64,000 bases of DNA from Crocinitomicaceae bacterium (GTDB lineage Bacteria > Bacteroidota > Bacteroidia > Flavobacteriales_D > Crocinitomicaceae), in assembly GCA_021740085.1 (NCBI GenBank), contig JAIPAL010000001.1:124001-188000 (forward strand), written 5' to 3'. The position numbers and the translations under genes are program-made. Each line of letters opens with the position of its first letter. Within the stretch, counting starts at the first letter, position 1. This document shows, one piece after another, positions 1 to 64,000 of this stretch. The notes below the pieces were generated by a model. It worked only from the letters and a program-made list of their open reading frames with translations. It was not told the origin of the DNA and searched no databases.

Positions 1-309
1 ATGTTTCATGAAGCGCTCATCTTCAGTCGCAATTAAAGCGTCAAAGACGTAAGGAGAAATGTCTTTGTAATTGGCACTTGTTCTATTAATTTGCCAATAG
101 CGCCCCAGTGTATCTCCTTCCTGCCCAAAAATCAATGATGCTTGTAACTCAGGGGGGTTATCTAACATAGAAATCGGAGGTAAATCACTCTCTGATTGAA
201 AAAGCAATAGGCACGAAATAAAAAGGAAGGGAAAAAGTCCCACACTCCAAAAAACGATGGTCATTTTCCTCTTTTTACTATCTGAAAGAGCTAAAGGTGT
301 ACTTTTCAT
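1..309 (-). CDS. Class A penicillin-binding protein (PBP1A-like), N-terminal part, cut by window edge
   Basis: This gene is absent from the ORF track because it runs off base 1; 103 codons are visible. It starts at the ATG read leftwards from 309. The protein has a short basic cytoplasmic tail, one membrane anchor at about residues 17-37, and then the beginning of a family 51 glycosyltransferase domain. The last visible residues, ATEDERFMKH, match the catalytic EDxxFxxH motif of peptidoglycan glycosyltransferases, with the catalytic Glu near residue 96. Class A PBPs polymerise and cross-link peptidoglycan on the outer face of the inner membrane. It lies 24 bases after rodA on the same strand, so it may be co-transcribed with the rod-shape genes, although a weak -7-like TAATTTTA sits four bases before its ATG. 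The transpeptidase half is outside the window, so PBP1A against PBP1C cannot be settled. Confidence 0.85.
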   Translation of the reverse strand, partial: MKSTPLALSDSKKRKMTIVFWSVGLFPFLFISCLLLFQSESDLPPISMLDNPPELQASLIFGQEGDTLGRYWQINRTSANYKDISPYVFDALIATEDERFMKH

Positions 310-333
310 GCCTTAAAATTACAGAATAATCAT

Positions 334-1728
334 TTACAACATGTCTTTTCTTTGACTATCTAATTTGAGTAAAATAAAAATCATTATGCAAAAAGATAAA
401 ATAGAAGATCCACCGTAACTAAAAAACGGAAGCGGGATACCAATAACTGGCGCAAACCCTATGTTCATTCCGATATTAATGGCAAAATGATAAAATAAAA
501 TCATGGCTACACAGTACGCATAAATTCGATTGAACGCCAAACGTTGTCTTTCAGCAATATATATAATTCTCATGAGCATGAAAATATAAATAAATACAAG
601 TAAGATGCTTCCTAAAAACCCCCACTCTTCCGCATAGGGACAAAAGATAAAGTCGGTTTCACTTTCTGGCACGTGGTTACTTTTTAAACTGGAAACAGAA
701 GCTTCTTTGTATCCTTTTCCGAATGCCCCACCTGACCCAACAGCCGCCATAGCCCTGTTGCGATTGTAGTCCCTTCCATCCGGATCTTCTTTTAGGCCTA
801 ATACAAGTTCAATGCGATCCCTTTGATGCTTCGCCAAGCTAGAAAAAGCGGTGGACACAAAAAGGGTAATTCCTGATGTAATAATAAATCCCAGTGCAAT
901 TACCAAAAGAATCCTTGAACGATCTCTTTTTACACTGAATTGACGAATAAATAGCAGGGCTAAAAGTGAAAAAATAAATAAGCTTATGATGATTCCAGTA
1001 GGTCCTTTAAAAGTAGTGTTGGGAAAAAACCAGGGGTGAAAACTTGTATTGCTAAGAACTAAGGTTAAAACACAAAGAAACAAGAAGCAAAATAGTACAG
1101 GGATAAAGTGACTGCCTAGCCATGTTGACTTAAATTTTATTCCGGGAATGGAGTTCAATACCCCCAAAATTATAGGGTCAAAGGTTAATCCCTCACGGTA
1201 CATGACAAAAAGAAAAGAACTAAAAACGACTAATGTTCCAGCGTCCGGTTGCATAGCAACGAGGATAGAGGGAATAAAAAAGATTAAACAAGCCAAAAGA
1301 ACAGTTTTAGTTGTTTGCAATTTAACCACGAGCTCGCTTATATATTTAGATAAGAGGAGTGCAGTAGCAATTTTTGCAAATTCAGCGGGCTGGACACCCA
1401 TTGACCCAACACCAAGCCATGCTCTCGCGCCATTTATTGGTGGCATAAATAGAACAATAACAAGAAGAATTAGCGTAACAAGATAAACAGGAAAGGCCAC
1501 CTTCCTATAAATGTCCGCATCAATTAAAAAAATGAGTAGCCCTGCAAAGAATGAGATGCCTAACCATAAAAGCTGCTTTCCATATTTTTCACTTAGGGCA
1601 AAAATAGCGGGGTGATCTTCGTTAAAAGCAACCGAATAAATGGTTGCCATACCAAAAATAATTAAGATAATAAATGAAACAAATAATGGCCAATCTATAT
1701 TGGTAATGATTGAATCGCTTTTTCTCAT
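334..1728 (-). CDS. rodA: Rod-shape SEDS peptidoglycan glycosyltransferase RodA
   Basis: RodA is the SEDS-family membrane polymerase that makes glycan strands with PBP2 during cell elongation. The 464-residue protein is almost entirely hydrophobic helices. It carries the SEDS signature near the C-terminus (NIGFAPVIGIPLPFFSYGGS) and the conserved region GVQPAEFAKIA near residue 110. It is longer than the roughly 370-residue E. coli protein: an extra hydrophobic stretch lies around residues 190-270, which is common in Bacteroidota RodA. Its ATG overlaps the mrdA stop by four bases, the usual sign of translational coupling with its cognate PBP2. It is the last gene of the mreBCD-mrdA-rodA run before the class A PBP. 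FtsW is the closest alternative, but the position beside mrdA and mreBCD favours RodA. Confidence 0.95.
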   Translation of the reverse strand: MRKSDSIITNIDWPLFVSFIILIIFGMATIYSVAFNEDHPAIFALSEKYGKQLLWLGISFFAGLLIFLIDADIYRKVAFPVYLVTLILLVIVLFMPPINGARAWLGVGSMGVQPAEFAKIATALLLSKYISELVVKLQTTKTVLLACLIFFIPSILVAMQPDAGTLVVFSSFLFVMYREGLTFDPIILGVLNSIPGIKFKSTWLGSHFIPVLFCFLFLCVLTLVLSNTSFHPWFFPNTTFKGPTGIIISLFIFSLLALLFIRQFSVKRDRSRILLVIALGFIITSGITLFVSTAFSSLAKHQRDRIELVLGLKEDPDGRDYNRNRAMAAVGSGGAFGKGYKEASVSSLKSNHVPESETDFIFCPYAEEWGFLGSILLVFIYIFMLMRIIYIAERQRLAFNRIYAYCVAMILFYHFAINIGMNIGFAPVIGIPLPFFSYGGSSILSFCIMIFILLKLDSQRKDML

Positions 1729-3590
1729 GGGCGACGAATATTTGACAATGTTGTTTCAATTATAAGTTTTTCACTATCCTTATTTGTCACTTTATTAAAC
1801 AAGTATTTTTCGATTATTAAACTAGCAATGGGAGCCGCCCAGGCACCCCCAGCCCCAGCATTTTCTACAAAAATCGCCAACGCAATTTTTGGGTTGTCCA
1901 TAGGGGCAAAGGCAATAAAAACAGAATGATCTTGTCCTTGAGAATTTTGTACAGTCCCTGTCTTTCCGCAAACCACCACCTCTTCCAATCGAGCGGCACT
2001 TCCTGTTCCTCCGGGTTCATTTATTACTCTTCTCATCCCCTCAATAACAGAAGAAAAGTGCACCGCATCAACCATTGTTTGATTTCTTTTTAAATAGATT
2101 GGAAGAGGTCCTTTTTTCCCAATCGATTTAACAAAATGAGGGGTGATATACCATCCTTTATTCGCAATTATTGCAGCAATATTTGCCATTTGTAAGGGGG
2201 TTAGTTTTATTTCCCCCTGCCCAATAGATATTGAACGAATGGTTGAAAAAGCCCATTGATTGTGGCCATATATTCGATCATAATATTTAGAGTTAGGTAT
2301 AAGACCGGGGCGTTGACCAGAAATGTCCGTATCTAATTTATTACCCAAACCAAAACTATTCATGTATTTGTGCCATAAATTAAGGCCGATTTCTGCATCT
2401 GCAAAATTGTTGCGTTTTTTTTGTTGCTGAATTATTTTTTTAACCACCGCATAAAAATAGGGATTGCAAGAGTATTGCACCGCTTGGGCTACCCCAGCAG
2501 CGTTCGGATGATCATGACAACCAACGACGCTTTTGTTACATGGAAACCCTGATGTTGAACGAATAACGCCTTCTTGCATAGCGATTAGGGCCTGTACCAA
2601 TTTAAAAATCGATCCCGGGGGGTATTCTGCTTGTAATGGTCTAGGAAAAAGTGGTTTGTTAATGTCTTTTGATAGTTTAGGGTAATTTAAATTAATATTT
2701 TTTCTTCCAACTAATAAATTCGGATCAAAAGTAGGCGCGGACACCATTGTGAGAATTTCCCCTGTTTTAGGTTCGATAGCGACAATACATCCTTTTTTAT
2801 TTTGCATTAATAATTCCCCATAAGCTTGCAAAGTAATGTCCATGCTAAGTGTAAGGCCTGGTGATTGTTTTGCGATGGTATCATATTTTCCATTTGCATA
2901 CGACTCAATGGCATTATTCATCGCTGAGGTAACAACATACTTAATGCCTTTTCTGCCCCTAAGTTCCTTTTCATAAAAGCGCTCGATACCAGAGCGACCT
3001 ATATTGCCCCCAGGCCGATAAAAACGATCTTCCTCTATTTCCTCCCTCGACACCTCGTTTAAATAACCAAGAATATTGGCCCCGTTTGAATAGGGATAGC
3101 TGCGCATGCTTGTCACTTCTTCATAAAAACCCGGGAAATTATCTAAGTGCAAGGCTATAGTTGTTATTTCATCTAATGTGAGTTCCTTTAAAAAAGGATA
3201 GGCTCTTTGTGTTTGATAATTACTTGTCTTTTTACCATTACTTTTGTTGAAATAAACACCCTCCCCTTCTTTTATTTCTTTAAATCGCTCCCTAACCTCT
3301 AGTGGCTTCCAATTAATGAGTTTTCCGAAAGCAACCGTGTCTAATTGAGTGATATTATCTTCGATAAACATCAAGTTATAATATGTTTTGTTAGAAACAA
3401 TTTTCCTCCCATTGCGATCAAATACAACGGCTCTAGGCGGTAAGATCTCCTTGCGTTTTTCTGCGATTTCTTGAGCCCTTAAGACCCAAGTATCATCAAT
3501 TACTTGCATATAAAAAAGCCGTGAAGAATAGAGAACGCCCACGATCAATATAAAAAGAATGATAATATATTTTCTGTTTTCGAGCTTCAT
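1725..3590 (-). CDS. mrdA: Penicillin-binding protein 2, elongation transpeptidase
   Basis: PBP2 is the monofunctional transpeptidase that cross-links the glycan strands made by RodA. The 621-residue protein has an N-terminal membrane anchor (about residues 9-27), a dimerisation/pedestal region to about residue 230, and a transpeptidase domain to about residue 600. All three penicilloyl-serine motifs are visible: SIFK (active serine near residue 326), SCN near 373 and KTGT near 543. Length and motif spacing are normal for PBP2. It starts six bases after the mreD stop and overlaps rodA by four bases, so it sits in one transcription unit with its complex partners. Confidence 0.95.
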   Translation of the reverse strand: MKLENRKYIIILFILIVGVLYSSRLFYMQVIDDTWVLRAQEIAEKRKEILPPRAVVFDRNGRKIVSNKTYYNLMFIEDNITQLDTVAFGKLINWKPLEVRERFKEIKEGEGVYFNKSNGKKTSNYQTQRAYPFLKELTLDEITTIALHLDNFPGFYEEVTSMRSYPYSNGANILGYLNEVSREEIEEDRFYRPGGNIGRSGIERFYEKELRGRKGIKYVVTSAMNNAIESYANGKYDTIAKQSPGLTLSMDITLQAYGELLMQNKKGCIVAIEPKTGEILTMVSAPTFDPNLLVGRKNINLNYPKLSKDINKPLFPRPLQAEYPPGSIFKLVQALIAMQEGVIRSTSGFPCNKSVVGCHDHPNAAGVAQAVQYSCNPYFYAVVKKIIQQQKKRNNFADAEIGLNLWHKYMNSFGLGNKLDTDISGQRPGLIPNSKYYDRIYGHNQWAFSTIRSISIGQGEIKLTPLQMANIAAIIANKGWYITPHFVKSIGKKGPLPIYLKRNQTMVDAVHFSSVIEGMRRVINEPGGTGSAARLEEVVVCGKTGTVQNSQGQDHSVFIAFAPMDNPKIALAIFVENAGAGGAWAAPIASLIIEKYLFNKVTNKDSEKLIIETTLSNIRRP

Positions 3591-3596
3591 TCTTCT

Positions 3597-4109
3597 TTAT
3601 TTATTACTGCGTTTCACTAATAGTATCTGCAGAAGTATACTCACTAAATAGATGAATATAAAAGAAAGGACGACTTTTTGGAAGGTGTATAAGAAACCAT
3701 TAAACGAAAAAGCTTCTAGCATAAAAAACCATAGGTTATGAATAAAAAGAAGCAACCCAAACGTTGAGATAAACCATAAATGGCCCATGTCAAGGTAGGT
3801 AGGTTTTTTTAAGAAATCATAATTCTCCCGCGGGGCAAACACCTTAAATATTGCTGGGCGACAATAGGCCATTAAAAGCAAAGAGGAGGTATGAAGCCCG
3901 TATGTGTTAGAAAAAACATCTACGAAAATACCCATCCCAAAAGCAATCATTAAAAGGATAATTATATTCATTTCAAAAGGCAACAGCATAATGTATAATG
4001 GACACATCAATAAGTGTATCCCAAAACCAAACTCTAGTTGGTTAAAGATGAAAATTTGAAGAAAAACAAATAACACAAATCTGGCTGTGTTTACTACAAT
4101 TACGTTCAT
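3597..4109 (-). CDS. mreD: Rod shape-determining protein MreD
   Basis: MreD is a small integral membrane protein of the elongasome that works with MreC and RodA-PBP2. The 170-residue product has about five hydrophobic helices and little else, which fits the family in size and composition. Sequence similarity in MreD is low, so the call rests largely on position: it lies between mreC (two bases upstream) and mrdA (six bases downstream), the canonical order. The stretch GMGIFVDVFSNTYGLH resembles the conserved GxxxDxxxxxxxG segment of the family. Confidence 0.88.
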   Translation of the reverse strand: MNVIVVNTARFVLFVFLQIFIFNQLEFGFGIHLLMCPLYIMLLPFEMNIIILLMIAFGMGIFVDVFSNTYGLHTSSLLLMAYCRPAIFKVFAPRENYDFLKKPTYLDMGHLWFISTFGLLLFIHNLWFFMLEAFSFNGFLYTFQKVVLSFIFIYLVSILLQILLVKRSNK

Positions 4110-4111
4110 GT

Positions 4112-4954
4112 TTATTGTCTAGTATTGTCTTTTTGAAGTTCATTTTCGAGCAAGTGTTGCTCTTTCATTAATAAGTTTTTTATTACATAGACACGGTCCA
4201 GCCTACGATAATCCTCACTAAAACGGATAACCACCTCCCACAAGGGCTTTCCTTCAACGGGCAGTAATTTCTCTACATAACCAACCAGTAATCCCTTAGG
4301 AAAAATACCCGCGCCACCTCGGGTAACTACTTTAGATCCCTTTTTGATACTAAGGTCATTTGTTATACCAGTAATCGACCCGTGTCTTGGGTCTTTACCA
4401 TCCCACTTTAGAATACCATACAACCCAATTGGTAAGACCAAAACATCAATATTAATATCTTTGGTTAATACGGATTTTACCACGGAATAGTGAGGACTCG
4501 TATTGTGCACGACGCCTATAACGCCCTTCTGAGAAAACACCCCCATGCCGCGTTCAATTCCTTGAAGTTCCCCAGCATCAAGGGTAAAATAATTGTTTAT
4601 TTTACTTGTGTTTGAATTAATGATTAAGCAAGAAATAAAATCATATTGTTGTTCGTAAACGGTATCGGCAACGTGAAATTTATAGCGGTTAACTTGATAT
4701 AAATTATTGAGACTTAATTTTCGAAGTCGAACATTTTCATCTTGAAGTTTTTTATTTGAGTTTTCCAACTCAAAATGTTTCATAATTGAATACCGAAACC
4801 CAAAAAACTTTCCCCCGACAAAAGAAGCACTTGTTAGGTATTGGCTATTGGGAAAGCTTAAATATTGCACATAGGTACTTATAGCAAAAATTTGTAAGCC
4901 TATAAAAACTAAGAAAACGCGAAAGCGCCTAAAAAAGGCAATTAGTTGTTGCAT
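4112..4954 (-). CDS. mreC: Rod shape-determining protein MreC
   Basis: MreC is a membrane-anchored periplasmic protein that links the MreB filament to the peptidoglycan synthases. The product (280 residues from the chosen ATG at 4954; the ORF track starts two codons earlier at a TTG) has a membrane helix at about residues 10-28. A predicted coiled coil follows (LENSNKKLQDENVRLRKLS), then the beta-rich MreC core with the motif GVVGVV-like KGVIGVVHNTSPHYS. Lengths and domain order are typical. The C-terminal tail after about residue 255 is charged and probably disordered. It is the second gene of the mre operon, 60 bases after the mreB stop by this start. Confidence 0.93.
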   Translation of the reverse strand: MQQLIAFFRRFRVFLVFIGLQIFAISTYVQYLSFPNSQYLTSASFVGGKFFGFRYSIMKHFELENSNKKLQDENVRLRKLSLNNLYQVNRYKFHVADTVYEQQYDFISCLIINSNTSKINNYFTLDAGELQGIERGMGVFSQKGVIGVVHNTSPHYSVVKSVLTKDINIDVLVLPIGLYGILKWDGKDPRHGSITGITNDLSIKKGSKVVTRGGAGIFPKGLLVGYVEKLLPVEGKPLWEVVIRFSEDYRRLDRVYVIKNLLMKEQHLLENELQKDNTRQ

Positions 4955-5014
4955 GTACAAAAATAGAAAAGTAAGCGGAATTAAGAGCGGTAAAGGATAG
5001 AAATATAAGCCCTT

Positions 5015-6040
5015 TTAGTCTCTGATAAGGAATTGGTACCTCGAAATATTTTTCAGCGCGATACTTGTTCCTCTTGCAACTGCTCTTAGCGGATCTTCTG
5101 CAATATGCACCGGCAATTTGGTTTTTGCAGATATTCGCTTATCCAAACCCCTTAACATAGAACCACCTCCCGCTAAATAAATACCGGTTTTATAAATGTC
5201 TGCAGACAATTCAGGTGGAGTCATTTCCAAGGCACTTAAAATAGCCTCTTCAATTTTAGAGATGGTTTTATCTAATGCGCTAGCGACTTCATCATAGGTA
5301 ACAATTATTTCTTTAGGTATTCCGGTCATTAAATCCCGGCCTCTAACCGCATAGGGATTCGGTGGATTTTCTAATTCGGTCAATGCCGATCCCACTTCTA
5401 TTTTAATTTGTTCGGCTGTTCGTTCTCCTACTAAAATGTTATGCTGTCTTCGCATATATTCTTCAATATCATTGGTGAAATCATCACCCGCAATACGAAT
5501 TGATTTATCACAGACAATACCACCAAGTGCAATAACGGCGATTTCTGAGGTTCCGCCCCCTATATCGATGATCATATTTCCCATTGGCTCTTCCACATCA
5601 ATTCCTATCCCTATTGCCGCAGCCATGGGTTCGTGAATTAGATACACCTCTTTAGCACCAGCATGTTCAGCAGAATCTCTAACGGCTCTTTTCTCAACTT
5701 CGGTAATACCTGAAGGGATACAGATAACCATTCTTAAACTAGGGTTAAACAAGCTTCTTCCCGGGTTAATCATCTTGATCATACCGCGAATCATTTGTTC
5801 AGCGCTCTGGAAGTCGGCAATAACACCATCCTTTAACGGACGAACAGTCTCAATTAACTTGTGGGTTTTTCCGTGCATTTGTTGCGCTTTTTTTCCAATT
5901 GCAACAATTTTTCCGGTTTGAATGTCTCTGGCAACAATGGAAGGTTCATCAACTACTACCTTATCATTCCAGATAATTAGTGTATTGGCCGTTCCCAAGT
6001 CAATAGCAATTTCTTGCGTTAAAAAACTAAATAGCCCCAT
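5015..6040 (-). CDS. mreB: Rod shape-determining actin homologue MreB
   Basis: MreB is the bacterial actin that forms membrane-bound filaments and orients lateral wall synthesis. The 341-residue protein starts with the short amphipathic MGLFSFLTQEIAIDLGTANT, which includes the first phosphate-binding loop. It has the second phosphate loop (IDIGGGTSEIAVI, about residue 160) and the C-terminal adenosine motif (YLAGGGSMLRGLDKRI, about residue 290). It is full length. It is the first gene of the minus-strand shape operon, 78 bases downstream of purH. That gap has no clear terminator, so it could be co-transcribed with purH or have its own promoter. Confidence 0.97.
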   Translation of the reverse strand: MGLFSFLTQEIAIDLGTANTLIIWNDKVVVDEPSIVARDIQTGKIVAIGKKAQQMHGKTHKLIETVRPLKDGVIADFQSAEQMIRGMIKMINPGRSLFNPSLRMVICIPSGITEVEKRAVRDSAEHAGAKEVYLIHEPMAAAIGIGIDVEEPMGNMIIDIGGGTSEIAVIALGGIVCDKSIRIAGDDFTNDIEEYMRRQHNILVGERTAEQIKIEVGSALTELENPPNPYAVRGRDLMTGIPKEIIVTYDEVASALDKTISKIEEAILSALEMTPPELSADIYKTGIYLAGGGSMLRGLDKRISAKTKLPVHIAEDPLRAVARGTSIALKNISRYQFLIRD

Positions 6041-6118
6041 TGTTCTCGTGTAAAATATGATTTATAGTAATTACTGCAAAGAAAAAACAAAAAAAAGGAT
6101 TTTTCTAATAAAACAAAG

Positions 6119-7648
6119 TTAATGTTTAAAATGTCGTATTCCTGAAAAAACCATGGTCATTTTATTTTGATCACAAAAGTCTATTGACAAGCTGTCTTTT
6201 ATTGATCCCCCAGGATGAATAACGGATGTAACACCCGATTTAAAAGCAATTTCAACACAATCAGGAAATGGAAAAAAGGCATCACTAGCCATGGACGCCC
6301 CGGTTAAATCAAAGCCAAAATGTGCTGCTTTATGAATTGCTTGCGCAAGGGCATCAACCCGCGAAGTTTGTCCTGTTCCACTGGCAATTAAGGTGAGGTT
6401 TTTCGCTAATACAATCGTATTTGACTTCGTATGCTTTGCTATTTTATTGGCAAAAATCAAGTCTTTTAATTCTTGGTTGGTTGGTTGTAGGATTGTTTTA
6501 ACTTCCAGCATCTCTTCTGACACGGATATTTCATCTCGTTCTTGTTGTAAAATACCATTTAATGCTGTCCTAAATTGTGTTTTGGGTAAAACGTTTGTTT
6601 TTTGGACAAGCAAAATCCTATTTTTCTTCGATTTTAATAGAACTAAGGCATCTTCTTCATATGAGGGAGCGATTAATACTTCAAAGAACAATTCATTTAT
6701 TTTACTTGCCGTATTGATGTCAATACCCCGATTGCTAATTAATACTCCGCCAAATGCGCTTAATGGATCTGCCGCAAGCGCTTTTGAGAAGGCAAGTTCG
6801 GTTGTTTCAGCGCTTGCTACTCCGCAAGGATTGTTGTGCTTTAATATGGCGAATGTGGGACCTTCTTTTGTAAACTCACTCATTAAATTTACTGCAGCAT
6901 CAATGTCCAAAATGTTATTAAAAGAAAGTTCCTTGCCGTACAACTTGTCAAAAAAGAGGTTCATGTCCCCAAAAAACACCCCTTTTTGATGTGGATTTTC
7001 GCCGTAACGCAGAACCGTTTTTTGCTGTACGCTTTGTTTGAAATTATCGAATGGATCAGCTGAAAAATACGAATAAATCATACTGTCGTAATGGGAAGAC
7101 ATATTAAAGGCTTCTGCCGCGAATAAACGCCGTTGCTCTAAACTTAACTTCCCTTCTTGTTCGTGAAATAGCGTTGTAAAATGATCATAATGGTTTCTAG
7201 AAGCAATAACGGTAACATCTTCGAAGTTTTTCGCTGCCGCTCGTATTAATGAAATGCCACCAATGTCAATTTTTTCTATAATTTCTTCTTCTTCCAATTT
7301 TAACTGAACGGCTTCTTCAAAGGGGTATAGATCCACCACAACCAAATCAATTGCGCTGATATTATGTTTTTTTATAGTTTCAACATCTGATGGATTATTT
7401 CTTCTATGTAAAATACCCCCAAAAACACCGGGGTGTAAGGTTTTAACACGCCCGCCCAGAATTTCAGGGAAATGGGTGATTTCTTCTATAGAAATAGCTT
7501 CAATGCCCAACTCACGAATAAAAGTTAATGTCCCACCGGTTGAATAAATTCGAACATTTTGACGGTTTAATTCCCGCACAAGCTCCTCTAGGCCATCTTT
7601 GTAGAAAACAGATATTAATGCACTCTCAATTTTTTTATATTCACTCAT
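6119..7648 (-). CDS. purH: Bifunctional AICAR formyltransferase / IMP cyclohydrolase PurH
   Basis: PurH catalyses the last two steps of de novo IMP synthesis in the cytoplasm: formylation of AICAR with 10-formyl-THF and ring closure of FAICAR. The N-terminal MGS-like cyclohydrolase domain covers about residues 1-140 (STGGTLTFIRELGIEA; GGRVKTLHPGVFGGILHRR). The C-terminal transformylase domain follows, with LRYGENPHQKGVFFG near residue 195, the lysine-histidine pair in LKHNNPCGVAS near 270, and a C-terminal SDAFFPFPDCVE. The length of 509 is normal. Its neighbour mreB is an arrangement I know from other Bacteroidota. A perfect TAAATTTG box lies 20 bases before the ATG. Confidence 0.96.
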   Translation of the reverse strand: MSEYKKIESALISVFYKDGLEELVRELNRQNVRIYSTGGTLTFIRELGIEAISIEEITHFPEILGGRVKTLHPGVFGGILHRRNNPSDVETIKKHNISAIDLVVVDLYPFEEAVQLKLEEEEIIEKIDIGGISLIRAAAKNFEDVTVIASRNHYDHFTTLFHEQEGKLSLEQRRLFAAEAFNMSSHYDSMIYSYFSADPFDNFKQSVQQKTVLRYGENPHQKGVFFGDMNLFFDKLYGKELSFNNILDIDAAVNLMSEFTKEGPTFAILKHNNPCGVASAETTELAFSKALAADPLSAFGGVLISNRGIDINTASKINELFFEVLIAPSYEEDALVLLKSKKNRILLVQKTNVLPKTQFRTALNGILQQERDEISVSEEMLEVKTILQPTNQELKDLIFANKIAKHTKSNTIVLAKNLTLIASGTGQTSRVDALAQAIHKAAHFGFDLTGASMASDAFFPFPDCVEIAFKSGVTSVIHPGGSIKDSLSIDFCDQNKMTMVFSGIRHFKH

Positions 7649-7667
7649 TTCTAATAAAATTAAGCAA

Positions 7668-7675
7668 CAAATTTA
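7668..7675 (-). promoter_or_regulatory. Bacteroidota -7 promoter box for purH
   Basis: Read on the minus strand the sequence is TAAATTTG, a perfect match to the Bacteroidota -7 consensus TAnnTTTG, ending 19 bases before the purH ATG. I do not see a convincing -33 TTG at the standard spacing. The box may drive purH and possibly the downstream mre operon. Confidence 0.5.
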
Positions 7676-7761
7676 CGCCATATTTATGGGATGTTTACTT
7701 ATGTTTTTTGCGAAAAACAGCCCCGCGTAACAATAAGTTAATCTTTTGGTAATTTTACTGC

Positions 7762-9657
7762 ATGAAAACGTTTTATTCTTTTAGCAAACCAATCCTCCGA
7801 TTCTGTTTGTTTTGGTTGCTTCTTTTTACTCTACAGCGCCTTATTTTCTTCATCACTCATTATAAAGAAGTTCCAGATTCTGTTGGTATAATAAATAGCT
7901 GTATGGCGTTTATTTATTCACTCCGTTTAGATATGGCTACCATTGCCTTTCTAGTTGCCCCATATATTCTATTAAAGTCTATCCATAATAATTTTGAAAG
8001 GCGATGGATGGTCTACTTGTTGAAATCGATTGTGTATGCGGAAATAGTTGTGGTGTCAGCGATTCATAGTGGCGAAGTTATTTCTTATTTTGAATGGGGC
8101 CACAAACTTACGTCACGTGTTTTCATGCATCTTTCCATGCCAGATGAGGTGGTTCGTACGGCAGCCGCTTCTTCTATTCTCTACTTTATTATTCTACTAA
8201 TTATTGAATTATGTCTCGGGTTTTATTTAGTGAAAAAAGCGAATTTATTTATTAATACTCCCCAAGGACTCGAAAAAAGAAGATGGGTCTTTATCGCGCA
8301 TTCTGTTTTAACCATCTTTATAGGCCTAAGTTTAAGTCTTGTAATGGCACGTGGAGGACTGCAGCAGATCCCGATTAATATAGATTCCGCCTATTTTTCG
8401 GAGCATCAAATCATGAATGATATTTCGGTTAATTCTGCCTATTTTTTTGGTAACAGCTTTGTTTTATTCAATAAAAGCGATGCAGCGGATCACCTACCAA
8501 AACTAAAGCCTGGCGAAGCAGAAAAGACAACAAATGACCTTTATGCTTTCGATCGCAGCCACCAAAACAATTTTATAAGCAGCTCAAAACCAAACGTCGT
8601 TCTTATTATTTTAGAGGGTTGGTCTGCCAATGCAATGGGAAGTATTCACCCTGGAAACACAGCAACACCTTATTTTGATCAATTAGCAAAAGAGGGAGTT
8701 TTATTCACAAATATTTTCGCTACAAATACAACGTCTGAAATTGGGAATACATCAATATTCGCGGGTTACCCCAGTATTCCTGAAACGGCCATTTCTCTTT
8801 ATCCGGAAAAACATAGAAATCTCCCCACCATTAATGAGAAACTTAAAAAACAAGGGTATTCAACGCGGTATTTATTTAGTGGAGACTTGAAATATGGAAA
8901 CATAAAAGGGTTTTTAATGGAACACGGATTTGATAAATTAAAAGACGAAAATGATTTTCCTAGTGGGCTAAAAAAAGGAAAGTTAAATTATTATGACAAA
9001 GACTTATATAACTTTTTATTGGCGGAAATCAAGACGGCAAAACAACCATTTCTTCAATGCGCCTTTACGGGCAGTACGCACTCTCCATATGACCACCCAA
9101 AAGCTAGTAAGCCCAAGTTCTCGGGGGAGGAATGCAATTATTTAAACTCGATGATTTATGCGGACAAATGCTTGGCGGAATTTATCGCGAAAAGTAAAAA
9201 GTGTGAATGGTATAAAAACACCGTTTTTGTAATTTTGTCAGACCATGGTCACGCCAGCCCAGGGATTAATTCACCCTTTGAAACGGCATTTTTTAATATC
9301 CCCTTATTGATTTATGGTGAACCAATTTCTCAGTCATATCGCGGCAAAAAAATAGAAAAAGTAGGCTCACAAGCAGATTTAGCCGCCACATTGCTAAATC
9401 AATTAGGATTGTCGAGCGAGGAGTTCATTTTTAGTAAAGACCTGATGAGTCCAACAGTAAAGGAATTTGCGTTCTTCTCAACTATTCGAGGATATGGATT
9501 TATTACCCCATTCGGTAGCTTAAGATATAACTTTGACTCGAAGAAAATAATAACAAAAGACCTAATAGATCAAAATGCTTTTTCAAAGGCAAAAAAAGAA
9601 AGTGAGGCTTGTTTTTACCAATTTTTCGAACACTTCCAAAACTTAGATAGCAACTAG
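7762..9657 (+). CDS. LTA synthase-like membrane sulfatase/phosphoglycerol transferase family protein
   Basis: The 631-residue protein has about five N-terminal membrane helices (to residue ~200) and a large extracytoplasmic alkaline phosphatase/sulfatase-fold domain (about 275-560). Visible motifs are NVVLIILEGWSANAMG (metal-binding Glu), NTTSEIGNTSIFAGYPSIPE (likely catalytic Thr near residue 324) and LSDHGHA (metal-binding Asp-His near 492). The architecture matches the LtaS/MdoB-like family, which transfers phosphoglycerol or phosphoethanolamine groups. Bacteroidota lack true lipoteichoic acid, so the acceptor is probably a membrane-derived glycan, lipid A or another envelope component; this is inference. 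It is monocistronic and ends two bases from the end of the convergent nrdA. A near-match -7 box (TAATTTTA) lies four bases before the ATG. Confidence 0.8.
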   Translation: MKTFYSFSKPILRFCLFWLLLFTLQRLIFFITHYKEVPDSVGIINSCMAFIYSLRLDMATIAFLVAPYILLKSIHNNFERRWMVYLLKSIVYAEIVVVSAIHSGEVISYFEWGHKLTSRVFMHLSMPDEVVRTAAASSILYFIILLIIELCLGFYLVKKANLFINTPQGLEKRRWVFIAHSVLTIFIGLSLSLVMARGGLQQIPINIDSAYFSEHQIMNDISVNSAYFFGNSFVLFNKSDAADHLPKLKPGEAEKTTNDLYAFDRSHQNNFISSSKPNVVLIILEGWSANAMGSIHPGNTATPYFDQLAKEGVLFTNIFATNTTSEIGNTSIFAGYPSIPETAISLYPEKHRNLPTINEKLKKQGYSTRYLFSGDLKYGNIKGFLMEHGFDKLKDENDFPSGLKKGKLNYYDKDLYNFLLAEIKTAKQPFLQCAFTGSTHSPYDHPKASKPKFSGEECNYLNSMIYADKCLAEFIAKSKKCEWYKNTVFVILSDHGHASPGINSPFETAFFNIPLLIYGEPISQSYRGKKIEKVGSQADLAATLLNQLGLSSEEFIFSKDLMSPTVKEFAFFSTIRGYGFITPFGSLRYNFDSKKIITKDLIDQNAFSKAKKESEACFYQFFEHFQNLDSN

Positions 9658-9659
9658 TT

Positions 9660-12026
9660 CTATCCAGAACACATTTCACAAGAATCTGGATTTTCGATTG
9701 AACAAGCAATAGCCGCCTTTTCTTCCAGACTAAGACTTTCACCTTCTGTAGTTTCTTCAGAAATAACCTGATCTACTGTAAACTTAATCGCGTCTGTTGC
9801 TGCTTTTGTTCGAAGGTAGTACATACCAGTTTTCAATCCCTTTTCCCAACCATAAAAATGCATAGATGTTAGCTTACCGAAGTTGGCGTTCTCCATAAAT
9901 ATATTGAGTGATTGACTTTGGCAAATGTAAGCTCCTCTATCTGCAGCGAGTTCAATAATCGCTTTTTGAGAAATCTCCCAAGCTGTTTTATATAAGTCTT
10001 TTATGTCTTGAGGTATTTCAGTAATGTTTTGAATAGACCCATTTGCAGCCATTATTTTGTGTCGCATATCTCTATTCCAAAGACCAGAACGAACCAAGTC
10101 TTTTAATAAATGACGATTCACAATAATAAACTCTCCTGACAAAACACGTCGTGTATAAATGTTAGACGTGTAAGGTTCAAAACACTCATTGTTACCAAGT
10201 ATTTGAGCCGTAGAAGCCGTTGGCATGGGTGCTAAAAGTAACGAGTTTCTTACGCCATGTTTTTTAACTTCTTCCTTAAGCTTGCTCCACTCCCATCTGT
10301 TAGAGGGAGTTACTCCCCACATGTCATATTGAAATACCCCTTGTGAAACGGGTGATCCAGCATATGTTTCATAAGTTCCAAACTCAATCGCTTGGTCTTT
10401 AGAGGCGGTCATTGCAGCAAAGTAGATTGTTTCAAAAATTTCTCTGTTTAAATTTCTGGCCTCCACTGATTCGAAAGGAAAGCCCATAAGAATGAACGTG
10501 TCAGCAAGACCTTGTACGCCTAAACCAATCGGGCGGTGGCGCATGTTAGACCTTCTCGCATCTTCAACAGGATAATAGTTTTCGTCAATAATACGATTTA
10601 AATTTACTGTCGCTTGATAGGTTACCTCAAATAATTTATTGTGGTCAAATGATTTATCTTCATTTACATATTTAGGCAACGCAAGTGATGCAAGATTACA
10701 TACCGCGATTTCGTCTGGCGCCGTGTATTCAATAATTTCAGTGCACAGATTGGAGGATTTAATAGTACCTAAGTTTTGTTGGTTGGATTTAGCATTTGCC
10801 GCATCTTTATATAACATATAAGGAGTTCCCGTTTCGATTTGAGATTCTAGAATTTTAAACCAAAGGTCCTGAGCCTTAATTGTTTTTCTACCTTTTCCTT
10901 CTTTTTCGTATTGTAGGTATAACTTCTCAAAAGCTTCGCTGTGAACATCAGAAAGTCCAGGACATTCGTGTGGGCACATTAAGGTCCAGTCGCCATTGTC
11001 TTTTACTCTTTTCATGAAAAGATCTGGAATCCAAAGTGCTAAAAATAAGTCTCGCGTTCTGTTTTCTTCTTTACCATGGTTTTTCTTTAAATCAAGAAAA
11101 TCAAATACGTCAGCATGCCAAGGTTCGATATACATAGCAAACGACCCTTTTCTTTTTCCTCCACCTTGATCAACGTAGCGAGCGGTGTCGTTGAAGACCC
11201 GCAACATTGGCACAATACCATTTGAAGTACCATTTGTCCCTTTGATATAAGAACCTGTCGCACGAATGTTGTGAATAGCTAAACCGATTCCTCCAGCCGA
11301 TTGAGAAATTTGTGCACAAGACTTTAAGGTGTCGTAAATCCCCTCAATACTATCTTCTTTCATTGTTAATAAAAAACAAGAAGACATTTGTGGCTTTGGA
11401 GTACCAGCATTAAACAAGGTTGGAGTTGCGTGGGTAAACCAACCTTCTGACATTAGATTATACGTTACTAAAGCTGCCGCCACATCTCTTTTATGAATAC
11501 CTAATGCAACACGCATAAGCATTTGTTGAGGGCGCTCAGCAATCCGCCCATTCAATTTCATTAAATAAGAACGAGTCAGTGTTTTAAACCCAAAATAATC
11601 ATATCGGAAATCTCTGTCATAAATAATACTAGAATCAAGCAATTCTTTATTATCCATGACTATCTGATAAACATCATCAGCTAGTAGTGCAGCAGGTAAG
11701 TTGGTTTTAGGATCTATATAAGTATATAAATCGTGCATTACATCTGAAAAGGTCTTTTTTGTTTCTTTATGAAGATTCGACACTGCGATTCTAGATGCAA
11801 GCAATGCGTAATCAGGATGGTCTATTGATTTACCGGCAGCAACTTCTGCTGCTAAATTATCTAAATCTATTGTCGTAACACCATCGTAAATACCCTCAAT
11901 AACTTTCATTGCTACGGCTTCAGGCGAAACTAATGGGTCAAGCCCGTAACACATTTTAACAATTCTTGCGGTAATTTTATCAAACTTTACCGTCTCTTTT
12001 TTTGTGTCTCTTTTTATTACGTACAT
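9660..12026 (-). CDS. nrdA: Class I ribonucleoside-diphosphate reductase, alpha subunit
   Basis: NrdA is the catalytic and allosteric subunit that reduces ribonucleotides to deoxyribonucleotides. The 788-residue protein has an N-terminal ATP-cone (about residues 1-95, beginning [18 protein letters not shown]), then the ten-stranded barrel. Active-site landmarks are visible: [11 protein letters not shown] with the first redox cysteine (about 217), NLCTEI with the catalytic cysteine loop (about 425), and [20 protein letters not shown] (about 610). The C-terminus ends CEMCSG, the flexible cysteine pair that re-reduces the active site. The ATP-cone suggests dATP feedback inhibition. It lies 21 bases downstream of nrdB in the same orientation. 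Confidence 0.97.
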
Positions 12027-12047
12027 AATTATTCTTACTAAATATAT

Positions 12048-13022
12048 TTAAAAATCTTCATTTAAGCTAAATGCCTGCTCTCCGTTATTGTTTAAAACCC
12101 CTGCTTTTTGATATTCACCAACGCGCTTTTCAAAGAAGTTAGCTTTTCCTTGAAGGGAAATCATTTCCATGAAATCAAATGGATTTGCGGTATTAAATAC
12201 GCGCGGGTTCCCTAGTTCAACCAACAAGCGATCCGCAACAAATTCAATATATTGCCCCATCAAATCACTGTTCATGCCAATAAGTTTTACGGGCAATGAA
12301 TCCGTTACAAATTCTTTTTCAATAGCAACGGCATCTATTATTATTTCCATTACTTTTTCCTTTGGAAGCTTTTCGACAAGGTGCTTTGTGTAAAGTAAGC
12401 AAGCAAAATCACAATGCAAGCCTTCGTCACGTGAAATCAATTCATTTGAAAAGGATAATCCAGGCATTAAACCTCTTTTTTTCAACCAAAAGATTGAACA
12501 AAACGAGCCAGAGAAGAAAATACCTTCTACTGCGGCAAATGCAACAAGTCTTTCAGCAAAAGACCCCTTGTCAATCCATCGCAATGCCCAATCAGCTTTT
12601 TTCTTCACGCAATCTAGTGTTTCTATGGCATTAAATAAATGGGCTTTTTCTGCGGTGCCTTTAATATAGGTATCAATTAATAACGAGTAGGTTTCTGAAT
12701 GTATATTCTCCGCCGCCAATTGAAAACCATAGAAAAACTTTGCTTCTGTATATTGTACCTCCGAAAGGAAGTTTTGAGCTAAATTTTCATTAACAATCCC
12801 ATCAGAAGCCGCAAAAAACGCCAAGACGTGCTTTATAAAATGTCGCTCATCGTCATTTAATTTACTATCCCAGTCAATAAGATCAGAAGATAAATCAATT
12901 TCTTCCGCCGTCCAAAAACTAGCCTCTGCTTTTTTATAGAAAGACCAAATGTCGTTGTGTTGAATAGGAAATAATACAAAGCGACTTGTATTTTCTTGCA
13001 GGATAGGTTCAATGTTATTCAT
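12048..13022 (-). CDS. nrdB: Class I ribonucleoside-diphosphate reductase, beta subunit
   Basis: NrdB is the small subunit whose metal cofactor supplies the radical to NrdA. The 324-residue ferritin-like protein shows metal-ligand motifs typical of R2 proteins: [29 protein letters not shown] (first ExxH, about residue 105) and [15 protein letters not shown] (second ExxH, about residue 200). The tyrosine in SETYSLL is a candidate for the radical site region, but I cannot decide from sequence alone between Fe-Fe and Mn-Fe cofactors. It is the first gene of a nrdB-nrdA operon. Upstream lies an unusually long gap with no gene, where expression control may sit. Confidence 0.95.
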
Positions 13023-13482
13023 AATGATATTTTAAAAAAAAAACCAAAATAATTTCCCAACATGCTTATCACATTGGGGATGTATAATTCAAAAAAGGGT
13101 TTTGTATCCTCTCGTTGTTGATTTCATTTACGCTTAATCTAGTAAATGTCCTTTAAACTTTGAGGCCTACAAATTTTATTATTTTTTTAATTAAAAGCAA
13201 TTAAAGAAATGAACATTTTCGTTGCATTATTAACAAGTTAACATGACACCCTTTGGTACACTAACCTTGCGAATTTTTAAACATTGAAATAAAGATATTC
13301 ACACTTTTATTTTTACTTTTTTAATAACTTTTTCTGTACTAAATAATAATAAATCTTATGTAGAATCATTATGGTATAAAATTAGAAAGAATTTGATTTT
13401 TTTACCGAGGTTATTCTTACCGGTTTTGAACAAGGTATTGTTTGTACTTAATAAAACCACCGACCATAAAAGGAATAAGCGA
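13023..13482. other. 460-base divergent intergenic region between nrdB and comF
   Basis: This very AT-rich stretch separates the divergent nrdBA and comF transcription units. I see no conserved ORF, no RNA gene, no clear NrdR-box pair and no cobalamin riboswitch-like core. On the plus strand TAACCTTG at 13262-13269 is a one-mismatch -7 box. The ORF track extends comF into this region from a TTG, but that extension is low-complexity and unsupported. Given the position, nrd regulatory sites are plausible here but not demonstrated. Confidence 0.4.
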
Positions 13483-14178
13483 ATGTTAAATTATTTTAAC
13501 CCCTTATTTTATTTAATTTTCCCTCCTTTATGTAGTCATTGTAAAAGAGAATTGTTAAGCAACGAAAGGTATATCTGTTGGTGCTGTGACTTAGAAATAC
13601 AAGCCACTTTTTTCGAATTACAAAGGAATCCATCCGCCCTCGATAAGTTGTTCTGGGGCAGGGTGAAGATTCACCAAACTTTTGCCTTGTTTTATTTTAA
13701 AAAAGAGTGCGTGTCACAAACAATTTTGCATGAAATAAAATACGGCCATAAAGGGGGGCTTGGTGTCGAAATGGGAAGAAAGATGGCACGGGTTATTACA
13801 GGGAATTATTCAACCAAAACAATTGATGCTCTTATTCCTGTACCGACCCATCATAGGAAGAAATTTAATAGGGGGTATAATCAAAGTGAAAAACTTGCTT
13901 TGGGCATTTCAGAGGTGACTAATATCCCAATTGATAAGAAATTCATATCTAAAAAGAATCATACAGAAAGTCAAACTAAAAAATCAAATGCTGAGCGATG
14001 GTTGAATGTTATCGGTGGATTTGGGCACGTTTCATCCAACAAGGGATATCAACACATTGCGATTGTTGACGATGTAATAACAACTGGAGCAACATTGGAG
14101 GCATTAATAAAAGAAATAAAGAAGCACAACCCCACTATTGAAATAAGTATTTTTGCTTTGGCAATGGCAAAGAAATGA
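13483..14178 (+). CDS. comF: ComF family phosphoribosyltransferase-like protein
   Basis: ComF-type proteins are associated with DNA uptake and combine a zinc finger with a type I phosphoribosyltransferase fold. I start the gene at ATG 13483 (231 residues, the family's usual size) rather than the TTG 90 bases upstream. The N-terminal region has CSHC followed by CWCC, a four-cysteine zinc-binding site, within the first 40 residues. The C-terminal half carries the PRPP loop IAIVDDVITTGATLEAL near residue 200 and PVPTHHRKKFNRGYNQ near 125, both hallmarks. Whether it acts in competence here is not shown by context: the next gene, which it overlaps by four bases, is an FAD oxidoreductase. Confidence 0.88.
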   Translation: MLNYFNPLFYLIFPPLCSHCKRELLSNERYICWCCDLEIQATFFELQRNPSALDKLFWGRVKIHQTFALFYFKKECVSQTILHEIKYGHKGGLGVEMGRKMARVITGNYSTKTIDALIPVPTHHRKKFNRGYNQSEKLALGISEVTNIPIDKKFISKKNHTESQTKKSNAERWLNVIGGFGHVSSNKGYQHIAIVDDVITTGATLEALIKEIKKHNPTIEISIFALAMAKK

Positions 14179-15227
14179 AAGCAATCGAAAAAAAGAAGTT
14201 CTTGATTATTGGAGGTGGATTAGCAGGGATAACTCTTAGCCATCGCTTACTTAATAGAAATCAGCAGGTAACTCTTATTGATGATGGCTTGAACGCTTCC
14301 ACAAAAATTGCTGCAGGAATGGTTAATCCTGTTGTTTTTAGGCGTACGACCTTATCATGGAGGGCGACCGAATTTTTGGCATATAGTTGGGACTTTTACA
14401 AAGCGTTAGAAAAACAATTAAACACCTCATTCGCTGAACCTCTAGTAATAAAAAGAATTTTTCCCACCTCAAATGAAAAAGAAGAGTGGAAAAAAAAACA
14501 GGGATTGCCGGATTATCAAGATCATTTGTTAAAAATAGATGCTTCTACCGAGGAACAGAATCATGGGATTGTACGAAGCGGTTATGTCGTTCATGCTGAA
14601 AAGTTTTACATTGAAAACCAAGTATATTTTGAAAAAACAGGGGTCTTACAAAAAGAAACGTTTGACAACAACTTGTTTTCTGCCTTAGAACTAAGTTATA
14701 GGGGAAAGAAGTATGATCATGTTGTCTTTTGTTGTGGATACAGGGTATCAGAAACACCTTTTTTTCAGAATTGTCAAGTAAAACCAACCAAGGGGCAAAC
14801 TTTAGTAATAAAACACAATGAGTTACCGGAAACAGCGTCCTTGCACTTAAAGTGTTTCGTTTTTCCAATGGGTAAAAAAACATTTAGAATTGGCGCCACA
14901 TACGAATGGGACAATCCTACTTTACATCCCACAGAGGAAGCCACAGCCACCTTGTTAGACCACCTTAGCCACATCACAAAAACGCCCCCTGAAATAGTGT
15001 CTCAACCCGTTGGTATTCGCCCAACAACGATGGACAGACGACCCGTATTAGGGAGCCACCCGACCTATAAAACGATACATATTTTTAATGGCTTGGGAGC
15101 AAAAGGCTACTTACTTGCACCAAAAATGGCGCAAGAAATGGTGGAATACTTATTAGATAATATTCCAATACCAAAGGATTATAACTTAATAAGGTATCAA
15201 ACCCCTGATGAATTAAATAGAAAATAA
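14175..15227 (+). CDS. FAD-dependent oxidoreductase, DadA/glycine oxidase-like
   Basis: The 350-residue protein begins with a clear dinucleotide-binding Rossmann motif (FLIIGGGLAGITLSHRLL, residues ~9-26), followed by an acidic end of strand 2 (VTLIDD). Further DAO-family features are AAGMVNPVVFRR near residue 50 and the C-terminal GIRPTTMDRRPVLG...FNGLGAKGYLLAP, which contacts FAD. The family oxidises amines such as amino acids or modified tRNA bases; substrate is not determinable here. It is translationally coupled to comF through an ATGA overlap. It has no visible membrane anchor or signal peptide and is probably cytoplasmic. Confidence 0.78.
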   Translation: MKAIEKKKFLIIGGGLAGITLSHRLLNRNQQVTLIDDGLNASTKIAAGMVNPVVFRRTTLSWRATEFLAYSWDFYKALEKQLNTSFAEPLVIKRIFPTSNEKEEWKKKQGLPDYQDHLLKIDASTEEQNHGIVRSGYVVHAEKFYIENQVYFEKTGVLQKETFDNNLFSALELSYRGKKYDHVVFCCGYRVSETPFFQNCQVKPTKGQTLVIKHNELPETASLHLKCFVFPMGKKTFRIGATYEWDNPTLHPTEEATATLLDHLSHITKTPPEIVSQPVGIRPTTMDRRPVLGSHPTYKTIHIFNGLGAKGYLLAPKMAQEMVEYLLDNIPIPKDYNLIRYQTPDELNRK

Positions 15228-15237
15228 CAAAATACCG

Positions 15238-15245
15238 TAACTTTG
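15238..15245 (+). promoter_or_regulatory. -7 box four bases before the dCMP deaminase start
   Basis: TAACTTTG is a perfect TAnnTTTG match. Only four bases separate it from the ATG at 15250, so transcription should start one or two bases before the start codon and the mRNA would be essentially leaderless. No -33 TTG is visible at the standard spacing. Confidence 0.55.
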
Positions 15246-15249
15246 CTAA

Positions 15250-15690
15250 ATGAATTTGGAAGAAACAAAAATGTTGCGGTACGATCGAGCTTATTTACGT
15301 TTAGCTAAAAACTGGGCGATGTTGTCGTATTGCGAACGTAAAAAAGTGGGCGCCATTATAGTGAAGGATGGTGTGATAATATCAGATGGATATAATGGAA
15401 CGCCAAGTGGATTTGATAATTTCTGCGAAACAACAAATGGAGAAACTCATTGGTACGTCCTTCATGCAGAAGCGAATGCCATTTTAAAAGTGGCAAAGTC
15501 TACGAATAATTGCAGTGGTGCCACGCTATACTTGACCCATTCTCCATGCAGGGATTGCAGCAAAATGGTACTACAAGCAGGAATAGTTCGCGTTGTCTTT
15601 ATCAATAAATATAAAGATCCTGCCGGCTTGGATTTTTTAAATAGTGCAGGGGTAGAAACGTTACAAATAGAAAATATAGATGAAATTTAA
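15250..15690 (+). CDS. Deoxycytidylate (dCMP) deaminase family protein
   Basis: The 146-residue protein belongs to the zinc-dependent cytidine/deoxycytidylate deaminase fold. It shows the catalytic HAEANAIL motif (His and Glu, about residue 75) and the zinc-binding SPCRDCSK motif (about residue 100). The strand GYNGTPSGFDNFCE near residue 40 is characteristic of the dCMP deaminase branch, which converts dCMP to dUMP for thymidylate synthesis. It probably acts in the cytoplasm. Its 3' end overlaps the next gene (S41 peptidase) by 11 bases, so the two are co-expressed, though no functional link is evident. Confidence 0.88.
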   Translation: MNLEETKMLRYDRAYLRLAKNWAMLSYCERKKVGAIIVKDGVIISDGYNGTPSGFDNFCETTNGETHWYVLHAEANAILKVAKSTNNCSGATLYLTHSPCRDCSKMVLQAGIVRVVFINKYKDPAGLDFLNSAGVETLQIENIDEI

Positions 15691-17275
15691 CCAAGAAAAC
15701 AAGCGATATCTCTTACCAATACTATTTGCGAGCACCCTCGTTTTAGGATTGATCATAGGCAGTAATTTAACTGGAGCCCAAAACCAAGGTCTTCTAGTAA
15801 ATAACGAACAGGTTCAAAAAATTAGTGATATTCTACAATTGCTGGACGCACGTTACGTCGATAAAATAGACAAGGATAAAATTTTTGAGGAAACAATCTC
15901 AGGAATGCTTCACAAACTAGATCCTCACAGCAATTATATTTCGAAGAAAGAAATGGAATCGGTTTCGGAATCTATCGATGGTAAATTTGGTGGTATAGGA
16001 ATCCGTTTTCAAATTATTAGAGATACCGTTTGTGTTACGAATGTTATTGACGGTTCGCCCTCTCAAGCAGTTGGCATTAAAGCGGGTGACAGAATAATAA
16101 AAATAAACAAAAAACCATTTACGGGTAAAAAAACAACAAATGACAAGGTTCTTTCCAATCTAAAAGGCGAGGTGGGAACAACGGTTTCTGTCACTATTTT
16201 GCGAAATAAAAAAGAATATCCATTCACGATAATTCGCGGAGAAATCCCCTTAAAAACGGTGTTTGGAATTTACATGATAGACAAAGAAACCGGTTACATT
16301 GGTATCGATCAGTTTTCAATTCCAACAGCAGACGAATTTCACGAAGCCGCTCTAAAATTAAAAGGCCAAGGAATGAAAAAGTTAATTTTAGATTTACGGA
16401 ATAATGGAGGTGGTGTGCTTCAATCGTCCACAATGATCGCAGATGAGTTTTTGTCGAAAGGTTTGGTAATGCTAAAAACAAAAGGCAGAAAGGAGAAGGA
16501 AAAAACATATTATGCAACGGCTGGTGGGATTTTAGAAAATATGTCAGCGGTTGTTTTAGTAAACGCCTACTCTGCATCAGCAAGCGAGATTTTGGCAGGA
16601 GCATTACAAGACAATGACCGGGCAATAATCGTTGGAAGAAGAACCTTTGGAAAGGGCTTGGTGCAAGAAGATAGCCCGCTAAGGGACGGAAGTAATGTTC
16701 GTATTACTGTTGCACGGTATTATACGCCTTCAGGAAGGTGTATTCAAAAACCATATAATGGAAATTACGAGGATTATTTAAAAGACGAGTCTAGAATCGA
16801 AAGAGGCGAATTGTATCATTTAGACAGCTCACTCTATGTTGATTCCTTGAAGTTTAAAACCATAGGGGGACGAACGGTTTATGGCGGCGGGGGAATAACG
16901 CCAGATATTTTTGTGCCATACGACACAACGGAAAGCAGTTATTACTTAACAGAGTTATTACTTAGCGGCGCTTTTCAGTCCTTTGCATTTGATTTCGTCG
17001 AAAAGAAAAGAGGTGGTTGGGCAGGCCCACAAGCTTTTTGTGAGCAATTTGTTGTAAAAGAGGCGACTCTTCAAGGGTTTGTTAACTATGCAACGAAATC
17101 ATTGAATGTGAAACCAGACGCAGCGGGCTTTAAGCGGAGCAAAGGATTTATCATGAATAATTTAAAAGCCGAAATCGCAAGGCAGTTGTATTCCGAAGAA
17201 GGTTATTATCGCGTAGCGAACACGAAGGATATAGAATTAAAAAGAGCAATGGAACAGTTACGAAAAATGAAATAA
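15680..17275 (+). CDS. C-terminal processing peptidase, S41 family (CtpA/Prc-like)
   Basis: This is a periplasmic, membrane-anchored serine protease that trims or degrades envelope proteins from their C-termini. The 531-residue protein has an N-terminal signal anchor (about residues 10-30), a PDZ domain (about 95-180, with GIGIRFQI and GSPSQAVGIKAGDRI), and an S41 catalytic domain. The nucleophile lies in NAYSASASEILAGALQDN (about residue 300) and the general-base lysine in GRRTFGKGLVQ (about 325). A C-terminal extension of about 130 residues follows, as in other Bacteroidota members. It overlaps the dCMP deaminase gene by 11 bases and precedes the TPR membrane protein by 26. Confidence 0.92.
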   Translation: MKFNQENKRYLLPILFASTLVLGLIIGSNLTGAQNQGLLVNNEQVQKISDILQLLDARYVDKIDKDKIFEETISGMLHKLDPHSNYISKKEMESVSESIDGKFGGIGIRFQIIRDTVCVTNVIDGSPSQAVGIKAGDRIIKINKKPFTGKKTTNDKVLSNLKGEVGTTVSVTILRNKKEYPFTIIRGEIPLKTVFGIYMIDKETGYIGIDQFSIPTADEFHEAALKLKGQGMKKLILDLRNNGGGVLQSSTMIADEFLSKGLVMLKTKGRKEKEKTYYATAGGILENMSAVVLVNAYSASASEILAGALQDNDRAIIVGRRTFGKGLVQEDSPLRDGSNVRITVARYYTPSGRCIQKPYNGNYEDYLKDESRIERGELYHLDSSLYVDSLKFKTIGGRTVYGGGGITPDIFVPYDTTESSYYLTELLLSGAFQSFAFDFVEKKRGGWAGPQAFCEQFVVKEATLQGFVNYATKSLNVKPDAAGFKRSKGFIMNNLKAEIARQLYSEEGYYRVANTKDIELKRAMEQLRKMK

Positions 17276-17301
17276 GAATCATTTCATAATTATCAAGTCA
17301 G

Positions 17302-19284
17302 ATGAATAAAAAAACATCAAAAAAAAGCGTCCCTTCGCAGAAAGTTATTCCAACTTCTAAAAAGGGAATATGGATTCCTTTACTTGTTATCATTATTGCC
17401 ATACTATGTTGTTATTCCCCTTCCTTTTCTGATGAAAAAGAGTTTACAAATTGGGATGACACAGGATACGTTACGAACCAATCCTTGATTCAATCATTTG
17501 ATTCCGAAAAAGTCGACTCGCTTTTTAATACTTCCACACAGGTAATGTTAAATTATCATCCTTTAACGATGTTGACATTAGCATATAATTATAGCAAAAC
17601 AGAGTTAGATATTTCTTCTTACATGCAATGGAATTTGGCCTTGCACATTTTAAATGCTCTATTGGTGTTTTTATTCATCTATTATTTATCACAAAAAAAC
17701 TTATTAATCGCCTTTTTTACGTCACTTTGGTTTGGAATACATCCCATGCACGTAGAAAGTGTCGCGTGGATTTCTGAACGAAAAGATGTATTATACACCT
17801 TCTTTTTTTTATTGACTTTACTTTCTTATCAATACTATCTGAATGCTAAAAAAGTATGGATACTTTTCTTAGTGTTTATTTTGTTTATAGCTTCTTGTTT
17901 AAGTAAAGCGATGGCAGTTCCCTTGCCCATCGTTCTACTACTTCTAGATTATTATTATGATAGAAAGTTTAATTTTCGAAGTATAATTGAGAAAGTGCCC
18001 TTTTTTCTAGTGGCTCTTTTTATTGGTGGATTGGCTTGGAAGATTCAAGGACAAGGAGCGATTGCAAAAGAGGGAGTTTTTACCATTGTCCAGCAAGTTA
18101 TGTTTGCGAGCTATGGTTTTATTATGTATTGGTTTAAATTGTTCGTACCATTAGATTTATCTGCTTTTTACCCTTATCCGGCCATTGGTCCTGAGAATCA
18201 ACTACCTGTAATTTTTTACTTGGCTCCTCTCCTTGTTTCCGTCCTTGTTTTAGCTCCCGTTGTTTTTTTATGGCGAAAAAAATCACCCCTCTTAAAACCC
18301 GTTGTTTTCGGGATGGGATTCTTTGTTGTTATGGTCGCTTTGGTATTGCAGTTTATTTCTGTAGGCTCCGCAATTATGGCTGATCGCTACACCTATATTC
18401 CATACATTGGAGCTTTCTTTTTGCTTTTGAGTGCGTTAGTACACCTAAAAGTACATTTGAAGTATAAGGCCATTTCGTATACTGTTTTAGGTATATTCAC
18501 TTGTTTTTTAGCCAAACAATGTTATGACAGGGTTCCAATTTGGACCAACTCTGAAACGCTTTGGTCGGACGTTATTTCTAAGTATCCATTTGTTATTGAC
18601 CAGCAAGGCAATAAAGTAAAAATTATAAAAAATGGGGTGGAGGTTGCCTATAAGAATAGAGGTAACTATTATCGTGAGCACAATCAAATGAAATTAGCGT
18701 TCAATGACTATAATACCTTGGTGATGGCAAGGGTAAAAGAACCATTGATATACAGCAATATGGCCAACATGTATGCTTTAGAAGCGAAGTTTGATAAAGC
18801 GATGGAGATGTATGGAATGGCAATTGAGAGAAACAACTCCAACTATGAAACCTATTTAAATAGAGGAATTACCTATTCTAAAATGGGTAATCGAAGCGCT
18901 TCGATTACCGACTTTCGTAAAGCGAACCAATTACTACCAAACAATTATCAAATCATGAGTAATTTAGCGTCAGAACTGCTAAATAACAAGCAATTTGAAG
19001 AGGCAATTAAGTTGTCAGAAAAGTTAATGAAACTTTCCCCTTCAGGATTCGAAGGATATTTTTACCGGGGAACAGCATTGATCAACCAAAAGAAATATCC
19101 GGAGGGCATTAAAGACCTATTGAAATCAGAATCCATCAACCCTACTTATTCCTTTACGAATTTTAATTTATCGGTGGCTTACAGTCTTATCAACGACCGC
19201 AACAAGGCTCTTTTTTACGCTGAAAAAGCAAAAAGCCAAGGATATCCTGTTACAGCGGAATATCTTAATTCATTAAAACAATAA
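17302..19284 (+). CDS. TMTC-like multi-pass membrane protein with C-terminal TPR repeats
   Basis: The 660-residue protein has a basic, lysine-rich N-terminus, about ten membrane helices (residues ~25-405) and a C-terminal TPR solenoid (about 440-650, with units such as YSNMANMYALEAKFDKAMEMYG and LNRGITYSKMGNRSASITDF). The membrane half shows FTNWDDTGYV soon after the first helix and HPMHVESVAWISERKDVLY. Both are characteristic of the GT-C glycosyltransferase relatives that include the eukaryotic TMTC O-mannosyltransferases. This suggests a polyprenyl-phosphate sugar-dependent transferase acting on exported proteins, but the activity is inferred. A candidate donor-making enzyme (polyprenol-phosphate mannose synthase) is encoded at 53.6 kb. 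It follows the S41 peptidase by 26 bases. Confidence 0.72.
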   Translation: MNKKTSKKSVPSQKVIPTSKKGIWIPLLVIIIAILCCYSPSFSDEKEFTNWDDTGYVTNQSLIQSFDSEKVDSLFNTSTQVMLNYHPLTMLTLAYNYSKTELDISSYMQWNLALHILNALLVFLFIYYLSQKNLLIAFFTSLWFGIHPMHVESVAWISERKDVLYTFFFLLTLLSYQYYLNAKKVWILFLVFILFIASCLSKAMAVPLPIVLLLLDYYYDRKFNFRSIIEKVPFFLVALFIGGLAWKIQGQGAIAKEGVFTIVQQVMFASYGFIMYWFKLFVPLDLSAFYPYPAIGPENQLPVIFYLAPLLVSVLVLAPVVFLWRKKSPLLKPVVFGMGFFVVMVALVLQFISVGSAIMADRYTYIPYIGAFFLLLSALVHLKVHLKYKAISYTVLGIFTCFLAKQCYDRVPIWTNSETLWSDVISKYPFVIDQQGNKVKIIKNGVEVAYKNRGNYYREHNQMKLAFNDYNTLVMARVKEPLIYSNMANMYALEAKFDKAMEMYGMAIERNNSNYETYLNRGITYSKMGNRSASITDFRKANQLLPNNYQIMSNLASELLNNKQFEEAIKLSEKLMKLSPSGFEGYFYRGTALINQKKYPEGIKDLLKSESINPTYSFTNFNLSVAYSLINDRNKALFYAEKAKSQGYPVTAEYLNSLKQ

Positions 19285-19349
19285 TATTTATAAAGAATAC
19301 TTATTTTTAACCCCGAAACATTGGATGGCGTGGCCTCTACAAACGTATT

Positions 19350-21347
19350 ATGGAAGAATCAACTAAAAAAAAGGTAACTGCGGCGACAGTTTTAGTGGCT
19401 ATTGGGATTGTATTTGGGGATATTGGGACTTCTCCTTTATATGTTTTTCAAGCTATTACGGGAAACGGAAAAAACTTTTCTCCGGACTTAATAATGGGGG
19501 GCTTGTCAGCGGTAATTTGGACCCTTACTTTAATTGCCACCTTCAAATACATCTACTTTGCGCTTAATTCCGACAACAATGGAGAAGGCGGGATTTTTGC
19601 CCTCTTTGCCTTGTTAAAATCTCGCCGTATAAAATGGGTGATTATTCCTGCTTTAATAGGTTGTTCCACCTTATTAGCGGATGGATTTATTACCCCTGCG
19701 ATATCAATTTCTTCTGCTGTAGAGGGTATCGAAAACATTTTTCCTGATTTCCCGGTAATTCCAGCTGTTGTTGGAATAATAGTACTGCTTTTCACTATTC
19801 AGCAGTTTGGAACATCGGCAATTGGAAAAGCCTTTGGCCCCGTAATGGTGATCTGGTTTTTGTTTTTGGGGTATTTAGGTTTAATAAATATAATGAAGAA
19901 TCCGGAGGTATTGAAAGCATTCAATCCTTACTATGCCTATAACTTAGTCGTAAATGTAAAAGGCGGATTTTGGGTATTGGGAGCGGTGTTCTTGTGTACA
20001 ACAGGAGCTGAAGCGCTTTATTCAGATTTAGGGCACTGTGGAAAAAACAACATTCGAATTAGTTGGTCATTTATTAGCATTTTATTGTTATTGAATTATT
20101 TAGGTCAGTCTGCTTTATGTCTTTCCGATGGTTTTGTTTTACAAGAGAAACAAACGGTGTTTTATTCCATGGTTCCAAATGGCATGTTGCCATTTGCAAT
20201 TGTTCTCGCGACCACAGCAGCAATTATAGCTTCACAGGCGCTCATTACAGGGGTTTTTAGTTTAATGAATGAGGCAATTAAATTAAATTTGTGGACCAAT
20301 CTTAAAGTCAAATATCCATCGGATCATCAAGGACAAATTTATATTCCCTTTATAAATTGGTTTCTAATGGCGGGTTGTTTATTAGTGATTGCTATTTTTA
20401 AAAAGTCAACTGAAATGGAGGCTACTTATGGTTTAGCAATAACAATTAACATGGTAATGACCTCCATTCTCTTAGGATTCCTATTAATGTTAAAATACCC
20501 AAAAAGGAAATTGGCGTTTATTATTGTTTTCGCTATATTATTAGGAGTTGAAGGAATATTTCTATTTTCAAATATTGGAAAAATAGCGCACGGCGGCTGG
20601 TTTACACTGGTTCTTGCCACCATCTTTTTCGTCTTATTGTTCATGTATTTTAAAGCCCGATTATTACGAAAAAGAATTACAGAGTATGTCCCAATGACAA
20701 AAATAATTCCCATGTTAACGGCAATTAAGAGCGATGATAAGGTTCCGTATGAAGCCACAAACATTGTGTACCCAACCCGCAGTGATAATCCCAACAAATT
20801 AGATGCTACCATATTCTATTCTTTATTTAAAAAGCGTCCAAGAAAGGCGGGAGTGGTATGGTTCGTTCATTTCGATATTCTTAACGAGCCATGGGGAATG
20901 CATTATTCAGTTCATCAAGTAATCGACAGGTCTTGTTATTATGTTGGAATTCACCTCGGTTTCAAGGAGGAGTTAAGAACGGAATATTTTATGTGCCAAA
21001 TTCAACGCAAAATGGTTGAAAAAGGAGAGTTAAGCGGCCTAAGTGTATTTGAATCTGTAAAAGGACAATTTGAGGCAGACTTTAAATTCATCGTATTAAA
21101 TTCACGCGTAGCTACCAACAATTTGCTAACTCCGTTCCAAATATTATCGGTTAAAATTTACCGATTTATTAAATCCACGGGACTTAAACCAGCGGAAGAT
21201 TACGGCTTAGATAAGACCAATGTTGTTGTAGAACACATTCCAATTAGCGTAACAAAACAATACTCCCAAGAATTGCGAGAAGATTGGGAAGATTACTCTA
21301 ATCAAGGCCCAAAAATATCGCTCAATCCGTCTGCTAAAAAAGGATAG
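19350..21347 (+). CDS. kup: Kup-type potassium uptake protein
   Basis: Kup (KUP/HAK/KT family) imports K+ together with protons across the inner membrane. The 665-residue protein has about 12 membrane helices in the first 440 residues and a hydrophilic cytoplasmic C-terminal domain. The family signature GDIGTSPLYVFQAI lies near residue 25, with NGEGGIFALFAL near 75 and the helix segment ADGFITPAISISSAVEGI near 110. Length and organisation are normal. It stands alone, 65 bases after the TPR gene, and is followed by converging terminator-like hairpins. Confidence 0.95.
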   Translation: MEESTKKKVTAATVLVAIGIVFGDIGTSPLYVFQAITGNGKNFSPDLIMGGLSAVIWTLTLIATFKYIYFALNSDNNGEGGIFALFALLKSRRIKWVIIPALIGCSTLLADGFITPAISISSAVEGIENIFPDFPVIPAVVGIIVLLFTIQQFGTSAIGKAFGPVMVIWFLFLGYLGLINIMKNPEVLKAFNPYYAYNLVVNVKGGFWVLGAVFLCTTGAEALYSDLGHCGKNNIRISWSFISILLLLNYLGQSALCLSDGFVLQEKQTVFYSMVPNGMLPFAIVLATTAAIIASQALITGVFSLMNEAIKLNLWTNLKVKYPSDHQGQIYIPFINWFLMAGCLLVIAIFKKSTEMEATYGLAITINMVMTSILLGFLLMLKYPKRKLAFIIVFAILLGVEGIFLFSNIGKIAHGGWFTLVLATIFFVLLFMYFKARLLRKRITEYVPMTKIIPMLTAIKSDDKVPYEATNIVYPTRSDNPNKLDATIFYSLFKKRPRKAGVVWFVHFDILNEPWGMHYSVHQVIDRSCYYVGIHLGFKEELRTEYFMCQIQRKMVEKGELSGLSVFESVKGQFEADFKFIVLNSRVATNNLLTPFQILSVKIYRFIKSTGLKPAEDYGLDKTNVVVEHIPISVTKQYSQELREDWEDYSNQGPKISLNPSAKKG

Positions 21348-21403
21348 GATAGAAACTTTTTTTAATTTTTTGTCTGACAAAACCACCCGATTTAATACGA
21401 AAA

Positions 21404-21429
21404 ACCCCAAAGAATAAATTCCCTGGGGC
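21404..21429 (-). terminator. Stem-loop followed by T-run, minus-strand orientation
   Basis: CCCCA at 21405-21409 pairs with TGGGG at 21424-21428. Read on the minus strand the stem is followed by TTTTT, as in an intrinsic terminator. It could back up the tRNA operon terminator; for the plus-strand kup transcript the U-tract is weak. Confidence 0.45.
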
Positions 21430-21478
21430 TTAACTTTCTCGTGAAAGGTGGAAGCCAATTCACAAGGCTTTAATAACA

Positions 21479-21507
21479 AAAAAACCCAACATTAAGTCGG
21501 GTTTTTT
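21479..21507 (-). terminator. Bidirectional intrinsic terminator after tRNA-Leu
   Basis: CCCAAC at 21485-21490 pairs with GTCGGG at 21496-21501 around a five-base loop, extended by A-runs facing T-runs on either side. It directly follows the tRNA-Leu 3' end on the minus strand and ends in a T-run in both directions, so it can also stop readthrough from kup. Confidence 0.75.
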
Positions 21508-21508
21508 G

Positions 21509-21592
21509 TACTCGAGGCGGGACTTGAACCCGCACGCCCATACAGGCACAGGATTTTAAGTCCGGCGTGTCTACCGATTCCACCACTCGAGC
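21509..21592 (-). tRNA. tRNA-Leu (anticodon UAA)
   Basis: On the minus strand the 84-base sequence begins GCTCGAG and its 3' side is CTCGAGT plus discriminator A. The acceptor stem therefore pairs fully apart from a terminal G-U. The long variable arm marks a class II tRNA. The anticodon loop reads CTTAAAA, giving anticodon TAA, and the T-arm carries GGTTCAAGTCC. CCA is not encoded. It is preceded by tRNA-Gly, 36 bases upstream, and followed by a strong terminator. Confidence 0.96.
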
Positions 21593-21628
21593 GAAATACA
21601 ATCTAAAAGATTGCCGGTATAATAATGG

Positions 21629-21701
<73 letters not shown>

Positions 21702-21793
21702 ATTATTTAATTCTAATATTTCGTTTAATATTAGGTCGCGCTCACTCCGCCGCGGCGGAAGCTACTCTCGCTTGTTATTTGATTCTAAATTTT
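21702..21793 (-). pseudogene. Degenerate tRNA-Gly 5' fragment with a 14-base palindrome in the D-loop position
   Basis: Read on the minus strand, GCGAGAGTAGCT (ending at 21760) repeats the first 12 bases of the intact tRNA-Gly, and about 20 bases of its upstream flank (AT-rich, TTAGAATNAAAT-like) are repeated too. The expected D-loop is replaced by the perfect palindrome TCCGCCGCGGCGGA (21746-21759). A GAGCGCGACCT-like stretch follows, resembling the D-stem/anticodon stem, and then homology stops. An inverted repeat (CTAATATT/AATATTAG, 21713-21734) lies between the remnant and the intact gene. It cannot fold as a tRNA. It looks like a tandem tRNA duplication disrupted by a small GC-rich palindromic element. 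Confidence 0.6.
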
Positions 21794-21860
21794 CAAAAAC
21801 ATTTCCGCTTCTTTAAGTGGAAAATCTTAAAAGAAGATTTCTGTCTTCTGCTAAGGAGGG

Positions 21861-21868
21861 CAAATTTA
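21861..21868 (-). promoter_or_regulatory. -7 box for the tRNA-Gly/tRNA-Leu transcript
   Basis: On the minus strand the sequence is TAAATTTG, an exact TAnnTTTG match, between the mutS stop and the tRNA region. Transcription from here would run through the remnant, tRNA-Gly and tRNA-Leu to the terminator at 21479. No clear -33 TTG is present at the standard spacing. Confidence 0.5.
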
Positions 21869-21908
21869 GGAAAAAATCAATAATTTTTAGCGTTTAAACA
21901 AAAAAAGA

Positions 21909-24542
21909 TTACCCGCCAATAAGTTTTTTTATTTCATGCAGCTTAATTAGGGCCTCAATTGGACTGAGAATGTTAATGTCAATGCCCATTAATTCTGCAT
22001 GGATACTTTCTAAAACGGGATCGTTAAGTTGGAAAAAGCTCAACTGCATGGCATCACTTTTATTTTTCTTTTGGCCCTTTACTGCCATTGCCCCGCCAGG
22101 ATTTCCTCCCACATTAGCATGGGAAAGCTCCAGGTCTTTCAACACTTCTTCTGCTCGTCTTACCACCACAGTAGGCATTCCAGCCATTTTTGCCACATGA
22201 ATTCCGAATGAATGTTCACTTCCACCAGGAATTAGTTTCCGCAGAAACAAGATCGAATTCCCCACCTCTTTGACGGCAACGGTAAAATTCTTTATCCGGC
22301 TAAATCGATTCGCCATTTCATTGAGTTCGTGGTAATGGGTAGCAAAAAGAGTTTTACATGCCGCGCTTTTATGTTCGTGTAGGAATTCAGCAATCGCCCA
22401 AGCAATAGAAACACCGTCGTAGGTACTTGTTCCTCGTCCAATTTCATCTAATAAAATTAAACTCCGCTCAGAAATGTTATTCAGAATACTTGCCGTTTCA
22501 TTCATTTCGACCATGAAAGTGGACTCCCCAGAGGAAATATTGTCCGAAGCACCAACGCGGGTAAAAACCTTGTCTACCCAACCTATTTCTGCTTTATCTG
22601 CAGGGACAAAAGATCCCATTTGTGCCATCAATACGATTAGAGCTGTTTGCCTTAACAAAGCGCTTTTTCCACTCATGTTTGGACCGGTGATCATTATTAT
22701 CTGTTGGCTACTGTTCTCTAAAAAAAGATCATTAGCAATAAAATCATCCCCATGCGCTAATTGTTGTTCAATTACAGGATGTCGGCCATTGTGTATGTTG
22801 ATAGCAAGTCCCTCGTTGATCTCAGCTCTCACGTAATTATACTTTAAGGCAACATAAGCAAAGGAATACAGGCAATCTAATTTTGCAATAACAGCCGCGT
22901 TTTGTTGGACAGGAACAATAAATCCACTTAGCCACGCGACTAATTCAGAAAAGAGCCGTGATTCGATTTCATAAATTTTCTCCTCTGCCCCTAAAATTTT
23001 AGTTTCGTATTCCTTTAACTCTTCCGTAATGTATCGTTCTGCATTTACAAGCGTCTGTCTTCTGACCCATTCTTCAGGCACTTTATCTTTATGTGTATTC
23101 CTAACTTCGATATAATATCCAAAGACATTATTAAATGAAACCTTCAAACTGGTTATCCCCGTTCTGATGGCTTCTCGTTCTTGTAATTTCTCCAAGTAAT
23201 CTTTGCCATTAGCCGAAATATCTCTCAATTCATCCAGCGTTTTATCCAATCCCTCGCGAATAACACGCCCCTTCCCAATCTGAATACCTGGTTCAGGATC
23301 TAGATAATTCTCGATTTTAGAAACAAACTCATGGCAATTGTTAAGTTGAGATTGAATTTGTTGAACCGATGCAATTTTTTTATTCGTTTCTAAAAGGGCA
23401 CTAATTTTAGGGATATTTACTAATGTTCTTTTCAGGTGTGAAACTTCTCTTGGATTAACTTTCCCAACCGCAACTTTTGAAATTAACCGCTCTAAATCCC
23501 CAATTTCATTAAGAAGCCCCGCTAATTCGTCTGAACAAACAGGATTGTTTTTTAACCACTCAACTACGTCGTGCCGAGCACCCATTTCTTGTGGGTCTTT
23601 TAATGGCATGATTAACCAACGCTTTAATAATCGTCCGCCCATCGGGGTTCGCGTATTATCCAAGACATCTAGCAGTGTTTTAGCATTTTCATGTGGTGAA
23701 TAAACCAATTCCAAATTACGAATGGTAAAACGGTCTAGCCAAACATGATTGGTAGCAGCAATTCTCGAAAGGCGATTGATATGTGAAAACTCTTTATGTT
23801 GGTTTTCAGACAGGTAATACAGTGCTGCACCCGCTGCGATAATGGCAGCGCCCATTTCATCAACACCAAAGCCTTTCAATGATTTTGTTTTGAAGTGTTT
23901 GTTCAAGCGTTCATTCGCATTTTCTGAACTAAAAACCCAATCTTCCAATCTAAAACTGCAATTATTTTCCCCAAATAGTTTCTTAAATAAGGCTTGGTCT
24001 TTTCTGGCGTAGAGGAATTCGCTCGGCTCAAATCCTGCGATTAATTTGTCTACGTATTCTTTGTCTCCTTGTCCCACTAAAAACTCCCCGGTTGACACAT
24101 CCAAAAAAGCGACGCCGGTAATATTCTTGTCAAAATGGATCGCACAAAGGAAATTATTCTTCTTTTGATGTAATACTTGATCGTTATAAGCCACTCCCGG
24201 TGTAACAAGCTCTGTAACACCTCTTTTTACAATAGTTTTTGTCAGTTTAGGGTCTTCCAATTGGTCACAAATCGCTACACGAAGTCCCGCTCTTACCAAT
24301 CGTGGTAGGTAGACGTCTAATGAATGGTGTGGAAATCCTGCAAGCTCAATATCCGTCCCGCTTCCATTTTTTCGCTTTGTCAAGATGATGCCCAATATAC
24401 GCGAGGTGCGAACAGCATCTTCTCCAAATGTTTCATAAAAATCTCCAACGCGAAAAAGCAATAAGGCATCAGGGTGACGCGCCTTTATTTGATTGTATTG
24501 CTTCATTAATGGCGTTTCCGCGATTTCTTTTGTAACTTTCAT
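21909..24542 (-). CDS. mutS: DNA mismatch repair protein MutS
   Basis: MutS recognises mismatches and, with ATP, recruits MutL. The 877-residue protein has the N-terminal mismatch-binding domain with the GDFYETF motif (the Phe that wedges at the mismatch, near residue 32). The connector, lever and clamp regions follow. The ATPase domain has the Walker A MITGPNMSGKSALLRQ near residue 620, LLDEIGRGTSTYDGVS near 700 and the downstream FATHYHEL. Length is normal for MutS1, not MutS2. It is transcribed alone and diverges from the SPOUT methylase gene. Confidence 0.97.
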   Translation of the reverse strand: MKVTKEIAETPLMKQYNQIKARHPDALLLFRVGDFYETFGEDAVRTSRILGIILTKRKNGSGTDIELAGFPHHSLDVYLPRLVRAGLRVAICDQLEDPKLTKTIVKRGVTELVTPGVAYNDQVLHQKKNNFLCAIHFDKNITGVAFLDVSTGEFLVGQGDKEYVDKLIAGFEPSEFLYARKDQALFKKLFGENNCSFRLEDWVFSSENANERLNKHFKTKSLKGFGVDEMGAAIIAAGAALYYLSENQHKEFSHINRLSRIAATNHVWLDRFTIRNLELVYSPHENAKTLLDVLDNTRTPMGGRLLKRWLIMPLKDPQEMGARHDVVEWLKNNPVCSDELAGLLNEIGDLERLISKVAVGKVNPREVSHLKRTLVNIPKISALLETNKKIASVQQIQSQLNNCHEFVSKIENYLDPEPGIQIGKGRVIREGLDKTLDELRDISANGKDYLEKLQEREAIRTGITSLKVSFNNVFGYYIEVRNTHKDKVPEEWVRRQTLVNAERYITEELKEYETKILGAEEKIYEIESRLFSELVAWLSGFIVPVQQNAAVIAKLDCLYSFAYVALKYNYVRAEINEGLAINIHNGRHPVIEQQLAHGDDFIANDLFLENSSQQIIMITGPNMSGKSALLRQTALIVLMAQMGSFVPADKAEIGWVDKVFTRVGASDNISSGESTFMVEMNETASILNNISERSLILLDEIGRGTSTYDGVSIAWAIAEFLHEHKSAACKTLFATHYHELNEMANRFSRIKNFTVAVKEVGNSILFLRKLIPGGSEHSFGIHVAKMAGMPTVVVRRAEEVLKDLELSHANVGGNPGGAMAVKGQKKNKSDAMQLSFFQLNDPVLESIHAELMGIDINILSPIEALIKLHEIKKLIGG

Positions 24543-24570
24543 TTCGTTAAATCAAATGATTTACTGACTT

Positions 24571-24600
24571 TTGTACGTTAAAAGTAAGCGCATATCTTCG
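24571..24600 (+). promoter_or_regulatory. Promoter with -33 TTG and -7 TATCTTCG for the RNA methylase gene
   Basis: TTG at 24571-24573 is followed after exactly 19 bases by TATCTTCG at 24593-24600, one mismatch from TAnnTTTG. The spacing is that of Bacteroidota promoters. The predicted transcript starts about 24604, which argues that the ORF-track TTG start at 24571 is promoter sequence and that translation begins at ATG 24628. Confidence 0.5.
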
Positions 24601-24627
24601 TATTTCAAAAGATTTCAATCACTTCTT

Positions 24628-25188
24628 ATGAACATCGCCAATAAAAAATTAAAATTGTGGGAGCTGAATCGAGTTTCCGAATCAGAATATAAAGAACAAG
24701 CAAAAATCCCTGTTATTATCGTGTTAGATGATATAAGGTCACTTAATAATATCGGTACATTTTTCAGGACTTCCGATGCCTTTTCGATTCAACAAGTTTT
24801 TTTATGTGGTATTACCGCATGTCCGCCCCATAAAGACATTCATAAAACAGCGTTGGGCGCAACAGAGAACGTAAGGTGGGAATATAGACCGTCTATCCTT
24901 GAATTAACGAAAGAATATAAGTCACTTGGTTGGACCATTTGCGCTATCGAACAAGCCGAAGAGACAATTTGGCTAAATACGATTGATCAGCTTGAGGGCA
25001 ATTCTTTTTTATTGATTTTTGGCAATGAAGTGAATGGTGTTAGCCAAGAGGCGGTAGATTTAGCCGATGCCGTAATTGAAATTCCTCAGTTTGGAACAAA
25101 GCACAGCTTAAATGTGAGCGTGTGTGCTGGAATTGTTTTGTGGGAGTTTAGTAAGAAGTTACAACCACAATTACAAGCAAAAACGTAA
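24628..25188 (+). CDS. SPOUT-family RNA 2'-O-methyltransferase (TrmH/SpoU-like)
   Basis: The protein (186 residues from ATG 24628) has the three SpoU motifs. Motif 1 is VLDDIRSLNNIGTFFRTSDA, with the catalytic Asn-Arg region near residue 40. Motif 2 is LIFGNEVNGVSQE near 135. Motif 3 is IPQFGTKHSLNVSVCAGIVLWE near 155. These form the trefoil-knot SAM-binding site of RNA ribose methyltransferases. The target may be a tRNA or rRNA position; sequence alone does not say which. It lacks the N-terminal substrate-binding domain of RlmB. It is followed 11 bases later by a secreted T9SS cargo gene, a pairing with no obvious functional logic. Confidence 0.9.
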   Translation: MNIANKKLKLWELNRVSESEYKEQAKIPVIIVLDDIRSLNNIGTFFRTSDAFSIQQVFLCGITACPPHKDIHKTALGATENVRWEYRPSILELTKEYKSLGWTICAIEQAEETIWLNTIDQLEGNSFLLIFGNEVNGVSQEAVDLADAVIEIPQFGTKHSLNVSVCAGIVLWEFSKKLQPQLQAKT

Positions 25189-25199
25189 ATCAAATTTTG

Positions 25200-26588
25200 A
25201 TGCGCCTATTTTTTCTCTTTTTTATTGCCTTTTCTGGATTTTCTCAAGAGATTAAAAATATTCAAAAATTAGATCAATGGAACGAAGACACGCTCCTAAC
25301 CAACTCGAGCAATGTTCGCTACAGCAGCTGTTGGGGATTTGAATACAACAATAATGAATACGCTGTTGTTGGATCAACGGAAGGGTCCCATTTTTTTGAA
25401 TTGACAGCGGATAATCAATTAAAACTAATCGGCTTTATTAAAGGAAAATACAGTTCTTCTATGGCCATCACAAGAGAATTCAAGTTCTATCAACATTATA
25501 TTTACGCCGTTTGTGATGAAGGGCCCAGTAGTTTGCAAATAATTGACATCGCGTTTTTGCCTGATTCCGTTGTTCTTGTCGCGGATTTACAAAACAATCT
25601 ATTCGGGAGAACGCATAATTTATTCATCGATACAACGGAGGCTTTATTGTATATGTGCATGGTAACGCCTATTGTCGCCGGCATTAATCTATCCATGATT
25701 CCACTGTCCGTTTTTTCACTAACAGATCCCATTAATCCAACCTTGTTGTGGCAAGGTCCAAATGACATTCAAGAGGTGCACGATATTTATGTCCGTGATA
25801 ATATCGCCATTATGAACTGTGGTTACGATGGCATCCGCGTGTATGACTTTACCCAGCCATCATCACCAGTTTACCTAAATAGTCTCGCATTTTACAATCA
25901 ACAAGGCTATAACCACCAAGGTTGGCTTTCTCCCAATAAAAAAACCTATGTATTCACAGACGAAACACAAGGCTTGAAAATAAAAAAGTGTTCCGTTGCC
26001 GATGATTGGACGATTTCACCCACTCAATTTTTTGGAACAAGTAATTCTACGGCTGAATTAACCGCTCACAATGTGCAAATAACGAATGATTTAGCCTTTG
26101 TATCCTATTATAATGCAGGCTTGCGCATTTATGACTTACGCATGAATCCACCAGGAGAAATAGCGGCATACGACACCTATTTGTTGCCTGACGCCACAAA
26201 TTTCACGATGTGGGGCGCGTGGGGAGTTTATGCTTTATATAAAAGTGATAGAATACTAGTTTCTGATCGGAACAATGGCTTGTTTCTATTTAAGTTTGAT
26301 CGTCCATTCTTTGAAAACCAAAGTGATCTAGAAAATTTCACCGCCTATCCAAACCCCACATTATCCGGACAAAACCTTGTTATTCGTTCACCAAATGATT
26401 TCATCAAAGACTTTCAATACGCTGTATATGATGTTCAGGGGAAAGAAATTCAAAATGGCAGATCAGGAAACAATACCTTCGTAGAACTAACAATGGGAAT
26501 GGCTGCAGGAATTTACTTGATTGAGCTGAGGTATTTGGATTATTTATTTGATCAGTCGAGTTATATTCTCCGAATAGAAATAATTTAG
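25200..26588 (+). CDS. Secreted LVIVD-repeat protein with T9SS type A sorting domain
   Basis: Starting at ATG 25200 the protein has a typical signal peptide (MRLFFLFFIAFSGFSQ) and an extended beta-propeller-like body. The body contains repeated units that resemble LVIVD repeats, such as DIYVRDNIAIMNCGYDGIRV and NVQITNDLAFVSYYNAGLRI. The last 80 residues form a type A T9SS sorting domain with ENFTAYPNPTLSGQNLVIRS and GIYLIEL. It is expected to be exported by the Sec system, moved across the outer membrane by T9SS and attached to or released from the surface. The function of the propeller is unknown. Its stop codon abuts the stop of the convergent nadD with no spacer. Confidence 0.8.
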   Translation: MRLFFLFFIAFSGFSQEIKNIQKLDQWNEDTLLTNSSNVRYSSCWGFEYNNNEYAVVGSTEGSHFFELTADNQLKLIGFIKGKYSSSMAITREFKFYQHYIYAVCDEGPSSLQIIDIAFLPDSVVLVADLQNNLFGRTHNLFIDTTEALLYMCMVTPIVAGINLSMIPLSVFSLTDPINPTLLWQGPNDIQEVHDIYVRDNIAIMNCGYDGIRVYDFTQPSSPVYLNSLAFYNQQGYNHQGWLSPNKKTYVFTDETQGLKIKKCSVADDWTISPTQFFGTSNSTAELTAHNVQITNDLAFVSYYNAGLRIYDLRMNPPGEIAAYDTYLLPDATNFTMWGAWGVYALYKSDRILVSDRNNGLFLFKFDRPFFENQSDLENFTAYPNPTLSGQNLVIRSPNDFIKDFQYAVYDVQGKEIQNGRSGNNTFVELTMGMAAGIYLIELRYLDYLFDQSSYILRIEII

Positions 26589-27203
26589 TTATTTATAGAA
26601 ACGCATTTCTTCCAAATACTTGTGAACCGGTTCGGTTAGTAGATAACGGACATCCTTTCCTTCTTTTATTGCCTGACGGATAAAACTTGCAGAGACTTTC
26701 ATCACCGGCGCGTCATTACAAAAGATAATATTAGGATGCCCTGAATAATTATTAGTTAATTGTTGGCTAAGCGTCATTACCTCTTGTTCTTCTTGAATTG
26801 TAAGCACACGAGGATACACGAATATCTTATGCTTTTTTAGTAAAACGTCATGATTGTACCATTTGTGTAGCGTTCTTAAATTATCTTCCCCCATAATTAA
26901 TGAAAAACTGTGCTGCGGATACTTTTCAAGCAAATAACCCATGGTCGTGATCGTATAACTGGGCCTTGATAAATGAAACTCAACATCGCTAGCGGATAAT
27001 TTAGGGTTATCGTAGATGGCCTCTCGCACTAAAGCTAGGCGATGAAAATCTGGCAAAAGAGAGTTTTTATCTTTTAAAGGATTTTGCGGAGAAACAACGA
27101 ACCAAACCTGGTCTAAATCGGTGAATTCAGCCATATAATTAGCAATTACAAGATGCCCAACATGAATAGGGTTGAAGGTGCCAAAATATAAGCCAATATT
27201 CAT
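26589..27203 (-). CDS. nadD: Nicotinate-nucleotide adenylyltransferase NadD
   Basis: NadD adenylates nicotinate mononucleotide to deamido-NAD in NAD biosynthesis. The 204-residue protein starts with the nucleotidyltransferase signature MNIGLYFGTFNPIHVGHL, including the HxGH motif. It has the second family motif in KVSASFIRQAIKEGKDVRYL (SxxxIR, near residue 172). The length is normal. Its start overlaps the gmk stop by four bases, and it is the last gene of yicC-gmk-nadD, an order found in other Flavobacteriales. Confidence 0.95.
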   Translation of the reverse strand: MNIGLYFGTFNPIHVGHLVIANYMAEFTDLDQVWFVVSPQNPLKDKNSLLPDFHRLALVREAIYDNPKLSASDVEFHLSRPSYTITTMGYLLEKYPQHSFSLIMGEDNLRTLHKWYNHDVLLKKHKIFVYPRVLTIQEEQEVMTLSQQLTNNYSGHPNIIFCNDAPVMKVSASFIRQAIKEGKDVRYLLTEPVHKYLEEMRFYK

Positions 27204-27772
27204 TTTAAAAAATTTATAACAGTTGTTTTCGCCTCTGCAATCGCATCACTCAGGACATCATTTAGAATAATTACATCAAATTCATTGGCTCGCTTAAGCT
27301 CAATAGTTGATTTGTTAATGCGCTGATTTATTTTGTCTTCCGTTTCTGTTTTTCTATTCCTTAAGCGTTTTTCAAGGTCGTTTAGACTAGGAGGTGCGAT
27401 AAAAACAGACAAGGCATTGTCACCAAAAAAAGTTTTTAGGTTTAATCCACCCACTACATCGACGTCGAAAATCACCACTTTACCAGCCGCCCATAGTTTC
27501 GTTATTTCACTTTTGAGGGTTCCATAATAGGCATCGGTGTACACCTCTTCCCATTCAACGAAGGAATTATCCGAGATTTCCTGCTTAAACTTCTCTACTC
27601 CTATGAAATAATAATCGATGCCATCTCTTTCATTACTTCGGGGGGCTCTACTGCAGGCAGAAACAGAAAAAGCTAGCTGTGGCAATGAGGCAAGCAATGC
27701 ATGAACGATCGTCGTTTTTCCTGCTCCTGAAGGCGCAGAGACGATAATACATTTTCCTTCGTGCATTTTCAT
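27200..27772 (-). CDS. gmk: Guanylate kinase
   Basis: Gmk phosphorylates GMP and dGMP with ATP. The 190-residue protein has the Walker A loop SAPSGAGKTT (about residues 12-21) and the GMP-binding segment SACSRAPRSNERDGIDYYFI near residue 40. It also has FVEWEEVYTDAYYGT near 70 and a lid with RLRNRKTETEDKINQR near 140. It is translationally linked to nadD (four-base overlap) and starts one base after yicC ends. The alternative start at the third codon would change little. Confidence 0.96.
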   Translation of the reverse strand: MKMHEGKCIIVSAPSGAGKTTIVHALLASLPQLAFSVSACSRAPRSNERDGIDYYFIGVEKFKQEISDNSFVEWEEVYTDAYYGTLKSEITKLWAAGKVVIFDVDVVGGLNLKTFFGDNALSVFIAPPSLNDLEKRLRNRKTETEDKINQRINKSTIELKRANEFDVIILNDVLSDAIAEAKTTVINFLK

Positions 27773-27773
27773 G

Positions 27774-28640
27774 TTACAAGGTGTTTAGTACTTGTTCCTT
27801 TATCTTTTCTAGCGAATCTTTCATTTCCACTACTATTTTTTGCATCTGTGCTTGATTACATTTACTTCCTAGGGTGTTTATTTCCCGCCCAATTTCCTGT
27901 GCTATAAAACCCAATTTTTTTCCACAAAGTGGCGTTTCCATGGTATCTAAAAAGTAATCTAAATGATGTTCTAATCTCATCTTTTCTTCTGAAACATCTA
28001 GCTTTTCGATGTAAAAAATCATTTCTTGTTCAAGGCGGTTTTCGTCTACTGAGGCAGTGTCCAACTCCCGTAACGCTTTATTCATCCTTTCGCGGATAGC
28101 CGTCAATCGATCTGCTTCAAACCCACCAATTTCATTTAATAATGTGCGTATTCCAGCGATTAACTTTTTAAATTCACTTTGAAGCGACTCCCCTTCTTTT
28201 TGTCTGAAATCTTGAAGTTTCAAACAGCAATCACCAACCAAATTCATCAACCAAGTTTTTTCTTCTTCTTCTAATTCATCTACGGCTTGGTTTAAAACCG
28301 ATGGCATTTGCATCACGATTGATAAATAATCTGTTGGCGCTTCCCCCCAGGATTCATTAAGCCTCTTTAACGCTTCATAATAAGACGTTGCCAAGGCATA
28401 ATTTACTAAGTTTTCTGGTCGGTCTACTTGTGACTCTATGTAAACACTTATATCGATTTTTCCGCGGTCTAGCGATGTAGAAACGTAGCCCCTTATCGCT
28501 GTTTCAAGTTCTTTATAAGAACTATTAAGTTTAATGTTTAGGTCAAGTCCCTTACTATTTAAAGAACGGATTTCAACAGAAACCTTTTTTGAGTGGAAAA
28601 CCCCGTTGCTTTTTCCAAAGCCGGTCATGGATGAAATCAT
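27774..28640 (-). CDS. YicC/YloC family endoribonuclease
   Basis: The 288-residue protein begins ISSMTGFGKSNGVF, the hallmark N-terminus of the YicC family. It ends with the conserved CGKKLGFIAQEIGREINTLGSKCN...VEMKDSLEKIKEQVLN. Family members are ring-shaped endoribonucleases that affect RNA turnover and stress survival. Position directly upstream of gmk is widely conserved. The central region is rich in charged, helix-forming residues. A near -7 box (TACTTTTA, 28656-28663 on the minus strand) precedes the gene by about 16 bases. Confidence 0.92.
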   Translation of the reverse strand: MISSMTGFGKSNGVFHSKKVSVEIRSLNSKGLDLNIKLNSSYKELETAIRGYVSTSLDRGKIDISVYIESQVDRPENLVNYALATSYYEALKRLNESWGEAPTDYLSIVMQMPSVLNQAVDELEEEEKTWLMNLVGDCCLKLQDFRQKEGESLQSEFKKLIAGIRTLLNEIGGFEADRLTAIRERMNKALRELDTASVDENRLEQEMIFYIEKLDVSEEKMRLEHHLDYFLDTMETPLCGKKLGFIAQEIGREINTLGSKCNQAQMQKIVVEMKDSLEKIKEQVLNTL

Positions 28641-28701
28641 GGTAATTTATTTTTGTAAAAGTAAGAATTTTGATTCGTTGTCATTTATTGAAGGAGCGCG
28701 C

Positions 28702-29925
28702 TTAGTTTTGATTACTGATTTCATCTAATAATTTTTCAGTAGCAATTTTGTAATTAATATATTCTTGCCCTGTTCCGGGACCACTAAATCCAGTGTGAAT
28801 CCTTCTTACAATTCCTTTTTTATCAATAATTATGGTGGTGGGAAAACTCATTATTTTAGATAAGGAGGAAAAAACCAACAAGGCTTCATCCGCACCTTTT
28901 TTACCTCCCAACAAAACAGTATAGGGCACTTTACATCGCTTAACAAACCCCTTTAATCGTGTAAGTTGTTCTTTTTTGTCTTTGCCATTTTCAAATGAAA
29001 CGGCAATAAATTCAATCCCACGCTCTTTGTAAAAAGCATGTATTTCTTTAAAATAATTTGTTTCATCTATACAATTTGGGCACCAAGATCCCATTATCTG
29101 AATGACAGCGCCTTTGTTTTTTTGAGGGACAAAATGAAACGGCTTTCCATTTAATTTTGTCGCATCAAAGCTAAATGGAGCGGTATTTATTAATTGGCTT
29201 AATGAATCAGGGTCTCTTAATGTTGCGTCCTCATTTCTTTTTCCTTGCCAATTTGTTTGATACGATTGCCCGCTATAAAAAACCCCATTTATCTCTTCAT
29301 TTTTGCCAAGATTAGCTACAAATTGATAGGCATGTACCCCATCAAAACATGACAAATAGAGCGCGTTGTTTTCATCCACATTTCCTGCTAAATAACGGTA
29401 ATCACCCGTTTCAGTCAGAAAAGTTCCACTTACCGAGTTGCCTACTTGATTAAAAACCCCAATGGCGTGTTCATCGCCATCTTTAAAAATAACATCCCAT
29501 CTCCCGCTGTAATTATAGGAAGGTAAGCCACGTACTAAAAAACGGCTTTCGTTACTTAAATAAGCCGTGAACGGAATGGTAACAGGTGCTACTTTGTTAT
29601 AATTAATCCATTCGCCACTTAATTGAATTCCATTGGGATTAAATTGGATGCGCAACTCCCCATCTATTGCTGGAAAGCGGTAACAAAAAAGGTCACCTAC
29701 TTTTTTTTTAGGTAGTAACTCAATTCTTTCAGCACCATTTAATATGATGAGCTTGGGTGCTTTTTTATCATAAGAAAGTTCGAATTCGAAGGGTAAATGT
29801 AATCGATCGTTTAAACTTATTTCGGCATGCCAAGCCCCTTCGGTCGGGAGTTTAAGTCCTTGCGAAAAGGTCACGCAGCAACCAAAAAAAACATAGACAA
29901 GAAAAATAGACACTAAATTTCGCAT
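28702..29925 (-). CDS. Exported TlpA/ResA-like thioredoxin-fold protein with N-terminal beta-rich domain
   Basis: The 407-residue protein has a signal peptide (about residues 1-22) and a beta-rich region of about 230 residues resembling the DUF4369-type or lipocalin-like N-terminal domains seen in Bacteroidota TlpA proteins. The C-terminal thioredoxin fold (about 255-400) has active site GSWCPNCIDE (CxxC) near residue 278 and the cis-Pro segment FPTTIIIDKKGIV near 365. It probably acts as a periplasmic thiol-disulfide oxidoreductase. The partner is unknown. The gene stands alone on the minus strand and faces the duplicated promoter region, so its start is part of copy A of the repeat. Confidence 0.82.
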   Translation of the reverse strand: MRNLVSIFLVYVFFGCCVTFSQGLKLPTEGAWHAEISLNDRLHLPFEFELSYDKKAPKLIILNGAERIELLPKKKVGDLFCYRFPAIDGELRIQFNPNGIQLSGEWINYNKVAPVTIPFTAYLSNESRFLVRGLPSYNYSGRWDVIFKDGDEHAIGVFNQVGNSVSGTFLTETGDYRYLAGNVDENNALYLSCFDGVHAYQFVANLGKNEEINGVFYSGQSYQTNWQGKRNEDATLRDPDSLSQLINTAPFSFDATKLNGKPFHFVPQKNKGAVIQIMGSWCPNCIDETNYFKEIHAFYKERGIEFIAVSFENGKDKKEQLTRLKGFVKRCKVPYTVLLGGKKGADEALLVFSSLSKIMSFPTTIIIDKKGIVRRIHTGFSGPGTGQEYINYKIATEKLLDEISNQN

Positions 29926-29940
29926 AAAAACCTTTCTTTT

Positions 29941-30003
29941 ACAAGGCGAAACTAATTATTTTTATGACAAATAAGTAATTCAAGTGCAACCTTTAAAACA
30001 GAA
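29941..30003 (+). repeat. Direct repeat copy A: duplicated divergent promoter and sigma-gene start
   Basis: These 63 bases match 31016-31078. The first 33 are identical (ACAAGGCGAAACTAATTATT...), 10 are divergent, and the last 20 are identical (GTGCAACCTTTAAAACAGAA). Weaker similarity continues upstream through the thioredoxin gene start (TTTCGCAT). The last 20 bases equal the first codons of the ECF sigma gene in copy B, but here the frame stops after a few codons. Copy A lies directly upstream of the thioredoxin gene. Confidence 0.9.
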
Positions 30004-30276
30004 GAAATGCTAATTAGGCCCAGAAGTTGATGGCCTTGACAGGGAAATTTCAGGGTAAAAAAAGTATCTAGCTCAAAAAAAATGTTTAATCAAGAGTCGC
30101 TCAAGAATAATTGGTGTGTTAAAACCAAAGTGAGGTGGCTGAATCCGGTCTTATTTATACCATTCCTTTGCTAGTTAATAATATAAAATTAACTTCGCTT
30201 TATTGCATCCATCATTTACACTTGATGGTTATTGTTCATAACGATAAGAAAAACTACAATTAATTAACTAAAAATT
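30004..30276. other. Non-coding segment between repeat copy A and the coiled-coil gene
   Basis: With copy A this makes a 351-base gap without a gene. I see no continuation of the sigma-factor frame after copy A. A promoter-like TTTG-N19-TAACTTCG (30167-30197) is near the 3' side, and a short inverted repeat CCATC/GATGG is at about 30208-30228. Nothing else is recognisable. Confidence 0.5.
30167..30197 (+). promoter_or_regulatory. Promoter TTTG-N19-TAACTTCG upstream of the coiled-coil gene
   Basis: TTTG at 30167-30170 and TAACTTCG at 30190-30197 are separated by exactly 19 bases. The -7 box has one mismatch (TTCG for TTTG), the same variant as the promoter at 24593. It predicts a leader of about 75 bases before ATG 30277. 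Confidence 0.5.
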
Positions 30277-30966
30277 ATGAAAAGTACCTTGGTAATCTTC
30301 TTTGTTTTTTTATCAATAGGGTTGTTCTCACAAACCAAAGATGAAAAAATTGAAAACTTAAAAAATAAAAAGGCCGCCCTTGAAATATTACTGGAGAGTG
30401 AAAAAGCATTAAACTCACAAAAATCGGCCGAAAACCAGCTTTTAACGAATGAAATAGCAGTGTTGAAACAAGAAATGAAAGAAAAGAAATTTACTATTAA
30501 TTCACTTTCAGATTCGATAACGGCCTTAAAAAAATCCCCAAATAATTCTTCGGAAGTTGCCATACAGACACTTCCCATAAAAAAAGCAATGTATTTAAAA
30601 AAACCGACAATCAAATCGAACCATATTCAAGATTACCTGGACCAATTTAAATTAATTCAGTCTTATGAGTATGTTGGTAAGCAGCAAGGAAATCCATCAC
30701 ACGACGCGACTACTGGTGAAGATCCCTACGCGAAATATACACAACGTTATGATATTTATGAAAAGGGAATTGTTTTATGGACTTTTTTAGAACATGAAGG
30801 CGCGCGTTATCAATTATTTATTCCAATGCTTTCAGTATACGAAGCGAAAAGCCTTGTACTAAATCTTTGCGAGAATATGGGCGGTTGTCTCGCCCCAGAT
30901 GAAGTAACTGTTACATTCACAGAGGGTAATGGCGGCGTTTTTGTTTCTTGGGGGGGAGGGTGCTGA
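30277..30966 (+). CDS. Exported coiled-coil protein of unknown function
   Basis: I do not recognise this family. The 229-residue product has a signal peptide (MKSTLVIFFVFLSIGLFSQ). A long charged region with heptad-like character follows, likely a coiled coil (about residues 22-85). A proline/lysine linker leads to a globular C-terminal domain of about 110 residues containing YEKGIVLWTFLEHEGARYQL and LNLCENMGGCLAPDEVTVTF. It ends in VSWGGGC, so three cysteines lie in the last 40 residues and may form disulfides. The gene sits between the two repeat copies, directly before the ECF sigma factor gene. That raises the possibility that it is a later insertion, or a target or modulator of that regulator; the sequence does not prove either. 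Confidence 0.7.
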   Translation: MKSTLVIFFVFLSIGLFSQTKDEKIENLKNKKAALEILLESEKALNSQKSAENQLLTNEIAVLKQEMKEKKFTINSLSDSITALKKSPNNSSEVAIQTLPIKKAMYLKKPTIKSNHIQDYLDQFKLIQSYEYVGKQQGNPSHDATTGEDPYAKYTQRYDIYEKGIVLWTFLEHEGARYQLFIPMLSVYEAKSLVLNLCENMGGCLAPDEVTVTFTEGNGGVFVSWGGGC

Positions 30967-31015
30967 AATCAAAAGCAATAAAAAACAGCGTAATTTTCGC
31001 ATACTTGCCTTTTTT

Positions 31016-31078
31016 ACAAGGCGAAACTAATTATTTTTATGACAAATACGCAAACTAGGTGCAACCTTTAAAACAGAA
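31016..31078 (+). repeat. Direct repeat copy B: promoter region and start of the ECF sigma gene
   Basis: This is the counterpart of 29941-30003 at an offset of 1075 bases. It contains TATTTTTA (31032-31039), a near -7 box, and ends in the first codons of the sigma gene. An upstream TTTCGCATA at about 30996 corresponds to the start codon region of the thioredoxin gene in copy A, although no such gene is present here. Confidence 0.9.
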
Positions 31079-31625
31079 TAAAAGTCTATTCGACCGAGCA
31101 ATGGATGACGTTGAATTGGTTAATGAATGTAAAAAAGGAAATCCTAAGGCTCAAAAAGCGTTATTTGACAAATTTACCCCAAAAATGTTTGTTGTTTGTT
31201 TGCGGTATTTAAAGCAAACAGATCAAGCGGAAGATGCTCTTCAAGATGGCATGATAAAGGTTTTTTCTAAAATAGCAGAGTTTAAAAATGAAGGGGCGTT
31301 GGAAGGGTGGATAAGGAGAATAATTGTAAATACTTGTTTGGATCAAATTAGAAAGAATTTAAAATTTCAAACAGATGTTTCTTTAGGTGATATAGAATAT
31401 AAATTAGAGCATAAAGAGTTTACAATTGAAAACATGATGGCGGAAGACTTGATGAAGATAATTCAAGCAATGCCTCAAGGATATAAGGTGGTTTTTAACC
31501 TTTTTGCTATAGAAGGATATTCTCACCAAGAAATAGCGGCTACTCTCGCGATAAGCGAAAGCACTTCAAAGTCGCAATATTTAAGGGCAAGGGCATACCT
31601 AAGAGATAGAATTGAAAAACGATAA
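31059..31625 (+). CDS. ECF-subfamily RNA polymerase sigma factor
   Basis: The 188-residue protein has sigma region 2 (about residues 18-85, with DKFTPKMFVVCLRYLKQTDQAEDALQDGMIKVF; the DQAEDALQD segment contacts core polymerase) and region 4 (about 130-185, with the helix-turn-helix GYSHQEIAATLAISESTSKS). There is no region 1.1 or 3, as expected for an ECF factor. The ORF-track GTG start at 31059 is kept tentatively; ATG 31101 (MDDVELVNECKKG) is also reasonable and gives 174 residues. The next gene, six bases later, encodes a membrane protein with an anti-sigma-like layout. The start lies inside repeat copy B. Confidence 0.9.
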   Translation: MQPLKQNKSLFDRAMDDVELVNECKKGNPKAQKALFDKFTPKMFVVCLRYLKQTDQAEDALQDGMIKVFSKIAEFKNEGALEGWIRRIIVNTCLDQIRKNLKFQTDVSLGDIEYKLEHKEFTIENMMAEDLMKIIQAMPQGYKVVFNLFAIEGYSHQEIAATLAISESTSKSQYLRARAYLRDRIEKR

Positions 31626-31631
31626 TACTAA

Positions 31632-32462
31632 ATGGAACAAAACGATCAAATAAAAGAATTTTTCCAGCAACGACTTTCGGATCATCAGGAAGTGGTAAGG
31701 CCAGAAATATGGGCGGCGGTTTCATCTGCGATAGCCACTCCTGTTTTGGTCACTACTGGTATAAGTATTCTTTCGAAAACGTTAATTGGATTGGGCATTG
31801 CCGCATCAGTTATTGTTTCTGCCTATTTGTTGTATTCTTCTGATGAAAAAGTTGTAAAAGCTCCCACTCAGCAAAAGCAGAAAGCGAAAGAAGTTCCATC
31901 TATTCCTAATGAGAATACGCTTGTTCCAATTGAAACGAAAAAGAACGCTATTCCGCTTGTAGTGCTAGAAAACAATGATTTATTAAGCAGTGAGAAAGTC
32001 GTTAATGATGTGAATGACCCACAGATAATTCCTTTTGAATCAGATCAACTTCCAAATACGGATCCTATGCAAGATATGGGAGAGAATGTATCTAATGACC
32101 CTGTTAAATCGAACAATGATTTCATTGTAATGCCACAAGTTGAGAACACAAATGAATCATCCCCTTCACCAGATACGGATCAAGAGTTGAAAGTTGTTTT
32201 GTCGAATGTATTTACCCCAAATGGAGATGGGACAAATGATTACTTATTTATTCAATCGGAAGGGCTGCAAGATTTTAGCGTCGTAATATTGAATCAAGCC
32301 AACAAAATTGTTTATCAGTCTACCGACTCAAAATTTAGTTGGGATGGTAAATTAGCAAGTGGTGACGATGCGCCCGCAGGCAACTATATTTATTTTGTAA
32401 CAGCAAAATCACCCACCGGAAAATCCATCCAACAATCTAGCACCTTGTTTATTCAACGTTAA
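31632..32462 (+). CDS. Anti-sigma-like single-pass protein with C-terminal T9SS type B (CHU_C/gliding) domain
   Basis: The 276-residue protein has a short cytoplasmic N-terminus (about 1-48, starting EQNDQIKEFFQQRLSDHQEV), one membrane helix (about 50-68) and a disordered acidic, proline/asparagine-rich periplasmic linker (about 70-185). It ends in a complete type B sorting domain beginning VFTPNGDGTNDYLFI, with FSWDGKLASGDDAPAGNYIY. Size and topology of the first half and position after an ECF sigma gene fit an anti-sigma factor, though I see no zinc-binding anti-sigma motif. Type B domains normally target surface proteins to T9SS and are removed. Here the domain is tethered to the inner membrane, which is unusual. 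A sensor role is inference. Confidence 0.75.
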   Translation: MEQNDQIKEFFQQRLSDHQEVVRPEIWAAVSSAIATPVLVTTGISILSKTLIGLGIAASVIVSAYLLYSSDEKVVKAPTQQKQKAKEVPSIPNENTLVPIETKKNAIPLVVLENNDLLSSEKVVNDVNDPQIIPFESDQLPNTDPMQDMGENVSNDPVKSNNDFIVMPQVENTNESSPSPDTDQELKVVLSNVFTPNGDGTNDYLFIQSEGLQDFSVVILNQANKIVYQSTDSKFSWDGKLASGDDAPAGNYIYFVTAKSPTGKSIQQSSTLFIQR

Positions 32463-32493
32463 AGGGTTTGCACAAATTCTCATTGACAATTGG

Positions 32494-32501
32494 TACATTT
32501 G
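32494..32501 (+). promoter_or_regulatory. -7 box four bases before the lipid kinase start
   Basis: TACATTTG matches TAnnTTTG exactly and ends four bases before ATG 32506. The predicted transcript would have almost no leader. The TTG at 32503, used as start in the ORF track, would lie upstream of the predicted transcription start. Confidence 0.5.
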
Positions 32502-32505
32502 ATTG

Positions 32506-33393
32506 ATGATGAAAGTTATTTGCATTCAAAATGCCACAAGAAAATTACGCCAAACGCACAAACGATTTTTACAGGCCTGTAAAGACGATTCAGAGATCGA
32601 GTTTCATCATTACAAGACAGGGTCTGCGAATCACGCCAAAGAATTAGCGGAAAAGGCAAAAGAGAATTGCGATATTCTCTTGGTGATTGGTGGCGACGGC
32701 ACCTTAAATGAAGTGGTGAATGGTTTATGTGCTTCTTCAGGAAAAAAACCAAAGATCTTCTTGCTCCCAGGCGGAACTGGAAATGATTTCCACCGCAATT
32801 TTCTCGCTTCTGATCTTTCAGCACAAAGCCCAAGAAACCTTTTCAGCCAAAAGGGCGAGCCGGTTCACATTGCTTGCTTACAAACAGCTTCTGAAAAGCG
32901 TTATTTTATAAACATTACAGACATTGGCTTTGGTGGGAACGTTGTTCGTGAATTAAAGGAATTAAGAAACAAGTTCGGTTCCGGATTCTCTTATTTTTTA
33001 GCTATTATTCGCACGTTTTTCAAGTACAAAAAACCAGTTTTAACCATAAGCTATAACGGGACCGAAAGGACACAGAAGTTTTTTATGCTAGCGATTTGTA
33101 ATGGTCCGGTATTCGGAAATGGTCTTATTGTCTCTCCGGGAACCAATCCAAGGGAGAACCAATTCGGATTAGTTATTCTTGGAGACGTTTCGCTTTTTGA
33201 TTATTTACGCCACCTGCCAAATTTATGGCGTGGAAAACGAATAAAGCACCCAGAAATTCATTATGAAATAACAGATGAGGTAACTATTTCCTCCTCTATA
33301 GGTGATGTATGCGCCGAAACAGATGGTGAATTCATTGCTTCAACAACCTTTCACGTTTCATTTCATACTGAAATCCTAGAATTCTTAACTTGA
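32506..33393 (+). CDS. Diacylglycerol/lipid kinase family protein
   Basis: The protein (295 residues from ATG 32506) carries the nucleotide-binding signature LLVIGGDGTLNEVVNGL (about residue 60) and the downstream LLPGGTGNDFHRNF (about 85). Both are diagnostic of the DAGK catalytic domain shared by bacterial YegS/DgkB-like lipid kinases. A beta-rich C-terminal domain follows (KFFMLAICNGPVFGNGLIVSPG). The substrate may be diacylglycerol or another lipid. It is cytoplasmic or peripherally membrane associated. It starts 43 bases after the anti-sigma-like gene and is followed by tRNA-Leu. Confidence 0.9.
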   Translation: MMKVICIQNATRKLRQTHKRFLQACKDDSEIEFHHYKTGSANHAKELAEKAKENCDILLVIGGDGTLNEVVNGLCASSGKKPKIFLLPGGTGNDFHRNFLASDLSAQSPRNLFSQKGEPVHIACLQTASEKRYFINITDIGFGGNVVRELKELRNKFGSGFSYFLAIIRTFFKYKKPVLTISYNGTERTQKFFMLAICNGPVFGNGLIVSPGTNPRENQFGLVILGDVSLFDYLRHLPNLWRGKRIKHPEIHYEITDEVTISSSIGDVCAETDGEFIASTTFHVSFHTEILEFLT

Positions 33394-33420
33394 TTGTCTT
33401 TCAAGTTTTAAATAAACCCG

Positions 33421-33428
33421 TATATTTG
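33421..33428 (+). promoter_or_regulatory. -7 box for tRNA-Leu(CAA)
   Basis: TATATTTG is an exact TAnnTTTG match 18 bases before the 5' end of the mature tRNA, so a short 5' leader removed by RNase P is expected. Confidence 0.6.
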
Positions 33429-33446
33429 CCAACGCTTTTACAAAGC

Positions 33447-33528
33447 GCCCCGGTGGCGGAACTGGTAGACGCGCTGGATTCAAAATCCTGTTCTTTCGGG
33501 AGTGCCGGTTCGATTCCGGCCCGGGGTA
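33447..33528 (+). tRNA. tRNA-Leu (anticodon CAA)
   Basis: The 82-base gene has the acceptor strands GCCCCGG and CCGGGGT (a terminal G-U), D-arm GGCGGAACTGGTAGACGC, and anticodon loop TTCAAAA with CAA at 33481-33483. The variable arm is long (GTTCTTTCGGGAGT) and the T-arm is GCCGGTTCGATTCCGGC. CCA is not encoded. It has its own promoter and terminator. Confidence 0.96.
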
Positions 33529-33530
33529 CA

Positions 33531-33587
33531 AAAAAGCAGAGTGAAAAGCAGAGCGAGAGCGATGTCGTTTACTCTGCTTTTTTTTCT
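33531..33587 (+). terminator. Intrinsic terminator after tRNA-Leu(CAA)
   Basis: AAAAAGCAGAGT at 33531-33542 pairs with ACTCTGCTTTTT at 33571-33582, closing a loop of about 28 bases, and the T-run continues to 33585. It lies immediately after the tRNA 3' end. Confidence 0.75.
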
Positions 33588-33625
33588 TCATTCTGTTTCT
33601 CCTATAAAATATGATAGAAAGTCCT

Positions 33626-33633
33626 TACTTTTG
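33626..33633 (+). promoter_or_regulatory. -7 box upstream of hutI
   Basis: TACTTTTG matches TAnnTTTG exactly, 29 bases before the hutI ATG. A standard -33 element is not obvious. Confidence 0.45.
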
Positions 33634-33662
33634 ATTTAGTAAATACACCTTTAAGCGTTTGT

Positions 33663-34892
33663 ATGTCAAAGATTATTATTAAAAACATAAAAGGCTTAGT
33701 TCAGGCAAGTGAGGAAACGCCGTCCTTGTTAAAGGGAAAAGAAATGGCGCACCTTCCGATAATTAGTAATGCTTTTATCGCAATGGAAGATCACCGCGTA
33801 ATCGATTATGGAAAAATGGAGGATTGGCAAGGGATCGCTGATTGGAGAGGTGTTGAAATTATAGATGCCGAAGGATGTTTTGTTTTACCTTCTTTTTGTG
33901 ATTCTCATACGCATACCATTTTCGCCTCTTTTAGGGAGACCGAATTTATTGATCGCTTAAAAGGCCTCACCTATGAAGAAATTGCGCAAAAGGGCGGCGG
34001 AATTCTCAATTCTGCTAAAAAGCTGCAAGAAACTTCTGAGGACGAATTATTTAATCAGGCAATCGGTAGAATTGAAAAAATGATTGCGTTAGGAACAGGC
34101 GCCCTTGAAATTAAATCCGGATATGGATTAAACACAAGTTCCGAAATAAAAATGTTACGGGTTATTAAGCGGCTTAAGGCGCATTTTACGATTCCAATTA
34201 AAGCCACATTTTTGGGAGCACATGCTTTTCCACTCGAATATAAATCGAATCAAGAGGGTTATGTTTCAATGATAATTGATGAGATGATTCCCCAAATTGC
34301 TGCAGAAGGACTAGCCGATTTCATCGATGTTTTTTGTGAACGAAATTATTTTTCTGTCGACCAAATGCAACGCTTGTTAATTGCAGGAAAGGCTGCTGGA
34401 TTGACACCAAAAGTGCATGTAAATCAATTTTCTGTTTTGGGAGGGGTAAAAGCGGCAGTCGATTTAGGAGCACTTTCCGTTGATCATTTAGAAGAATTAG
34501 GTGAGGAAGACATCCTCTCTTTGCAATCCAGCACTTGTGTAGCGACGCTTTTACCAGCCTGCTCTTTTTTCTTAGGAATTCCTTTTGGTGATGCAAAAAG
34601 ATTAATGGAAGCGGGTCTTCCGGTTTCTTTGGCAAGCGATTACAACCCAGGATCCTCCCCTAATTATAATTTATTCTTTGTTTGGTCATTGGCTTGTATA
34701 AAAATGAAAATGACTCCTGAGGAAGCTTTTAATGCATTAACTATCAACGCTGCCTATGCAATGGGTTTATCTGAAACTCAAGGTAAAATAAAAATTGGTT
34801 ACGAAGGAAATTTAATTCTAACTAAGCCCGTTCCTTCCTTTGACTATTTGCCCTATTCATTTGGCGAAAATAACATCGCAAGGATCTTTTGA
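33663..34892 (+). CDS. hutI: Imidazolonepropionase
   Basis: HutI hydrolyses 4-imidazolone-5-propionate to formiminoglutamate in histidine degradation. The 409-residue amidohydrolase shows the metal motif DSHTHTIFASFRETEF (about residue 80), the family-specific GLTYEEIAQKGGGILNS (about 105) and GTGALEIKSGYGL (about 145). Further metal ligands are in HAFP (about 190), VHVNQF (about 260) and SDYNPGS (about 330). Length is typical. No other hut gene lies nearby: the next gene is a TraB-like protein, so histidine catabolism genes, if present, are elsewhere. Confidence 0.94.
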   Translation: MSKIIIKNIKGLVQASEETPSLLKGKEMAHLPIISNAFIAMEDHRVIDYGKMEDWQGIADWRGVEIIDAEGCFVLPSFCDSHTHTIFASFRETEFIDRLKGLTYEEIAQKGGGILNSAKKLQETSEDELFNQAIGRIEKMIALGTGALEIKSGYGLNTSSEIKMLRVIKRLKAHFTIPIKATFLGAHAFPLEYKSNQEGYVSMIIDEMIPQIAAEGLADFIDVFCERNYFSVDQMQRLLIAGKAAGLTPKVHVNQFSVLGGVKAAVDLGALSVDHLEELGEEDILSLQSSTCVATLLPACSFFLGIPFGDAKRLMEAGLPVSLASDYNPGSSPNYNLFFVWSLACIKMKMTPEEAFNALTINAAYAMGLSETQGKIKIGYEGNLILTKPVPSFDYLPYSFGENNIARIF

Positions 34893-34906
34893 CTCATCTT
34901 TACTCT

Positions 34907-34914
34907 TATATTTG
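34907..34914 (+). promoter_or_regulatory. -7 box six bases before the TraB/GumN start
   Basis: TATATTTG is an exact match, ending six bases before ATG 34921. It predicts transcription starting within about three bases of the start codon. This supports 34921 over the upstream ORF-track start at 34840, which overlaps hutI. Confidence 0.55.
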
Positions 34915-34920
34915 CGTTTT

Positions 34921-36138
34921 ATGATGAAACTAAGCGTCTTGTCCTTATTTATTTTACTCTGCTTTGGCGGAGAAGCCCAAATAGTTAAGCCAGACAATGA
35001 GTTGTTATGGGAGATTACAAGCCCAGGCTCAAAAACAAGGTCCTATTTATTCGGCACCCTGCATTCTAACGATAAAAGAATTTTTCAATTGGCAGACTCT
35101 GTCTATTTTGCGCTAGATAATTCAAGGTGTATTGTTTTAGAAACGGATATTTTTAAGTTTTTTAATCAGCGATCAATTCGCGACGAGAGTAATATTTTGT
35201 TGTATGACAATCAAGGAAATCCTTATACCGGATCAAATGATGCGTCGATAACAAATTATGGTGATGAAAACGGAATGCCACAATTTTTAGACGCGTATTT
35301 TCAGCAATATAGTGCGCTTTCCAGTAAAAAGTTTATTCCCCTCGAAAGCAACAACAGCCAATTGGATTTAATTAAAGACCTGCCTACGTCAGAAAATAAT
35401 TTAATTGTTCCAAAAAGAAAAAGGGATTTAGAAGGACTAACTGAACTTTATCTAAAGGGAGAACTTTATTTTTTAGACCGGTTTATTAGAAAAAACATGT
35501 CAAATGAACCCGGACTTTATGCTTCCATAATTGAAGATAGAAATATGTCAATGGCGATTCGTTTGGACTCTTGTTTAAAAAAAGAGAAGGTGTTTTGTGC
35601 TGTTGGCGCCGGCCATTTGTATGGTAATTTGGGGATGATTCAACTATTAAGAAACAAAGGGTATCAATTAAGATGCGTCCCCGCTATATATTCCGAGTTG
35701 CCAATTAAAGAAAAAAGCAATGTTCAGGCTCTGAAAAGATACGATTTACGTTTACCCGATCAAGGTTTGTTAGTTACATTTCCAGGCAAGCCAGAAGTAA
35801 GCGTGTTGGAGGAAGGTAATATTCAAGCAATATACAAGGAGCTTGGCCAAGGAAATACCTACGTAATCGAAACAATGCCCTTTGATGAAACCTTAAGCTT
35901 TGAGCAATATGCAGCCATCTATATTGCCAGTCCGCCGAACACAAAATATAGGTATGGAGAGTTGGAAGACGGGACCATCTTTTATGAAGGAATTTCAGAT
36001 GTATATCCGGAAGGCTTGCATTGGATTCGTGTTTTAACAAATGGAAAAAAGGTCTTAATTGCCAAAGCTTATGGTGGCAACAAGTTCATGAATTCCAAGC
36101 GAAGTCAATTATTTTTTGATAAAATAGTGTTTGAATAA
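34921..36138 (+). CDS. Exported TraB/GumN family protein
   Basis: From ATG 34921 the protein (405 residues) has a signal peptide (about MMKLSVLSLFILLCFGGEAQ). A TraB/GumN domain follows, recognised by LLWEITSPGSKTRSYLFGTLHS near residue 30, RNMSMAIRLDSCLKKEKVFCAVGAGHLYG near 215 and the conserved His pair context. TraB-like proteins have an EreA/ChaN-like fold with two GxxH motifs (here GTLHS and GAGHL), and some are metalloproteases. A C-terminal region of about 130 residues has no family I know. It probably acts in the periplasm. Confidence 0.82.
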   Translation: MMKLSVLSLFILLCFGGEAQIVKPDNELLWEITSPGSKTRSYLFGTLHSNDKRIFQLADSVYFALDNSRCIVLETDIFKFFNQRSIRDESNILLYDNQGNPYTGSNDASITNYGDENGMPQFLDAYFQQYSALSSKKFIPLESNNSQLDLIKDLPTSENNLIVPKRKRDLEGLTELYLKGELYFLDRFIRKNMSNEPGLYASIIEDRNMSMAIRLDSCLKKEKVFCAVGAGHLYGNLGMIQLLRNKGYQLRCVPAIYSELPIKEKSNVQALKRYDLRLPDQGLLVTFPGKPEVSVLEEGNIQAIYKELGQGNTYVIETMPFDETLSFEQYAAIYIASPPNTKYRYGELEDGTIFYEGISDVYPEGLHWIRVLTNGKKVLIAKAYGGNKFMNSKRSQLFFDKIVFE

Positions 36139-36168
36139 CGCAAAAAATAGTTAATTTTAGCGAAAAAG

Positions 36169-37296
36169 ATGAAAAGATTAATTACAGATTCTTTCATAGA
36201 TCGCCAATCAAAAAACAAGATAACCATTCTTTCTGGGCCGAAGGGGGCAGGAAAAACTGCTTTTGTTGAATCGGTTTTTTTAGATAGAAAGGTGGACTAT
36301 CAACTAATTGATTTGCGAGAAACGGCTATCCGTTCTGAAATGAATAAATTAACGATCGAAGCCTTAATTTGGTATGTCAACCAAAGTAAACAACTGTTAA
36401 TTTGTGAGGGCGAGCACTTAAAACTTTTACAGCAATTACTAGATGCCGTGTTGGACAAACGGGTTATTACCTCGGTAGTTGTAACGGCATCGAATACGCT
36501 ACAAATTGAATCGGAACTAATCGAAGCGATAGAATACCAAGGATTACATTTCTATTTTCCCCCACCTACATTTTACGAATACATCCAAAACACGAGTTTA
36601 TCGCGTGAATCATTAGGGCTTGAACATCGTTTGGTTTATGGGAATTATCATTCACTCGAATTGCCCGTTGAAAGTAAGAAGGAGGAGCTTAAGGACACCA
36701 TACAAAAAATGCTTGCCACCCAGTTTTCGGCAGAAAACCGGATAAACAAATCGGATGTGCTGATGAAAACATTACTTGTAATGGCCAATCAAATAGGAGA
36801 GCCCTTGTCATACAATCAAATTGCCAGTATTATTGAAGTAGACAATGAAACTATAGAACGTTATATCTCTTTACTTTGCTTGTCGCACATAATCTATAAA
36901 GTACCATGTTATTCTACAGGAAAAACCTATGAGATTCAAAAAAAGAACGTGTATATTTTTCTTGACAACGGCATACGAAACTCCTTGTTAAATAATTTTA
37001 GTGATTTTTCGATGCGAATAGACATTGACAAACTATGGATGAATTGGCTTATTGCAGAAAAAATTAAATGGGATAAATTGAACAGCACGCCTGTACAATA
37101 TTATTTTTGGCGATCACATACCCGCCAACAAGTTGATTTTATTGAGTTTAGACAAAGAGGTGTCTCAGGATACAAGTTTAAATACTCAAAGAAAAAAGGA
37201 TTAAAAACACCCCCATTATTTCAAAAACATTACCCCGAAATTCCAGTTCACACAATAAACAATTTGACTTACATCCCTTTTTTGACTAAATCATAG
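36169..37296 (+). CDS. ATP-binding protein with AAA-type P-loop and DUF4143-like C-terminus
   Basis: The 375-residue protein has a P-loop GPKGAGKT at residues 23-30 and an AAA_14-like ATPase region. A winged-helix-like segment (about 190-245) and a C-terminal domain with YYFWRSHTRQQVDFIE resemble DUF4143, a restriction-endonuclease-like fold usually fused to such ATPases. The expected Walker B (hydrophobic run then DE) reads LLICEGEHL, so the aspartate is replaced and hydrolysis may be altered. It ends three bases before the AddB-like gene, implying co-translation. Function is unknown; many relatives are of unclear role. Confidence 0.72.
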   Translation: MKRLITDSFIDRQSKNKITILSGPKGAGKTAFVESVFLDRKVDYQLIDLRETAIRSEMNKLTIEALIWYVNQSKQLLICEGEHLKLLQQLLDAVLDKRVITSVVVTASNTLQIESELIEAIEYQGLHFYFPPPTFYEYIQNTSLSRESLGLEHRLVYGNYHSLELPVESKKEELKDTIQKMLATQFSAENRINKSDVLMKTLLVMANQIGEPLSYNQIASIIEVDNETIERYISLLCLSHIIYKVPCYSTGKTYEIQKKNVYIFLDNGIRNSLLNNFSDFSMRIDIDKLWMNWLIAEKIKWDKLNSTPVQYYFWRSHTRQQVDFIEFRQRGVSGYKFKYSKKKGLKTPPLFQKHYPEIPVHTINNLTYIPFLTKS

Positions 37297-37299
37297 CGC

Positions 37300-40104
37300 A
37301 TGAAATTCACCACCTTTTTGGCAAAAGAAATTAAAACGAATGATTGGTTAAATGAGCACTTAGTGATCGTTTTGCCATCGGAGCGCGCTTCCAAATACCT
37401 TATGGCAGAATTGTCTATGGAATATAATAAGCCAATTTTTGCACCCAAAATGATCACCATTAATGAGTTAGTAAAGGCATATGCGCCGAAACCGATAATA
37501 GACCCATCCAGGCTTCTACTATCACTTTTTAATGCCTATGAAAACATTGAGATTAAAGAACACCAATCCTTTGAGGATTTCTTGTCATGGGGACCAATGC
37601 TACTAAATGATTTTGAAGAAATAGAAAGGTATTTATTAAATCCAACCCAAGTCTTTAAAAACTTAAAATCCATTAAGGAGTTAGAAAGTTGGAATTTAGA
37701 AGGAAAAGAACTAACCGAGGCACAAAAGAAATTCATGGTTTTTTGGGATGTCCTTCCAGAACTATATAGCGAATTACAGTTAATACTTGCGAATAAAGAA
37801 AGAATAAGCGCTGGTATGGCGTATAAAAAGCTAGCCGAAAACACCAATGTTTTGTTTCAACAAGACGCCGAGACCTTTTATTTATTTGCCGGATTTAATG
37901 CCCTCTCAACAGCTGAATTACAACTAATTAACAACGTCCTCAATGCTAAAAAAGGTGCCTTTTATATAGATTCTGACCAGTATTATTTTTCTAACAAGCA
38001 ACATGAAGCCGGGGAGTTTCAACGAAACAACTTAGCGACATTAAACATTGGCGAGGCCTCAAGGATAGAGGATAACATGGCGACGAAAGAAATGAACATT
38101 TCAATTGTTCAGTGCGCTCAACTTACAGGGCAAGTGAAGGTGGCATCTACTGAGTTAGAAAAGCTTTCTAAAAATGACTTAGACGACACATTGGTGCTGT
38201 TAGCAGACGAGACATTAATCAGCGCCTTAATAAAAAATATACCCGCATCAATTGATAAGGCGAACATAACCTTGGGCTTACCATTAAATCAAACCCCGAT
38301 AAAATCTTGGTTGGAAATAATCTTTGATATTCAAGAAAACAAAAACAGGTTTAAAACAAAAGCGATTTATTACAAAGATTTACAACGAATTATCAATCAT
38401 GTTCTGTTTAATTCCTGGTTAAGCGAGTATGAACAGAAACAATTTATATCCATAGAACAAGAGACAATACGTTATAACAAAATTTTCCAAAACCTATCAA
38501 GTTTAAAAATAAATGAAGAAATCCGCGGTTTTTTAAGCTGCTTGTTAGATGATTGGGAAAAAGATTGGAACAGAGCAATAAGCAGTATCCGCAAAATAAA
38601 CACACTTATTCTGAGCAAATTACCGCTACAAAATGATTTCGAAAGGAACATTATATTCGTGTTTGATCAATCGCTAGTAGAATTTCAGTCAATCGTATCT
38701 GAGGGACTGCCTGATTTGAGCTTACGGACATTTAAATTATTATTCAATCAGCATTGGCATTCCAAAAGCATTGCATTTCATGGCAACCCGATTGATGGTT
38801 TACAAATCATGGGTCTTTTAGAAACGAGGTTACTGGATTTTAAACGCATAATTATCCTGGGGATGAACGAAGGAAACCTTCCTCCTACCAATGCGATGAA
38901 CACAATAATTCCGATGGACTTAAGGAAAGGCCTTGGTTTGCCAACAATGAGACACAAACAGGGGATTTTTGCGCAGCATTTTTACCGTTTACTTCATTAT
39001 TGTGAAGAGCTAACACTTACATATACAACGATAGGCGATCAAATTAATGCGGCCGAACCGAGCAGATACTTAAAACAATTAGAATTAGAATTGGTGCGGC
39101 TAAATCCCAAAGCAATTCTTAACAAAAGTTTCTATTTAACCTCTTTTTCTTCCGATGATCATGTAAATGCGAATTTAATAGAAAAGAAACCACAGATAAT
39201 AGAACAATTAAACGCCTATTTTTCAAAGCCTATATCCGCTTCAGCAATAAATAAATACCTCACCTGTCCCTTGGATTTTTATTACCGTTATATCGTGGAA
39301 TTTGGGGAGGAACAAACAGTAATGGAAGATGTTGAGAGTAGTGATTTTGGGACATTTATTCACAGCACCTTAGAAAAACTATTCACCCCTTTTGCACAAC
39401 GCGATAAGGATGCACAATTTATCACCCCGCCACCTAAAGCCTTAACAATTTCCGACGTAGATAAAATGATTATAGATTTCCCTGCGATATTAAGAGCGGA
39501 ATTTATGGAACGGTTTCATAATGATTCAACATTGTTTTCCACCGGAAAAAATCTGCTTAGTTTCGAAATGGCGAATGAAATTGTATTAAAAACATTATTG
39601 TCAGAAAAAGAATACATACTAACCTTAGATGGACCATTGTATATTGAGCAAGTAGAAGCCCTGATGTCCTTAACAGTTCCCGTTGTAATAGATGCTGAAG
39701 TAAAACAAATTCATTTAAAAGGATACATTGATCGAATTGATCGTGTGGGTGACAAATACCGTATTTTAGATTACAAAACAGGTAAGATAGAACCCAAAGA
39801 CCTCGCGTTTAATTTAAAACCTACCGGAATTAAAGCGTCATTCTCCGAAGCAAAACATACGCTTCAACTCACGCTATATTGCCTGCTTTTCAAGGAAAAA
39901 TATAAATTGGAAGCCAATGAAGCGTGCGTTTTCTCTTTAATTACGAGTAAGGGGTATACCCAAGAATTGACAAATAAAAATGGCACCAAAGAGGAGTTAC
40001 AAGAAATATTTCTTGAACTTCTACAAGAAGTGATTTCAGAAACCTATGATTTAGACCTTCCATTCATACATGATGATGGAGCAAAATATTGTAATTACTG
40101 CTAA
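37300..40104 (+). CDS. AddB-like PD-(D/E)XK nuclease family protein
   Basis: The 934-residue protein has a diverged helicase-like N-terminal region without a clear Walker A, as in AddB. A C-terminal RecB-family nuclease domain carries GYIDRID (about 810) and YRILDYKTGKI (about 823), the D and D/ExK active-site residues. Cysteines that would hold an AddB-type 4Fe-4S cluster occur in KYLTCPLDFYYRY (about 655) and at the extreme end in KYCNYC. The usual fourth cysteine a few residues later is absent because the protein stops there. AddB-type proteins act with AddA in end resection for recombinational repair; no AddA gene is next to it. Confidence 0.8.
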   Translation: MKFTTFLAKEIKTNDWLNEHLVIVLPSERASKYLMAELSMEYNKPIFAPKMITINELVKAYAPKPIIDPSRLLLSLFNAYENIEIKEHQSFEDFLSWGPMLLNDFEEIERYLLNPTQVFKNLKSIKELESWNLEGKELTEAQKKFMVFWDVLPELYSELQLILANKERISAGMAYKKLAENTNVLFQQDAETFYLFAGFNALSTAELQLINNVLNAKKGAFYIDSDQYYFSNKQHEAGEFQRNNLATLNIGEASRIEDNMATKEMNISIVQCAQLTGQVKVASTELEKLSKNDLDDTLVLLADETLISALIKNIPASIDKANITLGLPLNQTPIKSWLEIIFDIQENKNRFKTKAIYYKDLQRIINHVLFNSWLSEYEQKQFISIEQETIRYNKIFQNLSSLKINEEIRGFLSCLLDDWEKDWNRAISSIRKINTLILSKLPLQNDFERNIIFVFDQSLVEFQSIVSEGLPDLSLRTFKLLFNQHWHSKSIAFHGNPIDGLQIMGLLETRLLDFKRIIILGMNEGNLPPTNAMNTIIPMDLRKGLGLPTMRHKQGIFAQHFYRLLHYCEELTLTYTTIGDQINAAEPSRYLKQLELELVRLNPKAILNKSFYLTSFSSDDHVNANLIEKKPQIIEQLNAYFSKPISASAINKYLTCPLDFYYRYIVEFGEEQTVMEDVESSDFGTFIHSTLEKLFTPFAQRDKDAQFITPPPKALTISDVDKMIIDFPAILRAEFMERFHNDSTLFSTGKNLLSFEMANEIVLKTLLSEKEYILTLDGPLYIEQVEALMSLTVPVVIDAEVKQIHLKGYIDRIDRVGDKYRILDYKTGKIEPKDLAFNLKPTGIKASFSEAKHTLQLTLYCLLFKEKYKLEANEACVFSLITSKGYTQELTNKNGTKEELQEIFLELLQEVISETYDLDLPFIHDDGAKYCNYC

Positions 40105-40132
40105 TAAAATAGTAAGGTGGTGAAATAAAAAA

Positions 40133-40173
40133 AGCCTGAAAAAAAACCAATTTACTTGTTCTTTTTTCAGGCT
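40133..40173 (-). terminator. Stem-loop terminator at the 3' end of the minus-strand hypothetical gene
   Basis: AGCCTGAAAAAA at 40133-40144 pairs with TTTTTTCAGGCT at 40162-40173. Read on the minus strand the stem is followed by a run of seven T, so it is a good terminator for the gene at 40269-40628. In the plus direction it has no U-run after the stem. Confidence 0.65.
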
Positions 40174-40268
40174 ACTGCAAGTTAACTAAAACTATGTAAA
40201 GACAAACGTTTTTGTCTTACACTATAATCTCTTGACGCAATCTTTTCTATCAGAGTTGCTTCTTACTA

Positions 40269-40628
40269 TTAATATAATTCTGATTTTAAACTATTGCGGT
40301 AATCTTTGAGTTCCTCCCTATTAACCTTGTGCTCTGCATTTTTTAATAGGTTAAGCAAATACAACAAGTTTTCTTTATCGTCAAGCTCAATAGGATATTC
40401 GTTACCCTCCTCATCTTCTTCATATTGTGCCTTCACATCAAAAGCTTCGTTTTCTGTCAAAAACTCATACGTTAAACGCAACACCTTCACAACTAATGGG
40501 TCTTTTTCAGTTAGCGCATGGCCTCTAAGTGCTTTTAATTCATCTATTACTTTTGCGTTATCAAGGCCTTTTTTCTCTACTAAAGAAATGATACTATTCA
40601 GTTTTTCGTTTGCTATTATTGTTTTCAT
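40269..40628 (-). CDS. Small acidic conserved hypothetical protein
   Basis: I start this gene at ATG 40628 (119 residues). The ORF-track extension to 40748 runs into the promoter of the divergent LysE gene and is not protein-like. The product is soluble, helical and acidic, with repeated charged segments (VKAQYEEDEEGNEYPIELDDK; ENLLYLLNLLKNAEHKVNREE). No enzyme motif, signal peptide or DNA-binding motif is visible. It is short, transcribed alone and followed by a strong terminator, so it looks like a real independent gene of unknown role. Confidence 0.7.
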   Translation of the reverse strand: MKTIIANEKLNSIISLVEKKGLDNAKVIDELKALRGHALTEKDPLVVKVLRLTYEFLTENEAFDVKAQYEEDEEGNEYPIELDDKENLLYLLNLLKNAEHKVNREELKDYRNSLKSELY

Positions 40629-40717
40629 AGGGGTCAAATTTCTACACAAAAGTAAGGAACTTAATAGATTTTTGAAAAGACTTAGGAAAAAAAAGCCGAA
40701 TCCGTGAAATGAATTTA

Positions 40718-40725
40718 TATTTTTG
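40718..40725 (+). promoter_or_regulatory. -7 box five bases before the LysE-family start
   Basis: TATTTTTG matches TAnnTTTG exactly and ends five bases before ATG 40731. The predicted mRNA would be leaderless or nearly so, which favours ATG 40731 over the GTG at 40728. Confidence 0.5.
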
Positions 40726-40730
40726 TTGTG

Positions 40731-41378
40731 ATGGATTATATTTTTCAAGCGATAGGGATAGGTTTTTTGCTCAGCGTGATGGTGGGGCCAGTGTTTTTTG
40801 TTTTGTTAGAAACGAGCATTACCAAAGGTGTAAGAGCCTCTCTATATTTGGATTTAGGCGTTTTTATTAGTGATGTTATTTATATTCTATTCGCCTTTAT
40901 TTTTGCCGCTCAAATTAAAGGCTTTACTAATGACGCATCGAACAATAACTTTATTCTAGGAATAATAGGGGGAATTCTATTTGTTGGTTATGGTATTTAC
41001 ACCTTGTTTTCTAAGTCAAAAAATGAAATAACGGCCAAAAGTAAATCCACAACAATTAAAAATGCGGACTCTTTAGTGTTGGGAATCAAAGGTTTTATGT
41101 TGAATTTTGCAAATCCGGCAGTCCTGTTTTATTGGATAGGAATCATCGCTCAGGGAAATCAGATAACAGATAAAGATCATCCCGGTCAACTCATTATTTT
41201 TGTTTCATTGGTTTTGTTAACCTATTTTGCCATGGATGTGTTGAAAATTTTGGGTGCTAAAAAACTCAGACCACTTGTTACAGGCGCTCTCCTTTTGGCA
41301 TTAAATCGTTTAATTGGTATTATTTTTACGGCAATAGGCGTTTTTTTAATACTCAAGCAGTTTGTTGATAAGCCGTAA
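40731..41378 (+). CDS. LysE/RhtB family amino acid exporter
   Basis: The 215-residue inner membrane protein has about six hydrophobic helices. Its N-terminal signature GIGFLLSVMVGPVFFVLLETSITKGVRASL matches the LysE family consensus (GxxxGPxxxxxxxxxxxxGxxxG). The central loop is lysine-rich (FSKSKNEITAKSKST), and GFMLNFANPAVLFYWIG resembles the family's NPxxxxFW motif. LysE proteins export amino acids or related metabolites; the substrate cannot be read from sequence. The neighbouring genes offer no clue. Confidence 0.88.
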   Translation: MDYIFQAIGIGFLLSVMVGPVFFVLLETSITKGVRASLYLDLGVFISDVIYILFAFIFAAQIKGFTNDASNNNFILGIIGGILFVGYGIYTLFSKSKNEITAKSKSTTIKNADSLVLGIKGFMLNFANPAVLFYWIGIIAQGNQITDKDHPGQLIIFVSLVLLTYFAMDVLKILGAKKLRPLVTGALLLALNRLIGIIFTAIGVFLILKQFVDKP

Positions 41379-41409
41379 CGAAATTTAACTGACTCATTTA
41401 TATAATTGC

Positions 41410-43119
41410 ATGATAAGAATCCTCTTTTTTTATTTTCTATTTTTATTTTCTACTTGCATTTATTCTCAGAAAATTCTACCAGAAAACTTGTCCGCAAAAA
41501 CAAAGGTTTTTTGGGATGCCAATAAAAAGTTTATTCATTCTTCTGGTTCTTTCTATGTAGATGACCGAGGCACCATTAGCACCGAAAAACATGGGAAATG
41601 GCTTTTTTATTCAGTTAAAGGTGTGTTGGAGGAAGAGCGTTATTATTTTAGAGATAGGATTCATGGGAAACAAACCAACTATTTTCCTGACAAGTCCATA
41701 AAGCAGTTAACCTACTATTCCTTTAATGTGCCCGATAGCTCTTTCAAAGAATGGTATAGTAATAAAAATCTAAAAACTACTGGCTCCTTTTCTCTTGGTA
41801 GTCCAATTGGAAATTGGTCCTACTATTATGAAGACGGAAAGATAAAATCAATTGACAGCATCGTCGTAGATACTGTTTACACGATTTCCTATTGGGACAA
41901 TAGTAAAAATCATTTACAAACGATCACGAATGGAAATGGCCACATAAAAACCTACTTTTCAACGGGGGCAATAAAAGAGATGTACCAGTTTGTAAATGGC
42001 TTAAAAACGGGGCCTTTTGAAGAAAGATTAGCCAATGGGCGTGTTTCCATCGACGGAAGATTTGAAAAGGGAAAGAAAGAAGGCTGTTGGTCTTTCTACG
42101 ATCAAGAAGGCTATTTAGATAAGAAGATAAATTATCATTTAGATTCATTAGATGGGGAATATGTGGTTTACTATTCAGATGGACAAATTAATACAGCAGG
42201 AAATTATTCGAACGGAATGAAAAATGGACAGTGGACCTGGAATTTACCCGAGAATAAAGGAGTTGAAATGAAGGGCGCTTTCGAAAATAATTTACAAGAG
42301 GGTGGATGGGAATACTATTATTCTAGCGGAGAACTCTCTTATTTAGCCAATTACAAAAAGGGCTTACGAAGCGGTGAATGGAGTTATTTTTACAAAGACA
42401 GCACACTTTATCGACAGGGTGATTTCTCTAATGATTTAAAAGAAGGTAAATGGAAAACTTGGTATGAGGACGGTACTTTACTAATGGAAGGTGAGTATAA
42501 TCTAGGAAAAGAAACGGGTGTATGGCGTGTGTTTTGGGAAAATGGAAGAATTAAAAATCAATCGTCTTTCGATGCGGGGCGTCTAGATGGAACGTGGCTT
42601 TCTTATACGCCAACAGGGAGTAAATCGTTAGAGGGAGACTATAAAAACGGGCAGAAGACAGGTCTTTGGAAAGAATTTTATAATAACGGAAAAATCAAAG
42701 AAGAGACAAATTATAAATTAAAAACAATTAAAAACCGGAACAATGACGTGGTAATAATGGGAATGAAAACGATACAGAGTGTGCAACATGGAAAGTTTAA
42801 AGCGTATTCTCAGTTAGATTATGAAATAAAAGAGACGGGTAAATATAAAAATGGAATCAAAACAGGGGCGTGGATAAACTACCATCCTGGCGGAGTAATG
42901 CCTGCAGTAGTTTCTCACTATAAAAAAGGAAAGTTACACGGTGTTTGTATGCAATACGGACGTAGTGGGGATATTATGAATGAAATACACTATAAAAACG
43001 GATTAAAAGACGGTCTTTTTCTTGTTTATAACGCGAACCATAAAGTAGTCGTAAAAAAAATGTTCCGAAAAGGGAGGGAAATGGGGAGGCTTGATTCAGG
43101 CGATGCTTTTACACCGTAA
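41410..43119 (+). CDS. Exported MORN-repeat protein
   Basis: The 569-residue protein has a signal peptide (about residues 1-20). Roughly 18 MORN-type repeats of 20-24 residues run the length of the protein, for example GKWLFYSVKGVLEEERYYF, GKWKTWYEDGTLLMEGEY and GLWKEFYNNGKIKEETNY. Proteins of this type are often auto-labelled YwqK-family antitoxins, but there is no toxin partner here. Secretion makes an envelope role more plausible. MORN repeats form beta sheets that bind lipids or partners in some proteins. A near -7 box (TATAATTG) ends one base before the ATG. Its stop abuts the rnr stop with no spacer. Confidence 0.82.
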   Translation: MIRILFFYFLFLFSTCIYSQKILPENLSAKTKVFWDANKKFIHSSGSFYVDDRGTISTEKHGKWLFYSVKGVLEEERYYFRDRIHGKQTNYFPDKSIKQLTYYSFNVPDSSFKEWYSNKNLKTTGSFSLGSPIGNWSYYYEDGKIKSIDSIVVDTVYTISYWDNSKNHLQTITNGNGHIKTYFSTGAIKEMYQFVNGLKTGPFEERLANGRVSIDGRFEKGKKEGCWSFYDQEGYLDKKINYHLDSLDGEYVVYYSDGQINTAGNYSNGMKNGQWTWNLPENKGVEMKGAFENNLQEGGWEYYYSSGELSYLANYKKGLRSGEWSYFYKDSTLYRQGDFSNDLKEGKWKTWYEDGTLLMEGEYNLGKETGVWRVFWENGRIKNQSSFDAGRLDGTWLSYTPTGSKSLEGDYKNGQKTGLWKEFYNNGKIKEETNYKLKTIKNRNNDVVIMGMKTIQSVQHGKFKAYSQLDYEIKETGKYKNGIKTGAWINYHPGGVMPAVVSHYKKGKLHGVCMQYGRSGDIMNEIHYKNGLKDGLFLVYNANHKVVVKKMFRKGREMGRLDSGDAFTP

Positions 43120-45258
43120 TTATAGAACTAATTCTAAATCGATTTGTCTTTTCTTTGTGCTAACCTCGTAAATGCGCACCCTTACCAAATCTCCAAAATT
43201 GAATTCTTTTTTATTTTTCGATCCAATAACACGAAATTTTTCAGCATCAAAAAAGTAACGATCACCAGGAATTCCTTGTAGAGCGACCATGCCTTCACAA
43301 TTGTTTACAATCATTTTGACATAAAGTCCGTGTTCTGCAATACCCGAAATGAAGCCATCAAATTCCTCACCGATTTTATCTTGTACAAACAATGTTTGAA
43401 AATACTTTCCCGATTCCCTTTCTGCCTCAGCAGCCTTTCGTTCGTTGCGGGAAATAAGCTTACAGACATCGTCAAGTGTTTGGCCATATTGATGAGGTCT
43501 TTTTGCCAGCTGTGTTTCAAGTATTCGATGCACGATAAGATCTGCATACCGCCTAATGGGAGAGGTGAAATGTGAATAATGGGTAAATGCTAAGCCAAAA
43601 TGACCAATATTTTGGGTTTCATACGTTGCTTTAGACATAGAGCGGATAACCATCGATTGAACCAGTGGAAATTCATTTTCTTCACGAATATCTTTCAATA
43701 AAGCGTTTATGTTTAGCGCGATTTTTTCGAGGCTTTGATAAGCAAGTTCGTGCCCAAACTTTTCTAAAAACAACTTTAAAAAACCAATTTTTTCCGGGTC
43801 TGGTTTGTCATGAACTCGGTAAATCATGGGAATAAGATCTTTGTTACTGTTAGGCTTAGACAAAAACATGGAGACTCGTTTGTTTGCCAACAGCATAAAT
43901 TCCTCAATTAATTTATGCGCATCTTTTGATGTTTTAATGATTGTTTCTACTGGGTTGCCCTTTACATCTAATTTAAATCGCATCTCTTCCGATTCGATGT
44001 TTAATGCACCATCAGCCAATCGAGTACTTCTTAAAATTTTTGCTACACGGTCAATTTCCCTTATTTCCACTTGGAACTCATCTTCTTTGCCCTCTATTAT
44101 TTCTTGTGCTTCCTCATAACTATATCTCCTATCTGAATGAATAACCGTTTTTCCAAACCATTCTTCTAATACTTCTCCTTTGGAGTCCAATTCAAAGACA
44201 GCAGAAAAACTATATTTATCTTCGTGGGGACGAAGTGAACACGCAATGTTTGAAAGCTGTTCGGGAAGCATAGGAATAACTCGATCTACTAAGTAAACAG
44301 AGTTGGAGCGTTTGAGGGCTTCTTTATCCATTCCGCTACCTGGCCTAACATAATGACTAACATCAGCAATATGCACGCCTAGTTCAAATCGTCCATTCTC
44401 TAGTTTCTTATAAGATATGGCATCATCAAAATCTTTGGCGTCAAAGGGATCAATTGTAAAAGTTAATACTTTCCTAAAATCTCTCCTTTTTGCTATTTCG
44501 GCTTCGTCAAGGTCAATGCCGACATATTCTGCTTCATCTAATACTTCAGGTGGAAAAACTGGATCAATGCCTTGATTATACAATATGGAAAGCATTTCCA
44601 CATCATTTGATCCAGGAAAACCTAATACAGCGACGACCTCTCCAAAGGGCATTTCAGCGCTCTGTGGCCAAACCGTAATTTTCACCAATGCCTTAACGCC
44701 ATTTGTGGCACCATTTAGCTTATTATCAACAATTTTTATTTGTACGCCGGCCCTAGGATTATCAGGAATCAAGAGAACATTCCCACCTTTTATTTGAATG
44801 GTTCCGACAAATTGAGTTTTGTCTCGCGCAATAATTTTTATAACAACTCCTTCTGGCCGTCCTTTTCCAATGTTAATTAAACGAACTTTCACCATGTCGT
44901 TATGCATGGCTTGACCTATATTGTTGGGCGAAATAAAGATGTCTTTTGTTTCGCCCGGCATTACGATAAACCCACTTCCTCTCTGTGTTAATTCAATTCG
45001 GCCTTCAAAGGTGTTTTTATCCTCTTCTAATTTAAAGCTAACATGACTGGTTTGCTTTATAACATATCTCTTCGCTAATTGTATAAGGGTATCAAACACC
45101 TGTTGCCTTGAAGCAGGATTATTAGCATCAATCCTCGTACAAATATCTTTGTGAGTGAATTCTATCCCAAGGTTTTTTTCAAAAACCTTCATTATAGTTG
45201 GCGTTAATCCTTTGGGTGATCCCGTGCTTTGTTTTTTCTTAAAGAATTTTTTAGGCAT
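43120..45258 (-). CDS. rnr: Ribonuclease R
   Basis: RNase R is a processive 3'-5' exoribonuclease that degrades structured RNA. The 712-residue protein has N-terminal cold-shock-like RNA-binding domains (GRIELTQRGSGFIVMPGETKDIFI near residue 75). The RNB catalytic domain follows, with the metal-binding aspartates in LTFTIDPFDAKDFDDAISY (about residue 270). HIADVSHYV, NRRVSMFL-like and FTHYSHFTSPIRRYADLIVHR come later. A C-terminal S1 domain (FDGFISGIAEHGLYVKM) completes it. Length and order are typical. It is convergent with the MORN gene. Confidence 0.95.
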   Translation of the reverse strand: MPKKFFKKKQSTGSPKGLTPTIMKVFEKNLGIEFTHKDICTRIDANNPASRQQVFDTLIQLAKRYVIKQTSHVSFKLEEDKNTFEGRIELTQRGSGFIVMPGETKDIFISPNNIGQAMHNDMVKVRLINIGKGRPEGVVIKIIARDKTQFVGTIQIKGGNVLLIPDNPRAGVQIKIVDNKLNGATNGVKALVKITVWPQSAEMPFGEVVAVLGFPGSNDVEMLSILYNQGIDPVFPPEVLDEAEYVGIDLDEAEIAKRRDFRKVLTFTIDPFDAKDFDDAISYKKLENGRFELGVHIADVSHYVRPGSGMDKEALKRSNSVYLVDRVIPMLPEQLSNIACSLRPHEDKYSFSAVFELDSKGEVLEEWFGKTVIHSDRRYSYEEAQEIIEGKEDEFQVEIREIDRVAKILRSTRLADGALNIESEEMRFKLDVKGNPVETIIKTSKDAHKLIEEFMLLANKRVSMFLSKPNSNKDLIPMIYRVHDKPDPEKIGFLKLFLEKFGHELAYQSLEKIALNINALLKDIREENEFPLVQSMVIRSMSKATYETQNIGHFGLAFTHYSHFTSPIRRYADLIVHRILETQLAKRPHQYGQTLDDVCKLISRNERKAAEAERESGKYFQTLFVQDKIGEEFDGFISGIAEHGLYVKMIVNNCEGMVALQGIPGDRYFFDAEKFRVIGSKNKKEFNFGDLVRVRIYEVSTKKRQIDLELVL

Positions 45259-45297
45259 TAGATTATGTATAGCGAAGATGCCTAATTAAGGAAGTGA

Positions 45298-46047
45298 TTA
45301 GTGTCGAATGATTACTTTTCTATTAAAAGATTTTACACCGGCTCCTTCGAAACTGATTATGTATACGCCACTTTTAAAATCAGCAACGTCAATTTTTTTG
45401 TTAGAGGAGATGGTCTCTTTTAATATTAAATTGCCTAGTACATCTACCATTTTCATAGTAACAGTTTCGGCGCCGTTGAGTGTAATGTTAATATAATCCG
45501 ATGCAGGGTTAGGAACGATGGTAACACTAACAGGTTCTTTTACTGGTTTAATTGCAGCAGTAAATTCTACAACTAAATCAACAGAGTCAGAATAATTAAT
45601 TCCATCGTCAGAAATATAATACCTGTAATGAGAAGTTGATGAGGTAAAGTCTTCTGGATCTATAGAGGACTTCATCTTTCCATATTCACCATCGTTTATT
45701 GTAAATAAAACGCCAACGCTTCCTGGAGTTGTCCAAGGATTAGTGTTCATTTGTCCCGATGAAAAACAGGTGCCTCCAAAAGGATCGGTTCCATGGCCCC
45801 AACATAATCCATCCGTCCATCCAGCACCAACGGAAATCTTCTTTCTAGTAACTCGCCATTGATGCGCTTGTCCCGTGTTATTGAATACATCAAAAGGAAC
45901 ATCAAAGCTTAGGTTAGATGTTGCAACGACAGTATAAACGCCTCCAGAAAGCTCTGTAGCTTGTCCATCAATCATGATGCTTATTCCGTCTTGAGCGGTA
46001 AGCCCACCAAAAATGGAAAGAAATAATAATAGAACTAATTTTTTCAT
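45298..46047 (-). CDS. Secreted protein with T9SS type A sorting domain
   Basis: The 249-residue protein has a signal peptide (MKKLVLLLFLSIFGGLTAQ). A beta-rich domain of about 130 residues follows, with two cysteines in GLCWGHGTDPFGGTCF that may form a disulfide. The C-terminal type A sorting domain (about 172-249) has VTIVPNPASDYINITL and GVYIISFEG. The middle domain is not one I recognise. It should be exported by T9SS to the cell surface or medium. It is divergent from the TlpA gene, with its own -7 box at 46069-46076. Confidence 0.8.
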   Translation of the reverse strand: MKKLVLLLFLSIFGGLTAQDGISIMIDGQATELSGGVYTVVATSNLSFDVPFDVFNNTGQAHQWRVTRKKISVGAGWTDGLCWGHGTDPFGGTCFSSGQMNTNPWTTPGSVGVLFTINDGEYGKMKSSIDPEDFTSSTSHYRYYISDDGINYSDSVDLVVEFTAAIKPVKEPVSVTIVPNPASDYINITLNGAETVTMKMVDVLGNLILKETISSNKKIDVADFKSGVYIISFEGAGVKSFNRKVIIRH

Positions 46048-46068
46048 CTTTCAAAGATAAGTTAAAAA

Positions 46069-46076
46069 CAAATATA
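46069..46076 (-). promoter_or_regulatory. -7 box for the T9SS cargo gene 45298-46047
   Basis: On the minus strand the box reads TATATTTG, an exact match, 21 bases before the ATG. It is back to back with the box at 46131 for the divergent TlpA gene. Confidence 0.5.
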
Positions 46077-46130
46077 ATGCAATTTTGCGCAAAATATAAC
46101 AGGAAGACAATTATTTAATTTACTTCTGTG

Positions 46131-46138
46131 TATATTTG
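46131..46138 (+). promoter_or_regulatory. -7 box for the TlpA-DUF6029-Omp28 genes
   Basis: TATATTTG is an exact TAnnTTTG match, 41 bases upstream of ATG 46180. It lies downstream of the divergent T9SS gene promoter, so the two promoters share about 60 bases. Confidence 0.5.
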
Positions 46139-46179
46139 AATCGGCAAGATTATTGACTATAACGGCAAAAACCACTAAA

Positions 46180-46692
46180 ATGATTAAGAACCTATTTTTT
46201 ATAATTAACTTTCTAGTATTACCAACGGTTGCATACCTTCAAAACATAGAAGGCATTGACACAAAACAGCTCCCATCAGTAAATTTGAAAGACATGGAGG
46301 GCAACCCGGTAAACACGTCAAGTCTTGGATTCACCGGACCCGTTATTATTAGTTTTTGGGCAACATGGTGTGCCCCTTGTAAGAAAGAACTAAATGCTAT
46401 TAATGATATTTATGAGACATGGCAAGAAAAAACAGGGGTTAATTTAGTCGCGGTTTCTATAGATGATGAGAAAACAAAGAGTCAGGTGCCGGTATATGTA
46501 AATGGAAAAGCATGGGATTTTTTAGTGTTAATGGATCCAAACGGTGATTTTAAACGCGCGATGGGTGTTAATAATGTTCCCCATACATTCTTGGTTGATC
46601 AATCAGGAAACATAGTGTATTCTCACAATAATTACGCTCCGGGCGATGAAGAAAAACTATATGCCGAAATAATAAAATTGACAAATAAATAA
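46180..46692 (+). CDS. Periplasmic TlpA-like thioredoxin-fold protein
   Basis: From ATG 46180 the protein has 170 residues, with a signal peptide (MIKNLFFIINFLVLPTVAYL). The TlpA/ResA fold contains FWATWCAPCKKEL (active-site CAPC near residue 63), VAVSIDDEKT and VNNVPHTFLVDQSGNI (cis-Pro). Such proteins reduce disulfides in the periplasm. It overlaps the DUF6029 gene by one base (TAATG), which in turn is followed closely by an Omp28-like lipoprotein. A joint role of these three in surface-protein thiol handling is plausible but inferred. Confidence 0.9.
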   Translation: MIKNLFFIINFLVLPTVAYLQNIEGIDTKQLPSVNLKDMEGNPVNTSSLGFTGPVIISFWATWCAPCKKELNAINDIYETWQEKTGVNLVAVSIDDEKTKSQVPVYVNGKAWDFLVLMDPNGDFKRAMGVNNVPHTFLVDQSGNIVYSHNNYAPGDEEKLYAEIIKLTNK

Positions 46693-48365
46693 TGCCCTTT
46701 ATGTTTAAAACGGTCATTTTATCCGCATTATTTCTCCTCCCGAACATTCTATTTAGTCAAGGAAATTTCACTGGAAACGCAGAAAGTATTTTTCAATACC
46801 TCAATTCTGATACTGTCATTAATGCTAATCAACCTCCATCAAAAGGACTGTTAAATTCATATATGAATGTGTTTTATACGAACAAAGGGTTTAAAGCAGG
46901 TATGCGTCTTGAATCGTATTTACCAAGAATTCAAGGGTACCCAAATAGATTCGATGGAACTGGAATCGGAATGCGGTATATTGGCTATTCAAATGATTTT
47001 ATTGATGTTACCCTTGGCTCCTTTTACGAGCAATTTGGAAGTGGCCTTTCTTTCCGTGCTTATGAAGATAGGTCGTTGGGGTATGATAATTTAATGGATG
47101 GCGCACGCGTAATTATCCGTCCTGCGAAGGGTGTCGTTTTGAAAGGGGTATATGGTTATCAGCGCTTGTCTTTTCAAAAAGGCGCAATTGTTCACGGAGA
47201 AGGAATCGTCAGGGGTTTTGATGGAGAAATACATTTAAATGAGACCTTTAAAAAATTAGAGAATTTGCCTTTAGATGTTGTGTTAGGAGCCTCTTTTGTA
47301 AGTAAGTATCAAGCTGATGACGATGACGCACTAATATTGCCAGAAAATGTTGGCACTTATGGAGGACGTGCAAAACTAAGATATAAAAACTTTTATTTGG
47401 ACGGAGAATACATTCTTAAAGAGCAAGATCCATCAAGTGACAACAATAAAATTTATAACTACGGCCATGCAGCTGTTTTTAATTTAAGCTACACACAAAA
47501 AGGATTGGGGGTTTTGATCTCCGGAAAATCAGTCGATAACATGAGCTACCGCTCCGACCGAAATAAAGACTTACAAGACGTTTTTATCAATTATCTTCCT
47601 TCTCTTAACAAAACTCACACATATAATTTAGTGGCAACATTGTATCCATATGCAACTCAGCCTTTAGGAGAGGTGGCATTTCAAGCAGATGTTTTATATA
47701 CCTTTAAGAAAAAATCAAAAATCGGAGGTAAATATGGTACAACAATAGGCGGAAACTTTTCAAATACCTATAGGCCCATGCAACATACAAGTACAATAAA
47801 CCCAATGGATTCCACAGGTGTTACGTATACATCCGGTTTATTTGACATGAGTGATAGCTTATATTGGCAAGATATTAATTTTAATATCTCAAAAAAGTTT
47901 TCTTCGAAGTTTAGTCTCATTTTGAGCTACTATAACATTAAGATAAATAACGATGTTGCCAAAATATCAAATGATTCTAAAGGAATTATTCATGCCAATA
48001 TCGGCGTACTTGAGGTCGCTTATAAAATAAATTCTAAACACGCTCTTCGAGCAGAAGTTCAAGGATTAATTGTAGAAAAGGAAGACGGACAAATTAAAGA
48101 TAAAGGCAATTGGTTTACTGGTTTAATCGAGTATACGATTTCACCATCTTGGTTTTTTAGTTTTATGAACCAATATAATTATGGCAATCCCGAACCAACG
48201 AAAAGGGTCAATTATCCAATTTTTACTTGTGGTTTTATTAAAGATGCAACACGTTTAACAGCATCATACGGACGACAAAGGGCGGGATTATTTTGTGTGG
48301 GTGGTGTTTGTCGTTTTGTCCCTGCATCGAATGGTTTAACCCTCAGTTTTACACAAAGTTTTTAA
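46692..48365 (+). CDS. DUF6029-type outer membrane beta-barrel protein
   Basis: The 557-residue protein has a signal peptide (about residues 1-24, ending FSQG) and a long series of alternating beta strands with aromatic ends, as in outer membrane barrels. Examples are GMRLESYLPRIQGYPNRF, YEQFGSGLSFRAYEDRSLGYDNLMDG and PSWFFSFMNQYNYGN. The final part has RAGLFCVGGVCRFVPASNG, two cysteines spaced CVGGVC. The family is common in Flavobacteriales and its function is unsettled. Position between a TlpA protein and an Omp28 lipoprotein suggests a shared export or folding role. Confidence 0.8.
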   Translation: MPFMFKTVILSALFLLPNILFSQGNFTGNAESIFQYLNSDTVINANQPPSKGLLNSYMNVFYTNKGFKAGMRLESYLPRIQGYPNRFDGTGIGMRYIGYSNDFIDVTLGSFYEQFGSGLSFRAYEDRSLGYDNLMDGARVIIRPAKGVVLKGVYGYQRLSFQKGAIVHGEGIVRGFDGEIHLNETFKKLENLPLDVVLGASFVSKYQADDDDALILPENVGTYGGRAKLRYKNFYLDGEYILKEQDPSSDNNKIYNYGHAAVFNLSYTQKGLGVLISGKSVDNMSYRSDRNKDLQDVFINYLPSLNKTHTYNLVATLYPYATQPLGEVAFQADVLYTFKKKSKIGGKYGTTIGGNFSNTYRPMQHTSTINPMDSTGVTYTSGLFDMSDSLYWQDINFNISKKFSSKFSLILSYYNIKINNDVAKISNDSKGIIHANIGVLEVAYKINSKHALRAEVQGLIVEKEDGQIKDKGNWFTGLIEYTISPSWFFSFMNQYNYGNPEPTKRVNYPIFTCGFIKDATRLTASYGRQRAGLFCVGGVCRFVPASNGLTLSFTQSF

Positions 48366-48367
48366 TT

Positions 48368-49303
48368 ATGCTACGATACTTCTTTTCAGCTGTTCTATGC
48401 GTCATGATGTTTTTGACTTCTTGCGACCACATAGACAGGCCCTACGTAACAACGACTACCCTAGACTTGGATACGACACTATATCCTGGGAATTGGAGCG
48501 ATTATATTTCCAATGAATGGCCAGTATTCCTTCCGAACACTAATTTGTATCGAAACGTTTTAATCGAGGATTATACCGGTCATAAATGTGTTTTTTGTCC
48601 TGCCGCGGCTGACCTTGCTCACGCGCTACATGAAGCAAACCCAACGCGTGTTTTTACGGCGTCCATTCACGCTGGCCCGGAGGGCATTGGAGACTTTCAA
48701 ACGGTCTCTCCTCCAGATTATCCGATTGATTTCACGAATTTACAAGGTTTAGGCATAGCTACTTATTTTGGAACGAATGATGGCGGTTTTTCGGGAAATC
48801 CAAGAGGAACAGTAAATCGCAGGAACAATGGAACCATTTTCCAAAGCCCCAATCAGTGGACAAGTATGACCAATACGATGTTATCTGAAAATAACATTAA
48901 GGTTTCTATGCAATCCGCCCTCAATTATTATTCAGCTACCAAAGGCGCCTTTTTACACCTTGAGATTGAAAAGACAGACCTTAATTTAACAAATGAATTA
49001 GGCGTCGTTGTCTACATCATCGAAGACTCGTTAGTCGGCGATCAAAAAATGAGCGACAATTCACATAATTCGTCCTACATCCACCGAGATATTCATCGGG
49101 GAAACTTAAACAATCAATCATTTGGAAGGGTGTTGAATGCGCAAGACCTACTAAATGGAAAGTATTATGTTAACTATAGTTTTCTGGTCCCTAATCAGCT
49201 AGATGGCGCGTTTAATGCGGATAATATGCATGTACTTGCTTATGTTTATGACCGAACCACTTGGGAGATCTATCAAGTAATTAAACAAGAAATAGCGCCA
49301 TAA
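48368..49303 (+). CDS. Omp28-related outer membrane lipoprotein
   Basis: Starting at ATG 48368, two bases after the DUF6029 stop, the 311-residue protein has a lipoprotein signal (MLRYFFSAVLCVMMFLTSC, lipobox LTSC). An Omp28-type domain follows, containing LIEDYTGHKCVFCPAAADLAHAL, with a CxxC-like CVFC motif in a thioredoxin-like fold. Omp28 proteins are surface or outer membrane lipoproteins of Bacteroidota; the founding P. gingivalis protein is an outer membrane antigen. The C-terminal half is beta-rich and lacks a T9SS sorting domain. The TlpA-DUF6029-Omp28 run is probably one operon ending at the hairpin at 49304. Confidence 0.88.
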   Translation: MLRYFFSAVLCVMMFLTSCDHIDRPYVTTTTLDLDTTLYPGNWSDYISNEWPVFLPNTNLYRNVLIEDYTGHKCVFCPAAADLAHALHEANPTRVFTASIHAGPEGIGDFQTVSPPDYPIDFTNLQGLGIATYFGTNDGGFSGNPRGTVNRRNNGTIFQSPNQWTSMTNTMLSENNIKVSMQSALNYYSATKGAFLHLEIEKTDLNLTNELGVVVYIIEDSLVGDQKMSDNSHNSSYIHRDIHRGNLNNQSFGRVLNAQDLLNGKYYVNYSFLVPNQLDGAFNADNMHVLAYVYDRTTWEIYQVIKQEIAP

Positions 49304-49327
49304 AAAAAAGGGGTCTCCCCCTTTTCT
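49304..49327. terminator. Bidirectional terminator between convergent genes
   Basis: AAAAGGGG (49306-49313) and CCCCCTTTT (49317-49325) form a GC-core stem with A/T extension around a three-base loop, directly after the Omp28 stop. It serves the plus-strand operon and, in reverse, the T9SS gene ending at 49350. Confidence 0.65.
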
Positions 49328-49349
49328 TAATATGATAACAAACAGAAAT

Positions 49350-50102
49350 TTATTCTACGATAAATTTAATGTTTTCAATTCCACCTTCATAACTTACTGA
49401 AGCGAAATAAATACCAGCGTTTATTCCAGTTAAATCAAAAGAACAAGTTGTTGAACCGTTTAATTGTTTCTGAGAAATAACCTTTCCTTCAATATTACTA
49501 ATTGAAACAGCTGAAGCATTCATAGATTCAGTAATTCCTTTGATATTAATAATGCCATTAGATGGGTTTGGATGAATGGTTAATGGGGCAATAATTCCTT
49601 CAATTATCCCAGCCGAACCAATAATGATTTTATATCCACCGAATGAAGCCGGTTGGGTAACAGGGGTAGGAGGCAAACCTGGAAAAAGAACAATTAAAAC
49701 AGTTGCGTCAATTTCAATGGTAATGGGATACGTTCCATTTACACCACTAATTCCATATACATTAGCACATCCATTAGCGCCTCCATTGTAGGTGCAATTG
49801 TTGTTACAAACGTAGTTATATCCAGCAGGCAAACCCGCAACATTCGTTACAGTAAAGCTTTGTATGGCAGAACCAACAAATTGTCCAGATGGATCTAAAT
49901 CAACGGTTACGGTAGAAGGAACCTTGAAGTTTAAATCCGTTGAATACGCGACATTGGCAGTTGCCCAAGGTAAATTTTGTGTGGTGTCTGGCCAAACACC
50001 AAAGGATGAATCTTGAAAATTCACACCAGGTGTACAAGATTGAGCTGATGCATTATAAGTACCAAATGCAACAAGCATTAAACAAAGTAAAGTTTTTTTC
50101 AT
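49350..50102 (-). CDS. Secreted protein with T9SS type A sorting domain
   Basis: The 250-residue protein has a signal peptide (MKKTLLCLMLVAFGTYNASA). The beta-rich body is glycine/asparagine-rich with several cysteines (YNYVCNNNCTYNGGANGCANVYG). The C-terminal type A sorting domain has LTIHPNPSNGIINIKG and GIYFASVSYEG. I do not recognise the body domain; cysteine spacing suggests disulfides or a small binding module. It probably goes to the cell surface by T9SS. It has its own -7 box at 50130-50137 and is divergent from the DUF4286-rsmA operon. Confidence 0.8.
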   Translation of the reverse strand: MKKTLLCLMLVAFGTYNASAQSCTPGVNFQDSSFGVWPDTTQNLPWATANVAYSTDLNFKVPSTVTVDLDPSGQFVGSAIQSFTVTNVAGLPAGYNYVCNNNCTYNGGANGCANVYGISGVNGTYPITIEIDATVLIVLFPGLPPTPVTQPASFGGYKIIIGSAGIIEGIIAPLTIHPNPSNGIINIKGITESMNASAVSISNIEGKVISQKQLNGSTTCSFDLTGINAGIYFASVSYEGGIENIKFIVE

Positions 50103-50129
50103 AAAAATATTTTTATAGGTTTATAGTGC

Positions 50130-50137
50130 CAAATATA
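50130..50137 (-). promoter_or_regulatory. -7 box for the T9SS cargo gene 49350-50102
   Basis: On the minus strand it reads TATATTTG, an exact match, 27 bases before the ATG. Confidence 0.5.
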
Positions 50138-50210
50138 AAACAATTATATCAAAGATTTATATTGTACCTAATTTCCAAGCTATCAGACAGGTTATTGACA
50201 AGTAAAATAA

Positions 50211-50218
50211 TAACTTTG
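50211..50218 (+). promoter_or_regulatory. -7 box four bases before the DUF4286 start
   Basis: TAACTTTG is an exact match and ends four bases before ATG 50223, predicting a nearly leaderless mRNA for the DUF4286-rsmA operon. A TTG at 50195-50197 is only 13 bases upstream, shorter than the usual spacing. Confidence 0.55.
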
Positions 50219-50222
50219 CACT

Positions 50223-50540
50223 ATGGTTATTTATAATGTAACACTTAGTATTGATACATCAGTATCTAGCGATTGGTTAGCTTGGATGCGCCAAACGCAC
50301 ATAGTTGAAATCATGAAAACGGGCTGCTTTATGGAATGTCGTCTGTCAAAGGTCCATGGCGAAGAAGAAGGTGGACATACTTATTCTGTTATGTATTTAG
50401 CGAAGGGTCAACATGATTTGGACAGATATAATTCTTCCTACGCGCAAGCCATGCAAAAATCGCATGCGGATCTTTTTGCAGGAAAATTTTCAGCCTTTAG
50501 AACAACACTTGAGGTAATAGAACAGTTTCAAAACGTATGA
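50223..50540 (+). CDS. DUF4286 family protein
   Basis: The 105-residue protein fits the DUF4286 family, small soluble proteins with a ferredoxin-like fold found widely in Bacteroidota. It begins VIYNVTLSIDTSVSSDWLAWMRQTHI and contains GHTYSVMYLAKGQHDLDRYN. Its function is unknown. It overlaps rsmA by four bases (ATGA), an arrangement that suggests coupled translation with a ribosome assembly factor. Confidence 0.85.
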   Translation: MVIYNVTLSIDTSVSSDWLAWMRQTHIVEIMKTGCFMECRLSKVHGEEEGGHTYSVMYLAKGQHDLDRYNSSYAQAMQKSHADLFAGKFSAFRTTLEVIEQFQNV

Positions 50541-51319
50541 ATGTAAGACCTAAAAAACACCTCGGCCAACATTTTTTAATCGATAAAAATATAAGTCAAA
50601 AAATTGCCGATCAGTTTATTGGTTACCGCGATTGTTTTAAAGTAATAGAAGTTGGTCCAGGAACGGGCGCATTAACCAGGCCGCTTATGAATCGAAACGA
50701 CTTAGATTTATTTATGATGGAGGTTGATACCGAATCCATCGAATACTTGGTTAAAGAGTTTCCTGATTATCACGAAAAGATCTTACACATTGATTTTTTA
50801 AATGCTGATTTAGCAGCCGTAATGGGCAACGAACCTTTTTCAGTTGTTGGAAATTTTCCATACAACATTTCCACACAAATATTATTTAAATGCTTGGAGT
50901 ACCGTCACCAGATTCCTGAAATAATGGGGATGTTCCAAAAGGAAGTGGCGGTAAGAATTGCGAAACCTCCGGGATCAAAAGAATATGGAATTATAAGTGT
51001 TTTATTACAAGCCTTTTATAATATTGAATATTGTTTTACTGTTGATGAAACGGCATTTAATCCACCGCCAAAAGTAAAGTCTGGAGTAATAAGATGCACT
51101 CGAAACGATCGTTTAAGCCTTCCCTGTAGCGAGAAATTATTTATTCAAGTTGTTAAAACGGCCTTTAATCAACGGAGAAAGACGATGCGCAACTCCTTGA
51201 AAAGTTTAACAAATGGACATGAACTTCCCGCCGTTTTTTCAGGCGAAAGACCCGAAAGACTGTCAGTGGATGAGTTTATTCAGTTAACTCAATTTATTGA
51301 AGCAGAATGTAAAGGATGA
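50537..51319 (+). CDS. rsmA: 16S rRNA dimethyladenosine transferase RsmA (KsgA)
   Basis: RsmA dimethylates two adjacent adenosines near the 3' end of 16S rRNA during 30S maturation. The 260-residue protein has the N-terminal KKHLGQHFLIDKNISQKI, SAM motif I IEVGPGTGALTRPL (about residue 40), motif IV VVGNFPYNISTQILFK (about 112) and the C-terminal FNQRRKTMRNSLK (about 215). All family landmarks are present and length is normal. It is coupled to DUF4286 and followed 29 bases later by a gene of unknown function. Confidence 0.97.
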   Translation: MNVRPKKHLGQHFLIDKNISQKIADQFIGYRDCFKVIEVGPGTGALTRPLMNRNDLDLFMMEVDTESIEYLVKEFPDYHEKILHIDFLNADLAAVMGNEPFSVVGNFPYNISTQILFKCLEYRHQIPEIMGMFQKEVAVRIAKPPGSKEYGIISVLLQAFYNIEYCFTVDETAFNPPPKVKSGVIRCTRNDRLSLPCSEKLFIQVVKTAFNQRRKTMRNSLKSLTNGHELPAVFSGERPERLSVDEFIQLTQFIEAECKG

Positions 51320-51324
51320 ATAGC

Positions 51325-51332
51325 TAACTTTG
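51325..51332 (+). promoter_or_regulatory. -7 box upstream of the 51349 gene
   Basis: TAACTTTG is an exact TAnnTTTG match immediately after the rsmA stop and 16 bases before ATG 51349, so that gene may be transcribed independently of rsmA. Confidence 0.45.
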
Positions 51333-51348
51333 CGCCAAATTTATTTCT

Positions 51349-51912
51349 ATGAATGCTCAAACAAAACTTAAAATTAAATCAGCTCTTGAGTTAATTCTCA
51401 CAGAAAACATGGTAAATGTTTCTCGTGGATTAAAAGAGTTGGAAAAAAATGCCGATGTCAGTGTTATTGAGATCTTGGTGAGCATAGTTGCTAGTTCCAC
51501 CAACCGAGAAATTAAAAAAGAAATTCTAGCGTTTTTATCCAATGTTGTTGACCCTCTGTCTCCTGCTTTATTAATTCAGTTTATTCAAGAAGAAAAATAT
51601 GCCGTAATACGTCAAGAATTATTAACGGTTATCTGGAATAGTAAACTTGATTATTCACGATTTATAGCAGAGTTTGTTGAAATCGCTATTGAGGGTAATT
51701 TTATGATTGCCTTAGAATGTTTAACGGTATTAGAAAACTTAAAAGGTCCTTTTGAGGAGCAACAATTATTGGAGGCGCAATTGCATTTGAGAGAATATAT
51801 TAGTTCTGATCGCACAATGGAAGATGATCAAAAAACCACCATTATTAGTGAAATCGCCCTATTTATTAGTGAACAAGAAGAAGACGATGAGAGCGATCTA
51901 CCAATGGAGTAA
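51349..51912 (+). CDS. Helical hypothetical protein, HEAT-like character
   Basis: I do not recognise this family with certainty. The 187-residue product is soluble, all-helical in appearance and acidic at the C-terminus (EQEEDDESDLPME). It has repeated amphipathic pairs such as SVIEILVSIVASSTNREIKKEILAFLSNVV and EIAIEGNFMIALECLTVLENLKG, which resemble alpha-solenoid (HEAT-like) repeats. There is no signal peptide or catalytic motif. It may be a scaffold or binding protein. It lies after rsmA in the same direction but has its own candidate promoter. Confidence 0.65.
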   Translation: MNAQTKLKIKSALELILTENMVNVSRGLKELEKNADVSVIEILVSIVASSTNREIKKEILAFLSNVVDPLSPALLIQFIQEEKYAVIRQELLTVIWNSKLDYSRFIAEFVEIAIEGNFMIALECLTVLENLKGPFEEQQLLEAQLHLREYISSDRTMEDDQKTTIISEIALFISEQEEDDESDLPME

Positions 51913-51941
51913 TGTTTGGAGGTTGGCGGCGCAGCGCTTAT

Positions 51942-52277
51942 TTAATAATTAAGCAAGTTTTTATTCTGCTGCTCAATGATTGTTTTATTCATTTCAGAAA
52001 AAACTTCGTATTGTGAGGCATAAAAACGAAAGTTGTCTTCATAGTTTTTAGAAGTCACACCATGTTTTTTTAAAACACGATCCACGGAAATATTCAAGGC
52101 GTCTTTATAACTACTGGGAATTCCAAACTTATGTTGAAAGTAACTTTCAAGTAGCGCGACTTCTCCCATAATCTTAGTCATCTCCTCTTTTTTAATTAGA
52201 GGCTTGGGTTCAGTCAACTTTACTTCGGAAGAACAGGCGGTTAAACAAAACAAAACAAGCACAAGGAGGACTTTCAT
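51942..52277 (-). CDS. DUF4296 lipoprotein
   Basis: The 111-residue protein has a lipoprotein signal (MKVLLVLVLFCLTAC, lipobox LTAC). A helical DUF4296 domain follows, with MTKIMGEVALLESYFQHKFGIPS and VDRVLKKHGVTSKNYEDNFRFYAS. The family is restricted to Bacteroidota and its function is unknown. It is the last gene of a minus-strand run with pyrC (two bases upstream) and the polyprenol-phosphate mannosyltransferase, an order I know from related genomes. Confidence 0.85.
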   Translation of the reverse strand: MKVLLVLVLFCLTACSSEVKLTEPKPLIKKEEMTKIMGEVALLESYFQHKFGIPSSYKDALNISVDRVLKKHGVTSKNYEDNFRFYASQYEVFSEMNKTIIEQQNKNLLNY

Positions 52278-52279
52278 TT

Positions 52280-53617
52280 TTAATTGTTAAATGTTAATCG
52301 TTCCCCATTACTATCGTCTATTAATTTTCCTTGATTAAAAACTAAATTACCATTAATGAATGTCTGACTTACACTATGCGAAAAGATAAACCCTTCGAAA
52401 GGACTCCAAGAACATTTGTATAGAACAGAATCATTTGAAACAGCCTTTTGTGTTTTTGGGTCGACAATAACAACATCAGCGGCATAACCCTCTCTTAAGA
52501 ATCCTCGGTTATTTATTCTAAATAGCGTAGCTGGTGCGTGTGCCATTTTTTCAACCACTCTTTCGATGGAAATTTTTCCCTCAAGAGATTTTTCCAACAT
52601 TGCGAGTAAGGCATGCTCTACTAAGGGGCCGCCAGATGGTGCGTTTGAATAAGCACTTGCTTTTTCAGAAATAGTATGTGGGGCATGATCACTTGCAATA
52701 ACATCTATACGATTATCTAACACAGCCTTCCAAATTTCTTCGCGATCATTTACACTTTTAATAGCGGGATTCCATTTTATCCAATTTCCTTTGCTTGAGT
52801 AATCCTCATCGCTAAACCATAAATGATGAATGCAAGCCTCCGCAGTTATTAGCTTTTTTTCAAGCGGAATTGAATTATCAAAAAGGGCGGTTTCCTTGGC
52901 GGTAGAAATATGTAATACATGCAATCGGGCCTTGTGTTTTTTTGCCAATCGGACCGCAAGGGAGGAGGAAAGATAACATGCCTCAACGCTTCTTATTTGA
53001 GGGTGTGCTTCTATAGGAATATCTTTCCCGAATCGCATTTCAAAAGCAGCCATATTAGCCCTAATTGTCGCCTCGTCCTCACAATGTGTGGCAATAAGTA
53101 GGGGCACTTTTGAAAACAACTCTTCTAAGGTTTTTTCATTATCAACGAGCATATTACCGGTAGAAGAACCCATAAAAATTTTGACACCACAAACATTTTT
53201 TCCGTCGGTTTTCAAGACCTCTTCAACATTTTCATTCGACGCCCCCATAAAAAAGGAGTAGTTGGCCAATGAAGAGTGCGAAGCAATTTGGTATTTATCG
53301 GCTAACAAGTCTTGAGTTAATGCATTCGGAACAGTGTTTGGCATTTCCATAAAGGACGTTATTCCACCGGCGGCAGCGGCTCGAGATTCTGAGTGTATGC
53401 TTCCTTTATGTGTTAATCCAGGCTCTCGAAAATGTACTTGATCATCAATACATCCTGGAATAACATATTTTCCAGTTGCATTAATTTCAATTACATTAAA
53501 GGGAACCGTAATAGAGCCTCCTATTTTTTCAATCAGCCCATTTCGTAATAAAAGATCCCCAACGAAGGTTTTTCCCTCGTTAATGATAGTTCCCCCTTTG
53601 ATTAAATAGTCCTTCAT
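52280..53617 (-). CDS. pyrC: Dihydroorotase
   Basis: Dihydroorotase cyclises N-carbamoyl-aspartate in pyrimidine synthesis, using metal-bound histidines. The protein (445 residues from the ATG at 53617) has DDQVHFREPGLTHKGSI (metal site; an aspartate-aspartate-glutamine-valine-histidine variant of the DxHxH motif), THCEDEATI, LHVLHISTA and ASDHAPHTISEKASAYSNAPSG. The ORF-track start eight codons upstream is a GTG inside the preceding gene; ATG 53617 forms an ATGA overlap with that gene's stop instead. The DDQVH motif places it with the class I (DHOase type) of Bacteroidota. It is co-transcribed with DUF4296. Confidence 0.93.
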   Translation of the reverse strand: MKDYLIKGGTIINEGKTFVGDLLLRNGLIEKIGGSITVPFNVIEINATGKYVIPGCIDDQVHFREPGLTHKGSIHSESRAAAAGGITSFMEMPNTVPNALTQDLLADKYQIASHSSLANYSFFMGASNENVEEVLKTDGKNVCGVKIFMGSSTGNMLVDNEKTLEELFSKVPLLIATHCEDEATIRANMAAFEMRFGKDIPIEAHPQIRSVEACYLSSSLAVRLAKKHKARLHVLHISTAKETALFDNSIPLEKKLITAEACIHHLWFSDEDYSSKGNWIKWNPAIKSVNDREEIWKAVLDNRIDVIASDHAPHTISEKASAYSNAPSGGPLVEHALLAMLEKSLEGKISIERVVEKMAHAPATLFRINNRGFLREGYAADVVIVDPKTQKAVSNDSVLYKCSWSPFEGFIFSHSVSQTFINGNLVFNQGKLIDDSNGERLTFNN

Positions 53618-54321
53618 AATTTCATGCTTCGCATTTTCCACACCCCCAAGATGGCTTCTTTAAATATACCAGAACTCATTTTGGATTCACCAAAAGCTCT
53701 GTCAATAAAAACGATGGGCACTTCTTCCAATCTAAAGTGATGTTTAAATGCCGCATATTTCATGCAAATTTGGAAGGCATACCCTTTAAATTTAACATTG
53801 TCTAAATTTATCGTTTCCAAAACCTTTGAATGGTAACATTTAAAACCTGCGGTTGTGTCTTTAATGGGTATCCAGAGAATCATCCTAACATAAACACTTG
53901 CGAAATAAGACATCATTATTCGTTTCCAGGGCCAGTTTTTTACGCTTCCACCTTTACAATAACGAGATCCAATAGCCACATCAGCGCCTTGTTCACAGGC
54001 ATTTTTTAAGCGTAAAATATCATTAGGGTCGTGAGAAAAATCACAGTCCATTTCGAAAATATAGGTGTAATTTCTTGCAAGGGCCCATTTGAACCCGCAG
54101 ATATACGCGGTACCTAATCCTTGTTTTTCTTTACGGCTTTCTAAAAAGATGTTTTGCGGAAATTCGACCATTAGACCTTGAATTAATTGCGCTGTTCCAT
54201 CGGGAGAATTATCATCTACAAATAAAATGGTAAGTTCTTGATTGAGAGCAATTATTGCGCGCGCCATTTTAACAACATTTTCACTTTCGTTGTAAGTAGG
54301 TATAATAATGATGGTATTCAT
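53614..54321 (-). CDS. Polyprenol-phosphate mannosyltransferase-like GT2 enzyme
   Basis: From ATG 54321 the protein has 235 residues and belongs to glycosyltransferase family 2. It has IIIIPTYNESENVVKM at the start, LTILFVDDNSPDGTAQLIQGL near residue 32, and the metal-binding FEMDCDFSHDP near 90. RYCKGGSVKNWPWKR follows. This matches dolichol/polyprenol-phosphate mannose synthases, which transfer mannose from GDP-mannose to a polyprenyl phosphate on the cytoplasmic face. The product would be a donor for GT-C enzymes such as the TMTC-like protein at 17.3 kb. That link is inference. It is translationally coupled to pyrC. Confidence 0.9.
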   Translation of the reverse strand: MNTIIIIPTYNESENVVKMARAIIALNQELTILFVDDNSPDGTAQLIQGLMVEFPQNIFLESRKEKQGLGTAYICGFKWALARNYTYIFEMDCDFSHDPNDILRLKNACEQGADVAIGSRYCKGGSVKNWPWKRIMMSYFASVYVRMILWIPIKDTTAGFKCYHSKVLETINLDNVKFKGYAFQICMKYAAFKHHFRLEEVPIVFIDRAFGESKMSSGIFKEAILGVWKMRSMKL

Positions 54322-54451
54322 AGAGCCTTGTTCTACGAAATTAATCAATAATGCTCTATTCCTAAAATTGCTCGTGAAATTAATTCAACGAAGTCAGAAA
54401 GATACTAGGAATAATCACTGCAGTCTTTTACAAAATTGCTGTTAGAAAGTG

Positions 54452-54459
54452 TATATTTG
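54452..54459 (+). promoter_or_regulatory. -7 box upstream of rseP
   Basis: TATATTTG is an exact match, 17 bases before ATG 54477. A TTG lies 13 bases upstream, shorter than the usual 19-base spacing. Confidence 0.45.
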
Positions 54460-54476
54460 TACTTCAATTTTATACT

Positions 54477-55874
54477 ATGGATTTTTGGATTAAAGCCGCT
54501 CAGTTATTTTTGTCCCTGGCGATATTGGTAACATTACATGAATTAGGGCATTTTATTCCCGCCCGGTTGTTTAAGACGCGTATAGAAAAGTTTTACCTTT
54601 TCTTCAATCCTTGGTTTTCACTCTTTCGATATAAAAAAGTAAATGGTGTAAAAAAGACGGCTTGGTTTAAAAAAGAATCTCCTAAAGATTGGAAGCAAGA
54701 TGAATCTACCACTGAATGGGGCATTGGTTGGTTGCCTTTAGGTGGATACGTTAAGATAGCTGGAATGATCGATGAGTCGATGGATAAAGAGCAATTAGCG
54801 AAGCCAGTGGAGCAATGGGAGTTTAGGGCAAAAAAGACATGGCAACGCCTAATAATAATGGTTGGAGGAGTTACAGTAAACCTACTACTTGGCTTTCTAA
54901 TTTACATATTGGTTGTTTTCACTTGGGGTCAAACTGAATTAAATCCAAATAAGCTATCAAACGGGTTATCAATACACCCCTATTTAGCCAAGTATCATCT
55001 TGTGTCAGGGGACAAGGTTATTAGTATAGAAAACGAGCCATTAACGAATTTGGATGAATTAAATAAAGGAATTCTATTGCGTGACAAGCGAAATTTAGTT
55101 GTTCAACATGTAAATGGCAAAGTAGAAAAAATAAAATTGCCTGAAAATATTGACACAGAGTTATTCCAAGCAGGTGCTTTTCCTCCTTTTGGACTTAGAT
55201 CAAAATCAAACATCGTCGAATCAGTTGTGAAAAAAAGTCCGGCGGAAAAAGCGGGGTTAAAAAAGAGCGATGTAATACTTTCTGTTAATGGCCACGAAAT
55301 AATTTTCTTTGATGATTTCCAAGCTTCACTTTATGAGGCTAAGGGAAAATCCGCGAATATTATTGTTAAACGAGCAAATGACACCTTAGAAATTAAATCC
55401 GCCATTAGACCGGACGGAACAATTGGTTTCCAAAGCAATGTTAAAATTATAGTTGATTCGTTGGCTATATCAACTATAAAGTATTCCTTTCTAAAAAGCA
55501 TTTCTGTTGGCTTTACTTATGGTTCCAACACCTTATCGGATTATATTTCTCAATTTAAGTTCGTGTTTACTAAAAAAGGAGCCACGTCAATTGGTGGTTT
55601 TGCGGCCATTGGAAACATGTTTCCAGCTACTTGGGATTGGCAAATATTTTGGTTGAACACAGCATTACTTTCAATTATTTTAGCCTTTATGAATATCCTA
55701 CCAATTCCTGCTTTGGATGGTGGTCACGTTGTTTTTCTTTTATATGAAATGATAACGGGAAAGGAAGCCCCACAAAAAGTATTAGAGGTAGCCCAATACA
55801 TTGGAATCATTTTATTACTTGGACTCATGGTCTACGCTAATGGAAATGATTTAGTAAAATGGTTATTCCCATAA
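54477..55874 (+). CDS. rseP: Site-2 intramembrane metalloprotease RseP
   Basis: RseP-type proteases cut anti-sigma factors and signal peptides within the inner membrane. The 465-residue protein has the zinc motif LVTLHELGHFIPARL (HExxH near residue 22) and a long cytoplasmic insert. One or two PDZ domains follow (about 130-300; SPAEKAGLKKSDVILSVNGH). The second zinc-site motif is NILPIPALDGGHVVFLLYEMITG near residue 410. Length is typical for Bacteroidota. It has a candidate promoter 17 bases upstream. It is a candidate to process anti-sigma proteins such as the one encoded at 31.6 kb, but nothing in the sequence shows this. Confidence 0.93.
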   Translation: MDFWIKAAQLFLSLAILVTLHELGHFIPARLFKTRIEKFYLFFNPWFSLFRYKKVNGVKKTAWFKKESPKDWKQDESTTEWGIGWLPLGGYVKIAGMIDESMDKEQLAKPVEQWEFRAKKTWQRLIIMVGGVTVNLLLGFLIYILVVFTWGQTELNPNKLSNGLSIHPYLAKYHLVSGDKVISIENEPLTNLDELNKGILLRDKRNLVVQHVNGKVEKIKLPENIDTELFQAGAFPPFGLRSKSNIVESVVKKSPAEKAGLKKSDVILSVNGHEIIFFDDFQASLYEAKGKSANIIVKRANDTLEIKSAIRPDGTIGFQSNVKIIVDSLAISTIKYSFLKSISVGFTYGSNTLSDYISQFKFVFTKKGATSIGGFAAIGNMFPATWDWQIFWLNTALLSIILAFMNILPIPALDGGHVVFLLYEMITGKEAPQKVLEVAQYIGIILLLGLMVYANGNDLVKWLFP

Positions 55875-55888
55875 ATTAAACGTACGAT

Positions 55889-57934
55889 ATGCAGCAATTT
55901 CAAAACTATATTTTAGGAAATTGGGTAAATGGATCAGGAATTGAGTTTTCCGCGATTCATGCAATAACAGGAAAGGAAATAGGAACCGTTTCTAGCGCAG
56001 GAATAGATTTTGAGGCCGTACTAAATTACAGTAGAGAAATTGGCGGCCCGCAGCTTCGTAAAATGACCTTTCAAGAGCGGGGAAGGATGTTAAAAGCCTT
56101 AGCTCTTTATCTAATGGACCGCAAACAAACCTATTACGAAATTAGTTCTTGGACGGGTGCAACAAAAGTTGATTCTTGGATTGATATCGAAGGTGGTATA
56201 GGTAATTTATTTGCGAATGCATCCTTGAGAAAACAATTTCCTGATCTTCCTTTTTATGTGGATGGAAGCGCTGCACCATTATCAAAAACAGGTTCATTTA
56301 TAGGGCACCACATTATGGTCCCCAAAGAAGGAGTAGCCATTCATATCAACGCTTTTAATTTTCCTGTCTGGGGAATGTTGGAAAAAATCGCAGTGAATTT
56401 AATGGCAGGTGTTCCTGCGGTTGTAAAGCCATCTGAATCCACGAGTTTTTTAACAGAAATAGTTGTAAGAGATATTATTGCTTCTAATATTCTGCCTGAA
56501 GGGTCCTTGCAATTGTTGGTGGGGCTCGGCCGGGGATTAATCGATCATGTTGAAAGTTGCGATGTCGTTACCTTTACGGGCAGTTCAACAACTGGCTTGT
56601 TATTAAAGTCTCATCCTAGAATTATTGAAAAAAACACACCGTTTAATCTGGAGGCGGACTCACTAAATGCAACTGTTTTAGGAAAACACGCCACTCCGGG
56701 AACGGTAGAATTTGACCTGTTTATAAAAGAAACGGTTAAAGAAATGACCATCAAGGCCGGTCAAAAGTGCACGGCCGTTAGACGAATAATAGTTCCTGAA
56801 AACTTGATGGAGGATGTCCAAAAAGGAATATCCGCAAGATTAGCAAGCACTACCATTGGAGACCCGAAGATTGAAGGGGTAAGAATGGGTGCGCTAGCAT
56901 CAAAAAACCAAGTAGATCGCGTTCGTTCTAGTGTTGAAAAATTGATGCAATCACAAGAAATTATTTACGGCGATTTAGATAAATTTGAAGTGCTTGGTGC
57001 AGACAAATCCGAGGGAGCATTTTTCTCCCCGATATTATTTTTAAACGCAGATCCATTTAATAAAATCGATTGTCATGAAACGGAAGCTTTTGGCCCTGTA
57101 TCGACCTTAATGCCCTATAAAACAATAGAGGATGCTATCGCTATTGCTAATTTAGGAAAGGGATCTTTGGTATCGTCAATTGTTACGCCGAATAATAAAG
57201 AAGCGGTAGAATACGTGTTGGGAGCAGCAAATATGCACGGAAGGATCTTAGTTTTAAATGCTGATTGTGCTAAAGAAAGCACCGGACATGGTTCCCCAAT
57301 GCCATTATTAACGCATGGTGGGCCAGGAAGAGCCGGAGGAGGAGAAGAAATGGGCGGCAAAAGAGGTGTTTTGCATTATTTGCAGCGAACCGCCATACAA
57401 GGTCACCCGACCACGATTAGTGCCATTACCCAGCAATTTCAAGTGGGAAGTGAAATGCCAGAGGCCAACCCTCACGTTTTTCGAAAACATTTTGAAGAGT
57501 TGGTAATTGGCGAAACGGTATTTACCCATAAACATACTGTTACGGATGCAGACATTGTCAATTTTGCCAATGTGTCGGGAGATAATTTCTATGCCCACAT
57601 GGACGCTACCTCTTTGGACGGAACTATTTTTGAGCGTCGCGTAGCGCATGGGTATTTTATTTTATCTAAAGCGGCAGGTTTGTTCGTTGATCCCAAAAAA
57701 GGCCCCGTTCTTCTTAATTATGGAATTGAAGAGGCACGCTTTACAAAACCGGTTTATCCAGGAGCGACGATAGGTGTGCGTTTTACGGTTAAAGAAAAAA
57801 TTGACCAAGAAAAACGTTCCGACGATGATATTCCGAAAGGAATTGTAAAGTTTTTAGTGGATGTATTTGACGAAACAGGCGAAACAGTTGCTATGGCAAC
57901 TATCTTAACAATGGTAAAAAAAAATAGCCATTAA
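55889..57934 (+). CDS. paaZ: PaaZ-like aldehyde dehydrogenase / MaoC-like hydratase fusion
   Basis: The 681-residue protein joins an aldehyde dehydrogenase domain (about 1-515) to a MaoC/hot-dog enoyl hydratase domain (about 535-680). ALDH landmarks are FNLEADSLNATVLG (catalytic Glu) near residue 255 and KAGQKCTAVRRIIVPE (catalytic Cys) near 293. The hydratase part has VNFANVSGDNFYAHMDAT near 560 and VAHGYFILSKAAGLFV. In PaaZ this fusion opens the oxepin ring of phenylacetyl-CoA and oxidises the resulting semialdehyde. No other paa gene is nearby, so the pathway assignment is uncertain. It lies 14 bases downstream of rseP. Confidence 0.88.
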   Translation: MQQFQNYILGNWVNGSGIEFSAIHAITGKEIGTVSSAGIDFEAVLNYSREIGGPQLRKMTFQERGRMLKALALYLMDRKQTYYEISSWTGATKVDSWIDIEGGIGNLFANASLRKQFPDLPFYVDGSAAPLSKTGSFIGHHIMVPKEGVAIHINAFNFPVWGMLEKIAVNLMAGVPAVVKPSESTSFLTEIVVRDIIASNILPEGSLQLLVGLGRGLIDHVESCDVVTFTGSSTTGLLLKSHPRIIEKNTPFNLEADSLNATVLGKHATPGTVEFDLFIKETVKEMTIKAGQKCTAVRRIIVPENLMEDVQKGISARLASTTIGDPKIEGVRMGALASKNQVDRVRSSVEKLMQSQEIIYGDLDKFEVLGADKSEGAFFSPILFLNADPFNKIDCHETEAFGPVSTLMPYKTIEDAIAIANLGKGSLVSSIVTPNNKEAVEYVLGAANMHGRILVLNADCAKESTGHGSPMPLLTHGGPGRAGGGEEMGGKRGVLHYLQRTAIQGHPTTISAITQQFQVGSEMPEANPHVFRKHFEELVIGETVFTHKHTVTDADIVNFANVSGDNFYAHMDATSLDGTIFERRVAHGYFILSKAAGLFVDPKKGPVLLNYGIEEARFTKPVYPGATIGVRFTVKEKIDQEKRSDDDIPKGIVKFLVDVFDETGETVAMATILTMVKKNSH

Positions 57935-58090
57935 TTAAAAGTGAAATCAATCTGTATTTTTAATATAAAAAACAAGGTTCATTCTTTGTAAGAATCATCT
58001 CTTCAATATATTCTCCAGCCAACGTAACTATTTAACAACCCACTGCGTTAAAAGTATCCGATCAAAAAGGATTATAATTTAGCATGGCCA

Positions 58091-60805
58091 ATGGAGAATA
58101 TAGACACACCAAAAACAAAACAAAAAAGTAACAGAACATTTAAAGTTGTCAAATGGCTATTCGCGCTATTTGTAGGAGTTTTCATTACAATTTCTGGTGG
58201 ACTTTATTTTTTTCATGACCGTATTTGTGAATTGGTATTAAAAGAGGTTAACAACGAACTTCTTGAGCCAATTCAAGTTTCAGAGGTAGATTTAGTTTTT
58301 TGGGGAAGTTTTCCCAACTTATCCATAGATCTAAAAGATGTTTACATTCAAGATCGGTTTTCTAATTCAAACTCCAAAGACACCTTATTACAGGCAAAAA
58401 ACATACGATTACAATTCAATCCGATTGATTTATGGAATGAAAAATACAATATAAAATACTTGGAAGTAACTGCAGGAACTTTAAATCTAAAAACTAATGC
58501 GAATGGCGAAGCAAATTATGACATACTCAAACCAGCCAAAACCACTTCAAGTAATAAATTCGATCTACAACTTAAACGGATTTGTATTAATAACCTTCGT
58601 TTAGTATATCAAAATGCATCAACAAATCAACAGTATAAAACTACCATCAATAATTCTACGTTTTCAGGAAATTTTAATTCCGACAATTATAAGTTGAATG
58701 CCGAATGTGACCTTTTTATTAATAAGATAAAAAGTAGCGAGGTGGTTTTGTTAGCAAATAAAAAAGCAACATTTGCTATTGAAATTTTGGTTGATAATAA
58801 AACAGGCACCTTCCAACTGCCAAATGCTCAAATCAATATTGAGGGACTTCCCTTTCTTGTTGATGGAAATGTTACCAAAGACAGCCTTTCATTTAAGGTT
58901 CACTCCAAGGACATATCACTTACCGATTTAGTTAACAAGCTTTCTTTGGATGAAAAGGCGGAAGTTGCAAACTATGAAGGAGAAGGAGAGGTATATTTTG
59001 ATTTAGCAATAAATGGCGCAATGGAATCCACCACTCCAATGAACGTTAATTGTCAGTTTGGAATTAAAAATGGCACTTTAACTGAACCGACCAATCATAT
59101 GAAGGCTTCTGACATTTCTTTGGTGGGTAATTATAGTAATGAGGGAGGAGCGGAAGATGAGTATTTAAAATTAGAGCGTCTAAATTTCAAAACAGCAGGC
59201 GGTCCATTTAGTGGGGATTTAATTATTAAAAACTTTTCCAATCCAACCTATAAAGGAAAAGCAAATGGAAATATTGACCTGCGAATTGCTGACGGGATAT
59301 TTAAATTTCCGCTCATAGACAAAATTATTGGTAAGCTAAATATCAATGCGTCGTTTTTGTTAAAGCAATCAAAGCAGGATGTCATTGTACAGGAATGTTC
59401 CGGTGCCATAGAATTATCTAATGTGCAGATAAAACTCGAAGACGATAAGCGCACGTTTGATCAGATTAACGGAAGAATCTCATTGCAGGGGAGTCAAATT
59501 GGGATTGAATCGACGAAATTGAAAGTCGAAAAAACTGATTTTAATATTGCAGGAACATTTAACAATGTCTTTAATTATATTAACGGATCAGGAAAGCTAG
59601 ATGCCAAAATCAATTTAATAAGTAATATTACTAACGTCGCTGATTTAGGCACCACCTCTAAATCTCAAAAAATTGAAGGCGACAGAATTTTTGCATTGCC
59701 AGACAATATTATGGGGCACATTGATTTACAACTTGCTCAATTAACCTATGAAAACCATCGTTTTAATAATGTTTCTGGAAGAATGCTTATTGAAGGAAGA
59801 CGCTTAAGTTTTCCTCAATTAAGTTGCGCTAATGCAGGCGCAGTTCTAAGCGGCTCCTTGGAGATTTGTGAAAGAACACCAGAAGTATTTTACCTAAAAG
59901 CATCCGTCCTTAGTAAAAACTTACTGTTCAAGCCCTTATTCAAAGAGTGGCATAATTTTCAACAATCGGTAATCACGGATCAAAATTTATCCGGAACCGC
60001 GGATGCTTCATTAGATTTTCAAGCACCTTTTGACCTGAGGTCTGGGGTAATATTAAAGGGGATCCAATCAACGTTGTCATTAAAGGTTTACAACGGACAT
60101 TTAAAAAATGTAGAGTCCTTTAAAGAGATTGTGTCTAGTTTGAGAACAAAAACAGGGAAACTCGTATTGGGAAACAATAACATTAATGAATTTGAAAAAA
60201 AGTTAAGCGATCTGTCGTTTCAAACCTTGGAAAATACAATTGTTATAAGCAACGGAATTATTCAAATTCCCAAAATGAAAATAGTTTCTTCTGCGATGGA
60301 CATGGATGTTTCTGGTACCCATTCTTTTGATAATGTAGTGGATTATCGTTTTGCCTTTCGATTAAGAGACATAAAGCAGCAAGTTAAAAACACTGAGTTT
60401 GGTGAAATCATCGATGATGAAACGGGTTTTCGTGTTTACATGAGGATGTCTGGCCCACTTGAAAACCCTAAAATTGAATGGGATAAAACAGCGAAATTTG
60501 AGCAAGTGCAATTAACTATTTTAGAAGAAAAACAAGCAGTTAAATCGATTTTAAAGTCAGAATTCGGCTTCTTTAAGAAAGATTCTACGGTTAATACATA
60601 CGTTCCAAAAGAGGTTCCAAAGGAGGAAATTAAAATAAACTTTAATCCAAAAATTAAAGGAGAGAATAAACCAGTTAGCCTTCCGGTAAAAGATGAGAAA
60701 CCGAACAAAGATCCTAAGATTAAGAAAAACCTCCAAAAATGGAAAGGACAACAGGAGGAAGATGATGAGGATGTAATTGTTGTCGGTAAATCCAAGGGAA
60801 AGTAA
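58091..60805 (+). CDS. Large AsmA-like envelope protein
   Basis: The 904-residue protein has a short cytoplasmic lead, one membrane anchor (about 22-45) and an AsmA-type beginning: LVLKEVNNELLEPIQVSEVDLVFWGSFPNLSIDLKDVYIQD. A long repetitive beta-rich periplasmic body and a C-terminal AsmA_2-like region follow (FKEIVSSLRTKTGKLVLGNN; FAFRLRDIKQQVKNTEFGEI). The last 90 residues are charged and probably disordered, ending in RKWKGQQ-like and DDEDVIVVGKSKGK stretches. AsmA-like proteins are bridge-like lipid transporters between inner and outer membranes; this role is inferred from family. It stands alone after a 156-base gap. Confidence 0.8.
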   Translation: MENIDTPKTKQKSNRTFKVVKWLFALFVGVFITISGGLYFFHDRICELVLKEVNNELLEPIQVSEVDLVFWGSFPNLSIDLKDVYIQDRFSNSNSKDTLLQAKNIRLQFNPIDLWNEKYNIKYLEVTAGTLNLKTNANGEANYDILKPAKTTSSNKFDLQLKRICINNLRLVYQNASTNQQYKTTINNSTFSGNFNSDNYKLNAECDLFINKIKSSEVVLLANKKATFAIEILVDNKTGTFQLPNAQINIEGLPFLVDGNVTKDSLSFKVHSKDISLTDLVNKLSLDEKAEVANYEGEGEVYFDLAINGAMESTTPMNVNCQFGIKNGTLTEPTNHMKASDISLVGNYSNEGGAEDEYLKLERLNFKTAGGPFSGDLIIKNFSNPTYKGKANGNIDLRIADGIFKFPLIDKIIGKLNINASFLLKQSKQDVIVQECSGAIELSNVQIKLEDDKRTFDQINGRISLQGSQIGIESTKLKVEKTDFNIAGTFNNVFNYINGSGKLDAKINLISNITNVADLGTTSKSQKIEGDRIFALPDNIMGHIDLQLAQLTYENHRFNNVSGRMLIEGRRLSFPQLSCANAGAVLSGSLEICERTPEVFYLKASVLSKNLLFKPLFKEWHNFQQSVITDQNLSGTADASLDFQAPFDLRSGVILKGIQSTLSLKVYNGHLKNVESFKEIVSSLRTKTGKLVLGNNNINEFEKKLSDLSFQTLENTIVISNGIIQIPKMKIVSSAMDMDVSGTHSFDNVVDYRFAFRLRDIKQQVKNTEFGEIIDDETGFRVYMRMSGPLENPKIEWDKTAKFEQVQLTILEEKQAVKSILKSEFGFFKKDSTVNTYVPKEVPKEEIKINFNPKIKGENKPVSLPVKDEKPNKDPKIKKNLQKWKGQQEEDDEDVIVVGKSKGK

Positions 60806-61094
60806 TTAATTCTTACTTATATTTACCAAGTACTCCTTTCCTTCTATAAAGATGAGGTATAATCACCCCTTGGATTAGGGCAAATAGGATTGCAACTATT
60901 TATTTAATACATTGTTTTTTACACAGTAGAATTCCCACATCAGTTGTTTTAGAGGCCTTGATTAATATCGCATTGTAATAGTAATAATGTGGTAAAAGAA
61001 GGAGTTGCTTTTTCATTTTTTTTTATACAAAAAGAATAATTCTCCAAGATGTATTTGCGAAGAACTATTTTCTTTTCTTTGTTGAACTTTTTCG

Positions 61095-61778
61095 ATGAAA
61101 AACACTGATAACGGCCTGCTATTATTTAAAACAAATTATTCTGAAAGCAGTTTAATAATGACTTTTTATACGCAAACGAATGGCTTATCAAAGTATATTT
61201 ATAAGGGAGGAAAAAAGAAAAAAACACCGTTCTTAGTCTTCGGACATTATGAAATTAGTTCCTTTAAAAGACCCGAGAGCGACCTAGGGATCATTAATTC
61301 TTTAACGCTAGCAACGCCTTATTTATCGACCTCCTCTCATCCAATTAAAGTGCTTGTTAGTTATTTTATTGGCGATGTATTAAAACAAACCTTGCGAGAA
61401 GAGCAAGCTGATCAACAGCTATTTATTTTCCTTTTAAACTTAGCAGAGGAACTTAATAACACCACTAATTTAAAGTCTTTCCCCCTTGAGTTTTTAGCCA
61501 ATTTAATTACTCAGTTGGGTGTGTCGCCAACAACTATAGAACATGCTACAGGGTTTAATATGGAGGAAGGTGTGTTTATAAGTAGTGGTAATGGAGCGAC
61601 AACAAAAGACGAAAAAATGGCAAGCTATTTAAATGAACTATTTACGACACTAAAAGCTCCTGAACGAAATTTAGATAAAGATGCCCTAGAGATATTGTTG
61701 AGTTATATGCGAATTCATTTACCATTATTTGATAATTCAAGATCTATTTCAATAATTAGAGATGTGATTTATGATTAA
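61095..61778 (+). CDS. recO: DNA repair protein RecO
   Basis: RecO helps load RecA at gaps together with RecR. The 227-residue protein has the N-terminal OB-fold (GLLLFKTNYSESSLIMTFYTQTNGLSKYIYKGGKKKKTP) and the helical C-terminal region. It lacks the cysteine-rich zinc motif of some RecO proteins, as is common in Bacteroidota. Length is normal. It follows a 289-base gap with nothing recognisable. Confidence 0.9.
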   Translation: MKNTDNGLLLFKTNYSESSLIMTFYTQTNGLSKYIYKGGKKKKTPFLVFGHYEISSFKRPESDLGIINSLTLATPYLSTSSHPIKVLVSYFIGDVLKQTLREEQADQQLFIFLLNLAEELNNTTNLKSFPLEFLANLITQLGVSPTTIEHATGFNMEEGVFISSGNGATTKDEKMASYLNELFTTLKAPERNLDKDALEILLSYMRIHLPLFDNSRSISIIRDVIYD

Positions 61779-61826
61779 TTTATTTTTATGAATTACTTTT
61801 AACAATATTTTATTTCAATAATTACC

Positions 61827-62273
61827 ATGAGAGAGACCTTTGCAAAAAAGATAAAATGCGCAATAATTCATGCTTTAACAGCGAGTGCTTTCTCAGCAAT
61901 AGTTTGCTATTGTTATGCTGCATTTTATTTTAATTTAATAGTCGATTTTAGCGAGGGAGCCAGCATGTGGTCCTTAATCGGAAGGTTGTTTGTTTTGTCA
62001 GGTTTATTGACGCTTCCTATTTCAATATGTTATCAATTAGTAATTCATTTCTTCCCAAAGAAAAATAGGCTAGGGGAGTTTTTACTAGGGCTTATTTTTA
62101 GTGGACTCACCATTGGATTGGTTTTTTATGTGTTAAAAATGAAGGAGCCTGTTTTTAAAAAAGAAGACACCCTACTTTTTGTTGATTTCTATAAAGGATT
62201 CCTTATGCCAATGCTTTTCTTTCCATTATTATCTTGGTTTACTTTCAAGCCATTTTTCGCAACAAAGAAGTAG
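61827..62273 (+). CDS. DUF4199-like small membrane protein
   Basis: The 148-residue protein has about four membrane helices (near residues 15-35, 45-65, 80-102 and 120-140) and basic loops. Size and hydrophobic pattern resemble DUF4199, a Bacteroidota-specific membrane family of unknown function, but I see no strong motif, so the family call is tentative. It lies between recO and the desaturase gene on the same strand, with 48- and 126-base gaps. Confidence 0.6.
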   Translation: MRETFAKKIKCAIIHALTASAFSAIVCYCYAAFYFNLIVDFSEGASMWSLIGRLFVLSGLLTLPISICYQLVIHFFPKKNRLGEFLLGLIFSGLTIGLVFYVLKMKEPVFKKEDTLLFVDFYKGFLMPMLFFPLLSWFTFKPFFATKK

Positions 62274-62399
62274 CTCTTACAACTACTAAAGCTCTAACTA
62301 AACGAAAGAGGTAGTTTTTCTGCGAACTTATTTCCCTTAAGATCGTTTATAAAAACGTAAAGTATCTTTTTTTATTAACTTTACCTAAATTTTGAATAC

Positions 62400-63509
62400 A
62401 TGTCATACAACAATGTAACTTTTGCCAAGAACCATAACGAAGAATTTTATAAGGTTCTTAGAAAAAGAGTAAGCGAATATTTTAAAACAAAAAACATTTC
62501 TCGTCATGCGAATGCGTCTATGGTCATAAAGACGTTCGTGATGTTGATTATTTATATTACACCCCTTGTTTTGCTTCTAACGGTATCAATGCCAATAGGT
62601 CTAGTTTTATTGATGTGGTGCATTATGGGGATCGGAATGTCAGGAATAGGCTTGTCTGTTATGCATGATGCTAACCATGGCGCGTACTCAAAAAATGACA
62701 AAGTAAACAAAGTTATCGGGAAGGTATTGGTTATTTTAGGTGGCAATGACGTGAATTGGAAAATTCAACACAACGTGCTTCATCATACGTATACCAATAT
62801 CACCGGCTTGGATGAGGATATTGAGCCACCAGAAGCAATATTGCGGTTTTCTCCCAATAAAAGAAGGACAGCCCTACACAAGTATCAACACATTTATGCT
62901 TGGTTCTTTTATGGATTAATGACTATGTTTTGGTTCATTTCTAAAGATTATAAGCAAGCAAGACGATACAAGAAAATGGGACTTATCGAATCGCAAAGCA
63001 TTACCTATACGAATCATTGGATTACGATAATTGTGGGTAAAATTATTTTTGCTTTTATGTTCATTGTTCTTCCAATATGGCTTTGTGATGCACCTTGGTA
63101 TATTAGCATATTGGGTATTACTATCATGTTGTTTATTTCTGGACTTACTCTTGGCGCGATCTTTCAACCTGCTCATGTTGTTCCAACGTCAAACTATCCA
63201 ATGCCGGATTCATCAGGGAATATTGATGCTGATTGGGCGGTAAATCAATTATATAATACAGCCAACTTTGCTCCAAAAGCGCGTTTATTTTCATGGTATG
63301 TTGGTGGGTTAAATTATCAGGTAGAACATCATTTATTTCCAAACATTTGTCATGTTCATTACCGAAAACTTGCCACTATTGTTAAAGAAACGGCCTTGGA
63401 ATACAAGTTGCCTTATCATTCTTACAAAACATTTGCAGGTGCGCTTATTGAGCATACAAAAATGCTTTATAATTTAGGCCATTACGACAATGCCCCTGCG
63501 ATTCACTAA
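62400..63509 (+). CDS. Membrane fatty acid desaturase (acyl-lipid/front-end type)
   Basis: The 369-residue enzyme has four or more membrane helices and three histidine boxes: HDANHGAYS (about residue 85), HNVLHHTYTN (about 122) and QVEHHLFPNICHVHY (about 307). The last box has the Q in place of the first H, as in front-end (delta-5/6-type) desaturases. There is no fused cytochrome b5 domain, so an external electron donor is needed. It would introduce a double bond in membrane acyl chains, perhaps for cold adaptation; this is inference. The gene has a near -7 box TAACTTTA at 62376-62383. Confidence 0.9.
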   Translation: MSYNNVTFAKNHNEEFYKVLRKRVSEYFKTKNISRHANASMVIKTFVMLIIYITPLVLLLTVSMPIGLVLLMWCIMGIGMSGIGLSVMHDANHGAYSKNDKVNKVIGKVLVILGGNDVNWKIQHNVLHHTYTNITGLDEDIEPPEAILRFSPNKRRTALHKYQHIYAWFFYGLMTMFWFISKDYKQARRYKKMGLIESQSITYTNHWITIIVGKIIFAFMFIVLPIWLCDAPWYISILGITIMLFISGLTLGAIFQPAHVVPTSNYPMPDSSGNIDADWAVNQLYNTANFAPKARLFSWYVGGLNYQVEHHLFPNICHVHYRKLATIVKETALEYKLPYHSYKTFAGALIEHTKMLYNLGHYDNAPAIH

Positions 63510-63519
63510 AATCTAGAAC

Positions 63520-63873
63520 GTGTTCCTTGATGAAATCCGCAATTATTGTCTTTCGTTAAGAGGTACTGAAGAACGTTTTCCATTTGACGAGGTTACTTTA
63601 GTATTTACTGTTGGCAACAAAATTTTTGCCTTAACAGATACGATGGCGTGTAAAAGCATTAATTTAAAATGTGACCCGGAAAAAGCGATTGAATTAAGGG
63701 AAACTTACCAGGCCGTAAAACCAGGTTATCACATGAATAAAAAACATTGGAATACAATTGATTTGAATAGTGACATTCAAAAAGCAGATTTGTTAACACT
63801 CATATCCCATTCCTATGACTTGGTTTTTAATTCTTTGACAAAGAAATTACAACATGAAATTACGACTGGATAA
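63520..63873 (+). CDS. MmcQ/YjbR family protein
   Basis: The 117-residue protein starts at a GTG (63520). That start is supported because the family N-terminus (xLDEIRNYCLSLRGTEERFPFDEVTLVF) begins exactly there. It continues with KIFALTDTMACKSINLKCDPEKAIELRE and the C-terminal HWNTIDLNSDI. Family members have a CyaY-like fold and may bind DNA; function is unknown. It follows the desaturase gene by 10 bases and overlaps the S4-domain gene by 20 bases, which suggests co-expression. Confidence 0.88.
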   Translation: MFLDEIRNYCLSLRGTEERFPFDEVTLVFTVGNKIFALTDTMACKSINLKCDPEKAIELRETYQAVKPGYHMNKKHWNTIDLNSDIQKADLLTLISHSYDLVFNSLTKKLQHEITTG

Positions 63874-64000
63874 ATTTATTTGGGCTATTCGTATTGCCAA
63901 GACAAGAAGTCTTGCACATGAAGCGATTTCTAAGGGAAAGATAAAAATAAATTTTAAGGATGTAAAACCGTCTTATCAGCCCCAGGTTAATGACATCATA
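63854..64000 (+). CDS. S4-domain RNA-binding protein (Hsp15-like), 5' part only
   Basis: This gene is not in the ORF track because it runs off the window; 49 codons are visible from ATG 63854. The residues MKLRLDKFIWAIRIAKTRSLAHEAISKGKIKINF match the S4 RNA-binding domain at the N-terminus of Hsp15 and related proteins that bind the 50S subunit with stalled nascent chains. It overlaps the MmcQ/YjbR gene by 20 bases in another frame. Other S4-domain proteins remain possible without the C-terminus. Confidence 0.8.
   Translation, partial: MKLRLDKFIWAIRIAKTRSLAHEAISKGKIKINFKDVKPSYQPQVNDII

Follow-up and report, generated by a model that had tools for sequence, protein, structure and literature searches.

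A conserved ECF sigma factor and putative anti-sigma factor with a type B sorting-domain homologue suggest a tie between T9SS cargo production and secretion in Bacteroidota

We describe a pair of adjacent genes encoding an ECF sigma factor and a membrane protein that very probably holds that sigma factor inactive, that is, an anti-sigma factor, and whose far end is a homologue of the T9SS type B (CHU_C) sorting domain. The pair lies in a 64-kb window of a Crocinitomicaceae genome (the whole stretch of DNA analyzed here; all bare coordinates are positions within it), and its sigma/anti-sigma layout is a conserved system. Judged by the genes that carry its promoter motif, the sigma factor seems to activate genes whose products bear a type B tag. 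This suggests that the cell couples its synthesis of secreted proteins to the condition of the secretion system. How Bacteroidota match T9SS cargo production to the secretion machine is poorly understood, and the pair provides a tangible candidate that is conserved, comes with a defined promoter and predicted targets, and points to residues of interest (W27 and L15, and the lost RWG and Gly). If true, this would be export-coupled gene control conserved through an order of Bacteroidota.

Layout of the gene pair

The sigma factor gene (31101-31625, plus strand) encodes 174 aa from a conserved ATG. A sequence-only reading of this DNA had placed an ECF sigma gene ahead of the membrane protein; the gene is real (Pfam Sigma70_r2, 4e-14; r4_2, 3e-13), but its start had to be corrected. 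The longest ORF opens at a GTG at 31059, on the edge of a conserved promoter, and orthologue alignment moves the start to the ATG at 31101. Every NCBIfam equivalog listed for the sigma factor fell below its cutoff.

The second gene (31632-32462, plus strand) encodes an anti-sigma factor of 276 aa with a periplasmic CHU_C-like domain. Its parts, all on the plus strand, are a predicted cytoplasmic anti-sigma module (31641-31736) with helices at about residues 4-16 and 24-35 and L15 and W27 invariant in the alignment; a single transmembrane segment at residues 44-62 (31761-31817; Kyte-Doolittle 2.01), similarly positioned in all family members; a tether at residues 63-187 (31818-32192), predicted from its low pLDDT to be disordered and periplasmic; and the sorting-domain homologue at residues 188-276 (32193-32459). 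The C-terminus matches Pfam PF13585 (CHU_C) over residues 190-264 (E=3.3e-15; 56 bits against a 27-bit cutoff) and TIGR04131 above its cutoff (E=1.2e-9). An AlphaFold2 model built with 38 homologues has N-terminal helices at residues 4-16 and 24-34 (pLDDT 52-58 without the sigma factor), pLDDT below 50 for nearly all of residues 31-182, and a C-terminal domain at 92-95. The ORF, the Pfam and NCBIfam matches, hydropathy and pLDDT thus bear out the layout first proposed, with an N-terminus, one membrane segment, a disordered linker and a type B domain after an ECF sigma gene. From transmembrane segment to CHU_C the length is 120-163 aa in most members and 208-225 aa in the long members found in other families, whose alignment reveals a PKD-like insertion.

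From hydropathy in 38 members, one transmembrane helix probably divides a cytoplasmic from a periplasmic part. The protein could alternatively be ordinary exported cargo, its hydrophobic stretch a cleaved signal peptide and the sigma gene an unrelated neighbor; the signal-peptide objection was already raised when the layout was proposed. Cargo would have a type B domain, as this protein does, and an AxA-like stretch follows the hydrophobic segment in 17 of the 38 members. However, in each of the 38 homologues the hydrophobic segment begins between residues 43 and 58 (median 49), behind a conserved domain of more than 40 residues; by hydropathy, the segment at 44-62 in the window protein is therefore unlikely to be the N-terminal cleavable signal peptide of type B cargo. 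The same module also sits beside sigma genes across the phylum, the RWG motif and C-terminal Gly of cargo have been lost, and the gap between the two genes, 6 bp in the window, stays between -29 and +34 bp throughout the loci surveyed. We consider it very improbable that the protein is ordinary cargo.

Distribution of the pair

Full-length homologues were found in 24 of the 36 genus relatives sampled, with split or partial matches in most others, and the pair is also present in other families of the order. An order-wide search with a profile of the N-terminal module matched 112 of 150 genomes and 50 of 56 genera. From this search we drew 28 order loci, some in genomes sampled earlier. The sigma gene, the CHU_C end and the promoter were kept in 28/28 and a transmembrane segment above threshold in 26/28. 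Given this retention and the homologues in two-thirds of the genus relatives, the layout is not a chance arrangement.

Across the phylum, the N-terminal module profile alone matched 77 of 393 genomes. An ECF sigma gene lay directly upstream in each of the 30 loci fetched, and the C-termini of these proteins vary, many of them resembling outer-membrane barrels on visual inspection of their length and terminal sequence.

A protein 92% identical to the window protein, in the same gene order, occurs in locus L009, which is titled a Chryseobacterium gleum MAG; that species label looks wrong.

Evidence for an anti-sigma role

No anti-sigma match to the N-terminus was found in Pfam or NCBIfam. The gene lies next to an ECF sigma gene and is conserved together with it, as an anti-sigma gene should be (28/28 in the order, 30/30 in the phylum), and the ECF sigma neighbors of all 30 phylum-wide loci, together with barrel-type ends like those of Dma factors, leave the anti-sigma role well supported.

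For modeling, the two adjacent genes were read through their in-frame stops to fuse the sigma factor to anti-sigma residues 1-76, a device that carries no claim of read-through. The fusion model reached pTM 0.70, with the second anti-sigma helix at pLDDT 91 (versus about 52 without sigma) and the first at 71-84. The three-residue joint between the proteins, and an alignment that differs from that of the unfused model, could bias the fusion toward contact. The fusion model is closer to sigma factors in complex with an anti-sigma factor than to RNAP-bound ones: Foldseek gave an rmsd of 6.5-6.9 to the sigma factor of SigW/RsiW, 7.8 to CnrH/CnrY, and 23-28 to RNAP-bound sigma factors in most matches. 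In CnrY/CnrH (class II, PDB 4cxf) two short helices likewise hold an ECF sigma factor, and the fusion, as a structure model, resembles that sigma factor; the periplasmic part and the signal differ. The earlier suggestion that the N-terminus is an anti-sigma module is therefore upheld by the sigma neighbors, by two-helix docking in the fusion model and by an architecture of the Dma type (PMC13088901).

As described in PMC13088901, which cites Pardue 2024, Dma anti-sigma factors have an N-terminal sigma-binding module, a single transmembrane helix, a long disordered tether and a neighboring ECF sigma gene, and the window family shares all four, its sigma-binding module being a predicted one. The N-terminal module is also shared with barrel-type members, since its profile retrieves barrel-like ECF neighbors; the likeness to BT Dma1 is one of architecture. 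Dma proteins end in an outer-membrane beta-barrel, whereas in the window family that place is taken by a type B CHU_C-like domain, to which some families add a PKD-like insert. The Dma work reports vesiculation and PUL effects, whereas the predicted targets of the window family are type B cargo. The protein would work in the manner of a Dma factor, with the inner half built alike. Because the barrel is missing, we call the system Dma-like rather than Dma, and it is apparently an undescribed, T9SS-linked variant of Dma-type anti-sigma factors; literature text searches (PMC, partial coverage) turned up no paper listing that describes an anti-sigma protein bearing such a sorting domain. The Dma class would thereby be widened, with one sigma-binding module and tether carrying interchangeable outer-envelope sensors.

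Divergence of the CHU_C domain from cargo

We compared the C-terminal domains of 38 anti-sigma proteins with 25 cargo domains from these genomes using FastTree. The anti-sigma domains form one clade apart from cargo (support 0.72). They retain the N-x-F-T-P-N-G-D-G-x-N-D and W-D-G core. The RWG motif, nearly invariant in cargo (R 25/25, W 24/25, G 25/25), is missing from them, and W is not among the common residues at this place in the 38 sequences; the C-terminal Gly is present in 25/25 cargo domains versus 2/38 anti-sigma domains. Fold matches of the C-terminal domain include PorZ (5m11). The domain had been described as a complete type B sorting domain. That holds for its fold, and it has the CHU_C/TIGR04131 C-terminus of type B cargo, but its sequence is not cargo-like.

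Secretion in F. johnsoniae depends on each of five conserved motifs of the type B domain (PMC12618676), and PorP/SprF-like barrels handle type B cargo (PMC9143113). With RWG and the C-terminal Gly lost, the domain looks like a mimic of the cargo signal, and we infer from sequence that it may dock without being exported.

The domain might instead be an Ig-like module that serves as an anchor or sensor at the outer membrane or cell wall, making the protein a general envelope sensor that never contacts the T9SS. Such a role would suit a CHU_C copy without two cargo motifs and an N-terminal module that is also joined to unrelated periplasmic ends, and Dma1 and Dma2 control vesiculation (PMC13088901). 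It sits poorly with retention of the N-x-F-T-P-N-G-D-G-x-N-D and W-D-G core, however, and would make it a coincidence that the predicted targets have the same type of domain. We regard an envelope sensor of this kind as quite unlikely.

The sigma promoter and its predicted targets

An autoregulatory ECF promoter is predicted upstream of the sigma gene at 31060-31086 (plus strand), with the form TGCAACCTTT-N14-GTC, a -35-like element at 31060-31069 and a -10-like GTC at 31084-31086. It matches the conserved motif, TGCAAC-N18-GTC in short form, exactly. TGCAACYTTT-N14-GTC lies ahead of almost every one of 39 aligned sigma gene orthologues, and TGCAAC-N17..19-GTC ahead of the sigma gene in all 28 loci of a second set from across the order. 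A promoter kept upstream of sigma genes in this way is as expected for autoregulation.

The promoter region also has a diverged duplicate in the window (29937-30039, plus strand), a 103-nt direct repeat of 82% at a spacing of 1075, with the -10 changed to GCT and the promoter-like copy at 29985. The duplicated 103-bp stretches (29937-31114) flank an ORF for a secreted, coiled-coil-like protein of 229 aa (30277-30966). Since the sigma gene directly adjoins a divergent TlpA-like gene in loci L009-L011, the arrangement at 29937-31114 has the look of an insertion that arose in the lineage of the window. The TlpA-like gene (28702-29925; secreted, with a thioredoxin-like end) adjoins the pair in a large part of the genus; a start similar to its own also occurs in another family (L049).

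Across 41 genus genomes the motif occurred 153 times, versus 42 for a reversed control. In other genera and families it was barely enriched (83 versus 65 in the control), although in two other genera it is present at anchor-L-like genes. By position, the retrievable genus sites fell upstream of ORFs (68, a few of these ORFs being antisense), at sigma genes (9), at small-RNA-like units with terminators (19), within genes (17) or in no class (7). Among the 68 ORFs the largest cluster was type B cargo (23 members), followed by a LuxR-type regulator and a small secreted protein (11 each) and smaller groups including an OMP and a lipoprotein. Every full-length representative found of the cargo cluster carries a CTD. 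When 20 target genes chosen among long, incomplete ORFs were extended, 19 had a Pfam CHU_C end and the remaining one a type A tail; the whole window genome has 40 Pfam CHU_C matches. No T9SS machinery gene was seen among the predicted targets. The link to the T9SS that had been proposed from the sorting domain is supported by promoter-linked genes dominated by type B cargo.

In the window genome itself, the strict motif occurs at the sigma gene and at one unrelated site only. A relaxed motif, TGCAACTAAAATAAATAAACTCTAGTC, lies upstream of an anchor-L-like CHU_C gene (L266), TGCAAT-N18-GTC upstream of an 805-aa CHU_C gene (L261), and TGCAAC-N17-GTC upstream of an operon of a small gene and a CHU_C gene (L273). 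A two-mismatch search returned 114 sites versus 186 in the control, so these three candidate cargo sites rest on position and on similarity to the targets of relatives.

The LuxR-type HTH regulator, of 214-222 aa, has the sigma promoter at 11 genus sites (L097, L125, L128, L143 and L157 among them) and may form a second regulatory tier. Tandem arrays of short transcripts, each unit with a sigma promoter and an intrinsic terminator, occur in some species of the genus only (L138, L140, L136, L095, L104, L117, L168). In L136, L138 and L140 as many as five copies of the promoter are spaced about 110-315 bp apart. Rfam yielded no credible family for the arrays, and a search with the complement of the stretch they share recovered nothing but the arrays and no target.

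A proposed docking model for control of type B cargo

We favor, as somewhat the likelier account, a switch in which an ECF sigma/anti-sigma pair with a docking CHU_C domain controls type B cargo. The pairing, the module, the membrane segment, the tether, the domain divergence, the promoter and the predicted targets come from sequence or modeling; the docking partner, the signal sensed and the sign of the response are what we infer. The anti-sigma protein would hold the sigma factor in the cytoplasm via its short two-helix module, and one membrane crossing followed by a tether of roughly 130 aa would position the CHU_C-like domain either in the periplasm or by the outer membrane. There the modified type B signal probably docks, without export, on the T9SS or on a shuttle barrel of the PorP/SprF type. 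The amount of type B cargo waiting would alter docking and bring about loss of the anti-sigma protein, likely by regulated proteolysis. SprA and an M50 (RseP-type) protease are encoded in the genome, the protease gene in the same window (54507-55823; G000:C85:178507-179823). Once free, the sigma factor would transcribe the operon that encodes it along with type B cargo genes and, in certain species, small RNAs. We prefer the sign in which free T9SS capacity activates the switch and the supply of cargo rises.

More tentatively, as a possibility that falls a little short of even, we propose that a non-exportable mimic of the type B signal is the docking sensor and that free T9SS capacity sets type B cargo transcription, in a FlgM-like but membrane-anchored system conserved through the order. 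FlgM is a soluble protein whose export frees sigma-28. On this view each is an anti-sigma factor with a signal for export by a particular system, and the partner sigma factor governs the late substrates of that system. FlgM, however, is soluble and exported, whereas the window protein is membrane-anchored and its signal looks export-defective.

The sign could also be that of an alarm for backlog, in which unexported type B cargo displaces or mimics the CHU_C domain, proteolysis activates the sigma factor, and small RNAs then lower envelope protein synthesis. Sigma-E offers a precedent, with dependent small RNAs and with misfolded porins acting on RseA/sigma-E. The small-RNA arrays, with their sigma promoters and terminators, recall the sigma-E-dependent small RNAs and argue for some stress logic, and an RseP-type protease is encoded; P. 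gingivalis PorA, moreover, has been proposed to signal reduced T9SS operation (PMC7712824). But cargo genes among the predicted targets would worsen a backlog and argue against a pure alarm, no T9SS machinery gene was seen among those targets, and the arrays, whose shared stretch gave no target, are present in some species only. We find a backlog alarm unlikely.

Two described T9SS circuits invite comparison. The PorA/PorXY-SigP pathway of P. gingivalis, the analogy first drawn for this protein, also has a protein with a T9SS C-terminal domain acting on a T9SS-related sigma pathway (PMC7712824). The analogy is not supported in the form first drawn: PorA is a cell-surface protein reported in Porphyromonas only, has no anti-sigma part, and affects T9SS machinery genes from a position above a two-component system and SigP (PMC7712824), whereas the targets predicted here are cargo, with no machinery gene identified. 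PorA/SigP is a distant functional parallel. In Flavobacterium psychrophilum, the SM6 promoters are an ECF-type set that includes a sigma/anti-sigma pair, a small RNA and the T9SS genes gldN and porU (PMC9723704). Their targets are T9SS machinery, unlike those predicted here, and the likeness noted is in the make-up of the promoter set (PMC9723704).

Related sigma/anti-sigma loci

A second sigma/anti-sigma pair occurs in the same genomes (L251, 1268-3093; L252, 1106-2811), with anti-sigma proteins of 418 and 377 aa. No Pfam or NCBIfam match was found for this pair. A two-sequence search gave a weak match to the CTD profile, and the anti-sigma protein has a degenerate CTD-like end (WDG..AYIWKV..GTIVR). 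In locus L091 (523-1632), an anti-sigma-like gene encodes an N-terminus with two copies of the module (DDLFRDKL..LW and DQLFQQGL..LW).
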